DNA of 64,000 nucleotides, from assembly GCF_000311725.1 (NCBI RefSeq), contig NZ_HE978512.1:137893-201892 (forward strand), given 5' to 3'. A program made the position numbers and the translations under genes. The DNA is from Robertmurraya massiliosenegalensis JC6 (GTDB lineage Bacteria; Bacillota; Bacilli; Bacillales; Cytobacillaceae). Under the pieces are notes generated by a model that saw only the letters and a program-made list of their open reading frames with translations, was not told where the DNA came from and searched no databases. Positions 1 to 64,000 of the stretch are shown one piece after another; the stretch's first letter is position 1, and each line of letters opens with the position of its first letter.

Positions 1-343
1 TACTGGACTCCGAGACCGTGGCGTTAAAACAGCCAATTTCCATGTATTACGAGCGACGAAGATGACCGCCATATTGGTAGAGTGTGGTTTCATGACAAAC
101 AAAGCGGATCTCAAGCTCCTTCGTTCAAATGTGTACCGAAAAACATGTGCAGAGGCCATTGTTAAAGGGCTACGGGAACAATTTGGACTTAACTTGAAAG
201 CTAGTGCCACTCCTGTTCCTAGTCAAACAGCGGCACAGTATAAAGTAGTAGCTGGTCCTTTTCAGGAGAAAGCAACAGCTGACAAATTATTGACTAAGCT
301 AAAGGAGGAAGGTTTTCCAGTAAGCATCGTTTCGGAAAGGTAA
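1..343 (+). CDS. N-acetylmuramoyl-L-alanine amidase with SPOR tail (3' part only)
   Basis: The reading frame is open from base 2 to the stop at 341-343, so the gene starts before the window. The first visible residues read G-L-R-D-R-G-V-K followed by a stretch ending I-L-V-E-C-G-F, which is the end of the Amidase_3 fold; the Glu in ILVE is the catalytic glutamate of this zinc amidase family. After a short Pro/Ser linker comes a single SPOR-like repeat (Y-K-V-V-A-G-P-F onward), which in this family binds glycan strands. It would cleave the amide bond between MurNAc and the stem peptide outside the cell. The Met at base 62 lies inside the catalytic domain and is not a real start. CwlC/CwlM-type spore or growth amidases are the likely relatives; which one cannot be decided from the fragment. 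Confidence 0.9.
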   Translation, partial: TGLRDRGVKTANFHVLRATKMTAILVECGFMTNKADLKLLRSNVYRKTCAEAIVKGLREQFGLNLKASATPVPSQTAAQYKVVAGPFQEKATADKLLTKLKEEGFPVSIVSER

Positions 344-460
344 TCGTTAAGAGGCTGGGGTGCTATCTAAAATGGCCCTTATATAAAGGAAGAGGAGAAA
401 ATAGGGTTGTTTTTCTTCTCTTCTTTTTTCACTTTGCATCATGGATTTTGAAGCCTTGTG

Positions 461-651
461 CTAACAGGAGAGTTTCCTGTTAAATGAAATATAGAGCTAG
501 TTGTGGCGGAGATAAGGGAAGTTTTTCCGCCTATCGTGTTCAAAAACACATGTTTTTACGATTTTTGAACCGATAAGGGGAAGTTTTTCCGCCTATATAA
601 GCTACTTTTCATCAGATTTGCTCATGAAGCGGAAATTCTCCTTCTATTTTC
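461..651. repeat. Degenerate GGAA-N2-TTCC intergenic repeat cluster, copy A
   Basis: The 413-base spacer before the DUF523 gene holds four related modules: 461-483, 505-534, 571-597 and about 625-650. Each centres on a near palindrome of the type GGAA-(A/G)T-TTTCC flanked by CGGA or GATAAG on one side and GCCTAT or TGTTA on the other. Modules two and three are almost identical (both contain GGAAGTTTTTCCGCCTAT). Between them lies an inverted repeat GTTCAAAAA...TTTTTGAAC. The last module resembles one at 28781-28818. No gene was found in the rest of the spacer. Confidence 0.7.
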
Positions 652-756
652 CCCGTCCCGTTTCCCACTCCCCATTCTTGTTCATGAATGATTCTAGTTT
701 CGCATCGTTTGTATGTTAAAATGAGGATGAAATTTTCCGATGAGGAGACGAGTGTC

Positions 757-1215
757 ATGATTTTAGTCAGTTCTTGCTTGGCTGGATTGAACGTTAGGTA
801 CAATGGAACACATTGCTTAGATGAGCGTATTCGTGATTTAGTTGCTAAAAAGGAGGCAATGACCGTCTGCCCTGAAGTGCTTGGCGGTTTGTCTACCCCA
901 CGGGAACCTGCAGAAATTATCGGTGGCAGCGGAGAAGATGTACTGGATGGAAAAGCAAAAATAGTTTCCTGCTCTGGTATCGACGTCACCGAGCAATTTA
1001 TTAAAGGTGCGTATTTGGCTTTGGAAAAAGCTCAGCAGTTAGGAGCAACTATGATTGTTCTAAAAGAAAATAGCCCTTCATGTGGAAGCACCCACATTTA
1101 TGATGGTACATTTAGTGGAAAGATAGTAGCTGGAACTGGTGTAACTGCTGCCCTGCTGAAGAGGAATGGCTTAGAGGTCATCTCTGAGTCAGAGTTTATT
1201 GAGCGAGGGCTTTAG
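757..1215 (+). CDS. DUF523 family protein (YbbK-like)
   Basis: A 152-residue protein that begins M-I-L-V-S-S-C-L-A-G, the usual N-terminus of DUF523. Other family marks are V-C-P-E-V-L-G-G-L-S-T-P-R near residue 45 and the K-E-N-S-P-S-C-G-S segment near residue 105; the conserved cysteines suggest a metal or Fe-S site, but no activity is established. The start at 757 is chosen because GAGGAG lies seven to twelve bases upstream and because the longer frame from 688 adds residues not found in the family. It stands alone, between a repeat-rich spacer and a bidirectional terminator. Confidence 0.88.
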   Translation: MILVSSCLAGLNVRYNGTHCLDERIRDLVAKKEAMTVCPEVLGGLSTPREPAEIIGGSGEDVLDGKAKIVSCSGIDVTEQFIKGAYLALEKAQQLGATMIVLKENSPSCGSTHIYDGTFSGKIVAGTGVTAALLKRNGLEVISESEFIERGL

Positions 1216-1237
1216 ATTAAAGATTTCGATGGAGATA

Positions 1238-1274
1238 GCAAGTGGGCGCACAGATGGCGCATGAGACCACTTGC
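1238..1274. other. Perfect 8-bp stem structure after the DUF523 gene
   Basis: GCAAGTGG at 1238-1245 pairs exactly with CCACTTGC at 1267-1274, with two GCGC tetramers inside the loop. It precedes the stronger terminator and may be part of the 3' end of the transcript. Function is inferred only. Confidence 0.35.
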
Positions 1275-1292
1275 ATTTCGCAGGCATCATCA

Positions 1293-1330
1293 AAAACAGC
1301 GCATCCCCGATAATAAAGGTGCGCTGTTTT
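1293..1330. terminator. Bidirectional Rho-independent terminator
   Basis: An 11-bp perfect stem AAAACAGCGCA / TGCGCTGTTTT with a 16-base loop separates the DUF523 gene from the convergent yvlB-yvlD operon. A or T runs on both flanks let it work in both directions. Confidence 0.85.
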
Positions 1331-1343
1331 CCCTATAATTTAA

Positions 1344-1706
1344 CTATCTTCTTTTATCCTTCTTATCATAAATAACATTTTGAATGACAAGGTTGACGAT
1401 CGACATGATTGCTGAAATGAGAATGGCCATTCCTAATCCGTTGATTTGAAATGCCTCACCAATGAGTGCATCTGTCAAAAGGAGAGTTACCCCATTTATC
1501 ACAAACAAAAACAATCCGAGGGTAAAGACTGTAATTGGCAAGGTAAGAATAATTAAAATCGGCTTCACTAAAATATTGAGGATCGCTAGCACAAAACTAG
1601 CTCCAACTGCCGCTCCAAATCCTTCAATATAAAGAGAATTCTCAAAATATCCTGCCATTGCAATAAATAGGACCGCATTAATTAAAATTCCAATAATCCA
1701 TCTCAT
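1344..1706 (-). CDS. yvlD: YvlD-like membrane protein (phage holin 4_2 family)
   Basis: About 120 residues, nearly all in four hydrophobic segments (roughly residues 2-20, 25-45, 52-75 and 86-108), ending in a basic tail K-K-D-K-R-R. This is the layout of the PF04020 'mycobacterial 4 TMS phage holin' family to which B. subtilis YvlD belongs; no holin activity is implied. The start at 1706 sits seven bases after AAAGGATG; the Met nine bases further up has no spacing to that site. It lies 26 bases after yvlB and shares its SigW-type promoter, as in the yvlABCD envelope-stress operon of B. subtilis, but yvlA and yvlC are absent here. Confidence 0.85.
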   Translation of the reverse strand: MRWIIGILINAVLFIAMAGYFENSLYIEGFGAAVGASFVLAILNILVKPILIILTLPITVFTLGLFLFVINGVTLLLTDALIGEAFQINGLGMAILISAIMSIVNLVIQNVIYDKKDKRR

Positions 1707-1732
1707 ATTCAACATCCTTTAAATACGATTTA

Positions 1733-2836
1733 CTACTTCACCCGTTTAATTGTTACAGAACCAGTTTTCGTATCTGCATCCACTCTTGTGACATGATCAC
1801 TTGGAGAACTTGGTTCAAAACGAATTTGTTTTTGGACAACTTCACTTTTATCTTCAATAATGTGAATTCCGGTATAATCTACATTGAAATTCCCTAGATT
1901 GGTTTTCAATTCACCTGCGATAGCTGCTGTTTCTGGGAGATACAACTTAATTCCACCTGTTGTCACTTTCGCTTCAATTCGCTCACAGCTAGCATCAATA
2001 ACATTACAATTAATATTTCCATTAAAAGACTGTAGCTCTATTCTCTTGAAACCACCGTCTACTTTAATCGCCCCATTAATCGTTTCTGCTTCTAGATCAT
2101 CTATTTTACCATTACGAACTTCAATTTGCCCGTTTGCTGTTTCCGCATCCACGTATTTGCTTGTTAAGTTAGACATATTGATTTTTCCATTCGCTGTTTT
2201 TACATTATACTTCTCTACTTGTAAGTTTTCACTTTCAATCGAGCCATTAAACATTCTCACTTTTATATTTTCATATTGCGCTTGTGGAATGAAGAGGGTA
2301 GCATGGATTTTCATCCACTTTTGTTGTGACGCAAATCGAAGCTTTTGTCCTTCAATCGCAAAAATCACATCTTTTAAAAACGTGTTTCGCGCCTCATCTT
2401 GAGAATCAACTCGATACACTTTTGCCTCACACTCGACACGAACATCTTGCTGCTCCCAAGGTACAATCTTTACAGAACCGTTCGCTAAGTCCACGTCCAC
2501 CTCTCTTAAATATACATCCCCTTGTTGGAAAATATGAGAGATATCAACGGAGCTTCCGAAATTTAAGTCCAAATCAAAATCCTTAATTTTTTGAATCGCT
2601 GTATCAACAAATTCAAAAATTTTATCCTTTGTCGAATGATGTTTTTGATTGGAAAAAGATTCCTCCTTCTTCGCCTCTTCAAACTTCACAGATGTTGACA
2701 GTTCACACAACAATTCATCTTTGCTTTTCTTTTGGCTTTCTGCAGCATCAAGCCCTTCCAATAATACCAAAGCTTCATTAACGGTTAACTTTCCCTCTTG
2801 CACCATGTTCAATATTCGTTTTCGCTCTTCTTGCAT
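1733..2836 (-). CDS. yvlB: YvlB-like DUF4097 envelope-stress protein
   Basis: A 367-residue soluble protein. Residues 1-35 (M-Q-E-E-R-K-R-I-L-N-M-V-Q-E-G-K) form the short helical SHOCT-like module found in YvlB and LiaX; a charged linker follows, then from about residue 90 a long beta-helical DUF4097 region rich in N-G-x-I and T-A-N-G-K/Q-I repeats. No enzymatic site is visible. The start at 2836 follows a perfect AGGAGGATTT; the frame extends 12 codons further but that would place the ribosome site inside the gene. A SigW-type promoter at 2923-2949 reads into it. The family is part of the cell-envelope stress response in Bacillus and of daptomycin response (LiaX) in enterococci. Confidence 0.85.
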   Translation of the reverse strand: MQEERKRILNMVQEGKLTVNEALVLLEGLDAAESQKKSKDELLCELSTSVKFEEAKKEESFSNQKHHSTKDKIFEFVDTAIQKIKDFDLDLNFGSSVDISHIFQQGDVYLREVDVDLANGSVKIVPWEQQDVRVECEAKVYRVDSQDEARNTFLKDVIFAIEGQKLRFASQQKWMKIHATLFIPQAQYENIKVRMFNGSIESENLQVEKYNVKTANGKINMSNLTSKYVDAETANGQIEVRNGKIDDLEAETINGAIKVDGGFKRIELQSFNGNINCNVIDASCERIEAKVTTGGIKLYLPETAAIAGELKTNLGNFNVDYTGIHIIEDKSEVVQKQIRFEPSSPSDHVTRVDADTKTGSVTIKRVK

Positions 2837-2922
2837 CGTGAAATCCTCCTCATATCTAACTAAATCTTTCATATCCTTTACAAAAATTCGTATTAGAATG
2901 ACAAATAACCCTTTCCTATTTG

Positions 2923-2949
2923 TACGTTAAGACCAAGTTGAAGGTTTCA
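2923..2949 (-). promoter_or_regulatory. SigW-type ECF promoter of yvlB-yvlD
   Basis: Reading the minus strand, TGAAAC (2949-2944) is followed after 17 bases by CGTA (2926-2923). This is the SigW signature and matches the known SigW control of yvlABCD in B. subtilis. Confidence 0.75.
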
Positions 2950-2960
2950 TTTTCCATTAC

Positions 2961-2999
2961 GTAAAAATAAAAATCCCTGCAAGCCGATTCCTGCAGGGA
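2961..2999 (-). terminator. Terminator of the two-component operon
   Basis: On the minus strand TCCCTGCAG and TTGCAGGGA form a hairpin (2999-2974) followed by a T-rich run TTTTTATTTTT. It lies just after the response regulator stop codon. Confidence 0.85.
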
Positions 3000-3009
3000 C
3001 TCCTAATCG

Positions 3010-3720
3010 TTATAAATACTCTAAAATAACATTGCTATTTCGCTTATTAAACACATACTGACTAATCGGGCGACCAATTGTTCCATACGATACTCGTGTT
3101 TCTAAAACACCGATTTCTTCGAGAAAGTTTAAATATTTGCGGATCGACACCCTCGAAATGCCTGTGCTCTTTGCAATATCAGCTGTTGAAAATTCATTTT
3201 CGCCAATCTTTTGCAATTCGTCCCACACTAAATTCAGAGTGTGCTTCGTCAACCCCTTTGGAAGCTGATGTGAAGTTGACATTCTCTCCTTTTGTAACAA
3301 CCGATCATCCAGTTCCTGCTGATTAATTCGATGAGGATGATACTCTAAGAATTCCAGCTTTTGCTGATAAGAAATAAGGGCCTCTTTTAATCTAGCAAAA
3401 GTAAAAGGTTTAATTAAGTAATCAATCGTGCCAAATCTCAATGCATTTTGAATCGTATCAATATCAGAAGCTGCTGTAATCAAAATGACGTCGATACTTA
3501 ACTCTAACTCTCGAACATAAGGTAATAGGGTCAGTCCATTGTCTCCAGGCATATATACATCTAGTAAGATGAGATCGATATCGGTTGTCTTGAGGATTTC
3601 TTTTGCATCCTTTACCGAATGGGCAATTGCAATTGCTTCAAATCCATCTATGCTTTCCACATAGCGCTTATTCAGTTCTGCCACCATTGGATCATCTTCA
3701 ACGATCAATACTTGAATCAT
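3010..3720 (-). CDS. CitT/DctR/MalR-type response regulator
   Basis: A 236-residue regulator: receiver domain over residues 1-120 with the acidic pair E-D-D near 8-10, phospho-acceptor Asp in L-L-D-V-Y-M-P near 54 and Lys in I-K-P-F near 104; a linker; and a C-terminal winged-helix from about 150 (F-S-T-A-D-I-A-K-S-T-G-I-S-R-V-S-I-R). This is the CitT/DcuR family that activates C4-dicarboxylate or citrate transport genes. The ATG at 3720 is preferred over the GTG at 3729 because AAGGTG sits six bases before it. It overlaps its kinase gene by 23 bases. No dicarboxylate transporter is adjacent; the only one in the window is the DASS carrier at 44-45 kb. Confidence 0.85.
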   Translation of the reverse strand: MIQVLIVEDDPMVAELNKRYVESIDGFEAIAIAHSVKDAKEILKTTDIDLILLDVYMPGDNGLTLLPYVRELELSIDVILITAASDIDTIQNALRFGTIDYLIKPFTFARLKEALISYQQKLEFLEYHPHRINQQELDDRLLQKERMSTSHQLPKGLTKHTLNLVWDELQKIGENEFSTADIAKSTGISRVSIRKYLNFLEEIGVLETRVSYGTIGRPISQYVFNKRNSNVILEYL

Positions 3721-5311
3721 CGGTTTCACCTTCGCTTTGACAAGATATTTTTATGGTAAATATCGTACCCTCTTTGCTCGAACTAGATAGCTGTATTCTC
3801 CCCTTTAACCTTTCTACGGTCTGTTTCAATAAGAATAGTCCATAGCCTCGATTTTCTCCCTTTGTTGAGAATCCTTTTTCAAAAAGTATGGTTTGATGTT
3901 CTTCTGCTATTCCATTTCCGAAATCTTTCATTTCTATGATTAAGTCCTTATTAAGGAATTCTAATTTGAGAGCCACTTCCCTATTTTCGCTCTTCTGGGC
4001 AGCATCAATAGCATTATCAATTAAGTTCCCGATGATCGTGATTAAGTCATGAGAAAACTTTGGGTCACTCCATTGTGGAAAGGCATGATTAATGGTCAAC
4101 TTAAACTGAATTCCTACTTCTCTTGCATGGCTTAATTTCCCGAGTAGAAAACCAACTAGTGCAGGATCCTTTAGTTTTTTTGTAATACTGCTTATATCGT
4201 TTTGAGTATCTTCTACTGTTTTTTCAATGAATTTTTCTAACTCTCGATATTCTTCTAGGTGAATCATCCCAAGGATACAATGAAGCTGATTCATGTATTC
4301 GTGTGATTGAGCTCTTAAAGCATCTGCATATAATTGCACCCCTGTCAGTTTCTCAGCAAGATGCTTTATTTCACTTTTGTCCCTCCACGTATTGACGGCC
4401 CCGACAATCTCACCATGTACGAAAATGGGAACTGTATTGCTCATAATCTCTTTTCCATTAACTACCTGTTCTTGATCTAGATAAGGCTTACCCGTTTTAA
4501 GTGCCAAATTTAGCTTCGAATGTATTGCTAAAGAATCTATTTTTTTGCCAATTAGCTCTTGATTCAGACACGATTTTCCAAGTAATTTCATAGCAGATTT
4601 ATTCACCAAAGTGATATATCCATCCTTGTCCACAGCGATAATGCCCTCATGCACAGATTCAATAAGAGCTTGCCTTTCATTAAAGATCATGGCAATTTCA
4701 GGTGGTTCTAAGCCAAATAACACTCTTTTTATTAAAAAGGATAAGAAGATGGCACAGATTGCTCCGAAAATGACGCCAATCCCTATTCCCATAAATATAT
4801 TTTTACGTAACATGCTTAACACTAATTCAATTCGGTCAAGCGTAATCCCAACTGAAACAGCCCCAATTTGCTTGTTATTTTCATTAAAAATAGGTGTAAA
4901 GGCCCTCAATGATTTCCCAAGTGTACCTTCAGATACGGAAGCATATTCTTTCCCTTTGAGGACATCCTTCTCGTCTCCACCGACGAATTTCTCTCCGATT
5001 TTATTCGGATCTGGATGAGATTTTCTTATGCCATTCATATCCATCACTACGATAAATTCAACAGAAGTGGATGTCTGAATTTTTTTAGTTAGCTCTTGAA
5101 TGGATGCTTCATTTTCTTTATCATTTAAGGCATTTATTATGCTAGGAGTTAGCGCTACCGTTCTAGAGATGTTGAATGCCTTCTCTTTTTGACTGGCCAC
5201 AATTCGCTCTGATACAGTGCGGTTAATAAAATATCCAGTGATCAAAATAGAGATAGTGACGACAACACTCACAAGAAGAATGACCATATATTTTAGCTTT
5301 ATTTTTTTCAT
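3698..5311 (-). CDS. CitA/DctS-type sensor histidine kinase
   Basis: About 537 residues. A first membrane helix (about 8-30) is followed by an extracytoplasmic single-Cache (sCache_3/CitA-like) sensor with the R-K-S-H-P-D-P motif, a second helix near 180-205, a cytoplasmic PAS domain (about 220-320), a Spo0B-like dimerisation helix with H-E-Y-M-N-Q-L-H as phosphorylation box, and a HATPase domain with N-L-I-D-N-A-I-D and G-x-G-L-F segments. The family senses malate, fumarate, succinate or citrate outside the cell. The start at 5311 begins the first basic-hydrophobic segment M-K-K-I-K-L-K; AAGGTG lies upstream. Which substrate it senses cannot be told from sequence. Confidence 0.87.
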   Translation of the reverse strand: MKKIKLKYMVILLVSVVVTISILITGYFINRTVSERIVASQKEKAFNISRTVALTPSIINALNDKENEASIQELTKKIQTSTSVEFIVVMDMNGIRKSHPDPNKIGEKFVGGDEKDVLKGKEYASVSEGTLGKSLRAFTPIFNENNKQIGAVSVGITLDRIELVLSMLRKNIFMGIGIGVIFGAICAIFLSFLIKRVLFGLEPPEIAMIFNERQALIESVHEGIIAVDKDGYITLVNKSAMKLLGKSCLNQELIGKKIDSLAIHSKLNLALKTGKPYLDQEQVVNGKEIMSNTVPIFVHGEIVGAVNTWRDKSEIKHLAEKLTGVQLYADALRAQSHEYMNQLHCILGMIHLEEYRELEKFIEKTVEDTQNDISSITKKLKDPALVGFLLGKLSHAREVGIQFKLTINHAFPQWSDPKFSHDLITIIGNLIDNAIDAAQKSENREVALKLEFLNKDLIIEMKDFGNGIAEEHQTILFEKGFSTKGENRGYGLFLLKQTVERLKGRIQLSSSSKEGTIFTIKISCQSEGETDDSSIDR

Positions 5312-5433
5312 TTTTCTGGGGGCACCTTCTTTATTCTTGCTATAGTGAATTTCTAGCAATAGAATAACATAATGTTTAGAACAAAAATGAAAGCATATAA
5401 GTGCAATTACTGAACATTATCCTTATTTCCCCC

Positions 5434-5473
5434 AAAAAATAGAAATGGCCTCAGACCAGATAATCTGAAGCCA
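5434..5473 (-). terminator. Terminator after the small zinc-ribbon protein
   Basis: A GGCTTCAGA / TCTGAGGCC hairpin with one mismatch (5473-5446) followed on the minus strand by TTTCTATTTTTT. Confidence 0.7.
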
Positions 5474-5530
5474 CTATTTCAAAAATTTTTCCTTTGAAAT
5501 CCTTCACATTCTGTCTACTTTTCTCATTTT

Positions 5531-5716
5531 TTAACTGGCAATATTCGTTGATTTATTGACTAGTTTCTCTCCACTAAACACTAGCATTTCTTGATGACCA
5601 CACTTACTACATGTTAAAACTGGTACTCTTAGGTCGTAATCATCATCTGCTCCATGGAAAAGATCTGTCCTACTACTTTTGAGTAATTCGGCTTTACAAC
5701 AAGATGATTTCAACAT
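5531..5716 (-). CDS. Small cysteine-rich protein, putative zinc ribbon
   Basis: A 61-residue protein with C-C at residues 6-7 and a C-S-K-C pair near 36-39, four cysteines that could hold one zinc. It starts after AGGAGGCGAAA, a strong ribosome site. I do not recognise a named family. It sits alone between the sensor kinase and a LysR gene and has its own terminator. Function unknown. Confidence 0.65.
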   Translation of the reverse strand: MLKSSCCKAELLKSSRTDLFHGADDDYDLRVPVLTCSKCGHQEMLVFSGEKLVNKSTNIAS

Positions 5717-5870
5717 TTTCGCCTCCTATCTTTTGTGAATTATCAATTAATTTAGTTATAAGCTATCATTATTTCTTTATATAATTTAATTATAAGTGAA
5801 ATACTTCACAAACTTTAATTTAAAAAAAGACAATTATAGTAATCTTTCAAATTTCTTACAATAACTGCAT

Positions 5871-6761
5871 TTATTTCAATACTTTATTCTTCAATTCTTC
5901 ATGATAGTAATCACTGATAAATTCAATCACCTTTTTACAATCACTTGATAAAACTTTTCCTTTTTTCCAAGCCAAACCTATATTTATATTTATTCGTTCT
6001 TTTAGTGGAACAGCGATTAGTTCATGATGTTCTCTCACAAAAACATTCATTAATAATGATAAGCCTAAGCCTTTTGCAACCATCGCCTTGACCGTTTCTA
6101 CTTTATCTGAAGTAAAAATGATATTGGGCTCCACTTTAGAAGAAAAGCATCTATTCAAGAAAATATTATGGTGAACATATTCCTCTGTTAAAATGATGAA
6201 TTTTTCATTGATCAATTCGCTGTACTGAAGACTCTTTTTTCTTCGAAGAGGATGATTTTTCGGCATACATATAACAAGTTGATCCTGAACCAATGGCATC
6301 ATTTCTAATTTCTCAGAGTGCTCCGGAAGGATAATGAATCCCATCTCCAGTTCATCTTTCTCAATCAGATTTCTAATGGCCACTGAGCCTTTTTCTATCA
6401 CATCAAATTCTATAAGCGGATGATTTCTTTTAAATTCCTTATATATGTTTGGGAACATTTGCGCTCCAATCATTGGTGGAAGACCAATTTTGACAACGCG
6501 ATTATCTGAATCAGTTATTTCATTTTTTATATCATCAATGTTAGAAAGTATATCAATAATTCGAGTTAAGAATATATCACCTTTAGGAGTAAGTGCTACA
6601 CTTTTTGTCGTTCTCTCTAATAACTTCACCCCCAATTCATGCTCTAATTTATGAACAGAATTCGAAATGGACGGCTGCGATACATGCAATGATTCTGCAG
6701 CATGTGTAAAACTTTTTAGTCTACCAACTTCAACAAAGTACTCTAATTGTCTTAACTCCAT
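5871..6761 (-). CDS. LysR-family transcriptional regulator
   Basis: A 296-residue LysR protein: N-terminal winged helix-turn-helix (E-L-R-Q-L-E-Y-F-V-E onward, with S-Q-P-S-I-S-N-S in the recognition region) and a C-terminal periplasmic-binding-like effector domain from about residue 90 (V-K-I-G-L-P-P-M-I-G-A). The ATG at 6761 is chosen: AGGAGG precedes it by seven bases, whereas the in-frame TTG six bases earlier touches that site. It is clearly related in sequence to the LysR protein at 45959-46879, both having the same G-L-P-P-x-I-G-A opening of the effector domain. No target gene is adjacent, so the effector is unknown. Confidence 0.87.
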   Translation of the reverse strand: MELRQLEYFVEVGRLKSFTHAAESLHVSQPSISNSVHKLEHELGVKLLERTTKSVALTPKGDIFLTRIIDILSNIDDIKNEITDSDNRVVKIGLPPMIGAQMFPNIYKEFKRNHPLIEFDVIEKGSVAIRNLIEKDELEMGFIILPEHSEKLEMMPLVQDQLVICMPKNHPLRRKKSLQYSELINEKFIILTEEYVHHNIFLNRCFSSKVEPNIIFTSDKVETVKAMVAKGLGLSLLMNVFVREHHELIAVPLKERININIGLAWKKGKVLSSDCKKVIEFISDYYHEELKNKVLK

Positions 6762-6980
6762 TGCCAAGCCTCCTATCCGTTAACTAACTATAATTATATT
6801 TTTCTTTGCTCTAGCAAATTAGATAAGAAACTTTTGATACTATTATGTAATTAATGTAAGTAAAATCCTGTAACAAAATGTTCAATTGCGGCTTGACAAT
6901 GCTGGCACAGAAGTATAACAGTAACACTGGATATTTATGGTATTATTAATATAATCGAAATGACAAAGAGGAGGATAAGG

Positions 6981-7412
6981 ATGAAAAAGGTTGCCTTTAT
7001 ACTGATCTTTATTTCACTTTTTTTAGGTGGTTGCAGGATCGATTCCATGGCCATAAAAGCAAATACGGTGGAAGAAGCGATGGAAAATCTACAAAAAGAA
7101 GAACAAAATAGAGACTTTAAGCTCTATGGAATTTTAAATGCAGGTGATGATTTGGCCTTTGTTGCTTTTAAAGGTCTTATGAATGATCAAGATTTTTGGG
7201 TAGCTGAGGTGACGAAGAAAAACCAATACTGGGCTGTAACCAATTGCTATTTAATAATGGATTCTGGAATACCAAATGAAGTTTATCGTTTTGAAAACGT
7301 TGATTTAGGCTATGAATTAGGATTCACTCGGGGAGAGATGGCAGATGACAATGCTCGCTTCTTTGAATTCGAAGAAGAAGTTGAATGGAAGATTTGGTAC
7401 AAGCATTTATAA
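6981..7412 (+). CDS. Small lipoprotein of unknown function
   Basis: A 143-residue protein with a basic N-terminus, a hydrophobic stretch and a lipobox L-G-G-C near residue 18, so it should be exported and lipid-anchored. The mature part is acidic and aromatic-rich without a motif I recognise. The ATG at 6981 follows GAGGAGGATAAGG; the Met at 6960 is upstream of that site and is not used. It is convergent with the next small gene and shares its terminator. Confidence 0.7.
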   Translation: MKKVAFILIFISLFLGGCRIDSMAIKANTVEEAMENLQKEEQNRDFKLYGILNAGDDLAFVAFKGLMNDQDFWVAEVTKKNQYWAVTNCYLIMDSGIPNEVYRFENVDLGYELGFTRGEMADDNARFFEFEEEVEWKIWYKHL

Positions 7413-7441
7413 AAAAAGCCAGGCCACATGACCTGACTTTA
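7412..7441. terminator. Bidirectional terminator between two convergent small genes
   Basis: GCCAGGCC at 7418-7425 pairs with GACCTGAC at 7430-7437 (two G-T pairs), with an A run upstream on the plus strand giving a T run for the minus transcript. Confidence 0.65.
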
Positions 7442-7615
7442 CTCGACGATTCCTTTTTCTCTAAGAAGGGTATAGGCTTCGTCTTCTTTCTCTTCTTTAA
7501 TTTGATATTCGAGATTACCTTCGACGAATTTAGCACATCTTCCACCGAATGGCTTTAACATGGCTTTAATTTCTTTAATGTCTGTCTCTTCCTTCACTGG
7601 ATAATTCACTTTCAT
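7439..7615 (-). CDS. Conserved-looking small protein, function unknown
   Basis: A 58-residue charged protein (M-K-V-N-Y-P-V-K-E-E-T-D...) predicted as a compact alpha/beta fold. AAGGAGGTGATAAGG directly upstream is an excellent ribosome site for the ATG at 7615; the upstream GTG is inside that site. No family is recognised. Confidence 0.6.
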   Translation of the reverse strand: MKVNYPVKEETDIKEIKAMLKPFGGRCAKFVEGNLEYQIKEEKEDEAYTLLREKGIVE

Positions 7616-7898
7616 CCTTATCACCTCCTTGTCTTAATATAGTAAACTAGACAAATTTATACAGTGATAAAGATTACATTTTTTACTATTTTGAGTGCTA
7701 GCTTTTTGCTAGTTTTAAGCTATTAATGTGCTATCTGATTGCTATCACATTATCAGAATATCGACAAAAGAAAGGCATCGAGATTCGAATCTGCATGTCT
7801 GAGTTGAGCAAGAGGTAATTTGGTCTCATGAAGGACTCATGCGACCTAATTATGGTGACTACTCGAGAAAGATATGGCTCATGATATATGCTTATGCA
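7616..7898. other. Intergenic region without recognised gene
   Basis: The promoter side of the small gene at 7439 lies here. A run of GCTAG words (about 7697-7720) gives small direct and inverted repeats, and TCATG words recur near 7828-7880. I see no supported gene or RNA. Confidence 0.4.
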
Positions 7899-7952
7899 AA
7901 AAAAATAAAAAGACTGTAGACAAACTCGAAAATTTTCGAGTTATCTACAGTC
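7899..7952 (-). terminator. Terminator of the csbA-uvrB-uvrA region
   Basis: A long hairpin, GACTGTAGA at 7912 pairing with TCTACAGTC ending at 7952, with an inner AACTCGAA/TTCGAGTT stem, followed on the minus strand by TTTTTATTTTTTTT. Confidence 0.9.
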
Positions 7953-7974
7953 CGAATTCCGCTAACTTTGGGAG

Positions 7975-10851
7975 TTAATTTACGACACTTTCTTCTTTTT
8001 CTTGAATCAAATCTTTCATTCTTTGACGATCGCGCTCAAGAATCGGTTTTAAGTACTTTCCAGTATGAGATGCAGGAGTTGCCGCTATCTTCTCTGGTGT
8101 TCCCGTCGCAACAATTGTGCCTCCCTTGTCCCCACCTTCAGGCCCTAAATCAACAAGATAATCAGCTGCCTTAATGACATCTAAATTATGCTCAATGACC
8201 AGAACGGTATCGCCATTTTCAACAAGACGTTGTAAAACAACTAATAGTCTTGATATATCATCAACATGAAGTCCTGTCGTCGGCTCATCAAGAATATAGA
8301 GAGAGCGCCCCGTTGAACGACGATGAAGTTCAGATGCCAGCTTGACCCGCTGCGCCTCTCCACCTGATAACGTCGTAGCCGGTTGCCCAAGCTTAATATA
8401 TCCTAATCCGACATCATATATCGTTTGCATTTTTCGTTGAATCTTAGGGATATTTTCGAAAAATTCGAGTGAGTCCTCGACCGTCATTTCTAAAATATCG
8501 GAAATACTTTTCCCTTTGTATTTCACTTCTAACGTTTCCCGATTATAACGTTTCCCATGACATACTTCGCATGGTACGTATACATCTGGAAGGAAGTGCA
8601 TCTCAATTTTAATAATTCCGTCGCCACGACATGCTTCACAGCGACCACCTTTTACGTTAAAACTAAAACGTCCCTTTTTATACCCGCGAACCTTTGCTTC
8701 ATTTGTCGCTGCAAACAGATCACGAATATCGTCAAACACACCAGTATAAGTGGCAGGATTGGAACGAGGAGTTCGGCCAATTGGCGATTGATCGATGTCG
8801 ATTACCTTATCTAAATGCTCTATTCCCTTAATCTCTTTATGCTGTCCTGGTCTTGTTTTCGCTCGATTCAGCTTTTGAGCTAACGCTTTGTGTAAAATTT
8901 CATTAACAAGCGTACTTTTTCCTGAACCAGAAACACCTGTAACCGCAACAAACATGCCGAGAGGGAATTTAACACTTACATTCTTGAGATTATTTTCCTT
9001 CGCTCCCTTAATTTCAAGGAAACGTCCATCATCCTTTTTCCGTTCAATCGGAAGTGGGATGAATTTTTTCCCTGATAAATATTGACCGGTAAGAGAATTC
9101 GGATCGTCCATCACTTCTTTTGGCGTTCCGGCAGAGACAACCTCTCCGCCATGGACCCCCGCACCTGGACCAATATCAATTAAATAATCAGCAGCAAGCA
9201 TCGTATCTTCATCATGTTCAACGACGATGAGCGTATTGCCAATATCACGCATATTTTTAAGTGTGCCAATGAGACGATCATTATCTCGTTGATGTAACCC
9301 AATCGATGGTTCATCTAGTATGTAGAGAACACCTGTCAAACGGGAACCAATTTGCGTCGCCAATCGGATCCGCTGCGCTTCCCCACCTGATAATGTTCCA
9401 GCTGCTCGATCGAGGGTCAAATAATCGAGACCAACATTGACGAGAAAACCAAGTCTTTCCCGAATTTCACGAAAAATCGCATTGGCAATCTGCTTTTCTT
9501 TTTCAGTAAGGGTAATGCTATCCATTTTATCAAATGCTTCTCTGATCGAAAGAGATGTGACATAAGCGATGTTTTCTCCATCAATAAGAACGGCTAAACT
9601 TTCTTTCTTCAGTCTCTTACCCTTACAAGTCGGACAAGGCTGTTCCGCCATATATTTTTCCATCTGCTCTCGAATATAATCAGAGCTTGTCTCTTTATAA
9701 CGACGTTCTACATTGCCGATCACACCTTCGAATTGAATGTAATTCTCCCGGATTTGTCCGAAATCATTTTCATAACGGAAATAGATTTTATCCGTTTCGG
9801 ATCCGTATAGGATTTTTTCGATCTCATGATCTGGTAGGTCCTTTACAGGTGTGTTCATATCAATTCCGTAATGATTACAAACGGCCTCAAGCAATTGCGG
9901 ATAATATTGTGAACTGACCGGTTCCCATGGAGCAATCGCCCCTTGCTTTAACGTGAGATCCCAATTGGGAATGATCAATTCTTTATCAACCTCAAGCTTC
10001 GAACCTAATCCGTCACAATCAGGACAAGCTCCAAAAGGACTGTTAAACGAAAACATTCTCGGCTCTAGTTCACCGATCGAAAATCCACAGTGAGGACAAG
10101 CATGATGTTCACTGAATAATAATTCCTCTTCCCCGATGACATCAATGAGTACCTTCCCATCACCAAGTTTCAAAGCTGATTCCAATGAGTCAGCTAAACG
10201 AGAACTTACGCCTTCTTTGACGACGATTCGGTCAATGACCACTTCGATGGAATGTTTTTTATTTTTATCAAGGGTAATTTCTTCGCCTAAATCGTACATT
10301 TCACCATCAATACGAACACGGACATAGCCCTGTTTTTTAATGTCCTCTAATACTTTTACATGACTGCCTTTACGTCCAGAAATAACTGGGGCAAGAACTT
10401 GCAACTTTGTGCGCTCCGGGTATTCCATCACGCGATCGACCATTTGCTCAATCGTTTGGGACGTAATTTCAATTCCATGGATTGGACATGTTGGTCTCCC
10501 AACCCTTGCAAATAATAGTCGCAAATAATCGTAGATTTCAGTTACCGTTCCAACGGTTGAACGAGGATTTCGACTCGTTGTTTTTTGATCGATCGATATC
10601 GCCGGCGATAAACCTTCAATTGTATCTACATCTGGCTTATCCATTTGTCCTAAAAATTGTCGTGCATAGGCAGACAATGATTCAACATAACGGCGTTGTC
10701 CTTCCGCATAAATCGTGTCAAAAGCGAGAGAGGACTTCCCTGAACCAGAAAGTCCTGTCAGTACAACAAGCTTGTCTCTCGGGATGGTCACATCAATGTT
10801 TTTTAAATTATGGGCCCGAGCTCCTTTTACAACTAATTTCTCCATTGCCAT
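7975..10851 (-). CDS. uvrA: Excinuclease ABC subunit A
   Basis: A 958-residue protein, the normal length for UvrA. It has two ABC ATPase halves: Walker [10 protein letters not shown] near residue 33 and G-V-S-G-S-G-K-S-T near 640, each with an L-S-G-G-E-A-Q-R signature, and zinc-finger cysteines (C-P-H-C...C-P-D-C and C-E-A-C...C-E-V-C). UvrA scans DNA for bulky lesions and loads UvrB in nucleotide excision repair. It starts seven bases after the uvrB stop, so the two are co-transcribed. Confidence 0.98.
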
Positions 10852-10858
10852 CGTTTCG

Positions 10859-12841
10859 TTATCCCTCCGCCTTCAACTCTAAAATTAAATCACGCAACTC
10901 AGCTGCTCTTTCGAAATTGAGCGCTTTTGCCGCTTCCTTCATTTCCTTTTCCATATCTTCAAGCACTTTTTCTCGTTCTTTCTTTGTCAAAGAACCAAGT
11001 TTTTTTGCTGGTGTGTTGTAATCTTCTGTTTCCTCAGCAGCAATCGTCGCTCTGATCGCTTCTCGAATATCCTTTTTGATCGTCGTTGGCGTAATGCCAT
11101 GCTTTCGATTGTATTCTTCTTGAATTGCACGACGACGCTTCGTTTCACTAATTGCTAACTCCATTGAATTCGTCATCCGATCTGCATACATGATGACATG
11201 TCCATTGGCATTACGAGCAGCCCGTCCCATCGTCTGGATAAGAGAACGCTCCGAACGAAGAAAGCCTTCTTTATCTGCATCCAATATCGCAACAAGGGAA
11301 ACCTCTGGAATATCTAAACCTTCACGGAGAAGGTTTATCCCGACTAAAACATCGTATTTTCCAAGACGAAGCTCGCGAATGATCTCAATCCGTTCAAGTG
11401 TCTTTACCTCAGAGTGCAGGTAATTTACTTTTATACCAATTTCTTTTAGATAATCGGTTAAATCCTCAGACATTTTCTTGGTTAATGTCGTGATAAGAAC
11501 ACGTTCATTTCGTTTAATGCGTTCCTGAATTTCGCCGATTAAATCATCAATTTGTCCTTCAATTGGTCTCACATCAATCGTTGGATCAAGAAGCCCTGTT
11601 GGTCGAATAATTTGTTCCACCATTTCAGGAGTATGTTCAATTTCATATGGACCCGGTGTAGCAGAAACATATACAGCTTGAGAAATATGCTTTTCAAATT
11701 CTTCAAACCGTAAAGGACGGTTGTCAAGTGCTGAAGGCAGACGAAATCCATGATCTACGAGCACCTGTTTCCGAGCCTGGTCCCCATTAAACATTCCACG
11801 CACCTGTGGCAACGTAACATGTGACTCATCTATGACCATAAGAAAGTCCTCTGGAAAATAGTCAAGCAATGTATACGGTGTTGAACCGGACGGTCTTAAT
11901 GTCAAATGTCTTGAATAGTTTTCAATTCCGGAACAAAAACCCATTTCTCGCATCATTTCGAGATCATAGCGGGTTCTTTGTTCGAGGCGCTGGGCTTCAA
12001 GAAGCCTGTTGTTATCGCGCAAATCCTTTAAGCGTTCTTCTAGTTCTTTTTCAATATTCTCAATCGCCACTCTCATTTTTTCCTCACGGGTTACGAAGTG
12101 GGATGCTGGGAAAATCGCAACATGTTCTCTTTCTCCCATAATTTCACCGGTTAATGCATCGACTTCACGAATGCGATCAATTTCATCACCGAAAAATTCC
12201 ACACGTAAGCAATGCTCATCCTTTGATGCTGGGAATATTTCGACAACGTCGCCTCTTACTCGGAAGGTACCACGTTGGAAGTTAATATCATTTCGTTCAT
12301 ATTGAATGTCAACTAAGCGACGGAGCAGCTGATTCCGCTCTATCTCCATCCCTGTTCTTAACGAAAGAACCATTTCCCGATATTCCTCAGGCGAACCTAA
12401 TCCATATATACATGACACACTGGCAATAATAATGACATCTTTCCGCTCAAATAACGATGAGGTTGCTGAGTGACGTAGCTTATCGATTTCATCATTGATG
12501 CTTGAATCCTTCTCAATAAATGTATCAGTGGAAGGAACGTATGCCTCGGGCTGAAAATAGTCATAATAGCTGACAAAGTACTCAACGGCATTATCAGGAA
12601 AAAAGTCTTTAAACTCACTATAAAGTTGTCCTGCCAGCGTTTTGTTATGAGCAATCACAAGGGTCGGTTTATTGATCTCCTTAATCACATTGGAAATCGT
12701 AAATGTTTTCCCCGTTCCTGTCGCTCCAAGCAAGGTTTGATGCTTTTTCCCCTCTTTTATTCCCTCAACAAGTTTTCGTATTGCCTCCGGTTGATCCCCT
12801 TGAGGTGAATATTTTGAAACCAATTCAAACTGATCCTTCAC
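10859..12841 (-). CDS. uvrB: Excinuclease ABC subunit B
   Basis: Damage-verification helicase of nucleotide excision repair, 660 residues. Visible marks are Walker A G-A-T-G-T-G-K-T near residue 40, the beta-hairpin [12 protein letters not shown] near 95-106, D-E-S-H box, helicase C-terminal motifs (M-G-R-A-A-R-N) and the C-terminal UvrC-binding UVR motif. The GTG at 12841 is chosen because [10 protein letters not shown] then aligns with known UvrB N-termini and GGGAGG lies seven bases upstream; the frame extends to 12919 but those 26 residues are not UvrB-like. Confidence 0.98.
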
Positions 12842-13033
12842 ACTAAAGCCTCCCTCTCCACTCATTCCGAAAAACTCATATTCCCATTCTACCACAAACA
12901 TCCAGAAACTAACCAACAATATGCGAACGGATATTCGTTTTTTTTATAAGTTTGGCTCAGTTTTGGTGGGGAAGCTGCGTTTTTCATGAATTGGGTTGTA
13001 CTGATGGTGGTGATTGTCGAGGATATAGGCATC

Positions 13034-13151
13034 ATTGCGGGGGTTTTGCGCTTGATTGCGGGTGTTTTGACGATAATTGCGGGGGTTTGGGGATTTATTG
13101 CGGGTAAATCGGTAATCATTGCGGGTGTTTGACGGTTTATTGCGGATTTGG
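13034..13151. repeat. Tandem degenerate 21-bp repeat (5.6 copies)
   Basis: The motif ATTGCGGG(T/G)GTTT starts at 13034, 13055, 13076, 13097, 13118 and 13139, exactly 21 bases apart each time; the second half of each unit varies. It sits in the 385-base spacer between csbA and uvrB. Apparent minus-strand reading frames here are the repeat translated, not genes. Confidence 0.85.
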
Positions 13152-13167
13152 TCTGGCCTGTTCACCA

Positions 13168-13202
13168 AATAAAAAACGACCATAGCGTAATTCCATTGGT
13201 CG
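13168..13202 (-). terminator. Terminator after csbA
   Basis: CGACCA and TGGTCG (13202-13177) form the stem, followed on the minus strand by TTTTTTATTTGG. It suggests that csbA is transcribed separately from uvrBA to a large extent. Confidence 0.7.
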
Positions 13203-13226
13203 CTAGCTCAATGTCTTTGTAAGTCT

Positions 13227-13454
13227 TTACTTCCTCCCCCTCACCAACATTTGATGCGCATACCAAAAACCAGTTGTTAGAGAGAGGGCGTCGATCACGA
13301 TTAATAGAAAAGAGTTTGTGTAGCCTTTATAGACAGATGCTGCGATTAATGCGACTGTCAAGAGGAGACCTATATAGCGATTGTAGGTTACCCTACTAAA
13401 TAACACGACAAGAAGTCCTGGTAAAATAAGTGCCATTATCATTTTCGTAAACAC
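13227..13454 (-). CDS. csbA: CsbA-like small membrane protein
   Basis: A 75-residue protein with three hydrophobic segments and the CsbA pattern L-V-V-L-F-S-R-V-T-Y-N near residue 15. Position directly upstream of uvrB-uvrA is the B. subtilis order, where csbA belongs to the SigB general stress regulon; its molecular role is unknown. The start is a GTG preceded by AAGAAGGTG at good spacing. Upstream I see TTGTCT and TATTCT 17 bases apart as a weak SigA-like pair, but no convincing SigB promoter. Confidence 0.85.
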   Translation of the reverse strand: MFTKMIMALILPGLLVVLFSRVTYNRYIGLLLTVALIAASVYKGYTNSFLLIVIDALSLTTGFWYAHQMLVRGRK

Positions 13455-13540
13455 TATCTACACCTTCTTCATACTAGATACATAGCTACTAAACTAAGAA
13501 TAGCCTTTTTCGAATGGATAGACAAGAGAGGATACTCATA

Positions 13541-13584
13541 CAACAAAAAGGCCAGCAGTTCCTCGATTAAAGTTTCTGCTGACC
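13541..13584 (-). terminator. Terminator of the first c-di-GMP gene
   Basis: GGTCAGCAG and CTGCTGGCC (13584-13550) pair over nine bases and are followed by TTTTTGTTG on the minus strand. Confidence 0.85.
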
Positions 13585-13594
13585 GTATCAAATG

Positions 13595-16504
13595 CTATCC
13601 TTTTAAATAAGTAACTTTATTTTCCTGCAAAATGCTTGAATCTGGAAGTATCGCACTTTCTTTTAGTTGGATGACCATTTTATTTAATAATGGTGCCAGT
13701 CGATCCCTCTCTACTTCATTCATTATAAATTCAAAACCGTAATTGTATATATCATTTTCTTCAAGTTTCCACACATTGATGCCAATAAAATTAACTTCAA
13801 TTCCTAAAATTTGTGTGCTTATCTGAATGACGATATCTTTTTGAACAGGTAAGTTAATAGTTGAAATAAATTTTAATCCTCCAAGACTTAAATCTTCGAT
13901 GATCGCCTTAGATGAACCTAAGTTCACTTCTTTACTTTTAAATTTAACGATGGTCATGTCAGCTGTTAAGGGAGTACTTAGCCGTATTCGATAAAACTTT
14001 CTTTTATTTTCAATCGCTTCAGCTGACGCATTTATTTGTAATGGTTTAATATATTCTTTTTTCAGCAAAGATTTAATTTTTTTCTCCGATACAGAGCGAC
14101 TATAAATATACCCTTGTATTTGTTGACACTCCTGCTGAAGCAAGAAGTTTAGTTGCTCTTTCGTTTCTACGCCTTCAGCGACTACATTAATATCGATCTC
14201 TCGACACAAATAAATTAAACTTTTGACGATCGCATCATTTTCTTTTTTCAATGTAATGCCATCAATGAAAGATTTATCAATTTTTAAAGTGTCCATATTC
14301 AAATCCTTCAAATACGACAACGATGAATAGCCTGTCCCAAAATCATCCAGTGCCACTTTGACGCCAAATGCTTTCAGTTCTGAAATGATTTGTTTGGTCG
14401 CTTCTGTATTTCTTATAATCGTTTGTTCTGTCAGTTCTAATTCTATTAAGCTTGGATCGATTCCCGCAGCAAAAATCATTTCTTGAACGGTTTGAACAAA
14501 ATCTGATTTCAATAATCTCTTAGGCGATACGTTGACAGACACAGGAACAACGGGAAGGCCTTGCTTTACCCATCTGCCAAGGGCTTCGCAAACCTCCTGC
14601 ATCACCCAATCACCTAGTTTAAAAATAAAACCACTGTCTTCTGCCAAAGGAATAAATTCAGATGGTGAAACCACTCCCCACTCTGGATGATTCCAGCGCA
14701 CAAGAGCCTCTATCCCTTCAATTCTTGAAGTATTAGGGTTCACCTTTGGTTGGTATTCCACATATAGCTCTTTGTGCATCAGTGATTTTCTTAAATCCTT
14801 CTCCAAATGATAGGACTTAAAGGACTCTACATTCATGGAAGGCGAGAATAGCTGCCAATCGTTTCTCCCTAATTCTTTTGCATTATATAAGGCAACATTT
14901 GCATTGCTTAAAAGGGTCCGAGAATCTTCTCCATCTACTGGATATATACTAATACCAATACTCGTCGTGATAAATAATTCATAGTCATCAATATAAAATG
15001 GTTTTTCCATCTCTTTAATAATGACCTTCGCCATCTTGAGGGCGTCTTCTAATCCCTCAATTTTATTAAAAATGATGGCAAATTCATCTCCACCGATACG
15101 CGCAATAAATGGCTCTTTACCTATAATCAATTGTAACCGCTCGGTAAAACTCACTAATAATTTATCTCCGATGTCGTATCCTAAGGTTTCATTCACGAAT
15201 TTAAAACGGTCAATATCTAATTTACAAACGGCTAGTTTTTCATCATGCCCATTTAACTGATAGATAAACTGTTGTAATGTTCTATCGTAATACCTCCGAT
15301 TTGGGAGATTCGTCTGATGATCATGATTAGATAAGAAGGCAAGAGTCTCTTTTTGCTGAACCATATCTGTAATATCCTTAACAATCCCATCCACACGGAT
15401 CAATTTTCCGACTTGATTCAAAAAAGGAGTAATTTGCCCTTCCACCCATTTCAATTGTCCATTCTTGTCCGTAATTCGAAATTGGTGTTCTATTTCTTCC
15501 CCACGTGCTAAAAGCAAGAAGTTCTTTTCAATCTCTTCTCGATCTTTTATATAGATAGATTCCTTCCAAAGCATTGGATTCACTTTCATTTTTTCTATAT
15601 CAAGATCGAATATTTCCCCGAATCCTTTTGAACAAAAAACCATTTCATTGGCAATCAGATCATGTGACCAAATGCCAACCTTTAAACGATTTGCCACTGA
15701 ATTAAAGCGTTCCTCGCTGTCTTCAAGCTTAGTTTCAAGTTCCCTGAATTCCGTAATATCCTGTATTGTTCCGAAAATACGTGCAACTTCTCCTTCTTCA
15801 TTAAGAATGACATTCGAGTGAACGAAAATGACACGTACTTGACCATCATCTCGAACAATGCGGTGTTCAAAATCGAAATCTCGCTTTTCTTCAAGTGTTT
15901 TTTTATAGCTATCACAATAAATCTCTTTATCATCAGGATGTACATATTGTAGAGTTTTCTCCCAATTTATTTCACCATTTTTCTTTTCAATCCCAAAAAT
16001 CTCGTAGAGTCGATCATTCCAATTCGTCTTATCTGACTTTACGTCATAATCCCAACTTCCTAAATTGGTAAGCTTTTGCGACTCCTCTAATTGCTGTTCC
16101 ATTCGGGTTATCTTTTTTTCATAGTCTCTTACAGTTGACATATCCTTGCAGACCACAAAAATATAAGTTTCAGAGGGAATAAGTGTTATCTTAATTGGAA
16201 TCTCTTGACCAGACTTCTTTTCCATCTTCATGTCAAATGTTGTTGTGATTCCTTGGCTCGCCTTATGAAAATAATACCGAATCTTCTCACTTTTCTTTGC
16301 TTGAAAAAAAGACTGTTCTAATTGTGCTTTTTCCTTCATTCGATATCCTAGAAGTGTGCTTAACGCTTTGTTTAGAGAGACAATTTCCCCATCAAAATTT
16401 ACGATAAAAATAGCCTCCGGATTGTCTGTAAAAAGCGAGAAAGACTTACTAGATGTATCGATAATATCTTTTTGAGTATGAGAAAATAAATTGAATAGCC
16501 CCAT
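13595..16504 (-). CDS. PAS-GGDEF-EAL-PilZ cyclic-di-GMP signalling protein
   Basis: A 969-residue cytoplasmic protein. N-terminal PAS-like domain (residues about 20-120), two further PAS/PAC units (about 150-260 and 265-385, each ending in G-x-x-x-D-I-T), a GGDEF domain with intact G-G-D-E-F near residue 470, an EAL domain with E-A-L-V-R near 600 and the D-D-F-G-T-G-Y-S-S loop, and a C-terminal PilZ domain with R-K-F-Y-R near 838 and D-L-S-L-G-G. It could make, degrade and bind c-di-GMP, though many such hybrids use one activity only. AGGAGG precedes the ATG at 16504. Its neighbour at 16777-19686 is a tandem paralogue; this copy is intact. Confidence 0.9.
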   Translation of the reverse strand: MGLFNLFSHTQKDIIDTSSKSFSLFTDNPEAIFIVNFDGEIVSLNKALSTLLGYRMKEKAQLEQSFFQAKKSEKIRYYFHKASQGITTTFDMKMEKKSGQEIPIKITLIPSETYIFVVCKDMSTVRDYEKKITRMEQQLEESQKLTNLGSWDYDVKSDKTNWNDRLYEIFGIEKKNGEINWEKTLQYVHPDDKEIYCDSYKKTLEEKRDFDFEHRIVRDDGQVRVIFVHSNVILNEEGEVARIFGTIQDITEFRELETKLEDSEERFNSVANRLKVGIWSHDLIANEMVFCSKGFGEIFDLDIEKMKVNPMLWKESIYIKDREEIEKNFLLLARGEEIEHQFRITDKNGQLKWVEGQITPFLNQVGKLIRVDGIVKDITDMVQQKETLAFLSNHDHQTNLPNRRYYDRTLQQFIYQLNGHDEKLAVCKLDIDRFKFVNETLGYDIGDKLLVSFTERLQLIIGKEPFIARIGGDEFAIIFNKIEGLEDALKMAKVIIKEMEKPFYIDDYELFITTSIGISIYPVDGEDSRTLLSNANVALYNAKELGRNDWQLFSPSMNVESFKSYHLEKDLRKSLMHKELYVEYQPKVNPNTSRIEGIEALVRWNHPEWGVVSPSEFIPLAEDSGFIFKLGDWVMQEVCEALGRWVKQGLPVVPVSVNVSPKRLLKSDFVQTVQEMIFAAGIDPSLIELELTEQTIIRNTEATKQIISELKAFGVKVALDDFGTGYSSLSYLKDLNMDTLKIDKSFIDGITLKKENDAIVKSLIYLCREIDINVVAEGVETKEQLNFLLQQECQQIQGYIYSRSVSEKKIKSLLKKEYIKPLQINASAEAIENKRKFYRIRLSTPLTADMTIVKFKSKEVNLGSSKAIIEDLSLGGLKFISTINLPVQKDIVIQISTQILGIEVNFIGINVWKLEENDIYNYGFEFIMNEVERDRLAPLLNKMVIQLKESAILPDSSILQENKVTYLKG

Positions 16505-16726
16505 CTTTCATCCTCCTTTTCTCGACTTTTACTTACTATCAACGGACCTGCTAACACTACTTTTCCATAAGCCAACCATTTTTGAGATATTACACCACAA
16601 TTAGACTAATTATAACATTTTTCGACAGTAGTAATAAAGATGGACAAACCCTTTCGTAAATAGGTAAAAATACCTATTTTTAAAAATCACGTTCACTTTT
16701 TAACCTCATTTCAAAATAAGGATAGA

Positions 16727-16761
16727 CAAAAAGGTGTCCCTTGAATGTTTCTCAGGACACC
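16727..16761 (-). terminator. Terminator after the interrupted c-di-GMP gene
   Basis: GGTGTCC and GGGACACC form the stem (16761-16733), followed by TTTTTGTC on the minus strand. Confidence 0.75.
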
Positions 16762-16776
16762 AAAAGCAATCATTGT

Positions 16777-19179
16777 TTACCCCTTCAAATAAGCACTCAT
16801 CTTGTCCTGCAAAACACTTGAATCTGGAAGTATTGCGCTTTCTTTTAGTTGGAGGAGCATTTTGTTGAATAGTGGTGCCAGTCGATCCCGTTCCACTTCA
16901 TTAAGAATGAATTCAAAGCCATATTCGTGAAGGTCATTTTCTTCAAGTTTCCACACATTACATCCAAAAAATTTGACTTCCATGCCAAGGATCTCTGTCG
17001 TAATCATGATAACCATGTCTTTTTGAATAGGTAAGTTAATGTTGGATAGATATTTAAGCCCTCCAAGACTTAAATTTTCGATGATCGCTCTTGAAGAACC
17101 GAGCTTTACTTCCTTATTCTTAAATTTAACGATCGTCATTTCTGCCGTAAGTGGTGTATCTAAACTAATACGATAGTATTTTCTTCTATTTTTAATCGCC
17201 TCAGCTACTGCACTTGTATGCAGAGGTTCAATGTATCCCTTTTTTAATAAGGATTGAAGCTTTTTAGCTGGTACAGGTTTGCTATAAATATAGCCTTGAA
17301 TTTGTTGACATTCTTGTTGCAGAAGAAAGTTAAGTTGTTCCCTTGTTTCCACTCCCTCAGCAACAATATTGATGCCAATATCCTTCGATAAGTAGATCAA
17401 ACTTTTAACGATCGCATCATTTGCATTTTTCAATGTCACACCATCAATAAAGGATTTATCAATTTTTAACGTATCAATATCCAAATCCTTTAAATAAGAC
17501 ATTGATGAATAGCCTGTCCCAAAATCATCAAGGGCTATCTTCACACCAAACTGTTTTAATTCGGTAATAGTATGTTTCGTTGCTTCTGTATTCATTATAA
17601 TCGTTTGCTCTGTTAGCTCTAATTCAATTAGACTAGGTTCGATTTCCGCTGTTTGAATCATTTGCTTAAGTGTCGCCACGAAATCTGCTTTTAACAATTT
17701 CTTCGGTGAAACATTAACAGATACCGGGATCAGTGGAAGTCCGTGCTTTTTCCACTTTCCTAAAGTTTCACAAACCTCTCTAGTGACCCAATCTCCCATT
17801 TTAAAAATAAATCCCGTTTCCTCTGCTAAATGGATAAATTCATTTGGGGAAACGATTCCCCATTCCGGATGATTCCAACGAACAAGGGCTTCTACACCTT
17901 CGATTCTAGATGTCTTAGGATTGACCTTTGGTTGATACTCCACATATAGTTCTTCATTAATAAGGGATTTCTTTAAGTCCTTTGCTAAATGATAGAGCTT
18001 AAAGGACTCGACATTCATTGACGTAGAAAATACCTGACAATTATTTCGCCCTGATTCTTTTGCTTTGAATAACGCTGCATCAGCATTTCTTAACAGTGTC
18101 CGACAATCTTTCCCGTCCATCGGGTACATACTGATTCCGATGCTTGTCGAGACTAGAAGTTCATATCCATCCAAATAGAATGGCTTTTCTACCTCATCGA
18201 TGATAGCATTAGCAAGCTCCATCGCATCCTCTAATCGCTTTGTCTCATTTGACAAAATGATAAATTCATCTCCACCAATACGAGCAAGAAACACGTCTGG
18301 ACCTAAGTAACTTTGCATACGCTCTGAGAAACTGACAAGGAATTTATCTCCAAGTTCGTGCCCAAAGGTATCATTTATTTCTTTGAACCGATCCAGATCT
18401 AGATAAAAAACAGAAAATGCATCGTTTTTGCTACTAGAAACTTCAATTAACTCTTGTAGTTTTCTCTCATTGTATCTTCGGTTTGGTAATTTTGTTAAGT
18501 AATCATGATCCGCAATAAAGGCTAATGATTCGGTATAATTGGCTTTTTCAGTAACATCTCTAACAATTCCATCTAAACGAACAAGATTTCCTTCGCGATC
18601 AAGATGCGGAATAATTTGACCATCAAGCCATTTAATTTGTCCATTGGCGGCAACAATACGAAACTGTTCATTAATCTCTTCTCCAAGTTCTAAGAGGCGT
18701 TCATTCCTCTCTAGTCCACCAATATCTCCTTGCCAAATAAATTCTCTCCAAGCTCGTGGATCTTCTTTCAGCACATCTAAACGAATAGCATAAATTTCTC
18801 CTAACCCTTTTGAACAAAACGTCATTTCGTCTTTTATCAGATCATGGGACCAAATTCCGACTGACAAGTGGTCAGCAACCGAGCGGAATCGTCCTTCACT
18901 TTCCTCTAATTTCAATTCTAACGTACGAACTTCAGTAATATCTTGAACTGTCCCGAAAATGCGTTCAACTTCCCCATCTTCATCCAAAATAACATTCGCT
19001 CTTATGAAAGCAACTCGCTCTACACCATCTGCACGGACGATGCGATGCTCGAAATCAAGATCTTCTTTCTTTTCTAAAATGAAGCGGAAATTTTCACGAT
19101 ATTTCTTTTTATCATGTGGATGTACAAAACGTAATACAACGTCACTCGTAACCTCGAATTCTTCATCAGAAATTCCCAT
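16777..19179 (-). CDS. C-terminal portion: PAS-GGDEF-EAL-PilZ
   Basis: Frame of 800 residues downstream of the TGA. It keeps one and a half PAS/PAC units, a GGDEF domain with intact G-G-D-E-F (in R-I-G-G-D-E-F-I), an EAL domain with E-A-L-V-R and D-D-F-G-T-G-Y-S-S, and a PilZ domain (R-K-Y-Y-R, then N-L-S-L-G-G). Catalytic and binding residues are all preserved, so an internally started product could be active. The ATG at 19179 (M-G-I-S-D-E-E) has no clear ribosome site, only A/T-rich sequence, and begins in the middle of a PAS domain. It is best read as the rest of the interrupted gene. Confidence 0.7.
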   Translation of the reverse strand: MGISDEEFEVTSDVVLRFVHPHDKKKYRENFRFILEKKEDLDFEHRIVRADGVERVAFIRANVILDEDGEVERIFGTVQDITEVRTLELKLEESEGRFRSVADHLSVGIWSHDLIKDEMTFCSKGLGEIYAIRLDVLKEDPRAWREFIWQGDIGGLERNERLLELGEEINEQFRIVAANGQIKWLDGQIIPHLDREGNLVRLDGIVRDVTEKANYTESLAFIADHDYLTKLPNRRYNERKLQELIEVSSSKNDAFSVFYLDLDRFKEINDTFGHELGDKFLVSFSERMQSYLGPDVFLARIGGDEFIILSNETKRLEDAMELANAIIDEVEKPFYLDGYELLVSTSIGISMYPMDGKDCRTLLRNADAALFKAKESGRNNCQVFSTSMNVESFKLYHLAKDLKKSLINEELYVEYQPKVNPKTSRIEGVEALVRWNHPEWGIVSPNEFIHLAEETGFIFKMGDWVTREVCETLGKWKKHGLPLIPVSVNVSPKKLLKADFVATLKQMIQTAEIEPSLIELELTEQTIIMNTEATKHTITELKQFGVKIALDDFGTGYSSMSYLKDLDIDTLKIDKSFIDGVTLKNANDAIVKSLIYLSKDIGINIVAEGVETREQLNFLLQQECQQIQGYIYSKPVPAKKLQSLLKKGYIEPLHTSAVAEAIKNRRKYYRISLDTPLTAEMTIVKFKNKEVKLGSSRAIIENLSLGGLKYLSNINLPIQKDMVIMITTEILGMEVKFFGCNVWKLEENDLHEYGFEFILNEVERDRLAPLFNKMLLQLKESAILPDSSVLQDKMSAYLKG

Positions 19180-19233
19180 AATCTTATAAGATTGTTTGTT
19201 CCAATGGATTTTATTTGATTTGACATCACACTG

Positions 19234-19686
19234 TCAATTCCCAATATTTGTAATCATTTGAGAGTCTTCTAATTGATGGCTGATTCGAGTAATTTTATTT
19301 TCATAGCTCTTAACTGCTGTCATATCCTTACATACAGCAAATATAAAGGTCTCAGATGGAACGAGTTCAATCTTAATTGGAAGGGCATGTCCATTTTTTT
19401 GCTGTATAGACATCTCAAAAGAAGTAGAAAATCCTTGCGTCGCCTTATGAAAATGATACCGAACTTTATCATGTTCTCTTGATTGAAATAAATATGTCTC
19501 AAGTTGATCTTTTTCCTTCATTCGATATCCTAAGAGGGAACTCAAGTTTTTATTTATGGAAACAATTTCACCTTCAAAGTCGAGAATAATGATCGCTTCT
19601 GGATTGTCGGTAAAAAGTGAAAAAAAGTCACTAGTTTTTTTCTTTTTATCTTTTTGATTAGGAGATAATAGATTTAATAATCCCAT
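19234..19686 (-). CDS. N-terminal portion: PAS domain fragment
   Basis: A 150-residue fragment with one complete PAS-like domain (F-S-L-F-T-D-N-P-E-A-I near residue 24, L-G-Y-R-M-K-E-K near 54), closely matching residues 1-150 of the intact neighbour. The ATG at 19686 is preferred over the one six bases upstream because AAAGGG then has eight-base spacing and M-G-L-L-N-L-L matches M-G-L-F-N-L-F of the paralogue. It ends at a TGA that replaces a Trp codon. Confidence 0.7.
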   Translation of the reverse strand: MGLLNLLSPNQKDKKKKTSDFFSLFTDNPEAIIILDFEGEIVSINKNLSSLLGYRMKEKDQLETYLFQSREHDKVRYHFHKATQGFSTSFEMSIQQKNGHALPIKIELVPSETFIFAVCKDMTAVKSYENKITRISHQLEDSQMITNIGN

Positions 19687-19814
19687 TTTCATTTCCCTTT
19701 CGTAAACATAATTTCTAACTTAACTCTCCGAACTTATCTACTCTTTCATCATATAAGAATTTTTCCGTTCTCCATATGCTGTAAATATTGGTAAATTCCA
19801 TTTTCTTGAAGTCA

Positions 19815-20000
19815 TTACCGACTATTTTCATAATTGGTATGTAAGCATCGATAAAATGAATTGATTAACTCATCGAGTTCCTGGCTACAGCGAATCGTCT
19901 CAGAACTATGTAGCCCCTTATCCGCTGCAATACGCACCAATTTTCTTTTATGCTCAGATATTTCTTTAAGAATTTTTTCCCCTTCCTTTACTCGCTCCAT
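19815..20000 (-). CDS. Spo0E-like aspartyl-phosphate phosphatase
   Basis: A 61-residue helical hairpin with the Spo0E family core S-Q-E-L-D-E-L-I near residue 41. Members of this family remove the phosphate from Spo0A~P and so delay sporulation; the S-Q-E-L-D segment carries the residues that enter the Spo0A active site. The ATG at 20000 is chosen because AGAGGAGG lies six bases upstream; the Met two codons earlier abuts that site. It stands beside the c-di-GMP genes, fitting a role in the choice between motility, biofilm and sporulation, but this link is inferred. Confidence 0.8.
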   Translation of the reverse strand: MERVKEGEKILKEISEHKRKLVRIAADKGLHSSETIRCSQELDELINSFYRCLHTNYENSR

Positions 20001-20130
20001 GTCCATCCTCCTCTTGAACACTTCCTGTTCTTGTTACCCTTATTTTGGAGAATTTTCACACTTTTAGTAATCCCCTCTAATTCCCAATTCCTCTATTTTC
20101 TTTCTTTTAGGACAATGTTCCTATTCCCAC

Positions 20131-20331
20131 CTATTTACGATAGGAAGCCTCTTCGGGAAGGATGTATATATACGTCCCGCTTATGTTAAAAATCAATTTT
20201 TTCTCAGTTAAAAGGGTTAAGTATTTTCCCAATTGGGTATCAGTAACCCCATACTTTGCAGAGAGCATATGAGGATCCCATCCCTTTTGAATGTATAAGA
20301 CAACTAAACTTAACAGTAGTGATTCTTCCAT
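20131..20331 (-). CDS. Small putative winged-helix protein
   Basis: A 66-residue protein whose order of helices and a terminal beta pair (L-I-F-N-I-S-G-T-Y-I-Y-I-L) resembles a minimal winged helix: helix 1-16, helix 20-30, helix 32-46 (T-D-T-Q-L-G-K-Y-L-T-L-L), then a hairpin. GGAGGAGAGAGG precedes the ATG. It lies after the terminator of the KaiC operon. I do not recognise a named family. Confidence 0.55.
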   Translation of the reverse strand: MEESLLLSLVVLYIQKGWDPHMLSAKYGVTDTQLGKYLTLLTEKKLIFNISGTYIYILPEEASYRK

Positions 20332-20450
20332 CCTCTCTCCTCCGATCGAGTTTCTTTAACCACTCGTATCTTCATTTTGCAAGAAACACTGGTTTATAAC
20401 TATCCCCCTAGTCTCCCTATTTCCTCACTAGGAATAGGATCCTAGACGTA

Positions 20451-20487
20451 AAAAAACTGCTGAGATTATAATCCTCAGCAGTTTTTT
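20451..20487. terminator. Terminator of the KaiC/LuxR operon
   Basis: Perfect stem ACTGCTGAG / CTCAGCAGT flanked by A6 and T6, so it can act in both directions; it overlaps the last codon region of the LuxR gene. Confidence 0.9.
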
Positions 20488-22567
20488 ATTGGGGCGTGTA
20501 GCCCATTTGATACACCTTTGCAATCGCTTGGGAGCGGTCAGTAACTCCAAGCTTTTGCAAAATATTCGTCATATGATTCTTTACAGTATGGTCACTGATA
20601 AAAAGAGATTGAGCAATTTCACGATTGTTCAAGCCTTTTAAAACTTGATGCAACACTTCCATCTCCCGATTCGAAAGATTTAATCTTGCCTTCATCTCAT
20701 CTTTTCCTAATCCTACTTCCACTGGGGTTTCTGCTCCCATTGAAATTTCAATTTCAGCCATATAATTCTTCGATTCCCATTCCTCAAACTGTTGGAAAAG
20801 CGGTTCATCGATAAGACGCTGCTTTAATTGAATATCGATCTTCTCACCAACATGATGGAGAACAATAAAAAGGATCTTTGCTAATCTATTTTCAACACTT
20901 TTCATCACTTTTGCTTGGAAATAGTGCTCCATGATTTCCATCGTTTCTTTTTCTGAAAGGGAATCTAGTAACACGTCCTGTTCATAGAAAGCAAGTGTAC
21001 ACGCATTCCGTAATGCATTGATTTGTTGAATCGATAAGCCTAGCTCATGGGCAAATGCACCAATGAGCTCTTGGGCTTGTACACTCCGTTCAAATTTTCC
21101 TGGTTCCTGTTTTTCCAACATTCTTGATAGAAGATGGACCGTTTTTTCATCCGATTGTTGCACAGATTCCTTTTGTAACAAGTACAGCGAGATTCCGCCA
21201 GCGATACCCAAACTTGATAAAAAGGGGATATATGGATTGACTTCATCCTTGCTTCGTACGCCAATGCTAAGCACACCAAATACTTCATTTCGAAATGTAA
21301 TCGGCATTTCGTAGACGAGACTTCCATTATCCAGTTGGTGAAAACTCCCCTTCGTATCTTCTAGCGGCATGCTGCCAAAATATCTTTTTCCTAAGTCACG
21401 ACCATATTGATGTAAATGGTCATTTTTCATTCCTCTTGATAAGAATGATAACTTATTCTCCTCTTGCATTTCCTTAAAAAGGACACAAGCAAAGGAGCCA
21501 GATAAAATATTCATCCCCATATCAATTAAAATATAGAGGACCCTTTTCATATTATTTACTTTCGTCATCACACTGAATATTTCATTAAATGTAGATAGCT
21601 GAAGAAGATGATGATTAAAGCTCTCCCGTAGGCTTTGATGCACCATGAAAACACCGATAAAAGATGCGAGAATGCTAATATCCTCAGCATGAAATGGCCC
21701 CTCTGCCTTTTCACTCCCTCCATATAAAAGCCCTTTCGTTTGCTTTCCTATTTTGATCGGGTGGCAAAATAAGCTTTTGGGTGTTAGACCAAAATTATTA
21801 TATGGGAGCAAACGTGGATCGTCTTGTAAGTGCGTCCAATACATGTACTCGTCTGTTACGAGCGCTTGTCCTAAAAAACCTTCCCCTAAAGCAACCTCGC
21901 TTCCTATCACTGAGGCGTGGGTATTGCCAATAAAATGCTGGACCGAGAAATTCTCCTCTTCCTTATAAACAGCGATTCCAACGAAGCTTAGTTCTGGATG
22001 TATGTCTTTAAATTGTTGGAGAAGAAGATCTAAATTGAATCGTTCATCGGTAAGATACCCAACAGCCAATTTTGCTTGGGAAATTTTCTTTTGATAAGCT
22101 TCCATTTTCAGTTGAGTATGATGGATCGCTTGAATCGATTGAGACAATTGCTGAAAAGCAGCGAGAATGTTTATTTTTTCCTCTTTCGTAACAATTTTTA
22201 ACAAATCCAAATGTTGAAGAAAGACTTTCCCCTCTGCATGTTCTTGTAAGTAGCGCTTCACAACCTCAACAGTTTCATCCACTAGGATTACACCGCCAAT
22301 TAAATAATACCTCTCCAGTTCACTTATCCTAACGGGTGAAACGAGCACCTTTAAACCTGGCAAAATATCCACATAAATACTACTTTTTATTTTCGCTAAG
22401 TTTGGAATGGCCCTCACTATTTGCATTGAAAATGATTCCTCATACTCCCTTTTCGAGTACGAAGTCTCCGTCTTGGGAGAGCGATTTTCATCGACCATGA
22501 CAATCATTATATCAAGTAAATGGGCATAGCCATTCTGAAGGCTTTGGATGGTATTTTCTACTCCCAT
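20486..22567 (-). CDS. GAF-GAF-LuxR transcriptional regulator
   Basis: A 693-residue cytoplasmic protein. Two GAF-like sensory domains can be traced (about 175-320, with G-I-A-V-Y and G-L-L-Y-G-G; and about 330-470, with G-V-L-S-I-G-V), followed by a long helical region and a C-terminal GerE/LuxR helix-turn-helix: L-S-N-R-E-M-E-V-L near residue 630 and N-N-R-E-I-A-Q-S-L-F-I-S-D-H-T-V-K-N-H. The last gene of an operon with the KaiC-like ATPase and the small winged-helix gene, which it overlaps by ten bases. No receiver domain is present, so the signal is probably a small ligand or a partner protein. Confidence 0.85.
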   Translation of the reverse strand: MGVENTIQSLQNGYAHLLDIMIVMVDENRSPKTETSYSKREYEESFSMQIVRAIPNLAKIKSSIYVDILPGLKVLVSPVRISELERYYLIGGVILVDETVEVVKRYLQEHAEGKVFLQHLDLLKIVTKEEKINILAAFQQLSQSIQAIHHTQLKMEAYQKKISQAKLAVGYLTDERFNLDLLLQQFKDIHPELSFVGIAVYKEEENFSVQHFIGNTHASVIGSEVALGEGFLGQALVTDEYMYWTHLQDDPRLLPYNNFGLTPKSLFCHPIKIGKQTKGLLYGGSEKAEGPFHAEDISILASFIGVFMVHQSLRESFNHHLLQLSTFNEIFSVMTKVNNMKRVLYILIDMGMNILSGSFACVLFKEMQEENKLSFLSRGMKNDHLHQYGRDLGKRYFGSMPLEDTKGSFHQLDNGSLVYEMPITFRNEVFGVLSIGVRSKDEVNPYIPFLSSLGIAGGISLYLLQKESVQQSDEKTVHLLSRMLEKQEPGKFERSVQAQELIGAFAHELGLSIQQINALRNACTLAFYEQDVLLDSLSEKETMEIMEHYFQAKVMKSVENRLAKILFIVLHHVGEKIDIQLKQRLIDEPLFQQFEEWESKNYMAEIEISMGAETPVEVGLGKDEMKARLNLSNREMEVLHQVLKGLNNREIAQSLFISDHTVKNHMTNILQKLGVTDRSQAIAKVYQMGYTPQ

Positions 22568-22800
22568 ACGACTTCCCTCGGAATTTGGAAGTTATCAGGT
22601 TGAACATACCGATAAATGGCCTGATCTCCATCACCAATCTTTTCAAGAATCGAGACACTTACCAAATGCTCTAAAATGAGTACTAGCTCGGTTGATTTTC
22701 TTCCTAACCTCGATGCAAGTCCTTCAGCTGTCTCCAACGTGTAAGGATTTTCTTCGAAGAAAAGGGTACACTCCACTTTCAGGGGATTAAAATGTATCAT
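22558..22800 (-). CDS. Small winged-helix protein of the KaiC operon
   Basis: An 80-residue protein: helix-rich middle (T-A-E-G-L-A-S-R-L-G-R-K-S-T-E-L-V-L-I-L-E-H-L) followed by a beta wing (I-L-E-K-I-G-D-G-D-Q-A-I-Y-R-Y), which is the pattern of a DNA-binding winged helix. It sits 14 bases after the KaiC-like gene and overlaps the LuxR gene, so all three are translated from one message. Resembles in layout the 66-residue protein at 20131. Confidence 0.65.
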   Translation of the reverse strand: MIHFNPLKVECTLFFEENPYTLETAEGLASRLGRKSTELVLILEHLVSVSILEKIGDGDQAIYRYVQPDNFQIPREVVWE

Positions 22801-22814
22801 GTCGTTTCCCCCTC

Positions 22815-24242
22815 CTATATCAGATTAATATATGGCTTAGTATTTATATTCTCGATAAGCAATGGAGCTGACATTTTGCCCATTGGTGATTTCAATAACT
22901 GGACATATTGGTAGCTTCCTTCAACCCATGTTTTGATAACTCCATTTGAGGTACGTTCAATAAAGCTTGATAATTGCGGTCCTAGCTCGGTAAAATTGGA
23001 CAATGCGAGAACGCTGAATCCTGCTGAATTAAGTCTAGAAATTTCTTCCGCATAGAAGGTTTCAAGGAATGTTCTACCTCTCTGGGAAACAATTGTATTT
23101 AAATCATAGTAAACAAACCACTTTTCATGTTGATTCAAGCTTGCATTGATAAACGGATCTAAACCATTCATTAGTCTCTCTCTATACTCATCATTATTTA
23201 AATTCGATACATCCAAAATCGCACCCTCAAAGCCTGATGGAGCAGGACGATTATAATGTTCAATGAAGTAAATCTTCTTTTTGGCCACATACTCTTTTAA
23301 ATTTACCCCGTAAAGTCCGTAAAGAAATTCCAAATCATTAATCGTTGAAAGACTTGATAATAGAATGATTAAATTTTCTCCTGCTAACAGGCGATTTGCG
23401 GCAATCGATACGGCTAAGTATTTATAATTCGCTTTACTATTCGTATCTAAAATAAATGCCGATCCTTCAGGAATCCCTCCATCCAGAAGTTGATCGAGTT
23501 TCGCAATCCCCGTTGTGACCGCTGAAGAGTTATACATATGTGCCTTGTCTTCAACCATTGAAAAAGCAGGTAATAAATGAATGCCCTGATCGGTAATCCG
23601 GTAAATATGCTCCCCTTCTATAATCTTCCGACCTCTCATTTTTAACACTTCAAGCGTTCGCTTTCGATAATGCTCTTTGTAATCTGTCAGTGATAAGCGA
23701 ATGACTCCATCAACAACATAATTAATATAGGATGTTTCAGGATCCATCGTGGACGTTTGCTCTTGGATGAGCAATGATGTTAAATTGAACTTTCTTAAAA
23801 TATTACGAAGCTTATAAAGCGTCTTCCTCTTCTTTTCAACGCTCTCATCACCAATCTGAAAAAGACTAATGCTGTCGATCGCCACTCTTTTGCAGCCAAT
23901 CTCACGGATCATTTGCTCAAACAACCCATCCTGCTTTTCCATTTGTTCTAATAACACCTGTGGCGAGATACAAATTACTCTCAATTTATTTTCACGTTCT
24001 AATGCTGGAATATCCCAACCAAACGCTTTCATTTCTTTATATAATTGTCCAGGTAGTTCTTCAAATGTAATATATATTCCTGGCTCATCATATTGTACAG
24101 CACCATTATAGAGAAACTGCATACTTAAATTCGTTTTTCCTGTTCCAGGTAACCCTTCTATTAAAATCGAAGCACCCGTCGGAAATCCGCCATTAAGTAG
24201 AAAGTCAAGTCCTTGAATCCCTGTTGACGTATACTGACTCAT
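22815..24242 (-). CDS. KaiC-like double RecA-fold ATPase
   Basis: A 475-residue protein with two KaiC domains. The first (residues 1-235) opens S-T-G-I-Q-G-L-D-F-L-L-N-G-G-F-P, has Walker A G-L-P-G-T-G-K-T-N near 30-38, the catalytic E-E pair in I-T-F-E-E-L-P and a Walker B-like V-A-I-D-S-I-S. The second (about 242-475) opens T-G-I-A-K-L-D-Q-L-L-D-G-G-I-P but the P-loop is replaced by D-T-N-S-K-A-N-Y-K, so it should not hydrolyse ATP. KaiC is the cyanobacterial clock ATPase; no KaiA or KaiB is present. AAGGGGGAG precedes the ATG. A likely output is the co-encoded GAF/LuxR regulator. Confidence 0.85.
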   Translation of the reverse strand: MSQYTSTGIQGLDFLLNGGFPTGASILIEGLPGTGKTNLSMQFLYNGAVQYDEPGIYITFEELPGQLYKEMKAFGWDIPALERENKLRVICISPQVLLEQMEKQDGLFEQMIREIGCKRVAIDSISLFQIGDESVEKKRKTLYKLRNILRKFNLTSLLIQEQTSTMDPETSYINYVVDGVIRLSLTDYKEHYRKRTLEVLKMRGRKIIEGEHIYRITDQGIHLLPAFSMVEDKAHMYNSSAVTTGIAKLDQLLDGGIPEGSAFILDTNSKANYKYLAVSIAANRLLAGENLIILLSSLSTINDLEFLYGLYGVNLKEYVAKKKIYFIEHYNRPAPSGFEGAILDVSNLNNDEYRERLMNGLDPFINASLNQHEKWFVYYDLNTIVSQRGRTFLETFYAEEISRLNSAGFSVLALSNFTELGPQLSSFIERTSNGVIKTWVEGSYQYVQLLKSPMGKMSAPLLIENINTKPYINLI

Positions 24243-24320
24243 GTATTTCTCCCCCTTGCTTTCGCTTTCTAAGATTCCGATTACTCCTCCCCTTAAGGAA
24301 CGATGTTATCTATGTCTTCT

Positions 24321-24350
24321 ATTATACCTGTTAAAGAAGTCCTATTAAAC
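24321..24350 (-). promoter_or_regulatory. Candidate promoter of the KaiC operon
   Basis: On the minus strand GTTTAA (24350-24345) and a perfect TATAAT -10 (24326-24321) are seen about 18 bases apart. TATAAT fits SigA with a poor -35; GTTTAA followed by GGTAT also resembles a SigB promoter. Which sigma factor is used is open. Confidence 0.45.
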
Positions 24351-24395
24351 AGTTTTGTGAAATAATGTAAACACGTTCTATATATTGGAAACCAC

Positions 24396-24428
24396 CAAAA
24401 ATGCGGTCTCCATAAAGAAGACCGCATT
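24396..24428 (-). terminator. Terminator of the chemoreceptor gene
   Basis: AATGCGGTCT / AGACCGCATT perfect 10-bp stem followed by TTTTGG on the minus strand. Confidence 0.85.
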
Positions 24429-24437
24429 CTCGTTCTA

Positions 24438-26420
24438 TTAGTATTTATATTTTTGAATAAGCTCTTGCAATTCCTCTGCCATTTGTGCGAGAGACTTAGC
24501 TGAAATCGAGATTTCCTCCATGGAAGCTAATTGCTCTTCCGTTGAAGCCGCCACTTCCTCTGATGTTGCTGCATTATTTTTCGCAAAATCGGCCACTTCA
24601 TTTGCCACGACTTCCACTTCCTGCAAGCCTGCAGACATTTCCTCTGCTGTCGCAGAAATCGACTCCATTTGCGGTGTAATATCTTTCATACTTGTTAAAA
24701 TTTCATTGAATTTTTGAATTGCTTCATTGGAGACATTAAGACCGTCCTTCACATCATCTGTCACATGGGACATCTTCTCGACAGTCGACTCGGTATCTCG
24801 TTGAATCGTCTGGATGAGCTCTGCAATTTGCTGGGCAGAAACTTGCGATTGTTCCGCCAGCTTTCTTACTTCATCAGCAACGACGGCAAATCCTTTTCCA
24901 GCTTCTCCCGCTCTCGCTGCCTCAATTGCTGCATTTAATGCAAGGAGATTCGTTTGATCGGCAATTCCGGTTATCACTTCTAAAATTGAACCAATTTCGT
25001 TAGAACGTTGTGATAAAAGCTTAATAATTTCATTGGATTCTTGAACAGAAGCATCAATCGACTTCATTTGCTCCATCGTTTTGCTAACCGATTGGCCGCC
25101 TTCTTCTGCTTTTTCTGTTGTTGCTTTTGTTAGCTCAGTAACTGCATGGGAACTTTTAGCAATAAGCGTTGAACCTTGTGAAAGTTCATTAATGGCTTCG
25201 ACCGTTACATCTATCGATTGCGTTTGTTGCTCCGCCCCACTTGCCACTTCGACAATCGCCGTTGCCACCTGATCCGTAGCCTGGCTCGTCTGCTCAGAAC
25301 TTGCCGTTAATTGATCCGCTGAGGCCGACAGTTGCACAGAACTCTCTTCTAATTTCCCTAATAAATTGCGCAAGTTTTGTTGCATATCGCTAAAGGAATG
25401 AGCCAATTCACTAATTTCATCATTTCCTTTTGCCTCTATATTTTCTGTTAAGTCTCCAGCACCAATTTTATATGCTTTCAGTTGTAAATCTTTTAATCTC
25501 TTTGTAATCGAGCGAACAACTAGAAAGACAATCACAAGGCCGATCACAAGCGATATGGCTTGTACGATGAGAGACATATTTTGAATAGGCTTGGCCGTAT
25601 CCTTTATCTCTTGCTCATAAAATGTACCGGCGATCTTCCAGCCTGTCGTTTCGTTCGTGACAAACGTCATCTCCATCTTCTCACCGTTAAGAACGTACTC
25701 AAAGTTGCCTGTTTCTTCAGCATATAGCTTTTCGTAAAAGCTTTCCTCTGCCGGTGCTCCGACTTCTGCATTTGGGCTAACAACGAAGTTTTTGCTTGAA
25801 TCTAATAATATCGCATAACCTTCTTTACCGATGACGACATCTTCTGCGATTTCCTGCATCGTCTGAATATCAATATCCATTCCGAATACACCTGAACCGT
25901 CTGCTACCGAATGCGCAACCGAAACAACCATCCCACCTGAAGCCGCATCAATATAAGGAGAAGTGATTACCGTATTACTTTTATCGCCTTCTGCATCGGT
26001 ATACCATGAGCGAGTCCTCGGATCAAAATCAGCTGGTAAATCGATTTCAGGATAAGTTATCATCCGTCCATCAGCTGTCCCCACATATACAACCATTACC
26101 TCTGGATGGGTATCAATATATTGCTTTAACATCGTCTTTAACTCTGAAGTGGAACTGAGATCTTCATAAAGTCCAGACTTTAACTGTTGGGAAAAATATT
26201 CGGCATCATGTAATTTTGGGGAAAAGGTATAATCAATATTTGAATTTAATAAGGAAACATTCCCTTTCGCTCCTTCAAGTAATTCGTTCCCAAGCTCCTT
26301 TTCCGCACTCTCATAAGAAAAGAAACTAACAATAAACGTTGGGACAATTAAAAAGACCAAAAATATAATATAAAGTTTGGCTTTTAAACTCAATCTCCAT
26401 TTTGCAAATAACTTTTTCAT
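24438..26420 (-). CDS. Methyl-accepting chemotaxis protein
   Basis: A 660-residue chemoreceptor of McpA/TlpA type: transmembrane helix near 13-33, extracytoplasmic double-Cache ligand domain (about 40-275; [11 protein letters not shown] near 130-140 is the Cache signature), second helix near 283-303, HAMP (about 305-357) and a signalling domain whose hairpin tip reads [21 protein letters not shown]. The dCache domain in this family often binds amino or carboxylic acids; the ligand cannot be read from sequence. Single gene with its own terminator and a possible SigD promoter. Confidence 0.93.
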
Positions 26421-26523
26421 CTCTCTCTACTCCTTCTCATTTATGAAATTCGCATGACTATTCTAGTAATTCTAAAAAGATGCCGATAAAAATCTTTGCG
26501 AATCGATCGATATATTAAGAATT

Positions 26524-26549
26524 ATATCGGTCAAAACGAGAAACTTATA
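26524..26549 (-). promoter_or_regulatory. Possible SigD promoter of the chemoreceptor gene
   Basis: Minus strand: ACCGATAT (26531-26524) differs from the SigD -10 GCCGATAT at one base; TATA lies 14 bases upstream where TAAA is expected. Chemoreceptor genes in Bacillus are usually SigD dependent. Confidence 0.4.
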
Positions 26550-26672
26550 GAGGAAATACTTTACTAAAATATGAATTTTTTAAGCATTTTTACTATTTAT
26601 TTTATTTAAGCGATTACATTTTCCATATAGTGGAGTTTTTTCAAAACGGAGATACATACTAACAATGAGATA

Positions 26673-26698
26673 TGAAACTTTTTCGTTAATGGACCGTA
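26673..26698 (+). promoter_or_regulatory. SigW-type promoter of the DUF2207 gene
   Basis: TGAAAC at 26673-26678, exactly 16 bases, then CGTA at 26695-26698: a perfect match to the SigW consensus. It lies about 165 bases before the DUF2207 start. Nothing else was found in the 445-base spacer 26421-26865. Confidence 0.65.
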
Positions 26699-26865
26699 AA
26701 TTAATAGAGCTCTTTTCTCAAATATTGTTGCTACCATCATTATTTATACTGGCAAGCAAAAACAATTCCATCCGTGGTACTTCGCTACTTATAAATCGGA
26801 ATGGTCAGCGCTAGGACCATCCGTACGAAAACAGCCATCAATATAGAAGGTAGGTGATCGATTTA

Positions 26866-28572
26866 ATGAAAAGAAAAGCAATTTTAACTTTATTCGTCAT
26901 GATTTTGATGTTCTTTTTCCTTCCAAGAGTCGGATATGCAGTCGATTATTCGATTACAGCTGTTCATATAGACGCTTTTTTACAAGAAAATGGTGAGGTC
27001 CATGTCCAGGAAGTTCATACCTATTCCTTTGACGGAGACTTTAACGGGATCACAAGAGAGATTTTCCCCAAAGAAGGAACAAAGATTACCGATTTTAAAG
27101 CAAGCGAGAATGGCAAATCATTAAAGATTGAAAAAGAGGAGGAATTGTATAAAATTCACCGCAAAGGTTCTGATGAAACCATCACCGTTGAGTTGACTTA
27201 TACGATTGAAAATGGTGTCGATGTGTATACAGATGTGGCAGAGTTCTATTGGCCCTTCTTTGATGACCGAAATGAATCAACCTATGAAAAAATGACCATC
27301 GTCATCCACCCTCCAGCGGCGACAAATGATGTATTGGCATTCGGTTATGATGAAGCATTTGATCGAGAAATGATTCAACAAGATGGTTCTGTTCTTTTTC
27401 AATTAGGAGAAGTTCCTGATGGGGAGAATGGAGATATTCGCGTTGCCTATCCAGCTTCCCTTTTTCCGGCAGCTAACGTGGCTGCGGACAAGGTGATAAA
27501 AGACGACATTGCCCAAGCACGGACAGAGCTTTACGAAAAAGCAGCAGCAAGAGCGGCCACGCAGGAAAGACTTAACAATATTTCATTCTTTGTTGTAATT
27601 GGCTCGCTTATCTTCTTACTCCTATTTTCTTTCGTCGCTGGCATGCGCGCACGTGGAAAAAAGATCGATGTAGAGCGGAAAATACATCAAGCATTTTTCA
27701 TCCCAAAGCAAACATTAAGCATACCGGCAATGATTTATTTTACAAAAGGACATATTCCAACAGAAGCCATATCTGCTGCCCTTCTCGATCTAGTACGAAA
27801 AGGATATGTAACAAAAACTGGGGACATGTTTCGCTTAGTGAATACGTATACTCCTATCAAGCATGAAGAGATTCTGATTCATTTTCTCTTTCATGACATC
27901 GGCTCAAACGGTGAGTTTCGTTTTGAGGACTTACAAAAATACTCGAAAAACAAACTTAATCATGGAAAATACCAAACGAAGATGCAGGAATGGCAAAAAG
28001 CTGTTCAAAATGAAGTAAAAGAGCAAGAGTTATACGAGAAAAGTGGAAAGATCCGGTCTTTCCTTGGCACGATAGGCATCCTTCAATTAGTTTTTGGTTT
28101 CGTTACACTAGGATTCGAATTATTCGGATGGTTCTTTGCCTTACTAGTTTTGTTTATCGTTTACCTCATACTGGCCTTAATGTACAGACCAAAAACTTGG
28201 AATGGACTTATGATGACACATGAATGGCGGCGTATGAAAGAACAACTACCAAAAGTATCCATGAAAGAATGGGAAAGCTTAACAAGCGATGAACAAATGC
28301 GTTCCTATATTTATGGTGTTGGCATGAATGACAAAAAAATTATCGAAGCCAATGAGGAATTTATTCAGTCATTTAGGACTCCTGTTCAGCAAAACAATGT
28401 CTGGGATCCTTCTACCGCAAATCTTCATACGCTAATGCTTATTGGACCAATGGCTTCTTCAAGCTTTCACTCAGCCTATAAAAACACAACCGCTGATTCG
28501 TCTTCAGGCAGCTCCTCGATCTCGACAGGTGGTGGAGCCGGCGGCGGTGGTGGCGGATCGGGCGCCTTCTAA
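26866..28572 (+). CDS. DUF2207 membrane protein with glycine-rich tail
   Basis: About 568 residues. A signal peptide (to about residue 28, ending G-Y-A) leads into an extracytoplasmic beta-rich DUF2207 domain (about 30-210) with E-V-H-V-x-E-x-H-T-Y and I-T-R-E-I-F-P; a membrane helix near 243-263; a cytoplasmic winged-helix-like part with G-H-I-P-T-E-A-I-S-A-A-L-L-D-L; a helical membrane hairpin near 410-445; and a tail of Ser then (G)n-S-G-A-F. The ATG at 26866 is used because AGGTGA lies eight bases upstream. The family is widespread and uncharacterised. A SigW-type promoter suggests a role under envelope stress. Confidence 0.85.
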   Translation: MKRKAILTLFVMILMFFFLPRVGYAVDYSITAVHIDAFLQENGEVHVQEVHTYSFDGDFNGITREIFPKEGTKITDFKASENGKSLKIEKEEELYKIHRKGSDETITVELTYTIENGVDVYTDVAEFYWPFFDDRNESTYEKMTIVIHPPAATNDVLAFGYDEAFDREMIQQDGSVLFQLGEVPDGENGDIRVAYPASLFPAANVAADKVIKDDIAQARTELYEKAAARAATQERLNNISFFVVIGSLIFLLLFSFVAGMRARGKKIDVERKIHQAFFIPKQTLSIPAMIYFTKGHIPTEAISAALLDLVRKGYVTKTGDMFRLVNTYTPIKHEEILIHFLFHDIGSNGEFRFEDLQKYSKNKLNHGKYQTKMQEWQKAVQNEVKEQELYEKSGKIRSFLGTIGILQLVFGFVTLGFELFGWFFALLVLFIVYLILALMYRPKTWNGLMMTHEWRRMKEQLPKVSMKEWESLTSDEQMRSYIYGVGMNDKKIIEANEEFIQSFRTPVQQNNVWDPSTANLHTLMLIGPMASSSFHSAYKNTTADSSSGSSSISTGGGAGGGGGGSGAF

Positions 28573-28628
28573 ATGAGAAAAAAGGACTACAAAATGTAAG
28601 GAAGCTTCCGGTTTGTCTCATTCGTTCC

Positions 28629-28825
28629 AAACATCACTTAAGCGGAAATTTTCCTGTTATCTCGGCAATGGAGTCCCTTTTAGGGGAAATAACGGAAGAT
28701 TTTCCGCTTATGGAGAGCAAAATCGTTTATTTTGGCATTTTTTGAGGGAATAGCAGGAATTTTTCCTGTTATTTTGGCTCTTTTTCATGATGCTTGCTCA
28801 TTAAGCGGAAATTTTCCTGTTATCA
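28629..28825. repeat. Degenerate GGAA-N2-TTCC intergenic repeat cluster, copy B
   Basis: Four modules at 28638-28661, 28683-28712, 28746-28773 and 28801-28824. The first and last are identical over 24 bases (TTAAGCGGAAATTTTCC then TGTTATC); the second is the same motif inverted. They fill the 349-base spacer between the convergent DUF2207 and FMN reductase genes, together with a terminator. The family is that of 461-651. Confidence 0.8.
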
Positions 28826-28883
28826 TTTCATACCGATACTGTTTATACGAACATTTTATCCACATTATTAATTGCTAGACAAT

Positions 28884-28915
28884 AAAGAAAAAGAGGCTGA
28901 CTTTGCGTCAGCCTC
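28884..28915. terminator. Bidirectional terminator
   Basis: GAGGCTGAC at 28893 pairs perfectly with GTCAGCCTC ending at 28915; A-rich upstream and T-rich downstream flanks serve both the FMN reductase gene and the DUF2207 gene. Confidence 0.88.
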
Positions 28916-28921
28916 CTTTCT

Positions 28922-29464
28922 TTATTGGCGAATGGTTTTTAATGCACGGCTCCAAGTTGTTACTTGGTCTAGCATTAAGTTGATGTTTTCATCATGAATA
29001 TTTTGTGGCTTGAACACAGAGAAGTTTTCAAAATCAGTAAATAGAGATAATGTTGGATGTGTACGTACATCGGCAACCATCAATTCTCCTAGAATTCCAC
29101 GTAGATGCTCAGCGGCACGAGCCCCACCAGTTGAACCATAGCTGACAATCCCTGCAGCTTTGTTATTCCATGCCTCACGAGCTAAATCAATCGCATTCTT
29201 TAAAGCTCCTGTAATACTGTGATTATACTCTTGAACAATGAAGACAAATCCATCTAGGCTAGCAAGCTTTTCATTCCAAGCGGCAATCCCAGGTGCATCT
29301 CCTTCTCCTAAAAATGGTAATTTATAATCGGCAATATCAACGATTTCGTAGTTTGCATCCCCACGCTTATCAGCGATACCTTTTACCCATTCTCCTACTT
29401 GTGGACTTACGCGTCCTTCACGTGTACTACCTAAAATAACCCCAATGTTTAATTTTTCTGACAT
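28922..29464 (-). CDS. NADPH-dependent FMN reductase family protein
   Basis: A 180-residue flavodoxin-fold protein. G-S-T-R-E-G-R-V-S near residue 12 is the FMN phosphate loop, E-Y-N-H-S near 80 and Y-G-S-T-G-G-A-R-A near 110 complete the flavin site of the FMN_red family (azoreductase and quinone reductase relatives). It reduces flavin or quinone substrates with NAD(P)H in the cytoplasm; the natural substrate is not evident. Monocistronic, divergent from the cystine importer. Confidence 0.88.
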   Translation of the reverse strand: MSEKLNIGVILGSTREGRVSPQVGEWVKGIADKRGDANYEIVDIADYKLPFLGEGDAPGIAAWNEKLASLDGFVFIVQEYNHSITGALKNAIDLAREAWNNKAAGIVSYGSTGGARAAEHLRGILGELMVADVRTHPTLSLFTDFENFSVFKPQNIHDENINLMLDQVTTWSRALKTIRQ

Positions 29465-29661
29465 TAATTTCCCTCCTATAGAAAAGCGATTTAGTTTTGG
29501 ACCTATCGATACATTTTCCCCTTTGTCGTGCGACTACATGCAACAGAGTCCAGAGTTAAAATAACAATCCGCTTTGGCTCCTGTCAATTTAGATGCTCGG
29601 ATGGATAAAAATTTGGAAGAAACAAATGATAGGAATAAACAGAAATAAGGAGGAAGAAGGC

Positions 29662-30453
29662 ATGAAAATATCTCGAATCATTTTCTTTCTGTTCTTATCT
29701 TTTCTTTTAACGAGTTGTGGAAACGGAGACAATGCTGACAACGGGGATGGAGATTTATTAGCTGAAGTTAAGGACAGTGGCAAACTTCGAATTGGAACAG
29801 AAGGTACTTACCCTCCCTTTAGCTTTCATAATGATGCTGGTGATTTAACAGGATTTGATGTAGAAATTTCTCGTGAAGTCGCCAAACGTATCGGAGTTGA
29901 GCCTGAATTTTTTGAAACACAATGGGATGCAATATTTGCTGGATTGGACGCTAAACGGTTTGATATGATCGCCAATCAAGTCGGAATTCGTGAAGATCGT
30001 CTAGAGAAATATGATTTTTCCGCTCCATATATAACGTCAGCTGCTGTCCTTGTTGTGCCTGAGGATAATGAATTCATTCAAAGCTTTGAAAACATCGAAG
30101 GATTAAAATCAGGCCAATCTTTGACGAGTAATTATGCAGATATTGCCAAACAATATGGGGCTGAAATAGTAGGAGTAGAAGGATTCAATCAAGCGATTGA
30201 ACTATTAAATTCAGGACGAATTGACGTTACCATTAATGATAAATTGACCGTTCTCGACTTTTTAAAGCAACGACCTGATGCCAAGGTAAAAATTGCGGCG
30301 GAAAGCGCAGACGCTTCTCAAAGTGGCTTAATGTTTAGAAAAGGAAGCGATACCCTCGTTGAAGAAGCGAACAAAGCCTTACAAGGCATGATTGATGATG
30401 GTACCTATTTAGAAATCTCGGAAAAATGGTTTGGCGAAAATGTACTTGAATAG
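29662..30453 (+). CDS. tcyA: L-cystine ABC transporter, substrate-binding lipoprotein
   Basis: A 263-residue lipoprotein: signal sequence with lipobox L-T-S-C, then an SBP_bac_3 domain starting [14 protein letters not shown]. The stretches [13 protein letters not shown] and [11 protein letters not shown] follow the B. subtilis TcyA pattern closely, and the three-gene order and lengths equal TcyABC. It captures cystine outside the membrane. The ATG at 29662 follows AAGGAGGAAGAAGGC; the frame upstream of it is not coding. First gene of the operon. Confidence 0.85.
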
Positions 30454-31141
30454 TATTATCGCTCACCCCGATCGGATTGAAAAACTTATCGCTATTGCCA
30501 AAAGTTCCCTCCTGCCACTATTGGAGGGGGCTATTTTATATACCATTCCCTTAACGCTTTTAACCTTTGTGTTTGGCCTTGTATTAGCAGTATTAACTGC
30601 TTTAGCAAGAATTTCAGGGGTTAAAGCTTTTGAAATTATCGCAAGAGTCTATGTCTCTGCTATTCGTGGGACGCCTTTATTGGTCCAACTCTTTATCATC
30701 TTTTACGGATTGCCGACGATTGGCATCACGATTGACCCCTTTCCATCGGCAATAATCGGATTTTCCTTAAATATCGGTGGCTATGCGTCCGAAATTATCC
30801 GCGCCGCCATTTTATCGATCCCCAAAGGCCAATGGGAAGCCGCTTATTCGATTGGCATGTCCTATAGTCAGGCGATGCGAAGAATCGTTCTTCCGCAGGC
30901 AGCTCGAGTGTCAGTCCCGCCTTTGTCGAACACGTTCATTAGCTTAGTGAAGGACACGTCCCTCGCTTCACTCATTTTAGTAACAGAAATGTTTAGAAGG
31001 GCGCAGGAAATCGCCGCAACCAATTATGAATTCTTGCTTTTATACAGTGAAGCAGCCCTTCTCTACTGGATAATTTGCTTTATTTTATCCATTGGACAGG
31101 GAAAACTGGAGACTCGACTTGATCGATATACAGCGCAATAA
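30440..31141 (+). CDS. tcyB: L-cystine ABC transporter, permease
   Basis: A 233-residue integral membrane protein of the HisM/GlnP type with about five helices and the EAA loop ([12 protein letters not shown] near residue 134). It overlaps the binding-protein gene by 14 bases, so translation is coupled; a TTG at 30431 is an alternative start with no better ribosome site. Confidence 0.85.
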
Positions 31142-31155
31142 GGGAGAGTATAGAA

Positions 31156-31890
31156 ATGATTTCCATTAGCAGATTGACAAAAAGCTTCGGAGAATTACAG
31201 GTCTTAAAAGGAATTGACCTTCACGTTGAAAAGGGTCGTGTAGTCGTTGTGATCGGCCCTTCTGGCTCAGGGAAAACAACCCTTTTAAGATGCTTAAATA
31301 TATTGGAGGTTCCGACCACAGGAATCGTGACGATTGGCGATCAAACGTTAGATTTTTCTGCCCGAGTTCCCACTAAGGCCATTTCTGTTTTTAGAAGGCA
31401 AACAGGAATGGTTTTTCAAGGCTATAATCTGTTTCCACATAAAACAGCGTTGGAAAATGTGATGGAAGGGCCCTTAACGGTTAAAAGAGACGATCGAAAT
31501 TTGGTTCAAAAAAAGGCAGTGGCATTGCTTGAAAAAGTAGGCCTTGGCGATAAAGTCGATATTTACCCATTTCAACTTTCCGGAGGCCAGCAGCAACGAG
31601 TGGGCATCGCCCGCGCCTTAGCAATGGAACCAAACGTCATGCTTTTTGACGAACCAACCTCCGCCCTTGACCCTGAGTTGGTTGGTGAAGTGCTCAAAGT
31701 CATGAAAGATCTCGCAAAAGAAGGAATGACCATGGTCGTTGTCACCCATGAAATGCGTTTTGCGAAAGAAGTCGCCGATGAAGTGATCTTTATGGAAGAC
31801 GGGATTGTTGTCGAAAGAGGGGCTCCAGCTGAAGTTTTCAGCCATCCTAAAGAAGAACGGACACGACAGTTTTTACAGATGATACAATAA
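31156..31890 (+). CDS. tcyC: L-cystine ABC transporter, ATP-binding protein
   Basis: A 244-residue ATPase of the polar amino acid family: Walker [10 protein letters not shown] near 35, signature L-S-G-G-Q-Q-Q-R near 140, Walker B V-M-L-F-D-E-P and switch His in V-T-H-E. GGGAGAG precedes it. Last gene of the operon; the following spacer is filled by a repeat array. Confidence 0.9.
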
Positions 31891-31901
31891 GGGGCGATTT
31901 C

Positions 31902-32016
31902 CGGAATTAGCGGTGGAAGTTACGGAATTAGTGAGAAAGTTACGGAATTAGCGGCCGAAGTTACGGAATTATTGATAAAGTTACGGAATTACATCCGCTT
32001 TTTCCGGAATTACGTC
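31902..32016. repeat. Tandem degenerate repeat with 21/20-bp alternation
   Basis: CGGAATTA recurs at 31902, 31923, 31943, 31964, 31984 and 32005, giving steps of 21, 20, 21, 20 and 21. Most units end in AAAGTTA or GAAGTTA. It lies right after tcyC and before the GNAT gene; no hairpin terminator is seen there, so the array may serve the 3' end. Confidence 0.85.
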
Positions 32017-32163
32017 TATTTGACTTACGGATAAACCTAGAAAGCCGTCATCCATCGCCCCGCTCTCTATTCTAATCAAACTCGAGTATGGAAGTATCCC
32101 CATATTCGATTTTTTTTGCCCAATATATGTTAAAATCATTAAAAAACGATGGAGGAGCATCCT

Positions 32164-32610
32164 ATGCAAATCGAACAAGCAACAATCGAGGATTTAGAAG
32201 AAGTCGCCGTTCTATTTGATAAGTATCGCCAATTTTATCAACAGCCGACCGATCTAGAAGGAGCTAGGAGTTACATTAGCGAACGTCTAGAAAACAAGGA
32301 ATCTACTATATTTATCGTGAAAAACAGTGAAAGACCATTAGGCTTTGCACAACTTTATCCTACCTTCTCATCAATCTCGATGGCAAGAGCATGGATTTTG
32401 AATGACCTGTTTGTAGAAAAGGACGCAAGAAAACAAGGTGTAGGAGCAATGCTTTTACTGAAAGCGAAAGAGTTTGCTCTCCAAACGGGCGCCAAAAGCA
32501 TCAGCCTAAGCACTGCACCTGACAATCATTCAGCACAACGATTATATGAAAGACACGGCTATGTTCGAGATGACCAATTTTATCATTACGAACTAAACGT
32601 ATCAGACTAA
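32164..32610 (+). CDS. GNAT-family N-acetyltransferase
   Basis: A 148-residue single-domain acetyltransferase. Motif A is D-L-F-V-E-K-D-A-R-K-Q-G-V-G-A-M-L-L (R/Q-x-x-G-x-G/A acetyl-CoA loop) near residue 80-100, followed by the S-L-S-T-A-P-D-N-H-S-A-Q-R-L-Y-E-R-H-G-Y C-terminal motif. The ATG at 32164 lies behind TGGAGGAGC. Substrate unknown. Confidence 0.87.
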   Translation: MQIEQATIEDLEEVAVLFDKYRQFYQQPTDLEGARSYISERLENKESTIFIVKNSERPLGFAQLYPTFSSISMARAWILNDLFVEKDARKQGVGAMLLLKAKEFALQTGAKSISLSTAPDNHSAQRLYERHGYVRDDQFYHYELNVSD

Positions 32611-32680
32611 AAATCTGCACGTATTCTCCACACTCTTGCGGTACACTAATTCAATATTGAAATCAGTTTAGGTGATCCTA

Positions 32681-34072
32681 TTGAAAAATTTATCAATCAA
32701 ACTAGGAATTCTATTTTTTGTTATTATTTTTTCACTTATAACGTCATTGTTATTCTACCTGCATAAGGGAATTGCTGATATACGGGCTGAAGAGGAAATC
32801 GAAGCCCTTCAAGCGCGAGGGAATTCACATCGCTCCGTGCTTGAAAAGCATTTTAATGAAGATACGATTGATCATGTCGTCTTGATGGAGTCGGAATCTC
32901 GAACAGATGTCGTCATTACCAATCAAAGTGGGGAAATCATTCAGGCCTCTAAAGAGATCGAGCAATTTGAAAAATACATTCCACTTCCAGAGCAACAAAT
33001 TTCCAGAGAAGGACAAGTAATTGAAAACAACTGGAAGACAGAACCGTATATTGCAACGATTAGTCCGATTTATCTTCAGAACAAATTGATGGGCTATATC
33101 TTTATGTTTGAAAATACTAAGTCAGTCCATTTGTTAATGAATAGTTTAAATGAACACTTTCTTCTCGCAGGCATCCTGTCTGTCATTTTCACCTTCATTA
33201 TCATTATTTTTCTCTCAAAAGGGATTACAAAGCCTTTAATCACAATGAAGGAAGCAACTTATCAAATTAGTAAAGGGAATTTTTCCGTCTCTTTTCCGAA
33301 AGCATCAAAAGACGAATTAGGTGACTTGGCCAAGTCGATCGAGTCACTCGCTACTGAATTAAACTATTTAAAGCAGCAAAGAAGCGAATTTCTTGCCAGC
33401 ATTTCACATGAACTCAGAACGCCACTTACCTACATAAAGGGCTATACCGATATTGTCAGAAAACGAAATTTAAGTGAAGAAGAGCAAAAAAAGTACTTAA
33501 CAATTATCTCTGACGAAACCAATCGCTTATCCAGCCTTATTAAAGAGCTATTTGAATTGGCAAAAATGGACCAAAATACATTTCTGATCCACAAACAAAA
33601 TCTTGAATTATTTCCTTTTTTAGAAAAAATAGTGCAAAAACTCACACCCGCTCTTACAGAAAAAAATATTCACTTTACGCTAGAGTGTGAGCCAAGAATT
33701 AATTTGATGGCCGATCCGACAAAGCTTGAGCAAATCATAATTAATCTTTTGGATAATGCGATAAAGTATTCTACAGACGGCGCTAAAATTGAACTAAAGG
33801 CATGGAAAGGGAAAGGACTCATTCATCTAACCATAGAAGATAGCGGAAAAGGCATCCCTGAAAAGGATCTTCCCTTTATCTTTAATCGATTTTATCGGAT
33901 CGATAAGTCGAGAACCCGTTCTCTTGGTGGTACAGGTCTTGGCCTCGCAATCGTACAAGAACTCGTCCATGCCCATGATGCCGAAATTTCTGTTACGAGC
34001 AAAGAAGGCGTCGGTACAAAGTTTGAACTTCTTTTTAAGGAGAAAACAAATGAAGACAATCTTATTAATTGA
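32681..34072 (+). CDS. Sensor histidine kinase (HAMP-HisKA-HATPase)
   Basis: About 463 residues. Two membrane helices (about 5-27 and 163-185) enclose a short extracytoplasmic domain; HAMP near 187-240; phospho-acceptor in S-I-S-H-E-L-R-T-P near 247; HATPase with N-L-L-D-N-A-I-K-Y, D-S-G-K-G-I-P and G-G-T-G-L-G-L boxes. The likely start is a TTG at 32681: AGGTGA precedes it by about six bases, and the K-N-L-S-I-K-L start fits the membrane segment. The GTG at 32672 is the alternative. The kinase gene precedes its regulator gene, the reverse of the usual Bacillus order. Confidence 0.88.
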   Translation: MKNLSIKLGILFFVIIFSLITSLLFYLHKGIADIRAEEEIEALQARGNSHRSVLEKHFNEDTIDHVVLMESESRTDVVITNQSGEIIQASKEIEQFEKYIPLPEQQISREGQVIENNWKTEPYIATISPIYLQNKLMGYIFMFENTKSVHLLMNSLNEHFLLAGILSVIFTFIIIIFLSKGITKPLITMKEATYQISKGNFSVSFPKASKDELGDLAKSIESLATELNYLKQQRSEFLASISHELRTPLTYIKGYTDIVRKRNLSEEEQKKYLTIISDETNRLSSLIKELFELAKMDQNTFLIHKQNLELFPFLEKIVQKLTPALTEKNIHFTLECEPRINLMADPTKLEQIIINLLDNAIKYSTDGAKIELKAWKGKGLIHLTIEDSGKGIPEKDLPFIFNRFYRIDKSRTRSLGGTGLGLAIVQELVHAHDAEISVTSKEGVGTKFELLFKEKTNEDNLIN

Positions 34073-34721
34073 CGATGAACCGATGATGCTCGATTTATTA
34101 TCCTTGTATTTAACACCCCTTGGGTTTAAATGTGTAAAAAAGCGATCAGCTAAAGACGGGATTGCCTTTTTAGAATTTGAAACAGCTGACCTGGTCTTGT
34201 TGGATGTGATGATGCCTGAAATGGATGGCTGGGAAGCTTGTGCTGAAATCCGAAAATATTGGGATATTCCGATCATTATGTTAACCGCCATGAGTGACAA
34301 ATCAGATATTGTTAAAGGATTAAAAGGTGGTGCAGACGACTATATTTCGAAGCCTTTTGATGAAGAGGAACTTACGGCTCGAATCGAAGCCGTTTTGAGG
34401 AGACATAATGGCTTATCAAACAAACTCGTCTTTAAAGGACTCGTGTTAGACCACGATTCCTATCAATTACAGTACAATAGGAAAGATATTCCGCTTACCC
34501 CGAAAGAGTTCGCAATGATGAGTCTGTTCTTAAGTAACCAAAATAAAGTGTTTACGAGGGAGCACTTGATTATCACAATTTGGGGCTATGAGGTGGCGAC
34601 CGAGGACCGAACCGTTGACTCGCACGTCCGAAATTTACGAGACAAGCTCCGTAAGGCTGGCTTTGCCGCAGATGAGTATTTACAAACCGTCTGGGGAGTC
34701 GGCTACAAATGGGCAAAATGA
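34050..34721 (+). CDS. OmpR-family response regulator
   Basis: A 223-residue regulator: receiver (D-D-E at 9-11, phospho-Asp in L-L-D-V-M-M-P, Lys in S-K-P-F) and a C-terminal OmpR/PhoB winged helix with F-T-R-E-H-L and R-T-V-D-S-H-V-R-N-L-R-D-K. It overlaps the kinase gene by 23 bases; AAGGAG lies just upstream of the ATG at 34050. No regulated transporter or resistance gene lies next to the pair, so the signal is not known. Confidence 0.9.
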   Translation: MKTILLIDDEPMMLDLLSLYLTPLGFKCVKKRSAKDGIAFLEFETADLVLLDVMMPEMDGWEACAEIRKYWDIPIIMLTAMSDKSDIVKGLKGGADDYISKPFDEEELTARIEAVLRRHNGLSNKLVFKGLVLDHDSYQLQYNRKDIPLTPKEFAMMSLFLSNQNKVFTREHLIITIWGYEVATEDRTVDSHVRNLRDKLRKAGFAADEYLQTVWGVGYKWAK

Positions 34722-34745
34722 AGTGGTTGCATCATCGCAACCACT
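34722..34745. terminator. Bidirectional terminator between response regulator and ktr gene
   Basis: AGTGGTTGC and GCAACCACT form a perfect nine-base stem with a six-base loop between the two convergent stop codons; T-tracts are weak. Confidence 0.65.
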
Positions 34746-34748
34746 ACT

Positions 34749-36092
34749 TTACCCCACGATAATTTTTTCCTTCGGATAGTGATAATTCTCTTCCTGTTTT
34801 CCACTATGAAACAAGAAAATGAAGGAAAGGATTCCGATTCTTCCGATGAACATGAGTGCAGTAATGACAATTTTCCCAATCGAACTAAGCTCTGGTGTAA
34901 TCCCCATCGTAAGTCCGGTCGTTCCAAATGCAGAGCTTACCTCGAACATAATTTCCAAAATGGAAAATGGCTCAGTTTCTAACAAAATGATCGTTGCAAT
35001 GAAACAAATCATAAAAGCAAGAAAACTGACGACCACTGATTTACGAATGTCATCCTCATCAATTTCCCGTCGAAAAACTTTAATGCTCTTCTGTCCCTTA
35101 GCAAACGAAACCAGCAGCAAAACAACAACGGCAAAAGTCGTCGTTCTTATTCCCCCACCTACAGAACTTGGTGAAGCACCAATAAACATCAAAAAGCAAA
35201 GGATCATTAACGTTCCCGCTGAAAACTCGCTTACATCCATCGTTGCCAAACCACCATTTCTTGTCGTAGATGATTGAAAAAAAGCATAGAAAAATGACTC
35301 ATGCCAGCTTTTATTGGCAAAAAAATGGGTGGCTTCAAACAGTAAAATGGCAATCGTTCCAAATATCATTAATGAAAAAAATGTCACCGTCGTGAGTTTC
35401 GTATATAAAGAAAAATGAGTACCTATTTTGGCTTTTTTATTTCTAACATAATCCCTTAATTCGATTAGGACCGGAAAACCGATTGCTCCTAATGTTAATA
35501 AAATGATATTGATAAATTGGACAAAGTAATCTTGGGCAAATGGGACAAGTGAATTGCCTGTTATATCAAAACCTGCATTCGTCGTCGCACTGACAGAAGC
35601 AAATAAGCCTTGCAAATACGCCTCCTGCCAAGTAGGGAAATAGGTTAGAAAATAAGTCCCCAAAACCGCTGCCCCCACCAGTTCTATTAAGACAATAATA
35701 ACCAAAATTTGACGCATTAATTTTACCAAGCCGGATAAATGCGATTGGTTCTGGTCTGTCATAATTAATTTTCTTTCTCTCAACCCAATCTTTTTTCCAA
35801 GTAAAATCCACACAAAAGTGCCAAGTGTCATAATTCCAATTCCACCAAATTGAAGAATAAACATGAGAATGAATATTCCAGGTGTACTAAAGGTATCTAT
35901 CGTTGAAACAACCGAGAGACCTGTAACACTAATGGCACTGACTGCCGTAAATAATACATCAAGAAAGTTCCAACTGACTCCCGGCTTTAACGCAATCGGT
36001 AAGCTTAGGAGAATCATCGAAACAATCACAGCTAGCACATAGAAACTGACCATTAACTGAGCTGGACTTAGCCGATTCTTTTTTATCATCAT
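34749..36092 (-). CDS. Ktr/Trk potassium uptake channel subunit (KtrB/KtrD type)
   Basis: A 447-residue integral membrane protein with the four repeated M-P-M units of the TrkH/KtrB superfamily; selectivity-loop glycines are seen in S-V-T-G-L, T-N-A-G-F, T-R-N-G-G and F-G-T-T-G-L. Together with a cytosolic KtrA/KtrC ring it takes up K+ with Na+. No such ring gene is in the window, which is the KtrD situation in B. subtilis. Expression is controlled by a c-di-AMP riboswitch in its leader. Confidence 0.92.
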   Translation of the reverse strand: MMIKKNRLSPAQLMVSFYVLAVIVSMILLSLPIALKPGVSWNFLDVLFTAVSAISVTGLSVVSTIDTFSTPGIFILMFILQFGGIGIMTLGTFVWILLGKKIGLRERKLIMTDQNQSHLSGLVKLMRQILVIIVLIELVGAAVLGTYFLTYFPTWQEAYLQGLFASVSATTNAGFDITGNSLVPFAQDYFVQFINIILLTLGAIGFPVLIELRDYVRNKKAKIGTHFSLYTKLTTVTFFSLMIFGTIAILLFEATHFFANKSWHESFFYAFFQSSTTRNGGLATMDVSEFSAGTLMILCFLMFIGASPSSVGGGIRTTTFAVVVLLLVSFAKGQKSIKVFRREIDEDDIRKSVVVSFLAFMICFIATIILLETEPFSILEIMFEVSSAFGTTGLTMGITPELSSIGKIVITALMFIGRIGILSFIFLFHSGKQEENYHYPKEKIIVG

Positions 36093-36128
36093 GTTGATTT
36101 TCCCTTCAGAAAAATTTCCAACACCATA

Positions 36129-36158
36129 GAAAAAAGACCATCACAAATAGAATGGTCT
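36129..36158 (-). terminator. Expression-platform terminator of the c-di-AMP riboswitch
   Basis: AGACCAT / ATGGTCT hairpin (36158-36135) followed by TTTTTT on the minus strand, placed between the aptamer and the ktr start codon. Confidence 0.85.
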
Positions 36159-36171
36159 AGGTAAGATCCTT

Positions 36172-36312
36172 TGACCCTTCTCTCGAATTTTCACATAACG
36201 CTTACGAGGTTAGCTGTCGGATTAGGGATTGAGAGTACCCCCTCTTACTACGTAAGATTCACCCCAAGATACAATTAGAAACTGTATCAAAATTGGTTCC
36301 CCCGCTCTAATT
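36172..36312 (-). promoter_or_regulatory. c-di-AMP riboswitch (ydaO-yuaA type)
   Basis: Minus-strand leader of the ktr gene with the conserved blocks of the ydaO motif in order: GCGGGGGAACC (about 36305), TGGGGTGAATC (about 36270), GAGGGGGTACTCTC (about 36240), ATCCGACAGCTAACCTCGTAAGC (split over 36222-36199) and GAGAGAAGGG near 36176. A terminator hairpin follows. In this class c-di-AMP binding favours termination, so K+ uptake is lowered when c-di-AMP is high. The rest of the 350-base spacer 36093-36442 contains no gene. Confidence 0.93.
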
Positions 36313-36401
36313 TAGATTCAGCGATTAAAAGGTGTGGATATCAGATTTTCAATGAATACACACAATCTACTCCCGTTTCAATCTTTTGTCAATTATTTTT
36401 A

Positions 36402-36434
36402 TAAAAAAAATCTGCCCCTCCATCGAGACAGATT
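36402..36434 (-). terminator. Terminator of ydhK
   Basis: AATCTGTC / GGCAGATT stem followed by TTTTTTT on the minus strand. Confidence 0.8.
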
Positions 36435-36442
36435 CTTAAACT

Positions 36443-37018
36443 TTATTCAGCAGGGGATAACTCGTCTTCCGTTACCCATTTATGGTACTTAACCTCTTCT
36501 CCATCAGGAGTCGTGAAATCGACCATATAGACGGTTGTTTCTTCAGCTGTATCAATGGTCACCGCTGCATCTTCCATTCCTTCCATATGTGCAGCATCGG
36601 TTTTTACTTCTGTTCCCGGAGCCAATGGTGCTTCACCTGGATCCATCAATTCTTCGTGAATAACCCATTTATGATTCTCCACTTTTTCTCCACCGTTCGT
36701 TGGTGTATACGAAATCGAATAAACTGTTGTATGATAGGCACCAGAAACAGTCGCTTCAGCCCCCTTCATTCCTTCCATATGATCCGTTTCAATCATCACT
36801 TTACTTCCAACTTCATAAGTTGGATTCTCTTCAACTTCTAATCCTTCAGGAACTTCGCCTGTTCCTGACATCTCCATATGACTGTGGCCAGTGTCTGCTG
36901 TTTGTTCTGTGTGCTCCCCATCGTTTGCATCTTCTTCATTCGAATTTGAACAAGCCCCTAACATGAAGATGGCAGCAACTAAAATGAGTACCCAAGTACC
37001 TTTTAATTTTTCAAACAT
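36443..37018 (-). CDS. ydhK: YdhK-like lipoprotein with two DUF1541 repeats
   Basis: A 191-residue lipoprotein (lipobox L-G-A-C near residue 20) with a His/Glu/Met-rich linker (H-S-H-M-E-M) and two tandem DUF1541 units at about 65-125 and 130-190; each repeats G-(S/T)-x-V-x-x-(E/D)-x-x-H-M-E-G-M and H-K-W-V. The H-M-E-G-M segments are suggestive of copper or other metal binding; the function of B. subtilis YdhK is not established. AAGGAGGAAATG precedes it. Monocistronic. Confidence 0.85.
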   Translation of the reverse strand: MFEKLKGTWVLILVAAIFMLGACSNSNEEDANDGEHTEQTADTGHSHMEMSGTGEVPEGLEVEENPTYEVGSKVMIETDHMEGMKGAEATVSGAYHTTVYSISYTPTNGGEKVENHKWVIHEELMDPGEAPLAPGTEVKTDAAHMEGMEDAAVTIDTAEETTVYMVDFTTPDGEEVKYHKWVTEDELSPAE

Positions 37019-37123
37019 TTTTTCATTTCCTCCTTATCTCTTTATAACTGAGATATTTGTCACAGCACTAACTTTAACAAGTAAATGTGCAGAAATGATG
37101 GAGAAAAGACCACCTTTCACTTC

Positions 37124-37651
37124 TTAGGAATTCCGACGTGATATGATGTGATTAAAAAGAGAAATGTTTAATTTCACCGCAAAAGCATAAAAGAAAAAGG
37201 AATAAAAGGTCATCCACTTTTTAAAATGAAAGACATCAAAATACTTGTTCGATACCCATTCCAAATAGGTCAATATAAGGGCCCAAATAAAAATCGTCAG
37301 CCATTTATTCATCTGATGCTTTCTATAAAAATAAATCGCAATGACCACTGGAACAGGATAAACACCTACCTGTAAAACAGAATCAAAAAATTCTCCATAA
37401 GGATAATCAAGAGTATCATACAAATCTAGAGGCTTTTCAGCTAAAAGGCGGTCGCCTAGTGTTCCAAACCAAGCGTTAAAAACGAGAAGAGCGATGACTT
37501 CACTTTTTAATAGAACTCGCTCACTTTTTTGGAGAAGATAAAGAAGTGTCCATACAAGTACGAGAATGGACAAGACAAAAAGCTCATTTTTATCAAAGTT
37601 CTTCGGAGCTAGCGGTTCAAGTAAATCCATTATTTTACTCAACGGCAACAC
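37124..37651 (-). CDS. CBO0543-like small integral membrane protein
   Basis: About 175 residues with five hydrophobic segments and charged loops (F-G-T-L-G-D-R-L near 69, Y-L-E-W-V near 134). It resembles the CBO0543 family of Firmicute membrane proteins, whose role is unknown. The start is uncertain: GTG at 37651 overlaps the upstream gene by 17 bases, ATG at 37630 would avoid the overlap. Paired with a similar small membrane protein. Confidence 0.6.
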   Translation of the reverse strand: MLPLSKIMDLLEPLAPKNFDKNELFVLSILVLVWTLLYLLQKSERVLLKSEVIALLVFNAWFGTLGDRLLAEKPLDLYDTLDYPYGEFFDSVLQVGVYPVPVVIAIYFYRKHQMNKWLTIFIWALILTYLEWVSNKYFDVFHFKKWMTFYSFFFYAFAVKLNISLFNHIISRRNS

Positions 37652-38108
37652 TCTCTCTTTTTAACAAATGATCGTAATATCGCTGAAATAAAGACGAGAT
37701 AATTACAATTAACAAACACATTATTACATCAATCATGAAAACCCATTCCGAATCACACTGGACAACTCCCACTTTTAAAAAGAGAAATTTCGAAAGGACT
37801 TCCAAGCAGCACCAACCTAGTACATACCAAATTGTGTGAGCCCGTTTCTGCCGATAAAGAGCCCAGACAAGCAATACAGGAATGATCCATCCGAAATGGA
37901 GAAAGCCAATGATTCGGGGAATGTATTCTGCTGTTAAAAATAATCGTTCATAGGCAGTCGATATTTTAAAATTAATATGTTGACATAAAAAAGATACGAA
38001 GAAAAACAAAATCGTCACTTCTAATTGAGGGAAGCTTCGTTGCATGTTGCGAAATAAAAAAATGACAAGTATCGAAATTAACATAATGATGGCTAAAAGA
38101 GTTTTCAT
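37635..38108 (-). CDS. Small integral membrane protein, CBO0543-like
   Basis: A 157-residue protein with about five membrane helices and few polar residues. It is the first of a two-gene unit with the 37124 gene. The ATG at 38108 follows AGGGTGAAC. Family membership is a guess from length, topology and the partner. Confidence 0.55.
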   Translation of the reverse strand: MKTLLAIIMLISILVIFLFRNMQRSFPQLEVTILFFFVSFLCQHINFKISTAYERLFLTAEYIPRIIGFLHFGWIIPVLLVWALYRQKRAHTIWYVLGWCCLEVLSKFLFLKVGVVQCDSEWVFMIDVIMCLLIVIISSLFQRYYDHLLKRESVAVE

Positions 38109-38182
38109 ACACAATGTTCACCCTATGCACTATTTAGGTTTTATTATGACCTCTATTGGTTATTTTATCCTTTAGATCAAAC

Positions 38183-38218
38183 CAAAAAGCACAAACCATC
38201 ATTTCTTTGGTTTGTGCT
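38183..38218 (-). terminator. Terminator of the fumarate reductase operon
   Basis: AGCACAAACCA / TGGTTTGTGCT, an 11-bp perfect stem (38218-38188), followed by TTTTTGGTTT on the minus strand. Confidence 0.88.
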
Positions 38219-38225
38219 TCTCATA

Positions 38226-38579
38226 TTAGTTTGATTGGCTCCTCATCAATTCATCACGAATTAAGTGTTCAAGGCTGTCCCACCATATCGGTTTGTTTTC
38301 ATCATTTCGGATTTGAGCGATTCCATTCGTCACTTTAATCCATTTTTTTGTGTCATCATCTTTGAAGTAACCACTAATTTGCGTTGATAGAGGAAAAAAA
38401 GCTTCAAAAGGTGAATACACGGTTCCGTAGTAAATTTTACTTCCATCATAATGATCATGGATCCAGTCATCATGAAAATTTACGAGCCACGCATTTTCAT
38501 CAGTTGGGATCGTAACGAGTTTTACCTTCTTTTCAAAAACCTCTTCTTCCTCAATATAATCAACATTTTTTATTTTCAT
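38226..38579 (-). CDS. Uncharacterised protein, last gene of the fumarate reductase operon
   Basis: A 117-residue acidic soluble protein rich in Trp, Asp and Tyr (N-F-H-D-D-W-I-H-D-H-Y-D-G), with beta-strand-like alternation. I do not recognise a family and see no cysteine cluster or signal peptide. It starts 11 bases after the HdrB-like gene and ends before the operon terminator, so it is co-expressed with the reductase. Confidence 0.6.
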   Translation of the reverse strand: MKIKNVDYIEEEEVFEKKVKLVTIPTDENAWLVNFHDDWIHDHYDGSKIYYGTVYSPFEAFFPLSTQISGYFKDDDTKKWIKVTNGIAQIRNDENKPIWWDSLEHLIRDELMRSQSN

Positions 38580-38590
38580 GTCTACCCTTC

Positions 38591-39478
38591 TTACACACTT
38601 AATTTTTCTCTTAGTGTTGGAATAGCATTGACAATATGGTGGTTAATTCCAAGTTCTTTTGGACTGAATCCAAGTGCTAAACCAATTAGCTGTGGTAAAT
38701 GAATAACTGGCATGGTAATATCCGTAGATGCTGTTTTTTGAATATCTGGTTGATACATATCCATTTGCATTTGGCAAAGCGGACATGGCGTAACCATGAC
38801 ATCAGCCTTGGCATCTTTTGCTGATACGCAATCATTTTCCACCATTTTAAAAACCTCTTTTTCAGCAGGGAACACGGCATGGAAACCACAGCATGATAAA
38901 CGCTTATCAAAATCGACTGATTCAGCACCGAGTGCATCTACAACCATTTCCATGGATTGTGGATTTAACGGATTCTCAAAGCCCATAATTTTTGGCGGAC
39001 GTACAATATGGCATCCATAGAAATTCGCTACCTTTAAGCCTGTTAATGGACGTACCACCTTTTTCTTTAAGTTCTCAAGACCATAATCTTTAATCATTGC
39101 CCAAAGAAAATGGGTCACATCAGAAGTACCTTTATATTCTAAATTAGATTCTGAAAGACCACGATTGACATTTGTCTTCACATCTTCCTTTGTATCAAGC
39201 TGATCTTTAGCTGTACGAAGCATAAGCGTACATGTATTACAAACAGTTAAAATAGGCAAATCCAATTGTTCGCCTAATGCGATATTTCTTGCATTGATGG
39301 AGGTAGAAAGGTTCTGATCAATATCTTGAACATGGCTTGCACCACAACAAGTCCAGCCTGGTATTTCGATCAATTCGATTCCAAGTGCCTCCGCTACTTT
39401 CATTGTTGACATCTTAACTTCCTTAGCAGCTGATTCCAGTGTACATCCAGGAAAGAAAGCGTATTTTAACTTTTTCAT
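38591..39478 (-). CDS. HdrB/SdhE-like CCG-domain subunit of type-E fumarate reductase/succinate dehydrogenase
   Basis: A 295-residue protein with two cysteine-rich CCG domains: C-T-L-E-S with C-N-T-C and W-T-C-C-G-A near 44, then Y-G-C-H with C-P-L-C and L-S-C-C-G-F near 195. Such domains bind unusual [4Fe-4S] clusters in heterodisulfide reductase HdrB and in the E subunit of Sulfolobus SDH and epsilonproteobacterial methylmenaquinol:fumarate reductase (MfrE). It replaces the usual cytochrome b anchor. The gene overlaps the Fe-S subunit gene by four bases. Confidence 0.85.
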   Translation of the reverse strand: MKKLKYAFFPGCTLESAAKEVKMSTMKVAEALGIELIEIPGWTCCGASHVQDIDQNLSTSINARNIALGEQLDLPILTVCNTCTLMLRTAKDQLDTKEDVKTNVNRGLSESNLEYKGTSDVTHFLWAMIKDYGLENLKKKVVRPLTGLKVANFYGCHIVRPPKIMGFENPLNPQSMEMVVDALGAESVDFDKRLSCCGFHAVFPAEKEVFKMVENDCVSAKDAKADVMVTPCPLCQMQMDMYQPDIQKTASTDITMPVIHLPQLIGLALGFSPKELGINHHIVNAIPTLREKLSV

Positions 39479-40437
39479 TCTTGCACCCCTTGCTGCACAT
39501 AGGCATATATTTTACGAACATCTTCAATTCCTTCAACTTCTTTTGGTATTTCAAGCGGGTTGATTTTCCCTTTTGCCATCATTCTCATTGCCAACGGAAC
39601 ACGTTTTTTCATGGTCGTGAAGACTCCTTCTGTTTTCATTGGCAAAGTAGCCTCATTTAAGCGGCCTTTATTTTTAATATCATTGTAAAAGGCATATGCA
39701 TGGCGGGCTCCTAGGTTTTTCGTTTCACCCATTTCCATCGTCATACTGCGAAGAGAAGCGATCTCACTAGTCAAATCAATCTCTTTTGGACACTTAGTGA
39801 CACACTCCATACAGTGAACACATTTCCACAGATCATTATCCAAAACAGCTCGAAGATGTTCTTCTGGATTAGCCGTTCTTGAATCCATAACAAATCGGAA
39901 TGCTTTATTTAAAATAAATGGATCTAAGTAGCTGTCATCACTAGAAGACTCTAAAACGCTACAAGAAGAAGAGCAGACACCACATAAAATACAGTCAGAA
40001 GCAGCATTGATTTTATGAAAATCTCGTTCAGATTGAATAAATCCTTCTTCTCTACTACCATCACTTGATGGATTGAGCCATGGCTTGATCTTTTTCATTT
40101 TTTCAAACTTCGGTTCCCAATCAACGACTAAATCCCGGATAACTTCAAAGGAAGCAAGTGGTTCAAAAAATAGAGTATCTGTCATTAAAGCTTCTAGGAC
40201 ATCATCTAAAGGGGTTTTACAAGCTAAAAATGCCTGACCATTTATCTGAACCGCACAGCTGCCACAAATGGCAGCACGACAAGCAGAGGTATAAGTGAAA
40301 CTTTGATCATATTCTTCTTTAATCGTCGTAAGAACAGTCAGTAAGGTCATGCCTTTTTCATAGGGAATTTTATACTCTTCAATCCAGCGTTTACTTTTAC
40401 CATCATATCGTTGAACCCTACAAGTAATTGTTCTCAT
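39475..40437 (-). CDS. Fumarate reductase/succinate dehydrogenase iron-sulfur subunit, type E
   Basis: A 320-residue protein. Plant-type [2Fe-2S] ligands are Cys53, Cys58, Cys61 and Cys73. The C-terminal ferredoxin part has C-x2-C-x2-C-x3-C (149, 152, 155, 159) and C-x2-C-x2-C-x3-C-P (206, 209, 212, 216). In classical SdhB the residue equivalent to Cys209 is not Cys and the centre is [3Fe-4S]; the added Cys predicts a second [4Fe-4S], as known for type-E enzymes. Longer than the usual 235-250 residues. Passes electrons between the flavoprotein and the CCG subunit. Confidence 0.88.
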   Translation of the reverse strand: MRTITCRVQRYDGKSKRWIEEYKIPYEKGMTLLTVLTTIKEEYDQSFTYTSACRAAICGSCAVQINGQAFLACKTPLDDVLEALMTDTLFFEPLASFEVIRDLVVDWEPKFEKMKKIKPWLNPSSDGSREEGFIQSERDFHKINAASDCILCGVCSSSCSVLESSSDDSYLDPFILNKAFRFVMDSRTANPEEHLRAVLDNDLWKCVHCMECVTKCPKEIDLTSEIASLRSMTMEMGETKNLGARHAYAFYNDIKNKGRLNEATLPMKTEGVFTTMKKRVPLAMRMMAKGKINPLEIPKEVEGIEDVRKIYAYVQQGVQE

Positions 40438-42149
40438 CAGTACTTCCTCTCCTCAGGTTGATACTTTGTAATCGAAACTGGGGCATATTCAATTCTAAAT
40501 TCTTCGCCTTCTTTGTAGACGAGTGTGTGTTTTAAGAAATCCTCATCATTTCTATTTGGATAATCCATCCGTGAATGAGAGCCACGACTTTCTTTACGTG
40601 CGAGTGCACCCAAGGTCACGCTTTTTGCTAGACTTAAGAGATTGCCTACTTCGATATATTGTAGAAAAGCAGTATTATAGTTTTCAGAACCGTCTTCTAT
40701 ATAGGTATTTTTATAGTCTTCTATTAGCTGGTTAAGTTCAGTAAGTGCTTGCTGCATCTCTTCTTCCACACGGAATATCCCCACGTTATTCCAAAGTGTC
40801 TCAGCCATTTTATTACGAATTTCATATAGATTGACGTTCCCCTTTTTGTTGCTGCGCATCGTATCAAATTTAGATTTCCAATCTTTCGCTGCATCTTCTA
40901 CTTTTTTCGCATTTCCATATGCACGACTAAGTGCCACATCTCTTGCACCTGCTCCTGCAACTTTTCCATAAAATACAGCATCCGCAACAGAGTTCGCTCC
41001 TAGACGATTGGCACCATGTAGGGATACGCATGCACATTCACCAGCAGCATGAACACCTTCTATAAGCGTTCCGCCTGTTTTATAATCCGTTACATCAATT
41101 CCACCCATTACATAGTGACAGCTTGGACGAATTGGAACAGGATCGGTGATTAAGTCTACTCCTTCAAATTCCAACGCAAGCTTACGTACCTGTGGCAGAC
41201 GTTCCATAATTTTCTCTCTACCTAGATGACGAAGGTCCATATAAACATATGCTGTAATACCTTCACCAAATCCACGGCCTTCTTTTATTTCCGTTTCAAT
41301 AGAGCGTGCAACGAGGTCGCGTGGTCCCAATTCCATTTTTTCAGGTGCATAACGTTCCATAAAACGTTCACCTTTGTTATTAATGAGATAGCCGCCTTCC
41401 CCCCGACATGCTTCAGAAAGGAGTGTACCGGTTTTTGCCATTCCAGTTGGGTGATATTGAACAAACTCAGGATCCTTGATCGCAATCCCTGCATCCAGAC
41501 AGGTAGCAACTCCATCACCTGTCATATTGAAAGCATTGGTTGTTCTACTCCAATAAATCCGTCCAAATCCACCTGTAGCAATCACAACTGATTTCGCAGC
41601 AATTGGAACAATTTCACCTGTACGGAAATTCATCGCTACAATTCCATCTAGCTTTTTATCTGTTTCTACGATAGATAAAAGGAACCATTCGTTTAAAAAC
41701 TCAACATTATGCTTAAGACTTTGTTCGAATAAAGCGTGTAAAATAACATGTCCTGTTTGGTCTGCTGAATAACAAGCTCTTGGCTTTGATGCACCCCCGA
41801 AAGGACGTTGAGCCACTTTCCCATTTTCATCCCTTGAGAACGGAACACCAAAATAGTCAAGCTCTTTAATAGCACCTGGCATGCCCTCAACAAAAAATTC
41901 GACTGCATCCTGATCGGCCAAAAAGTCGCTTCCTTTTACCGTATCTTTAAAATGCAATTCAGTTGTGTCACTTGAATCACGGTTTCCTAGCACCGCATTA
42001 ATTCCACCTTGAGCAGCCCCGGTATGGGACCTTGTTGGATATGTTTTACTAATAACAGCAACACGTAAATTATTATTTTGACCAGCTTCAAGTGCAGCTC
42101 TCATTCCTGCACCACCGGAGCCAACAATTATGACATCATAGTAAAGCAT
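40437..42149 (-). CDS. Fumarate reductase/succinate dehydrogenase flavoprotein subunit
   Basis: A 570-residue FAD protein. N-terminal dinucleotide fold G-S-G-G-A-G-M-R-A-A near 10-19; R-S-H-T-G-A-A-Q-G-G with His42 as the expected covalent FAD ligand; active-site stretches Q-Y-H-P-T-G near 245, R-G-E-G-G-Y, and R-P-S-C-H-Y-V-M-G-G with the catalytic Arg region; C-terminal R-x-E-S-R-G-S-H. Interconverts fumarate and succinate in the cytoplasm. First gene of a four-gene operon; its context suggests the fumarate-reducing direction. Confidence 0.93.
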   Translation of the reverse strand: MLYYDVIIVGSGGAGMRAALEAGQNNNLRVAVISKTYPTRSHTGAAQGGINAVLGNRDSSDTTELHFKDTVKGSDFLADQDAVEFFVEGMPGAIKELDYFGVPFSRDENGKVAQRPFGGASKPRACYSADQTGHVILHALFEQSLKHNVEFLNEWFLLSIVETDKKLDGIVAMNFRTGEIVPIAAKSVVIATGGFGRIYWSRTTNAFNMTGDGVATCLDAGIAIKDPEFVQYHPTGMAKTGTLLSEACRGEGGYLINNKGERFMERYAPEKMELGPRDLVARSIETEIKEGRGFGEGITAYVYMDLRHLGREKIMERLPQVRKLALEFEGVDLITDPVPIRPSCHYVMGGIDVTDYKTGGTLIEGVHAAGECACVSLHGANRLGANSVADAVFYGKVAGAGARDVALSRAYGNAKKVEDAAKDWKSKFDTMRSNKKGNVNLYEIRNKMAETLWNNVGIFRVEEEMQQALTELNQLIEDYKNTYIEDGSENYNTAFLQYIEVGNLLSLAKSVTLGALARKESRGSHSRMDYPNRNDEDFLKHTLVYKEGEEFRIEYAPVSITKYQPEERKY

Positions 42150-42257
42150 GCTGATACCTCTTTTCTATAGATTGAATGAATGGCACTGCGAATTAAAAAC
42201 AAACGATGTTAACATAGTACTTACCGCTGGCAATCTACTAGAATGCTCATTTTTTAA

Positions 42258-42278
42258 TTCACCTTCGTACATGGTGAA
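42258..42278. promoter_or_regulatory. Inverted repeat TTCACC-N9-GGTGAA upstream of the fumarate reductase operon
   Basis: Perfect 6-bp arms, 21 bp in total, 109 bases before the flavoprotein start codon. Candidate operator; the binding protein is unknown. Confidence 0.4.
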
Positions 42279-42431
42279 ATCGACTTGATTGTTAACCATT
42301 TATGAAAAGGCCCTTTTCTAAAAGGTTATTGCTTTGATTGTTACTGTGTAAATCCCTGTGGAAAGAGCCGTTCCTAACCAAATTTAGTTGTAATAATTGA
42401 AGTTTTTAGCACAAATAATTAGGGATAAGAT

Positions 42432-42452
42432 TATGAAAATATCTATTTCATA
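42432..42452. promoter_or_regulatory. Inverted repeat TATGAAA-N7-TTTCATA
   Basis: Perfect 7-bp arms, 21 bp in total, in the distal part of the same upstream region. Candidate operator. Confidence 0.4.
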
Positions 42453-42520
42453 CATGATTTACTAACGTTTTATCAACTTTTTAATACGTTCGGTTGTTTT
42501 ACATTACTTTTAGTAAGAAA

Positions 42521-42558
42521 AAATTTATCGTAGGAGAAGCAAAACACGCTTCCCCTAC
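42521..42558 (-). terminator. Terminator of the fumarase genes
   Basis: GTAGGGGAAGC / GCTTCTCCTAC (42558-42530, one G-T pair) followed by GATAAATTTTTT on the minus strand; it separates fumarase from the reductase operon. Confidence 0.85.
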
Positions 42559-42566
42559 TACGGAAA

Positions 42567-43133
42567 TTAATCTTCTACTCTATATTGTTCCACGCCTAAT
42601 TGATATAAGTTGTTTCCTTCACTATCGATCGCAACAATACATGGGTAATCAACCACTTCTAAACGACGAATTGCTTCTGGGCCCAGCTCTGGGAAAGCAA
42701 TCACCTCAGCAGATTTTACACTATCTGCAATTAACGCCGCTGCTCCACCAATAGCTGCAAAATAAACAGCTCCATGTCCCTTCATTGCTTCAACAACCTC
42801 TGGGCTACGTGGTCCTTTTCCAATCATGCCAGTCAAGCCTTGTTCAATAAGTTTTGGTGAATAGGCATCCATTCTTCCACTTGTTGTAGGTCCACATGAA
42901 CCAATGACTCTTCCTGGCTTCGCAGGTGTCGGTCCAGCATAGTAAACAATTTGATCCTTTAATTCCATCGGAAGCTCTTCACCTCGAGCAAGTGCTTCAA
43001 CGATTAGTTTGTGTGCTGCATCACGAGCTGTGTAAATCGTACCGGTAATGGACACCATATCTCCTGCTTTAAAATCCTTCACTGCCTCCCTAGTTAGAGG
43101 AGTTGTTAACTTCTTAAGAGTTGCTGTTACCAT
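42567..43133 (-). CDS. Class I fumarate hydratase (or tartrate dehydratase), beta subunit
   Basis: A 188-residue swivelling domain of the Fe-S hydro-lyase family (TtdB/FumA C-terminal half). G-P-T-T-S-G-R-M-D near residue 83 and the K-G motif near 106 are substrate-binding signatures. With the alpha subunit it reversibly dehydrates L-malate to fumarate. L-tartrate dehydratase is built the same way, and sequence inspection alone cannot exclude it. Confidence 0.88.
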   Translation of the reverse strand: MVTATLKKLTTPLTREAVKDFKAGDMVSITGTIYTARDAAHKLIVEALARGEELPMELKDQIVYYAGPTPAKPGRVIGSCGPTTSGRMDAYSPKLIEQGLTGMIGKGPRSPEVVEAMKGHGAVYFAAIGGAAALIADSVKSAEVIAFPELGPEAIRRLEVVDYPCIVAIDSEGNNLYQLGVEQYRVED

Positions 43134-43213
43134 CCTTCATCACCTTCTCATTATTTTTAATTCCATCATTATAGGAGTCGTGCTCGACTTAATTCATTTA
43201 CTGAAGCTTACCG

Positions 43214-44077
43214 TTACAAAATAACTTCTTTATGTCTTGCTGCATGACAGTTTAATGTAATTGCTACAGGTAGTGTGGCAATATGAGTTGGGAATGTTTC
43301 AATATGGACAGCTAAAGCAGTAACTTTCCCACCAAAACCTTGAGGTCCAATCCCTAATTTATTTATTTTTTCAAGTAGCTCTTGTTCTAATTCGGCATAT
43401 TCAGGGTTTGGATTTGGTTCCTCCACTTTACGTGCAAGAGCTTTTTTCGCAAGTAGTGTACACATATCCATCGTTCCACCAATTCCTACACCTACAATTA
43501 CTGGAGGACAAGGATTTCCACCTGCTTTTGTTAATGAATCAATCACAAATTGTTTTACACCTTCAAGGCCTTCTGCAGGTTTTAACATTTTCAACGTTCC
43601 CATGTTTTCACTACCTGCACCTTTAGGAAGGATTTGAATTTTTAACTGATCACCAGGCACTAATGATGTATGAATAACAGCAGGTGTATTATTGCCTGTG
43701 TTATCACGATGGAAAACTGGATCCTTTACAACAGATTTTCGCAAATAGCCATCTGTATACCCTTGTCCAACCCCCTCATTAATGGCCTCTTCTAATGTTC
43801 CACCTACGATATGAACATCCTGACCCAATTCAACTAGAACAACCGTCATTCCAGTGTCCTGGCACATAGGAGAGTGTGTTTCGCGAGAAATCTCAACGTT
43901 TTTCACAATTTTCTCAAGACTATATTTACCAAATTCAGATTCTTCCACTTCAACCGCTTTTCTTAAAGCACTCTCCACATCTTCAGGAAGATCGCAAGCA
44001 GCATTTATACACATTTCTCTTACTGCGTCTACGATCGTTTCTTTTTGAATTTCTTTCAGTTTTACTACAGTTGTCAT
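43214..44077 (-). CDS. Class I fumarate hydratase (or tartrate dehydratase), alpha subunit
   Basis: A 287-residue catalytic subunit. Three cysteines expected to hold the [4Fe-4S] cluster are visible in M-C-Q-D-T-G (near 72), N-P-C-P-P (near 190) and L-N-C-H-A-A-R-H (near 277). The cluster acts as a Lewis acid on the hydroxyl group of malate or tartrate and is oxygen sensitive, so anaerobic use is likely. TGGAGG precedes the ATG. Lies between the DASS carrier and the beta subunit on the same strand. Confidence 0.9.
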   Translation of the reverse strand: MTTVVKLKEIQKETIVDAVREMCINAACDLPEDVESALRKAVEVEESEFGKYSLEKIVKNVEISRETHSPMCQDTGMTVVLVELGQDVHIVGGTLEEAINEGVGQGYTDGYLRKSVVKDPVFHRDNTGNNTPAVIHTSLVPGDQLKIQILPKGAGSENMGTLKMLKPAEGLEGVKQFVIDSLTKAGGNPCPPVIVGVGIGGTMDMCTLLAKKALARKVEEPNPNPEYAELEQELLEKINKLGIGPQGFGGKVTALAVHIETFPTHIATLPVAITLNCHAARHKEVIL

Positions 44078-44178
44078 TTTAGAACGCCTCCATTTAATTA
44101 TTGGAATTCTATCGAAAAGATTGAACTTTTTTCACAATGTATTACAAGTTTTTGCCTATTCTGTCTGCCTAATGAGCC

Positions 44179-45648
44179 TTACCAAAGACCGAGAAGTTTC
44201 CACCATGCTGCACCGATACCGAGCCAGATAACAATGTGCACTAATGATATGACAAAACCTACGCTCCACCATTTATTCTGGTTTACATATCCAGCACCAT
44301 ATAGTACAGCAGCTGGACCATTACCATAGTGTGTAAGACCTGAGAATAAGTTACTAAAGAAAGCAAGTAATAAAGCTGAAAGCATTGGTGGTGCACCAGC
44401 TGCAATCATGACACCTAAAAAGGCTGTGTACATCGCACTTACGTGTGCAGTGTTACTGGCAAAAATGTAATGGCTATAATAATAGACAAGACCGAGAATT
44501 AAGAATGCTACTATCCACGTTGTACCACTAACGGCTCCACCCATTTTTTCACTAAACCATGGAATTAAACCTAATTCATTTAACTGGGTTGCCATCATAA
44601 CTAGCGCTGCGAACCATACTAACGTATCCCATGCGCCTCTTTCATTTTTAACATCTTCCCAATTCAATACTTGAGTAAATAATAGAAGAGTTAAGCCAAT
44701 AAGTCCGACTACTGTTGCGCCCCAACCTAATAGACTTTCACCAAAGATCCAAAGAAGTAATACAACTCCAAACGCGAGTAGCATTAACTTTTCTCCCTTT
44801 GCCATTGAACCCATTTCTCTAAGCTTGTTCGATGCCCATGAAGATGCATCTGGTGTGCTCTTTATTTCTGGTGGGCTCATCCAATAAATAACTAAGGGAA
44901 TAAGAATTAAACTTAAAATACCTGGTACTAAAGCTGCTATCGCCCAACCGCCCCACGTGATGTTAACACCTAAATCTTTTGCAAGAGTAACAGCCAGTGG
45001 GTTAGCTGCCATTGCAGTCATAAACATTGCTGAAGTAATATTGTTTCCATGAAATGTTGTTAATGTTAAGAAGGTACCGATTTTTCCTTCTGTTCCGTCA
45101 CCTGGCTTAGAACCAAATGTTTCAGATAAACTTCTTCCAATTGGATAAATGATTCCGCCTCCACGCGCCGTGTTACTCGGTGTTGCTGGCGAAAGCACCA
45201 AGTCACTGAATAACAATGCATAGGAGAGTCCGAGAGTCTTTTTACCGAATGCCTTTACGAACATGTACGCAACCCTTGAACCTAAACCTGTTTTAATGAA
45301 ACCTCTTGAAATAAAGAACGCTACAACGATTAACCAAATGGTTGTGTTAGAAAAACCAGATAGAGCTGTTTTATCATCCAAGACTCCGGTAATGATCGTT
45401 ACCGTAATCGCCGCAATTGAAAGTGGTCCCATTGGAAGTGGTTTAATAATGAAACCGACGATTGTGGCTGCAAAGATGGCAAGTAGATGCCAAGCCTTTG
45501 GATCGAGCCCTTCTGGTACGGGAATAAACCACAGAACCAAACCTACCGCAATGGTAATAATGAGATTCTTTAGATTTAATCCCCCCTTATTTTCTTTCTT
45601 TTGTTGCGTTGGTATAACAGTCTTCATTTTACTTGCTGGGACTGCCAT
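44179..45648 (-). CDS. DASS-family (SLC13) dicarboxylate carrier
   Basis: About 489 residues with 11-12 membrane helices. The S-N-T pair typical of the DASS fold appears as S-N-T-T-I-W in the N-terminal half and S-N-T-A-H-V in the C-terminal half. CitT, TtdT and plant DiT1 carriers of this group exchange or symport malate, tartrate, citrate, succinate or 2-oxoglutarate. AGAGGTG lies six bases before the ATG at 45648; the GTG at 45657 is not favoured. Neighbouring fumarase and reductase genes suggest malate (or tartrate) uptake, possibly coupled to succinate export. Confidence 0.9.
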   Translation of the reverse strand: MAVPASKMKTVIPTQQKKENKGGLNLKNLIITIAVGLVLWFIPVPEGLDPKAWHLLAIFAATIVGFIIKPLPMGPLSIAAITVTIITGVLDDKTALSGFSNTTIWLIVVAFFISRGFIKTGLGSRVAYMFVKAFGKKTLGLSYALLFSDLVLSPATPSNTARGGGIIYPIGRSLSETFGSKPGDGTEGKIGTFLTLTTFHGNNITSAMFMTAMAANPLAVTLAKDLGVNITWGGWAIAALVPGILSLILIPLVIYWMSPPEIKSTPDASSWASNKLREMGSMAKGEKLMLLAFGVVLLLWIFGESLLGWGATVVGLIGLTLLLFTQVLNWEDVKNERGAWDTLVWFAALVMMATQLNELGLIPWFSEKMGGAVSGTTWIVAFLILGLVYYYSHYIFASNTAHVSAMYTAFLGVMIAAGAPPMLSALLLAFFSNLFSGLTHYGNGPAAVLYGAGYVNQNKWWSVGFVISLVHIVIWLGIGAAWWKLLGLW

Positions 45649-45711
45649 GTTTTTCACCTCTTTAGGTATTTTTGATTACGCTCATATTTTCACATACTTT
45701 TTTTTGTTTGT

Positions 45712-45725
45712 TAAATAGCTATTTA
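45712..45725. promoter_or_regulatory. Palindrome TAAATAGCTATTTA in the carrier/LysR divergent region
   Basis: A perfect 14-bp palindrome between the divergent DASS and LysR genes, the usual place for a LysR operator, though it is T-N12-A rather than T-N11-A. The 310-base spacer 45649-45958 contains nothing else I can name. Confidence 0.4.
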
Positions 45726-45958
45726 TTATTGATTTATAGGCTAGAATCATATATTCACACTTTGTTTATAAATCGGTCACATAACTGCTATTTTCATTCT
45801 CGTTACAGCATTTTTATTCATCTAAAATATACTTAGGAGAATGACTACTTAGCTTCTTTATGCATAATAGCTCGACATTTATTGCACATCATATGAATTT
45901 AAGGAATAACCTCATTAATAGATAAAAAGTGGACAATTCTGCGAAAGGAGATGGAAAT

Positions 45959-46879
45959 GTGGAATTAAGAGACTTAAAGTACTTTAAATCCGTTTGTGAC
46001 ACTGGAAGTTTTACGAAAGCAGGTCAAGTACTTCATATATCGCAGCCAACGATTACGAAAGCCGTTCATCGATTAGAAGAAGAAATTGGAGTACAGCTGT
46101 TTGATCGAAATAAAAGCAGTAAGCAAATCACGCTTACTCCGGAAGGTCAAATTTTCTTATTAAAAGTAGAGGGGATATTAGATTATATCGATGAATCCGT
46201 CGTAGCCGTGCAAAATTTCCAGAACAAAAAAATTCGTTTAGGGCTTCCCCCCATTATTGGTGCCGCTGTTTTTCCACCCATTTATGAGAAATTAGTAACT
46301 CAATTTCACTCTTTACAATTTGAAATACAAGAAAATGGCACGAATGATATGCGCTCACTAATTAAAAAAGGACAAGTAGATCTAGGTTTTATTTATCATA
46401 AATGCGGTACTGAACCTCCAGATTTAAAATATATTACATTGCATCGCGATGAGTTGAAAGTATGTGTCTCAAAAGATCATCCTTTTGCTCATTTAAAAAA
46501 GATTGCACTAGAGGATTTACAATGGGAACGGTTCATTCTTCTTTCGGAATCGTATTTGCATAATTATCTCGTACTTTCGGAATGTAAAAAACATGGGTAC
46601 ATTCCTGATATCACATTCACATCAAATGAAGTAGTGACGGTGAAATCTCTCGTTGAAACAGGATTGGGAATTACGATTCTTTCAAATATGGCTATTAAAG
46701 AGAACCAAAATATTGTTCCCCTCTCATTAGAAGACCCTGTTTTTCTAGATGTTCTCCTATGTTGGAAAAAAGATCACATTCTTTCACCAGAATGCCAACA
46801 GGTTATTGACTATATCTCCCATCAATTTAAAAAAGAAAAAGAGACGAACAACTTTGAGGTGAATGATGATGAAATATGA
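45959..46879 (+). CDS. LysR-family regulator of the dicarboxylate/lar island
   Basis: A 306-residue LysR protein: helix-turn-helix (E-L-R-D-L-K-Y-F-K-S, S-Q-P-T-I-T-K-A) and effector domain opening I-R-L-G-L-P-P-I-I-G-A. The GTG at 45959 is chosen because GAAAGGAG lies eight bases upstream; the frame from 45929 would place that site inside the gene. Divergent from the DASS carrier and overlapping the larC2 gene by 11 bases, so regulator and cofactor-synthesis domain are co-translated. It probably controls carrier, fumarase and perhaps lar genes in answer to a C4 hydroxy acid. Confidence 0.88.
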   Translation: MELRDLKYFKSVCDTGSFTKAGQVLHISQPTITKAVHRLEEEIGVQLFDRNKSSKQITLTPEGQIFLLKVEGILDYIDESVVAVQNFQNKKIRLGLPPIIGAAVFPPIYEKLVTQFHSLQFEIQENGTNDMRSLIKKGQVDLGFIYHKCGTEPPDLKYITLHRDELKVCVSKDHPFAHLKKIALEDLQWERFILLSESYLHNYLVLSECKKHGYIPDITFTSNEVVTVKSLVETGLGITILSNMAIKENQNIVPLSLEDPVFLDVLLCWKKDHILSPECQQVIDYISHQFKKEKETNNFEVNDDEI

Positions 46880-47369
46880 ACCTAGAAACACCACCGCTGA
46901 ACATGATGACGATGAGATGCTCATGATTGAAGCAAATATAGATGATTGCCAAGGGGAATGGATGGGCTATACGATGGAAAAGCTTCTTTCAAGTGGAGCA
47001 AATGATGTATACTTCACGCCGATTATCATGAAAAAAAATCGACCGGCCTACAAACTTTCCGTTCTTGCACATCAGTCAAAGCTGCCAAAGTTAACACAGA
47101 TCATTTTTACAGAAACAACAAGCTTTGGGATACGCCATTATCCCGTAACTTGTCATCGGATAGAAAGGAAATTTGAACAGGTACACACACCATGGGGAGC
47201 TGTAAACATTAAGATTGGTAGACACTTAGGGGAGATTGTCCAGTTATCACCGGAGTATGAAGATTGTAGAAGAATTGCCCTGCAATTTCATCTTCCATTA
47301 GGGACCATTTATCAACAAGCGATCGATCGATTTCAGCAAAACCACATGGTCCCTAGAGAAGAAAAATAA
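46869..47369 (+). CDS. larC2: LarC C-terminal domain as a separate protein (LarC2)
   Basis: A 166-residue protein equal to the C-terminal half of LarC: E-A-N-I-D-D near 20, E-K-L-L-S-S-G-A-N-D-V-Y-F-T-P-I-I-M-K-K-N-R-P near 37-60, E-T-T-S-F-G-I-R and the final P-E-Y-E-D-C-R-R-I-A. In LarC this half binds CTP, used when nickel is inserted into the pincer cofactor. Three consecutive ATG codons (46863, 46866, 46869) overlap the LysR end; the third has the best spacing to GAGGTGA. It is convergent with the N-terminal half at 47390, on the opposite strand. Confidence 0.88.
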   Translation: MKYEPRNTTAEHDDDEMLMIEANIDDCQGEWMGYTMEKLLSSGANDVYFTPIIMKKNRPAYKLSVLAHQSKLPKLTQIIFTETTSFGIRHYPVTCHRIERKFEQVHTPWGAVNIKIGRHLGEIVQLSPEYEDCRRIALQFHLPLGTIYQQAIDRFQQNHMVPREEK

Positions 47370-47389
47370 TTTAATTCACATCATTTCAT

Positions 47390-48115
47390 TTATTTTTTCT
47401 CACTTCCAATGATCATTCGCAGCATATTAGGACGATCTGGGAAGCTCTTTTCGCCTGCACCGTATCCCACCTTCTCGACGATCATCGATGGAATTGATCC
47501 GTATGAGGTTGCTAAAGCCTTAATAATCGCTGCTCCAGTAGGTGTTGTTAACTCACCTACTATATCTGATTTTTCTATTGGAATGTCCTTAAGTATTTCT
47601 AATGTTGCTGGTGCTGGCACCGGATACAAACCATGCCCCATTACCATTTTTCCTGACCCAAGTGGAACAGGAGAAGAGGTCACTTGTTCTACTCCAAGAT
47701 TTTCTAATAAAATGGCTGTACCTACAATATCAATAATTGAATCAATCGCCCCTACCTCATGAAAATGAACCTTCTCCAAGGTGACATGGTGAATTTTCGC
47801 TTCTGCTTCAGCTATTTTCCGAAAGATATTTAAAGACATTTCTTTTGTTAGTGATGTTAACTCTGATTCTTGAATCATCTTCTCGATATCAGAATAATGA
47901 CGATGGCTCTTCGCTTCTTCAAAGTGCACATAAAACTTCGTCCCACTTAAACCGCTCTTCACAGTCTTCTGATGTTCTAATTCATACTCTGCAGTGATCG
48001 GAAGCTTTTGTAACTCCTGAAGTAAATAATCCCAATCACCTCCGGCATCTAATAAGGCTCCAATCGTCATATCACCACTAATCCCTGAAAAACAATCAAA
48101 GTGTAGTATTTTCAT
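47390..48115 (-). CDS. larC1: LarC N-terminal domain as a separate protein (LarC1)
   Basis: A 241-residue protein beginning M-K-I-L-H-F-D-C-F-S-G-I-S-G-D-M-T, the hallmark of LarC/DUF111. It contains E-K-V-H-F-H-E-V-G-A-I-D-S-I near 118 and T-P-T-G-A-A near 192, and ends V-G-Y-G-A-G-E-K...N-M-L-R-M-I-I-G where full-length LarC would continue. A normal stop follows; there is no slippery frameshift partner downstream because the C-terminal half lies on the other strand. It overlaps larB by 20 bases and is the last gene of the larE-larB-larC1 group. Confidence 0.9.
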   Translation of the reverse strand: MKILHFDCFSGISGDMTIGALLDAGGDWDYLLQELQKLPITAEYELEHQKTVKSGLSGTKFYVHFEEAKSHRHYSDIEKMIQESELTSLTKEMSLNIFRKIAEAEAKIHHVTLEKVHFHEVGAIDSIIDIVGTAILLENLGVEQVTSSPVPLGSGKMVMGHGLYPVPAPATLEILKDIPIEKSDIVGELTTPTGAAIIKALATSYGSIPSMIVEKVGYGAGEKSFPDRPNMLRMIIGSEKK

Positions 48116-48881
48116 AGACTTCCTCCTTCTTTACAGCCATCGATAAAACAAGTGCTGCATTATATCCAGCACCAAATCCATTATCAATGTTCACAACGCT
48201 AATTCCAGGAGCACATGCATTAAGCATCGATAGTAAAGCTGAAATTCCATTAAAATTAGCTCCATAGCCAATACTCGTTGGAACAGCAAATAGCGGTTTT
48301 GCTACTAATCCAGATACAACACTTGGTAATGCCCCTTCCATTCCAGCCACTGCGATAATCGCTGAAGCTCCTCTAATCGTATCGAGATGATGAAAAAGTC
48401 GATGAATACCCGCAACACCAACATCATAGATTCGTTGCACAACACATCCCATCGCTTCTGCAGTTACAGCTGCTTCCTCTGCAACTGGAATATCAGAAGT
48501 CCCTCCACATAGGACCGCTACATAACCATCAAACAGTGTTACCGGTTCATTGACTCCTATCCAAATGACCGCCCTCGCATCCTCATAATAAGCCGCATCA
48601 GGAATATAAAATAGAATCTCCTTCGCTTTTTCCTTGCTAATTCTCGTCGCCAGGACCCGCCCATTTTTTTTGATAAGGGTCTGGAAGATCGAAATAATTT
48701 GCTCCGAAGTTTTTCCTTCTCCATAAATAACCTCAGGAAAACCAGTTCTTAAAGGACGATTATAATCAATTTTGGCAAATCCTAAGTCTTCAAATTGAGT
48801 GAGCATTGACTTAGCATCGTCAATCGATGTTTCTCCATTTTTTACGCTTTGTAGAATCCTTTCAAGCTTGCTGTTATCCAT
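48096..48881 (-). CDS. larB: Nickel pincer cofactor biosynthesis protein LarB
   Basis: A 261-residue protein with a PurE/AIRC-like C-terminal domain (C-G-G-T-S-D-I-P-V-A-E-E-A near 133, V-A-G-M-E-G-A-L-P near 180, G-Y-G-A-N near 208). LarB carboxylates the pyridinium ring of nicotinic acid adenine dinucleotide and hydrolyses its phosphoanhydride, the first step of cofactor synthesis. ATG at 48881 preferred: AGGAGTG lies about eight bases upstream. Confidence 0.93.
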   Translation of the reverse strand: MDNSKLERILQSVKNGETSIDDAKSMLTQFEDLGFAKIDYNRPLRTGFPEVIYGEGKTSEQIISIFQTLIKKNGRVLATRISKEKAKEILFYIPDAAYYEDARAVIWIGVNEPVTLFDGYVAVLCGGTSDIPVAEEAAVTAEAMGCVVQRIYDVGVAGIHRLFHHLDTIRGASAIIAVAGMEGALPSVVSGLVAKPLFAVPTSIGYGANFNGISALLSMLNACAPGISVVNIDNGFGAGYNAALVLSMAVKKEEVYENTTL

Positions 48882-48893
48882 ATGAGCCACTCC

Positions 48894-49706
48894 TTAGGAA
48901 ACTTCTATATTCATACTGCCAGTTTGATAGCCTGTTAAATCTAAGGTTACGTACAAAAATCCTTGTTCCTTGAACTGTTTTTGAATCTCGTGACGATGCT
49001 CAACAACAATCAAAAAATCTTGTTCATCTACTTCAATCCGGGCAATTTTTTCATGATGACGAACACGAAGTTGCTTTATTCCTAATGAATATAAAAAGTT
49101 TTCACAAATATCGAGCTGTGTAATTTTTTCTTGCGTAATTTCAGTGCCATATGGAATCCTTGAAGATAGACACGCAAAAGACGGCTTATCCCAAGTTTGT
49201 AAATTCATTTCCTTTGAGAGAATTCGAATGTCGTCCTTGGTAAGTCCAGCCTCTTTCAGCGGACTTTTCACGCCAATTTCCGAAAGTGCTTTCATTCCAG
49301 GCCGAAAATCATTGACATCACTAGCATTCGTTCCATCTAATATATAGGGATACTCAAGCTCCTGAGCCAATTCATTCACTCTTGTAAATAAACCTGTTTT
49401 ACAATGGTAACAGCGTAAATGAGTGTTAGAAGCAAAATTCTTGTTCTCCAGTTCCTTAATGGTAATCGTTGTATGTGAGACACCCAAATCATCGATCAAT
49501 TGAAGTGCTTCATTCAACTCTCGTTCTGGAAACGTTTCTGATCGTGCGGTTACGGCAAGAACATGCTCTTTACCGAGGACCTCATTCGCCTTTGCCAATA
49601 AAAATGTACTGTCCACCCCACCTGAGAATGCAATAAGCACCTTTCCCATTTCTCGCAATATTTCTTCTAGCCTCTCATTCTTTTGCTTAATTTGAAGAGT
49701 CTCCAC
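48894..49706 (-). CDS. larE: ATP-dependent sacrificial sulfur transferase LarE
   Basis: A 270-residue PP-loop enzyme: S-G-G-V-D-S near residue 28, G-T-N-A-S-D near 125 and a single Cys in S-F-A-C-L-S-S-R near 179, the position of the sacrificial Cys176 of Lactobacillus plantarum LarE. It adenylates the carboxylated pyridinium and donates sulfur from that Cys. The GTG at 49706 follows AGGGGTG by six bases; the GTG at 49715 is too close to it. A hairpin with T-run separates it from larA. Confidence 0.92.
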   Translation of the reverse strand: METLQIKQKNERLEEILREMGKVLIAFSGGVDSTFLLAKANEVLGKEHVLAVTARSETFPERELNEALQLIDDLGVSHTTITIKELENKNFASNTHLRCYHCKTGLFTRVNELAQELEYPYILDGTNASDVNDFRPGMKALSEIGVKSPLKEAGLTKDDIRILSKEMNLQTWDKPSFACLSSRIPYGTEITQEKITQLDICENFLYSLGIKQLRVRHHEKIARIEVDEQDFLIVVEHRHEIQKQFKEQGFLYVTLDLTGYQTGSMNIEVS

Positions 49707-49728
49707 GTTAGTCACCCCTATTATGTCT

Positions 49729-49771
49729 TAAAAAGATTCGGGAGGCACATTGTCATGCATTCCTCCCGAAT
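49729..49771 (-). terminator. Terminator-like hairpin between larA and larE
   Basis: ATTCGGGAGG / CCTCCCGAAT, a 10-bp perfect stem (49771-49736), followed by CTTTTTAAG on the minus strand. It probably attenuates transcription so that larA message exceeds that of the maturation genes. Confidence 0.75.
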
Positions 49772-49777
49772 ATCCTA

Positions 49778-51046
49778 TTAATGTAGTACTAATTGTTTGA
49801 CGATAGGTACAGTAGATGGCGCTTTCGGAATACAGGCAACAATCGGATTCTCTGGCAAGGAGTCTTTACACATTTCAACCGCCTGCTCGATGCTTGACGC
49901 TTTTTCAACCTTCATTAGACGAGCATCCTCTTCATCAATTCCTTCTGAAACAATAATAACCCGTGCTTTTTGAAGAGAGCGCCCCCACAAAAATGCTTTA
50001 TGTCCTCCAACAAAGAATTCCATCTTTGCAAATTCTTCTAACACTTTATCAACCGTATCTCCTAAGGCCATCGTTTCCTTAAATTTCTCAGAACCGATTC
50101 CTTCCCTGCATTCGGCTACAAGAATAATCGTTCCTCCTTGCTTGACGGCAACTGCTGCATGCAGAAGTCCTTTTTGTGCCTGATATAAATTCAAGTCTTT
50201 CGGAAACCCACCTGATGCGGCAATAACGAGATCTGCCGGTTCCTTTACCTCTGCTTGAAGTATTTTTTGTGCCTCTTTGACTCCTGCTCGATGGGCTTCA
50301 AAATAATGGCCGGCTACAGCTTTAACCACTTCTTTACGACTATTTAGAACGACATTCACAATAAAATCAACGCGAGCGATGCCGCCAATTTCGTCAATAT
50401 CTTCTCGTACAGGATTGCCTTCCAAATTTGCTAGCGCTGCCTTAGGATGGGGTAACATGGAATGATTATGGGAGACGAGAGGACTTCCTCCAACTCCAAT
50501 GGCGACTGCTTTTGCTCCCCCGGCAAACCCAGCAAATTGATGGGGATCGAGAACACCGAGAGCGATTTTTGCGTCCGCTTCCACATAATGACGATTTAAT
50601 ACAACCGGCGTCCCTCGAGTTGTGACTCCGATATTTACAAGATTGGCCTCATCACGAAAATCATGCGAAATGACTTTAAAATCCCTTGCGACTTCTTCTC
50701 CTAAGATTTCAACGAATTCCTCAGGAGGAGAAACACGATGTAATCCAGTACCGATTAAAATCGTAATTTGCTCTTTTGAAATACCATACTCTTCTAATTT
50801 TTTTGCTAGAATTGGAATAATGACATGATTAGGAACAGGACGGGTTGCATCGCTTGTGACTATGACTACTTTTTTTGCACCTTGAAACTTCTCTAATGAT
50901 GTGCCGATTGGATTCTCAATTGCCCTTAATACTTCTTCCTCACTCGTATGATTTAATACCTCTTCTGAAATCGAAACATGTTCATACTCAAAAGGAATGG
51001 TTGCTTTCATATAATCTTTACCATAAGGAACTTTTATTTCAGCCAT
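49778..51046 (-). CDS. larA: Nickel-dependent 2-hydroxyacid racemase LarA
   Basis: A 422-residue LarA-family enzyme. His103 (T-G-L-H-R), His169 (D-P-H-Q-F), Lys179 (G-G-A-K-A) and His195 (S-H-N-H-S) keep exactly the spacing of His108, His174, Lys184 and His200 in L. plantarum LarA: two catalytic histidines, the lysine that binds the cofactor thioamide and the nickel-ligand histidine. LarA homologues racemise lactate, malate, phenyllactate and other 2-hydroxy acids. The neighbouring dicarboxylate genes favour malate or another C4 hydroxy acid over lactate; no lactate permease or dehydrogenase is nearby. GGAGG precedes the ATG. Confidence 0.93.
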   Translation of the reverse strand: MAEIKVPYGKDYMKATIPFEYEHVSISEEVLNHTSEEEVLRAIENPIGTSLEKFQGAKKVVIVTSDATRPVPNHVIIPILAKKLEEYGISKEQITILIGTGLHRVSPPEEFVEILGEEVARDFKVISHDFRDEANLVNIGVTTRGTPVVLNRHYVEADAKIALGVLDPHQFAGFAGGAKAVAIGVGGSPLVSHNHSMLPHPKAALANLEGNPVREDIDEIGGIARVDFIVNVVLNSRKEVVKAVAGHYFEAHRAGVKEAQKILQAEVKEPADLVIAASGGFPKDLNLYQAQKGLLHAAVAVKQGGTIILVAECREGIGSEKFKETMALGDTVDKVLEEFAKMEFFVGGHKAFLWGRSLQKARVIIVSEGIDEEDARLMKVEKASSIEQAVEMCKDSLPENPIVACIPKAPSTVPIVKQLVLH

Positions 51047-51108
51047 AATACTGCCTCCAATTAAAGAATAATAGCATGTTATTGCAGAATTACCGATTTC
51101 CCTCCTTT

Positions 51109-51126
51109 ATGTGAAAATATTCACAT
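51109..51126. promoter_or_regulatory. Rex- or FNR-type box upstream of larA
   Basis: ATGTGAA-AATA-TTCACAT, a perfect 7-bp inverted repeat. The core equals TGTGA-N6-TCACA (Bacillus Fnr/CRP type) and also TGTGAA-N4-TTCACA (Rex type). It ends 63 bases before the larA start codon. Either factor would tie larA to anaerobic or reduced conditions. Confidence 0.6.
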
Positions 51127-51215
51127 TCATACTTCTATTTTCCTCTATCTTCAAGAAGAATAGAAATAGTTTCTTTTAATATATACATGAATATATTTCA
51201 TAAGGAGCATTTCTG

Positions 51216-51254
51216 AGGGATAGCTTTTTGGGGATCACAAAAAAAGCTATCCCT
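51216..51254. terminator. Hairpin after the nik/E1 operon
   Basis: AGGGATAGCTTTTT and AAAAAGCTATCCCT form a 14-bp stem with an 11-base loop, between the E1 beta stop and larA. There is no T-run after the stem on the minus strand, but the stem itself contains U-rich arms. Confidence 0.55.
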
Positions 51255-51292
51255 TACCATTCGTTTTGTGGTTGGGCTAGCTAATTGGATGG

Positions 51293-52267
51293 CTATATTT
51301 CTTGTATAAGAATCAAACTCGTAATGGCTTTAATGATTTCATCTCTTTGAGGAATTACTTCTTTTACTAGCTTTTGCGAATATGGAACTGGTATTTGAGC
51401 TCGAGTGATCCTCTTTATCGGAGCCTTCAAGTATTGAAATCCTGCTTCAGAGATTATCGCAGCAACTTCTGACGCAAAGCCACAAAAAACTGAACCATCA
51501 TCAACAATGACAAGTTTACCCGTCTTTTGAACAGATTTTAACAGAGCTTTTACATCTAAAGGAAACAATGTCCTTGGATCGATCACCTCAATTGAAATTC
51601 CTTTTGATTCTAGCTCGATAGCAACCTCACAAGCAGTATTTACGAGATGACCAACAGCCACTACCGTCAAATCCGTACCAACATACTTGATTTCAGCGAC
51701 TCCTAAGGGAATCATATATTCCTCATCTGAAACATGATCGATTAAGTCAGAACAAAGTGCAGGTTCATAGATAACAACTGGATCTTGATCACGAATTGCT
51801 TGCTTTACCAGGCCTTTTGCAGCAGCAGGAGTTGCTGGAACGACCACCTTCAATCCCATTTGGAGCAAACAGGAGTAAGCGTTATCATATTGTTCCACGC
51901 TCATGCTATCTTTTATTCCTATTATCCGAACAACGAGCGGGATATTTACTTGCCCCCCTGATCTGTATCTACCTTTTCCAGCTTGATTGACGAGTTGCTC
52001 CATCGCTACAAATTGCAAAGTACTTCCATTATACTCAACAATAGGTCGTAACCCTGCCATTGCCGCTCCTATCGCCATTCCTGTAAAACCTTGCTCCGAT
52101 AGGGGGGTATGAATAATACGATCTTTTCCGAACTGCTTTTTTAACCCTTCAGTTGTACTTGCCAATGAAGAAGGATCATCGATGCCAATTAAACAGATTG
52201 TCGAATCCCTTTCCATTTCTTCGCGAATAGCTGCCATGATGGCATCCTTATAACTTATTCTCGCCAT
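51293..52267 (-). CDS. TPP-dependent 2-oxoacid/acetoin dehydrogenase E1 beta subunit
   Basis: A 324-residue transketolase pyrimidine-binding plus C-terminal domain protein of the AcoB/PdhB type: L-S-E-Q-G-F-T-G-M-A-I-G near 55-66 with the Glu that activates TPP, and V-V-V-G-H-L-V in the C-terminal part. The TAATG junction with the alpha gene shows coupled translation. No E2 or E3 gene is in the window, so the acceptor is unknown: it may borrow the core of another complex or act as a stand-alone decarboxylase. Confidence 0.85.
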   Translation of the reverse strand: MARISYKDAIMAAIREEMERDSTICLIGIDDPSSLASTTEGLKKQFGKDRIIHTPLSEQGFTGMAIGAAMAGLRPIVEYNGSTLQFVAMEQLVNQAGKGRYRSGGQVNIPLVVRIIGIKDSMSVEQYDNAYSCLLQMGLKVVVPATPAAAKGLVKQAIRDQDPVVIYEPALCSDLIDHVSDEEYMIPLGVAEIKYVGTDLTVVAVGHLVNTACEVAIELESKGISIEVIDPRTLFPLDVKALLKSVQKTGKLVIVDDGSVFCGFASEVAAIISEAGFQYLKAPIKRITRAQIPVPYSQKLVKEVIPQRDEIIKAITSLILIQEI

Positions 52268-53256
52268 TATAACCACCCTTTCACAGGCAAATCATAGGCA
52301 TCTTCATAAGCTTGTTCGAAAGTTGGATAAGGTGATTCCCTCATAAAAGCAATGCTCTCATGTACCATTTGTTTTGCTCTGTTCTCGATCATCACGAACA
52401 CTTCTCGAGGAATACGCTCTTCCACTAGGACATATTTTAATTGTTCAATAGGATCTAATTTTCGATAGAAATCGATCTCTGCCTTACTTCGATAAGGTGT
52501 AGAAGAACATTCGTCTTCCTGAGAGAAATGACCGCCATATCGATATGTTTTACATTCCATTAGAACTGGTCCTTTCCTACTTCTTGTATATCTCACCGCT
52601 TTCTTCGCTGCTTCATACACGGTCAGAACATCCATCCCATCTACCACAATTCCTTCCATGCTATACGCATTGGCACGGTCAGCGATATCTTCAATACTCG
52701 TACTCTCAGTTACCTTTGTTCGCCCTGAATATTGGTTATTTTCACAGACAAAAATAATGGGAAGCTTCCATATCGATGCCATATTCAGCGCTTCATGGAT
52801 CACCCCTTCATTTGATGCACCTTCCCCAAAAAAAGCAACTGCTACACATTCATTTCGTTTATAGTGGTTAGCAAATGCAGCCCCCAGAGCAATAGGAACA
52901 CCTTGACCGCCTCTACCATTTACCCCTAAAACACCTGCTTCCCAATCTGTTACATGCATCGATCCACCTTTTCCCTTACAATACCCGGTACTTCTTGCGC
53001 CTAACTCTGCCATCACCTTATTCACATCAGCTCCCTTTGCAAGGATGTGTCCATGCCCACGATGAGTGCTCGTGATCAAATCCCCTTTTTCCAGGGCACA
53101 ACAGATGCCTACTGCAACCGCTTCTTGGCCAATATATGGGTGTAGCTCTCCTGATATTTCCCCAGCCTCAAGAAGAACTTTTGCCTCTTCTTCAAAAAAG
53201 CGAATCAAGAGCATATCATGAAGCATTTTTAATTTCTCTGCTTTTTTCACATACAT
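52267..53256 (-). CDS. TPP-dependent 2-oxoacid/acetoin dehydrogenase E1 alpha subunit
   Basis: A 329-residue protein with the TPP motif G-D/E-G...N-N: G-E-G-A-S-N-E-G near 144 through E-N-N-Q-Y near 172, H-R-G-H-G near 65 and G-G-S-M-H near 97. Closest by pattern to acetoin dehydrogenase AcoA and related E1 alpha chains. It overlaps the GNAT gene by ten bases and lies in the same transcription unit as nikABCDE. Confidence 0.87.
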   Translation of the reverse strand: MYVKKAEKLKMLHDMLLIRFFEEEAKVLLEAGEISGELHPYIGQEAVAVGICCALEKGDLITSTHRGHGHILAKGADVNKVMAELGARSTGYCKGKGGSMHVTDWEAGVLGVNGRGGQGVPIALGAAFANHYKRNECVAVAFFGEGASNEGVIHEALNMASIWKLPIIFVCENNQYSGRTKVTESTSIEDIADRANAYSMEGIVVDGMDVLTVYEAAKKAVRYTRSRKGPVLMECKTYRYGGHFSQEDECSSTPYRSKAEIDFYRKLDPIEQLKYVLVEERIPREVFVMIENRAKQMVHESIAFMRESPYPTFEQAYEDAYDLPVKGWL

Positions 53257-53786
53257 GTTCCACAGCCCCTTTCAACCTTTTTTTCCATATGGATCGTTTC
53301 TAGAGCATCTTTCTCATCGATCAAGACAGAAAAGCCTTTGGAAAGCCAAAAAGGATAACCACCTGGGAGGAACTTATGAGTATGTAAATAGAGAGTTTGA
53401 CCGTTTCCATTTCGTTGACAAAATTGGTAAGCATGCTCCCAAAGCATGGTGCCAATTCCGAAGCGACGATGGTGCCTTTCAATATAGCATTTCGTTATTT
53501 CATATGTTGTTTCTAACTCAAATCGATTTTTCATAACAAGAATTCGATCATCGTAAGGATGGACAGCAATCGTTCCGAGTATTTGCTCATTTTCAGCAAA
53601 TGCTGCTGCAAAAAAGGCATTAGCTTGATTCACATAGATTTCTTCCATTTTTAACAGTTGATTTTTTGAGGATTCACGAAGAGGAAATGGAAAAACTTCC
53701 TCGAAGACCCGTTGCACAAAATCAATCACTTGAGGAATGTCATCTTTTTTCACTTCTCTTATGGCAATCTTTGCTTTAGATTCCAT
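53247..53786 (-). CDS. GNAT-family N-acetyltransferase in the nik operon
   Basis: A 179-residue acetyltransferase with Y-I-E-R-H-H-R-R-F-G-I-G-T-M-L as the acetyl-CoA loop near 105 and L-S-K-G-F near 150. Starts about 20 bases after nikE; the ATG at 53786 is favoured over the GTG at 53798 by spacing to AAGGATG. Overlap with the E1 alpha gene shows the two belong together. Substrate unknown. Confidence 0.8.
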   Translation of the reverse strand: MESKAKIAIREVKKDDIPQVIDFVQRVFEEVFPFPLRESSKNQLLKMEEIYVNQANAFFAAAFAENEQILGTIAVHPYDDRILVMKNRFELETTYEITKCYIERHHRRFGIGTMLWEHAYQFCQRNGNGQTLYLHTHKFLPGGYPFWLSKGFSVLIDEKDALETIHMEKKVERGCGTCM

Positions 53787-53807
53787 CCTAAACACCATCC
53801 TTTACAA

Positions 53808-54590
53808 TTAATGGGCTAACGGTACGGACGATACTAGATTCTTAGATAAAGAGCGTTCCAAATTTTCTGTATGTTGAAGACCGAATACTTCCTCCACGAT
53901 TCTCCCTTCATCCATCACGATAAAATGATCAGAGATATATGTAACAGCCTGCAAATCATGCGAAATAAACAAATAAGAGAGATTATATTGTTTTTGTAGT
54001 TTCAGTAAAAGCTCTAACACTTGCACTTGACTAACGGTGTCCAAACTACTAACTACTTCATCGAGGACAAGCAGGTCAGGTTTCAACGAAATTGCTCTAG
54101 CAATATTGATTCTTTGTAATTGCCCACCACTAAATTGACTTGGATATTTGTCTGCATCAGTTGCCATTAGTCCTACTGCTTCTAATAACCTGTTTACTTC
54201 CTCCCGTTTTTCAATTGCGGATAACTGAAAATAATTTTCTAACGGTTCCGCTATACTTCTTCCGATGGTCATTCTTGGATTTAATGAACTCCATGGATCC
54301 TGAAATACCATTTGAACATGTCTTCTCATTTTGATGAAAGATTTTTTATCCAAATTCGTAAACGGAATCCCTTTGAAAAGAATATGACCTTGATCCGCTT
54401 TCTCGATCCCCATGATTATTTTTGCTAATGTACTCTTACCGGATCCACTTCGTCCAACAATTCCGATAGAAGTTCCATGTTCTAGCGTTAATGATACATT
54501 TTGAAGAGCCTTAATTTGTTTAGACTTCTTAAACCATGAATGTTCTAATCGATATGATTTTGACACATTGCTCACCATTAACAAGCTCAT
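53808..54590 (-). CDS. nikE: Nickel ABC transporter, ATP-binding protein NikE
   Basis: A 260-residue Opp/Nik-type ATPase: Walker A G-R-S-G-S-G-K-S-T near 46, signature F-S-G-G-Q-L-Q-R near 150, Walker B L-L-V-L-D-E-V and H-loop I-S-H-D. The Asp-Glu of Walker B is followed by Val, not Pro. Start codon overlaps nikD stop (ATGA). Confidence 0.88.
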   Translation of the reverse strand: MSLLMVSNVSKSYRLEHSWFKKSKQIKALQNVSLTLEHGTSIGIVGRSGSGKSTLAKIIMGIEKADQGHILFKGIPFTNLDKKSFIKMRRHVQMVFQDPWSSLNPRMTIGRSIAEPLENYFQLSAIEKREEVNRLLEAVGLMATDADKYPSQFSGGQLQRINIARAISLKPDLLVLDEVVSSLDTVSQVQVLELLLKLQKQYNLSYLFISHDLQAVTYISDHFIVMDEGRIVEEVFGLQHTENLERSLSKNLVSSVPLAH

Positions 54591-55396
54591 TTTATCCCTC
54601 TTTTCAATCGACTACTTGCCTCAATCAATGACCTTGTAAAGGCGTGTTGCGGTTGATTAAGAACTTTTAATAATGGTCCTTTTTCAACGACCATTCCTTC
54701 ATGCATAACGATTACTTCATCAGCTAATCTTGAGATCACATCGAAATCATGTGAAACAAGTAAAATACTCATCCCATATTCATGTTTGAATTTTTCAAGC
54801 AAATTGAGAATATGGGTTTGGGTAACTTTATCGAGAGCTGAAGTTGGTTCATCTGTAATCATAAGCGATGGCTTTAACATGAGTGCGATAGCAATTAGAA
54901 CACGTTGCAACATTCCACCGCTCAATTGAAAGGGGTATTGTTTAAATATATCTCCAGCATGCTCAAAGTCGACTTTTTCAAGATAGTGTAGAGATATTTT
55001 TTTCGCCTCTTTACGTGAAATATTTTGGTGTGCTCTTAATGTTTCAACCATATGACTTCCAATTGTGAAGACTGGATTCAATGACGAATGGGGGTTTTGC
55101 ATCACCAACGCCACCTCAGAACCGCGTATTTTTCGTATTTCATGATCAGGTAGATATAATACTTCGGTGCCTATATATTGAATTCTCCCTGTCACATTTA
55201 ATGGTTTCTTTAAAAGGTTCATGATCGCATGGCAAGTTAGCGTTTTCCCCGATCCACTACTTCCCAATACCCCTAAAACCTTACCAGGGAATACGTTGAA
55301 ACTGACCTTCTTCACAATTTCGTGAACGGGTTTACATGCCTGTCCTTCAACAAAAATCGTTAAATCGTGAACAGATAATAGCGGCTCTCTTAACAT
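54587..55396 (-). CDS. nikD: Nickel ABC transporter, ATP-binding protein NikD
   Basis: A 269-residue ATPase: Walker A G-S-S-G-S-G-K-T near 45, signature L-S-G-G-M-L-Q-R near 150, Walker B L-M-I-T-D-E-P and V-S-H-D. It pairs with NikE under the NikBC permease. Confidence 0.88.
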   Translation of the reverse strand: MLREPLLSVHDLTIFVEGQACKPVHEIVKKVSFNVFPGKVLGVLGSSGSGKTLTCHAIMNLLKKPLNVTGRIQYIGTEVLYLPDHEIRKIRGSEVALVMQNPHSSLNPVFTIGSHMVETLRAHQNISRKEAKKISLHYLEKVDFEHAGDIFKQYPFQLSGGMLQRVLIAIALMLKPSLMITDEPTSALDKVTQTHILNLLEKFKHEYGMSILLVSHDFDVISRLADEVIVMHEGMVVEKGPLLKVLNQPQHAFTRSLIEASSRLKRGIK

Positions 55397-55408
55397 GTAT
55401 CTCCCCTC

Positions 55409-56242
55409 CTACGATTCTAATTTCGAATCCATCTTATCCCGCAAAGCATCGCCAAATAAGTTAAAAGCCATGACAGTGAAAAAGATCATCATCCCTGGAT
55501 AAAACATTAAGGACGGATGACTCCTTAGAAATGGTCTGCTATCGTTTAGCATCGCTCCCCATTCAGCGGTTGGCGGCTGAATTCCAAGCCCTAGAAATGA
55601 AAAACCTGCAATATATAACATGATCGAACCTATATCTAGGGTCGCAAGGACCATGATTTCTGACATCATTCCCGGTACTAGATGGCGGGTGATGATTTTG
55701 AATTCGGATGTACCTGCCATTTTCGCTGCCATGATGAAATTTTGTTCCTTATGAGTGAGGACCATTCCCCTTATCATTCGTGCATATGAAACCCATTGAA
55801 TCAGCATCATCGCCAATAGTAAGTTAAATAATCCAGGTCCGATAATCCCTACAAATGCCAAAATTAACACCAATCCAGGAAAGGCTAGAAGAATATCACA
55901 AACTCTCATAAACAAAGAATCCATTCGGCCACCTTTGTAACCTGCAAAAACACCGACAACAAGGCCAATGAACATTGTCGCGGTCACAACAAGGAGTGCA
56001 CTTCCTAGAGAAATACGGGTGCCATAAATCAATCTTGACAGAATACATCTTCCTTGGTGATCTGTGCCGAGAAGAAATTCTTTCGATGGACCTTGTAGTC
56101 TCAAATCGATTCTCGTTAAATTAGGGTCATGAGGTGCTAAATACGGTGCAAAAACAGCGATAAGGATCATCAAAACAATGATCGTACCACTAAAAACTAG
56201 CACTCTATTTTTTAAAAGATGTCTCCCTTTTGTTTGGTTCAT
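55409..56242 (-). CDS. nikC: Nickel ABC transporter, permease NikC
   Basis: A 277-residue permease of the DppC/OppC group with an N-terminal OppC_N helix, G-T-D-H-Q-G-R near 57 and the EAA-like loop A-A-K-M-A-G-T-S near 170. Follows nikB by four bases. Confidence 0.88.
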   Translation of the reverse strand: MNQTKGRHLLKNRVLVFSGTIIVLMILIAVFAPYLAPHDPNLTRIDLRLQGPSKEFLLGTDHQGRCILSRLIYGTRISLGSALLVVTATMFIGLVVGVFAGYKGGRMDSLFMRVCDILLAFPGLVLILAFVGIIGPGLFNLLLAMMLIQWVSYARMIRGMVLTHKEQNFIMAAKMAGTSEFKIITRHLVPGMMSEIMVLATLDIGSIMLYIAGFSFLGLGIQPPTAEWGAMLNDSRPFLRSHPSLMFYPGMMIFFTVMAFNLFGDALRDKMDSKLES

Positions 56243-56246
56243 CCTA

Positions 56247-57182
56247 CTAATCCCCTTTTAGCCGGATCCGAGGATCTAGATGGGCATGAATAATATCCAC
56301 AATCAAGTTCAAAATGACAAAGATCACTGTCATTAAAAGCACACAAAATTGAATGACCGGATAATCTCGATTTAAAATCGCTGTGACAAAATATCGCCCC
56401 ACACCCGGCCATGAAAAAATGCTTTCCACGATGACCGTTCCTGCGATCATATGCCCGATGCTCATGCCAAACGCCGTAATATAAGGTTGCAATGCATTTT
56501 TCAATACATGTTTTCCAATGATCACACTTTCTTTCAATCCTCTACTCGTAGCATTTATCACAAACGGCTGTTTCATATACTCTAGCATCCCAGAACGCAG
56601 CAGCCGGGGAAACGTAAACGTGTAAATAAAGCACATCGTTATCGTAGGAAGTACTAAATGGACAAAACCACCTCTTCCACCTGAAGGGAACAATCCTAGT
56701 TTGTAGGAAAAAATGTAGAGCAATATGAATCCTAACCAAAAGGATGGCATCGATGCCCCAATATATGAAAGCAGCCGACTAAATCGATCAAATAAGCGAT
56801 CCTTGTATATTGCTGAAAAGATTCCTGCCGGCACACTGATGCACAATGTTAAAATAACGGCAGACAGTGTCAGCTGCATTGTTGGTATTAAGAAATACAC
56901 GGCTTCTTCAAAGATGGGCTCTCCTGTCGTAAATGAGTTTCCGAAATTCAGCTGCAAAGCGTTTACCAACCATTGATAATACTGAACATATAACGGCTGA
57001 TTTAATCTTAATTCCTGTCGTATCATTGCGACTGCCTCATCCGTTGGTGGAATTTGAGAAAGTCGCAAATAAATCTCAGCAGGATCACCAGGAACAAGAT
57101 GAATCAACAAAAAGGTAAGGAGCGTCGTCCCAAGTAAAATAGGAATTAAGCTGACTACTCGTTTAAAAATGTAGGTCATCAT
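56247..57182 (-). CDS. nikB: Nickel ABC transporter, permease NikB
   Basis: A 311-residue permease of the DppB/OppB group with six helices; L-V-P-G-D-P-A near 30, and N-A-T-S-R-G-L-K as EAA loop near 210. Its ATG overlaps the nikA stop by four bases. Confidence 0.88.
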   Translation of the reverse strand: MMTYIFKRVVSLIPILLGTTLLTFLLIHLVPGDPAEIYLRLSQIPPTDEAVAMIRQELRLNQPLYVQYYQWLVNALQLNFGNSFTTGEPIFEEAVYFLIPTMQLTLSAVILTLCISVPAGIFSAIYKDRLFDRFSRLLSYIGASMPSFWLGFILLYIFSYKLGLFPSGGRGGFVHLVLPTITMCFIYTFTFPRLLRSGMLEYMKQPFVINATSRGLKESVIIGKHVLKNALQPYITAFGMSIGHMIAGTVIVESIFSWPGVGRYFVTAILNRDYPVIQFCVLLMTVIFVILNLIVDIIHAHLDPRIRLKGD

Positions 57183-58792
57183 TGGGCAATGGAAATTTTA
57201 TTCAACGGTAATGTGTAGTTCATGTTTGGAAACTCCACACCACGAATATCATGATGAAATACTGCGATGTCTGCTGAGTATGAAATAGGTAAATAAATCG
57301 CTTGTTCATGCAATGTCCCCATAATATAGCTGTAAATTTCTTGTCTTTTCTCTTCATCAGTCGTAACTAGTACTTCACCAATCAGCGCATCAATTTCTTC
57401 CTTCATCGGTAATCCCAATTGTGCTTGATAATCTGCATGAGCTGGCTTTCTCATCGAAGAAAATAATGTGTGAGGCTCATAAGGCGCACCCCATGTGTTA
57501 TTAAAAATGAGATTGAAATCACCATCTTTTTGCCTCTGTAGGTAGGATTGATTTTCTTCTCCAACAAGATTTAGTTTAATTCCCACCTTAAGTAAGTCCC
57601 CTTGTAGTGTTTCCGCAATCGCCTTTTGCACCTGATCGGTCGCATTAAAAACAATTTCTAGTTCTAAGAAGCTCCCGTTCTTTTGTCTAATATCGGTGCC
57701 TTTCCCCTTTGTCCATCCTGCATTTTCTAGCAGATGAATGGCTTTGTCCACGTCATACTCAAAAGGTTTCAAACCTACATCACTGTAAGGGACATTTGAA
57801 GCAAAGAGTGTATCTGCTTTTATCTCTGTTCCATAAAACAAATGGTCAATAATCGCTTGCTTATTAATACTATATTCAATCGCCTGCCTCACCTCTAATT
57901 CCTGTGATGGCCCTTTATTTGAATTAATCGCTATTGTTCTAGTAGACAAAGGTTCTGAAACTCCCGTTTGATAGTTACCTGTCTCTTGCAGGAATTTGAA
58001 GGAGTCTAAACTAATAAGCCCATTGCCCAAAATCAGGTCAATCTCTTTGTTTTCAAAGGCAATCACCCTTGCTTCACCGTCGGGAATAATCTTGATTTCA
58101 ATTTCATCAATTTTTGGCTTTTCTCCCCAATAATATTCATTTCGTGTAAAAACCACATACTCATCTTTTTTATGTTCACTTAACACCCAAGCCCCCGTCC
58201 CAATTGCTTTAACGATTCCTTCTTCTGTTTTCCCATTTTCGGGAAAGCCATTGTCACCTAAAAAACGGAATGGCCGAACCAATGTTAAATCCTGCAACAG
58301 TGGATAATAGGGATTTTTTAGTACTATTTTAAAAGTTCGCTCATTGATTACACTTGTACTTTCTATTTGATTTATAACTTCTAGCCAGCTATGTCTTTCA
58401 GCATTATTAAGAATCGCATCGAAATTTTTCTTCGCATTTTCTGCCGTAAAATATGTACCATCGGAAAATCTCACATTATCCCTTAAATAAAAGGTATATT
58501 CTTTCCCATCCTCTGAAATCTCCCAGTCTTCAGCTAACCAAGGTTCAATCTTGCCGCTTTTTCCATATCGAACCAATGATTCATACACCATGTCTTGCGC
58601 AAAGATTTCATTAGGCGCATACATATGTGGATTTATTTCACCAATATCTTTACTCCATGAGATCGTCAACCTATTTATAGAATCGTTCGCTTCCATACTC
58701 CCTTTAGCTTCCATAACATTCTTTTCACTGCAAGCAGTCAAAATAAAGAGAATTAATACCAATAAAAAACCATTCGTCTGCCAACTTCTCAT
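57179..58792 (-). CDS. nikA: Nickel-binding lipoprotein NikA
   Basis: A 537-residue lipoprotein (lipobox L-T-A-C) of the SBP_bac_5 family. The mature part follows E. coli NikA closely: I-N-P-H-M-Y-A-P-N-E, F-A-Q-D-M-V-Y-E-S-L-V, R-P-F-R-F-L, I-G-T-G-A-W, N-E-Y-Y-W-G-E-K-P, T-W-G-A-P-Y-E-P-H. This distinguishes it from dipeptide-binding proteins. It captures Ni2+ (probably chelated) outside the cell; the likely use is the LarA cofactor made by the neighbouring genes. GGAGGAAG precedes the ATG. First gene of an eight-gene operon. Confidence 0.92.
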   Translation of the reverse strand: MRSWQTNGFLLVLILFILTACSEKNVMEAKGSMEANDSINRLTISWSKDIGEINPHMYAPNEIFAQDMVYESLVRYGKSGKIEPWLAEDWEISEDGKEYTFYLRDNVRFSDGTYFTAENAKKNFDAILNNAERHSWLEVINQIESTSVINERTFKIVLKNPYYPLLQDLTLVRPFRFLGDNGFPENGKTEEGIVKAIGTGAWVLSEHKKDEYVVFTRNEYYWGEKPKIDEIEIKIIPDGEARVIAFENKEIDLILGNGLISLDSFKFLQETGNYQTGVSEPLSTRTIAINSNKGPSQELEVRQAIEYSINKQAIIDHLFYGTEIKADTLFASNVPYSDVGLKPFEYDVDKAIHLLENAGWTKGKGTDIRQKNGSFLELEIVFNATDQVQKAIAETLQGDLLKVGIKLNLVGEENQSYLQRQKDGDFNLIFNNTWGAPYEPHTLFSSMRKPAHADYQAQLGLPMKEEIDALIGEVLVTTDEEKRQEIYSYIMGTLHEQAIYLPISYSADIAVFHHDIRGVEFPNMNYTLPLNKISIAQ

Positions 58793-58852
58793 ATGTTGAC
58801 TTCCTCCTTCAGTCCTTTCCTAAAAAAGTGATGCAATCATTTTTTAGTTGGA

Positions 58853-58870
58853 ATTCATTGGATAATGAAT
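58853..58870. promoter_or_regulatory. Inverted repeat ATTCATT-N4-AATGAAT upstream of nikA
   Basis: Perfect 7-bp arms about 60 bases before the nikA ATG; candidate operator for nickel- or zinc-responsive control. It does not match the E. coli NikR site. Confidence 0.45.
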
Positions 58871-58942
58871 ACACTCATTTTATCACTCAGAAAGGACGCC
58901 ACACTCTTCAATATGTAAAAACTTATTGAACAAGTTGCCTTT

Positions 58943-59000
58943 ATGAAAAAAAGAGGACTCCTACAAAGTCAAGATTTTCAACGTTGTAAAAGTCCTCTTT
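58943..59000 (-). terminator. Terminator of the flavodoxin/ATPase/FNR-like operon
   Basis: AAAGAGGACT / AGTCCTCTTT outer stem (59000-58950) with an inner short stem, then TTTTTTC on the minus strand. Confidence 0.8.
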
Positions 59001-59029
59001 ATACACTTTTTTAATGTAAATTCGATTAA

Positions 59030-59713
59030 TTAAACAACCAGCAATCGCTCTAAATCTAAAATTTTTATTCTTTTTTGACCTTTCTGTTCAATATAGCCTG
59101 TTTCAGCAAATTCTGTTAACTTACGGCTGATCGTTTCAGGGGTTGTTCCGAGATAGGAAGCTAAATCCCTTTTGCTTATCGGCAAATCAAATTCATGGCC
59201 ATTTTCTTCTTGCTCGAGACTTTCGATTAAAAATAAGGCAAGCCTTGTCTCTACTTTCTCAGTCGTAAACCTCATCGTCTGTCTCTCCGCCAGGTCCAGT
59301 CTATTCGAAAGCTCGGCTAACATTTTCAATGAAATCACAGGATATTTTATTAAAAGTTCCTGCAAGCTCGTTCTTTTGATAATGCACACTTCAGTATCTT
59401 CCAACGCTTCCGCAAATGAATGATGAAACGTATCCTTGAATAAAGGTTGCACATCAGTAAAGTCACCTGGATATAAGATCCGAATTAATTGCTCTTTCCC
59501 TGATTCTGAAAGTCGATAAATCTTTATTTTTCCTTCTTTCACAATGTAAAGGGCATCTGAAATATCCCCAGCATGATGAATGATCTCTTTATTTTTATAG
59601 GAAGCTGCTTTTGCTGTTCTCATAATTTCCTTTAAATGGGCCTCCCCTAATCCGCTAAAAATTGGAACCCTTGAAACACATGCTTGATGGAGGAATATTT
59701 TTTCTCCTTGCAT
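59030..59713 (-). CDS. FNR-like (FLP-type) redox regulator of the CRP family
   Basis: A 227-residue CRP/FNR protein: cyclic-nucleotide-fold sensor (about 18-130), dimerisation helix and winged helix. The recognition helix reads T-P-E-T-I-S-R-K-L; Glu193, Ser196 and Arg197 repeat the E-x-x-S-R contacts by which E. coli FNR reads TTGAT. The four-cysteine Fe-S motif of FNR is missing; only Cys12 and Cys110 occur, similar to the two-cysteine FLP proteins of lactic acid bacteria that switch by a disulfide. Last gene of the operon that carries two TTGAT-N4-ATCAA boxes. AAGGAG precedes the ATG. Confidence 0.87.
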   Translation of the reverse strand: MQGEKIFLHQACVSRVPIFSGLGEAHLKEIMRTAKAASYKNKEIIHHAGDISDALYIVKEGKIKIYRLSESGKEQLIRILYPGDFTDVQPLFKDTFHHSFAEALEDTEVCIIKRTSLQELLIKYPVISLKMLAELSNRLDLAERQTMRFTTEKVETRLALFLIESLEQEENGHEFDLPISKRDLASYLGTTPETISRKLTEFAETGYIEQKGQKRIKILDLERLLVV

Positions 59714-59767
59714 TTTGAATCAACTCCTTTACTGGATTAACACTTCAGTACTCAACTATATTTTAAT

Positions 59768-61687
59768 TCATTTACTGCATTTACTAAGTGAACTTCCCCA
59801 CTGTTTTTTATATCCCGTTAGTTGCTTTGTTCCAATCATTTTAGATTTGTGATTAAACCCTATAAGTCTCATTCCATTCAAAATCACAATCAACACGCTC
59901 GCTTCATGGATAAACATTCCGGATGCTAAATGAATAGAGTCGAACAGTACTCCTATTAGTAGAAAAAATACGGTTACCACAGCCAAAAAGGTATTTTGCT
60001 TCATATTACGAATCGTTGCCTTGGATAAGGCGTATGCATGAGAAAATTGCATTAGCTTATCGGCCATTAAGACCACATCCGCTGTTTCCATTGATATATC
60101 TGTGCCACTCTGCCCCATAGCTAAGCCAACATCTGCTGTAGCAATCGCCGGCGCATCGTTAATCCCATCTCCAGCCATAGCAACGATGCGGCCCTGATCT
60201 TTGAACATTTTTACATATTCCACTTTTTGCTCTGGTAGTAACTCTGCATAGAATTCGTCAATTCCTAATTGAGTAGCTACTAACTCAGCCGTATAGCGGT
60301 TATCTCCGGTTAACATAATAATATTTTCGACCCCATTTTTTCTCATTTCGCTCAAAGCTATTGCTGCATCCTCACGAATTTGATCGGCAATCGATATTAC
60401 AGCGATTATCTGATCCTCTACTGCTACAAAGACCGCTGTATTCCCACCTAGCTCACGTTCTTCTGCATATTGGGAAATTTCATTTGCAAGTTCTACTTTT
60501 TCATTCTTCATTAATTTGCGGTTACCGATCACAAGCCTTCGACCATCTACCTTCGCACGAATCCCATGTCCTTTCACTACCACTCCTTCTTCAGGTCCTT
60601 TTGTTACAGGTAAATGGCGAGACTTCGCTTCCTTGATCATGGCTTGCCCCAAATGATGCTCTGAGATCCCTTCAGCTTGTGCGACTAATCGTAGTAATTC
60701 ATTTTCTTCGAACGTCTGAAAAAGTCGAATATCAGTAACCTCTGGACTCCCTTTTGTTAATGTCCCTGTTTTATCAAAAACCAATGTGTCTACTTTCGAG
60801 AGGTTTTCCATTACTTCTCCACCTTTAACTAAGACACCATGCTTAGCACCATTTCCAATCCCTGCAACAGTAGAAACAGGCGCGCCAATTACTAATGCAC
60901 CAGGGCAAGCGATGACAAGAAATGTTATCGCAACATGGAGATCTCTTGTCATCGCAAATACGATGATGGCTAGAGCGACAGCTGCTGGTGTGTAGTAATG
61001 AGAAAATGTATTAAGAAACTTTTCTGTTTTTGTTTTTGATTCTTGTGCCTCTTCGACTAACTCAATAATTCTCGAAAAGGTTGTATCTTCACCAACTTTT
61101 TCAGCGGTAATTTCAATAAACCCATTGTCCACAATCGTTCCACTAAATACACGATCATTTTTATTTTTCCTTGCTGGAATGGCTTCACCAGTAACAGCTG
61201 CCTCGTTTATAAACGCATGCCCTGATACAATCCTTCCATCAACGGGAATTTTCGCACCTGATTGAATCACTACTCGCTCTCCAATTTCAACTTCCTCAAC
61301 TGAAACTGTTATTTGCGCTCCATTCCGAATCACAATTGCCTCTTGAGGAGCCATGTCCACCAATTCTTTTAAAGATGAACGCGTTTTTGCCAATGTACGT
61401 ACTTCTAAAAAATCCCCAAATAAGAATAAAAACGTCACAACTGCTGCCTCGATATATTCTTGAATAAAAATAGCACCAATCACAGCAATGGTGACTAATA
61501 ATTCAATACTAAAAGCTCTCATTCTTATTGATTGATAGGCTTTTATAGCAATAGGGACACCGGCAACAAAGGTAGCCAAAATAAAGGCGATATTCTTCAT
61601 TCCCTCATTATCAAAACCGCCAGCGAGCAAACCACTTATGATAAAGAGAAATGACATACTGGTCAAGTAATTTTTAAATTTATTCAT
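59768..61687 (-). CDS. P1B-type heavy-metal ATPase with CPG motif
   Basis: A 639-residue P-type ATPase: T-G-E-A actuator loop near 165, phosphorylation site D-K-T-G-T near 305, T-G-D-N and G-D-G-I-N-D-A-P hinge. Deviations: the membrane metal-site motif is Cys261-Pro-Gly rather than CPC, CPH or SPC, and the N-domain motif is S-E-H-H where S-E-H-P is nearly invariant. No N-terminal HMA domain is fused; a free HMA protein is encoded at 63032. Exports a soft metal cation, identity unknown. ATG at 61687 overlaps the flavodoxin stop (ATGA). Confidence 0.9.
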   Translation of the reverse strand: MNKFKNYLTSMSFLFIISGLLAGGFDNEGMKNIAFILATFVAGVPIAIKAYQSIRMRAFSIELLVTIAVIGAIFIQEYIEAAVVTFLFLFGDFLEVRTLAKTRSSLKELVDMAPQEAIVIRNGAQITVSVEEVEIGERVVIQSGAKIPVDGRIVSGHAFINEAAVTGEAIPARKNKNDRVFSGTIVDNGFIEITAEKVGEDTTFSRIIELVEEAQESKTKTEKFLNTFSHYYTPAAVALAIIVFAMTRDLHVAITFLVIACPGALVIGAPVSTVAGIGNGAKHGVLVKGGEVMENLSKVDTLVFDKTGTLTKGSPEVTDIRLFQTFEENELLRLVAQAEGISEHHLGQAMIKEAKSRHLPVTKGPEEGVVVKGHGIRAKVDGRRLVIGNRKLMKNEKVELANEISQYAEERELGGNTAVFVAVEDQIIAVISIADQIREDAAIALSEMRKNGVENIIMLTGDNRYTAELVATQLGIDEFYAELLPEQKVEYVKMFKDQGRIVAMAGDGINDAPAIATADVGLAMGQSGTDISMETADVVLMADKLMQFSHAYALSKATIRNMKQNTFLAVVTVFFLLIGVLFDSIHLASGMFIHEASVLIVILNGMRLIGFNHKSKMIGTKQLTGYKKQWGSSLSKCSK

Positions 61688-62145
61688 AGCTTCACACACC
61701 CCTGTTTTTCTATCATCAATTTCTCAACAAACCATTTGCATTTAGCTTGTATTTCTTCTTCATCGCAGCTTCTACTATCTACTTTTAAGCCGTTTGTGAT
61801 GATGTCACATCCGCAAGTTTTTAAACCCTCTTCCAAAATGTCAACAGCTCTGGCAAAATGTTCATAAGATGAATCCCCAGAACCAAATGCGGCTGCTTTT
61901 TTACCTGTTAAATCCACCTGGACCATTTCTTCGTAAAAATCGATGAATTCATCAGACAAATCTCCGTCTCCCCAAGTTGGACAACCGACCAAAATTCGTT
62001 CAAATGCTGTCAACTCCTCAGCAAAAGAATCGAAAGCATCTTTTACAACGACTTCATCACCAGTCTTTTCAATTGCTTCCGCTAAAGCATAAGCCATCAT
62101 TTCTGTAGTTCCGGTCATACTTGTAAAAACAATGAGCGTATTCAC
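61684..62145 (-). CDS. Flavodoxin
   Basis: A 153-residue flavodoxin: FMN phosphate loop T-S-M-T-G-T-T-E near residue 8-15, W-G-D-G-D-L near 58 and G-S-G-D-S-S-Y near 88 around the isoalloxazine. Low-potential single-electron carrier in the cytoplasm. The start is GTG at 62145 with AGGAAGTG upstream. First gene of the operon, directly behind the FNR-type boxes; it may supply electrons for regulator or metal redox chemistry. Confidence 0.9.
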   Translation of the reverse strand: MNTLIVFTSMTGTTEMMAYALAEAIEKTGDEVVVKDAFDSFAEELTAFERILVGCPTWGDGDLSDEFIDFYEEMVQVDLTGKKAAAFGSGDSSYEHFARAVDILEEGLKTCGCDIITNGLKVDSRSCDEEEIQAKCKWFVEKLMIEKQGCVKL

Positions 62146-62188
62146 AGACTCACTTCCTACTTAAAGACTTCACTATCATTACGAGTTA

Positions 62189-62194
62189 ATCATA
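62189..62194 (-). promoter_or_regulatory. Candidate -10 element of the flavodoxin operon
   Basis: TATGAT on the minus strand (five of six to TATAAT). With +1 at 62182 the nearer FNR-type box is centred at -41.5, the class II activation position, which explains the lack of a -35. Confidence 0.5.
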
Positions 62195-62214
62195 GTCGAA
62201 TTCATTTGTTATTG

Positions 62215-62286
62215 AATTGATGCACATCAATTTAATTCGGAAATTAATTAAATTGATGCACATCAATTTAATTCGGAAATGAATGA
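62215..62286. repeat. 36-bp tandem repeat carrying two FNR-type boxes
   Basis: Two units, 62215-62250 and 62251-62286, differ at two positions. Each begins AATTGATGCACATCAATT, i.e. TTGAT-N4-ATCAA with 7-bp arms (boxes 62217-62230 and 62253-62266), the full E. coli-type FNR consensus. Centres are 36 bp apart. Confidence 0.88.
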
Positions 62287-62326
62287 ATTTGCTCTAGATC
62301 ATTTTAGTCTAGAAATTTACTCCAGA

Positions 62327-62355
62327 AAAAAGACTACTGCACAATTGCAGAAGCC
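62327..62355 (-). terminator. Probable terminator of the 37-residue gene
   Basis: CTTCTGC / GCAGTAG stem with one mismatch around AATTGT, followed by TCTTTTTT on the minus strand. Confidence 0.5.
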
Positions 62356-62363
62356 TTCAAAAT

Positions 62364-62477
62364 TTAATCATTAAATTTATAAACCTTTTTGTTCAAAATA
62401 AAGATCCCGATAAAAGAAACGACAAAAAATACAATGCCAGATATGGTGGTTGGAGCTAAGAACTCAATAAAATCCAT
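62364..62477 (-). CDS. 37-residue single-helix membrane microprotein
   Basis: ATG at 62477 to TAA at 62364. The peptide opens M-D-F-I-E-F-L-A-P-T-T, has one hydrophobic helix (I-S-G-I-V-F-F-V-V-S-F-I-G-I-F-I-L) and a basic end N-K-K-V-Y-K. GGGAGGG stands eight bases before the ATG. It resembles accessory peptides of membrane transporters. It lies divergent from the MarR gene, sharing its operator region, and upstream of the flavodoxin/ATPase operon. Too short for standard gene finding; supported by ribosome site, composition and a following hairpin. Confidence 0.6.
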   Translation of the reverse strand: MDFIEFLAPTTISGIVFFVVSFIGIFILNKKVYKFND

Positions 62478-62492
62478 TTTAATCCCTCCCTT

Positions 62493-62511
62493 TATATCCT
62501 AATACGATATA
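62493..62511. promoter_or_regulatory. MarR operator candidate 1
   Basis: TATATC-CTAATAC-GATATA: 6-bp arms and 7-bp spacer, just upstream of the 37-residue gene. Same arms and spacer as the second site 35 bp away. Confidence 0.6.
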
Positions 62512-62527
62512 TTTATTGTATTTAAAT

Positions 62528-62546
62528 TATATCGTGTTAAGATATA
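62528..62546. promoter_or_regulatory. MarR operator candidate 2, over the marR promoter
   Basis: TATATC-GTGTTAA-GATATA (arms extend to ATTATATC/GATATAAT). It overlaps the TATAAT -10 at 62543-62548, with TTTAAA 16 bases upstream as -35; repressor binding would block marR transcription. Confidence 0.65.
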
Positions 62547-62572
62547 ATTATCAATATCAAAGGTGGATTTTT

Positions 62573-62977
62573 ATGACACATGAATTAACGAAAGAAACGT
62601 ACGAATCACTGGCTGAATTTAGATATCAATTGAAGAAATTCCTTCATTTTAGTGATTCTGAAGCACGAAAAGTCGGAGTGACCCCTCAGCAACACCAGCT
62701 CTTACTGGCGATTAAAGGGTTTCCCGGACGAGACACAGCGACACCACGTGAACTTGCTGAGCGCCTCTTCATTACACACAATGCTTGTGTAGGGCTGATT
62801 GACCGCTGTTCACAACTCGGTCTTGTCACAAGAATAAACAATCCGGATGATGGACGCAGTGTTCTAATTAAATTGACTTTACAAGGCGAAGAAATTTTGC
62901 AGCGTTTGTCTGAAATTCATTTAGAGGAAATTGCAAGAATAGGATTTTTACGAGTAAAACAGGATGAGACGGATTAA
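62573..62977 (+). CDS. MarR-family transcriptional regulator
   Basis: A 134-residue MarR protein: helical dimer part, then winged helix with T-P-R-E-L-A-E-R-L-F-I-T-H-N-A-C-V-G-L-I-D and wing D-D-G-R-S-V-L-I-K-L-T. A Cys in the recognition helix region (H-N-A-C-V) is notable and could be redox sensitive. ATG at 62573 after AAAGGTGG; the longer frame from 62516 runs through the promoter. Divergent from the microprotein gene, with two operators between. Confidence 0.85.
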   Translation: MTHELTKETYESLAEFRYQLKKFLHFSDSEARKVGVTPQQHQLLLAIKGFPGRDTATPRELAERLFITHNACVGLIDRCSQLGLVTRINNPDDGRSVLIKLTLQGEEILQRLSEIHLEEIARIGFLRVKQDETD

Positions 62978-62987
62978 AGAAGGATTT

Positions 62988-63023
62988 GAAAAAAAGAAGC
63001 CTCTGCATCCCCGCAGAAGCTTC
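62988..63023 (-). terminator. Terminator of the HMA protein gene
   Basis: GAAGC-TTCTGC / GCAGA-GGCTTC stem with one mismatch (63023-62996), then TTTTTTTC on the minus strand; also between convergent marR and HMA genes. Confidence 0.8.
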
Positions 63024-63031
63024 CAAAAAAA

Positions 63032-63253
63032 TTATGAAATTTTCAAAGATAAGACAGGATACCCTAACTTTTTCAATGTTTCTTTTAGTTGTTCAGCCTT
63101 CAATTCAGCCTCATTCCACTCTACTTTTACTTTGCTTGAATTAAACATCACTTTGGCAGATTCTACACCTGCCGTTCTCTGAAGGACCGTTTCAATTTTC
63201 TTAATGCAAGATGGACAAGTTAGTGGCTCTAATTGGAATATGATTTTTGCCAT
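63032..63253 (-). CDS. HMA-domain metal chaperone (CopZ-like)
   Basis: A 73-residue ferredoxin-like HMA domain: metal-binding loop L-T-C-P-S-C near residues 10-15 (the usual motif is M/H-x-C-x-x-C), then I-K-K-I-E-T-V-L and V-x-V-x-W/E strands. It would carry Cu+, Zn2+ or a related ion to a membrane ATPase, and the nearest one (59768) lacks its own HMA domain. GAGGAGG precedes the ATG at 63253; the 24 residues upstream in frame are not part of the domain. Confidence 0.85.
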   Translation of the reverse strand: MAKIIFQLEPLTCPSCIKKIETVLQRTAGVESAKVMFNSSKVKVEWNEAELKAEQLKETLKKLGYPVLSLKIS

Positions 63254-63339
63254 TTTGTTAACCTCCTCGAATGTTATACCTTGATTGTAAGAGAATTTGA
63301 AAATGAATAAATTGAGGAAGATCAAGAATGGGACAATAT

Positions 63340-64000
63340 TTATAATGCACGATCTTGATATTCTTTAATTCCTTCAACGATCGCATCGGCCACACGATTT
63401 TGGAAATCTTCATCCCACATATCAGACTCATCTTGAGGATTGGTCAAATAGCCTATTTCTATCAAAGCTGCTGGCATTTTCGTATCCTTTACAACAAACA
63501 AATCCTTTTTCAATGCCCCTCTATCCCTAAATCCAGTGGCATCTACCACATGTTTTTGCATAATCTCCGCAAAATGTTGGGAATGTTTATGATAGTAAAA
63601 AGTTTCTGTGCCCGAAACATTGGGATCTGAAAACGTATTACCATGAATCGATATAAATAAATCTGCTTCTATTTCATTCGCATAGTTCGGTCTGTGCCTA
63701 CTTTCTTGAGAAATAAATTGATCATCCACTCTTGTCATAAATACTTGTATATTAGGTTCCTGTTCCAGTAATTTTTCCACTTTTTTCGACACATTTAAAG
63801 TAAAATCTTTTTCATGCTGGCCACTGACACCTGTTGCTCCAACATCTACACCACCGTGGCCCGGATCAATAACAACCTTTAAAGGGGTGTCATTACTTTT
63901 ATCATGATCAGCATTTTCTTTATGACTACTATCATTAGACTCGCCACATGCTGCTAATAGTAGTAGTGAAAATACGATTAACGTAAATACCCATCTATTT
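63340..64000 (-). CDS. N-acetylmuramoyl-L-alanine amidase lipoprotein (5' end outside window)
   Basis: The frame is open from the window end to the stop at 63340. It reads R-W-V-F-T-L-I-V-F-S then L-L-L-L-A-A-C, a signal peptide with lipobox, a Ser/Asp/His linker, and a complete Amidase_3 domain: I-D-P-G-H-G-G (first zinc His), Q-H-E-K-D (zinc Glu), F-I-S-I-H-G-N (second zinc His) and A-L-I-E-I-G-Y (catalytic Glu). The start codon is only a few codons beyond base 64000. The GTG at 63792 is internal. Cleaves peptidoglycan from a lipid-anchored position outside the membrane. Confidence 0.92.
   Translation of the reverse strand, partial: NRWVFTLIVFSLLLLAACGESNDSSHKENADHDKSNDTPLKVVIDPGHGGVDVGATGVSGQHEKDFTLNVSKKVEKLLEQEPNIQVFMTRVDDQFISQESRHRPNYANEIEADLFISIHGNTFSDPNVSGTETFYYHKHSQHFAEIMQKHVVDATGFRDRGALKKDLFVVKDTKMPAALIEIGYLTNPQDESDMWDEDFQNRVADAIVEGIKEYQDRAL

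Follow-up and report, generated by a model that had tools for sequence, protein, structure and literature searches.

The window, a 64,000-nt stretch of the Robertmurraya massiliosenegalensis JC6 genome, carries a three-gene operon for a flavodoxin, a P1B-type metal ATPase, and an FNR-like Crp/Fnr regulator (Table 1). As a preliminary description of this DNA had noted, the genes overlap or nearly so: the ATPase ATG at 61687 overlaps the flavodoxin end by 4 bp (ATGA), and 54 nt separate the ATPase stop (ending at 59768) from the regulator (from 59713). An HMA (CxxC) gene with its own box, overlooked in that description, was also found. The HMA gene is likely transcribed apart from the operon because a terminator-like 13-pair hairpin sits after it, in a terminator scan whose total was close to chance (3 found vs. 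2.6 expected). The hairpin beyond the regulator was read by eye, its long loop lying outside the limits of that scan. A 37-aa ORF is 89% identical to its counterpart at locus L054; it was rejected as a FixS/CcoS relative, its single Pfam match (E = 0.016) being unrelated and under the cut-off. PADLOC returned one weak CasR match alone (E = 0.00073).

Table 1. Genes, candidate regulatory sites and hairpins of the locus (positions in the window).
Feature	Position	Strand	Details
Hairpin GAGGACT/AGTCCTC, then T-run	58953..58997	-	3' of regulator; read by eye
FNR-like (FLP-type) Crp/Fnr regulator	59030..59713	-	Cys12, Cys110; recognition helix TPETISRK
P1B-type metal ATPase	59768..61687	-	TIGR01525 575.6 bits (cut-off 346)
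Flavodoxin, short-chain	61684..62145	-	GTG start; Pfam PF00258 1.2e-27; TIGR01753 128.4 bits (cut-off 123)
-10 hexamer TATGAT	62189..62194	-	box centres -41.5/-77.5 with predicted +1 at 62182
Near FNR-type box TTGATGTGCATCAA	62217..62230	-	centre -41.5 (class II position)
Far FNR-type box TTGATGTGCATCAA	62253..62266	-	centre -77.5; within perfect 13+2+13 inverted repeat
Third, degenerate 36-bp repeat copy	62283..62318	-	64% identity
Terminator-like hairpin	62337..62350	-	terminator scan; between 37-aa ORF and boxed promoter
37-aa predicted membrane peptide ORF	62364..62477	-	between MarR-type gene and operon
Terminator-like hairpin, 13 pairs	62995..63024	-	terminator scan; 3' of HMA gene
HMA (CxxC) metallochaperone-like protein	63032..63253	-	PF00403 6.9e-15
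HMA-gene box TTGATCTTCCTCAA	63312..63325	-	9/10 match; 22 nt before TACAAT (63289-63284)

The two boxes before the operon are the sole perfect TTGAT-N4-ATCAA matches in the window (0.40 expected). Two perfect boxes per window also occurred in 5 of 100 shuffles, and two lying at most 100 bp apart in none of 150 dinucleotide shuffles. Both sit, as previously described, in a 36-bp tandem repeat, the copies of which are 94% identical; the third, degenerate copy had gone unmentioned. The coordinates agree with the earlier placement of the boxes relative to TATGAT, and the promoter scan listed no sigma-70-type hexamer pair at the operon promoter. Locus L054 has the box TTGATGAGGATCAA at the place of the near box, with an identical TATGAT and spacing, and a similar HMA-gene box; in the window, the box-to-TACAAT spacing of the HMA gene equals that of the operon promoter. 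Genome-wide enrichment of the perfect box was considered and rejected, as its 37 sites, 33 of them in coding sequence, compare with about 31 expected if the shuffle rate of the window holds. Because it is hardly enriched in the genome, the perfect box alone is weak evidence.

We therefore turn to the comparison of loci, in which 40 further loci picked by pump only served as a held-out set; the 44 places in total included the window itself, G050, G378, and a G369 copy with three stops, which were left out. At 36 of the 40 loci, a TTGA-N6-TCAA box with TANNNT exactly 22 nt after it stood no more than 200 bp from where the HMA or pump gene starts; any other spacing from 12 to 32 was seen at 8 loci at most. 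Two of the four misses had a box with GATAAT at the 22-nt spacing. When the complete site was allowed anywhere in the 1.2 kb before the pump, the count rose to 38/40; this takes in L170 and L197, whose site lies well away from the start of either gene. Likewise, 46 of 56 boxes upstream of HMA, ATPase, regulator, or flavodoxin genes had TANNNT at 22 nt, with at most 9 at other offsets from 12 to 30. The site was lacking at L062 and at L140, an additional copy of the G016 pump for which a TAG was reported. Among 60 such sites, the free columns mirrored one another, with Y in position five and R in position ten, and the flanks were mostly C before and G/T after. Strict sites genome-wide numbered 44 in 10 regulator-bearing and 35 in 27 regulator-less genomes (Mann-Whitney p = 0.0014; backward-read control, 6 and 15, respectively); relatives are not independent of one another, and some of the loci on plasmids or within one genus nearly duplicate each other.

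The gene content of these loci pointed to a different unit from the flavodoxin–ATPase–regulator triad proposed in the preliminary description. The fetched stretch contained an HMA gene at 39 of the 40 held-out loci and the regulator at 34, and the regulator was encoded elsewhere in all six genomes whose stretch lacked it. Of 61 genomes, 21 bear the regulator, and the 15 with a pump of at least 47% identity all belong to these; G013 and G018 had pump matches of 39–40% and no regulator at E 1e-30. Pump copies away from regulator loci had the site in three of four cases. As judged from gene content, the conserved unit is the HMA chaperone, the CPG-motif ATPase, and the regulator, with flavodoxin optional; on a lactococcal plasmid, ATPase, HMA, Dps-like, and regulator genes stand in a row. 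In some genomes where flavodoxin is unlinked, it has its own box. TTGA-N6-TCAA lay within 300 bp of 8 of 15 flavodoxins in regulator-bearing genomes (full layout in 5) and of none of seven in regulator-less genomes, a control that is unmatched because these seven are all distant (46% identity or less).

The fixed spacing between box and −10 places the site at −41.5 from a predicted start, and class II activation by the operon's own regulator appears likely, given this spacing in 36/40 loci and the regulator in 6/6 genomes. The preliminary description had read the boxes as a class II site plus an upstream activator site; the comparison bears out the near box at −41.5 and not the far one, which is missing in the nearest relative (G006), where the near box stands alone. 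On this comparison, the far box is a local, lineage-specific duplicate. Rather than act as a plain activator site, it might dampen or cooperatively sharpen control from the near box, as its recent origin in tandem copies with a decayed third and its position between the in-phase class I positions would allow. We regard this as unlikely, since tandem FNR sites can activate at other spacings and the far box may simply be neutral.

The E-x-x-S-R residues noted earlier in the regulator are present (PETISR), and across 67 regulator matches Glu193 and Arg197 are invariant and Ser196 occurs in 61. Cys12 and Cys110, its only cysteines, were likewise found in 67/67 and align one-to-one with two cysteines of FNR chain 9qmc. 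One N-terminal and one central cysteine define the FLP-type family, to which the protein thus conforms; a reversible disulphide that governs DNA binding is a further trait of that family. The three N-terminal cysteines plus a central one of the E. coli type, a 4Fe-4S oxygen sensor, were not found, and the protein scored under the NCBIfam Fnr cut-off (90 vs. 228 bits). Another Crp/Fnr protein could instead read the boxes, the adjacent regulator being merely an operon passenger, and the genome does encode seven further Crp/Fnr-like matches, including one with PESLSR in its recognition helix (L006). This seems very improbable, however: the FLP-type regulator was present wherever pump and site were examined, and five of the seven carry Arg before the recognition Glu, as do readers of CRP-type sites. 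A further paralogue (L007) is without such a motif, and none of the seven has Cys in either aligned column. The comparison thus backs both the probable self-activation and the separation from other Crp/Fnr proteins proposed earlier.

What the regulator senses is less clear-cut. Redox is the signal that we infer, acting via Cys12 and Cys110 with or without a cluster. With the same wiring, the regulator may instead sense metal directly through His/Cys ligands, which would make this metal-induced efflux on an FNR fold. The tails before the Cys12 equivalent contain 22.6% His+Cys, whereas the remainder of the protein has 3.5%, and at least two His/Cys occur in the tails of 45 of 63 matches; the count drops 4 of the 67 (no tail under the start rule), and several starts are uncertain. 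The targets include genes for a metal pump and its presumed chaperone as well as Dps-like ones, and in two genomes the site of an HMA-like gene is merged with a Fur-box-like sequence (by eye). Conversely, the regulator in the window and its nearest relative have a single His alone in a short tail, and the match to the 9qmc cysteines also fits a cluster or thiol switch. Direct metal sensing is conceivable, and we incline against it.

The pump, called unusual in the preliminary description, merits that term: it has no N-terminal HMA domain, and its TM6 (ACPGALVI) reads CPG, neither the CPC of P1B-1/P1B-2 nor the SPC of P1B-4 ATPases. CPG was found in 20/20 pumps with TM6 (a survey leaving out matches of 40% identity or less), 4/4 copies away from regulator loci, and 40/40 held-out loci. 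In a sample of 398 genomes from the class, this subclass turned up in 43, counting the genome studied here. Its TM8 (HEASVLIV) is of the P1B-4 HEG-x-T/S type, with the HE-x-S/T pattern in 39 of the 40 held-out loci.

The metal is most likely Fe(II) or another divalent metal, as we infer. HEASV in TM8 aligns over HEGST of 7qbz, which we take to be a P1B-4-type pump, and the neighborhood includes Dps-like genes in 8/8 plasmid and 7/40 held-out loci and FetB in 2/8 plasmid loci; the Dps neighbors hint at iron. That the pump moves Cu(I) or else Zn(II)/Cd(II), for which the HMA protein would serve as soft-metal chaperone, is nevertheless a real possibility, if somewhat the less probable one. The CxxC of the HMA protein and the CPG of the pump would fit Cu(I) or Zn(II) just as well, and the pump passes not only the general family model (575.6 bits) but also the Cd model (490.7; cut-off 314) and, narrowly, the Cu model (405.8; cut-off 397). 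By sequence, its closest solved chains belong to Cu pumps, which lead only narrowly.

The comparison establishes, at the level of sequence, the site and its fixed −10 spacing, and shows that it accompanies these genes and co-occurs with the regulator. The operon is probably a self-activating metal-efflux unit under the FNR-like regulator. In such a unit, the FLP-type regulator would bind TTGAY-N4-RTCAA centered at −41.5 and contact RNA polymerase in class II fashion, presumably activating rather than repressing. One promoter would drive flavodoxin, ATPase, and the regulator's own gene, and a second promoter of the same layout the HMA chaperone. The HMA protein would then pass metal to the CPG-motif pump for putative export, while flavodoxin would serve as an iron-free electron carrier. 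Metal export is a plausible candidate for the function, and redox for the signal. A broader proposal, which we hold to be doubtful, is that activators of the FNR fold, mostly with a His/Cys-rich metal-binding tail, sense metal (or metal and redox) across the Bacilli and drive, from a site strictly at −41.5, a regulon of a CPG/HExS pump whose metal site is rearranged, a separate HMA protein, Dps, and flavodoxin; if true, it would pair a metal-sensing FNR-family branch with an uncharacterised P1B subclass. The locus would offer a compact, testable circuit for Gram-positive FNR-like proteins, a group in which signal and targets are still poorly defined. Its fixed promoter geometry predicts targets genome by genome, and it marks out a P1B subclass with CPG in TM6, a P1B-4-like TM8, and a separate HMA partner. 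No published account of the regulon, or of P1B pumps with a CPG motif, came up in the literature searched, although subscription journals were largely uncovered and this absence is weak evidence.

At class II promoters of E. coli FNR, a protein with the E-x-x-S-R helix acts at TTGAT-N4-ATCAA centered at −41.5; the putative circuit here shares site, position, and helix, but its regulator has two cysteines only. The nearest precedent is reportedly the flpA and flpB operons of Lactococcus lactis (orfX-orfY-flp; Gostick et al. 1999), in which, as here, an FLP-type regulator is said to be the distal gene of a short operon, later linked to zinc and oxidative stress. The window pump shares an HE-x-S/T-type TM8 with P1B-4 ATPases (B. 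subtilis PfeT; 7qbz) and resembles them in having no N-terminal HMA domain, whereas its TM6 has CPG instead of SPC. For L. lactis MG1363, one study gives a different motif upstream of both flpA and flpB, the proposed FlpA motif being absent upstream of flpB (PMC3547956). Lactobacillus casei FLP and Streptococcus suis FlpS are, like the regulator here, Gram-positive FNR-like proteins, often with two cysteines; FlpS has oxygen-linked activity, and flpS lies upstream of its main target, arcABC, in contrast to the metal operon here (PMC5039431). Finally, PfeT is under PerR and Fur (PMC9993123), whereas the window pump is putatively under FNR-like control.

The three minus-strand genes, for a short-chain flavodoxin, a P1B-type metal ATPase (the pump) and an FNR-like regulator of FLP type, are tightly packed: an ATGA overlap joins the flavodoxin to the ATPase, and the regulator starts 54 nt past the latter, in agreement with the preliminary description of genes overlapping or nearly so. 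Upstream, a 36-bp tandem repeat with a third, decayed copy contains two perfect TTGAT-N4-ATCAA boxes at a distance of 36 bp; given TATGAT and the start predicted from it, the two boxes fall at −41.5 and −77.5, as had been proposed. A promoter scan found no sigma-70-type hexamer pair at the operon promoter, which is consistent with an activator-dependent promoter. Inserted between the operon and the gene for an HMA protein (metallochaperone-like, CxxC) are a predicted 37-aa membrane peptide and, divergent from it, a MarR-type regulator; both inserted genes also occur in locus L054.

Features of the operon and its upstream region (window coordinates)
Feature	Position	Strand	Basis
Flavodoxin, P1B-type ATPase and FNR-like regulator	62145-59030	minus	gene reading, profile matches
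Predicted transcription start	62182	minus	
TATGAT	62194-62189	minus	
Near box	62217-62230	minus	
Far box	62253-62266	minus	
37-aa peptide and MarR-type gene	62364-62977		
HMA gene	63253-63032	minus	
Box of HMA gene (9/10)	63325-63312	minus	

The box alone means little, because 33 of its 37 perfect genome-wide occurrences fall inside ORFs of at least 90 residues. The window holds two (0.40 expected; as many in 5 of 100 shuffles), and two within 100 bp of each other arose in 0 of 150 shuffles. Besides the twin boxes, the four perfect matches outside such ORFs comprise one that precedes a universal-stress-protein-like gene and one that precedes a 134-residue ORF; of the four, only the near box has TANNNT 22 nt downstream. 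The looser full site, TTGA-N6-TCAA plus 22 nt plus TANNNT, occurs 19 times in the genome, mostly in coding sequence; among these sites are the near box and the box of the HMA gene. Another class II-like site, TTGATTTAAGTCAA with TACATT (L220, G000:C1:1079449), lies 83 nt before a 551-residue ORF, read from its sequence as peptidase-like, which is a possible further target.

By regulator, the nearest named relative is Robertmurraya siralis (87% identity), and the regulator of genome G006 shows the same identity. G006 has the near box alone, although the rest of its upstream region can be aligned, so the far box probably arose by local duplication. Its position of −77.5 lies between −71.5 and −82.5, two in-phase positions for class I sites, and the earlier designation as an upstream activator site is therefore not supported; the role of the far box may be tuning or neutral.

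The regulator was present (E 1e-30) in 21 of 61 genomes of the family and order, with 28 matches; we examined all of these with their flanks, plus eight plasmid loci, four picked by regulator and four by pump. Of 56 boxes that precede an HMA, ATPase, regulator or flavodoxin gene, 46 had TANNNT at offset 22, against at most 9 at each other offset from 12 to 30. Over whole relative loci, with four more added, this offset counted 59 and the runner-up 15, although some loci are near copies and the counts are not independent events. Many sites stand 20-80 bp ahead of the start of an HMA, ATPase, Dps, regulator or flavodoxin gene. A related FLP-type group (L070, L071, L073, L074, L075; regulators 36-40% identical) has an identical layout before different genes, named from sequence as PAS-domain regulator, cupin-like and flavodoxin, and apparently forms a separate regulon. 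At L210 (G003:C11:54926), L212 (G010:C1:2024385) and L211, a Fur-box-like sequence, read by eye (example GATAATCATTATC), lies inside the 22-nt spacer of class II FNR-type sites, upstream of an HMA-like small protein in L210 and L212; joint FLP and Fur control is possible there.

The geometry held beyond these loci. Among pump copies apart from the examined regulator loci, three of four carried the site (G010, G024, G027); the second copy in G016, with a reported internal TAG, lacked it. In a class-wide survey of 398 genomes, 43 genomes from 20 genera had the pump, at 44 places in all, and 40 of these loci were each scored within about 12 kb: CPG was present in all 40, HMA in 39, the regulator in 34 and a Dps-like gene in 7. 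All six genomes without the regulator in the stretch encode it elsewhere. In 38 loci the full site lay no more than 1.2 kb upstream of the pump, and in 36 it lay within 200 bp of the HMA or pump start; this second count compares with at most 8 at each other offset from 12 to 32. In two misses (L170, L197) the site was far from these starts, and in the others (L184, L185) the HMA gene is preceded at about 70 nt by a box with GATAAT at the right distance. Across 60 distinct sites, the columns that the search pattern leaves free mirror each other, with inner positions Y and R and flanks mostly C before and G/T after, as the site of a dimer should. The pump (at least 47% identity) occurred in 15 of the 61 genomes, wholly within the 21 bearing the regulator (Fisher p 7.7e-10, uncorrected for kinship). 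Genome-wide, 10 regulator-bearing genomes had 44 strict sites in total and 27 regulator-less genomes had 35, versus 6 and 15 in a backward-read control. For L. lactis MG1363, PMC3547956 reports that flpA and flpB are preceded by another motif, which counts against the proposed reading.

The regulator has only two cysteines, each kept in 67 of 67 matches and each paired with a cysteine of FNR chain 9qmc when the two are aligned; both of these columns lack Cys in all seven paralogues from the same genome. Most relatives also carry an N-terminal tail rich in His and Cys (22.6%, against 3.5% in the rest of the protein; 63 of 67 proteins), of which little is left in the window regulator. A redox switch, a cluster and metal sensing are all candidate modes of sensing.

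Wherever TM6 could be read in a pump, its motif is CPG (20/20, 4/4 and 40/40 in three sets), and TM8 reads HE-x-S/T in 39 of the 40 held-out loci. Alignment to 7qbz places CPG over SPC and HEASV over HEGST, so the pump is P1B-4-like with a rearranged TM6 motif; because SPC is absent, we did not file it as P1B-4, and we read the CPG pumps as a putative separate subclass. As to the metal presumably exported, Dps-like genes (8/8 plasmid loci and 7/40 held-out loci) and FetB (2/8 plasmid loci) hint at iron, while the constant HMA partner with its CxxC hints at softer metals. An Lgt-like (prolipoprotein diacylglyceryl transferase) gene recurs near pump genes (L216, L140, L125, L127, L128), in L216 directly behind the same kind of site.

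The flavodoxin lies outside the conserved core, with one weak match (34%) among the 40 held-out loci. In G003 and G010, a genome-wide pattern search found boxed flavodoxin genes that are not linked to the regulator. Among 15 flavodoxins from 13 of the 21 regulator-bearing genomes, 8 had TTGA-N6-TCAA within 300 bp, 5 in the full layout; in the 25 of 40 regulator-less genomes searched, none of seven (from 5 genomes) was boxed within 300 bp, a control that is not matched because all seven are distant copies (46% or less). The coupling that was proposed for pump, regulator and flavodoxin is thus borne out in part of the family, in the form of a regulon and not of a fixed triad. Overall, the analysis shows the gene anatomy, the constant geometry of the site, its conservation and the co-occurrence, while binding, activation, export, the metal and the signal are inferred. 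In the literature surveyed, we found no description of the CPG motif or of FNR-like class II autoregulation combined with a CPG pump and HMA; such autoregulation is itself of a known kind, as is a P1B pump with an HMA partner.
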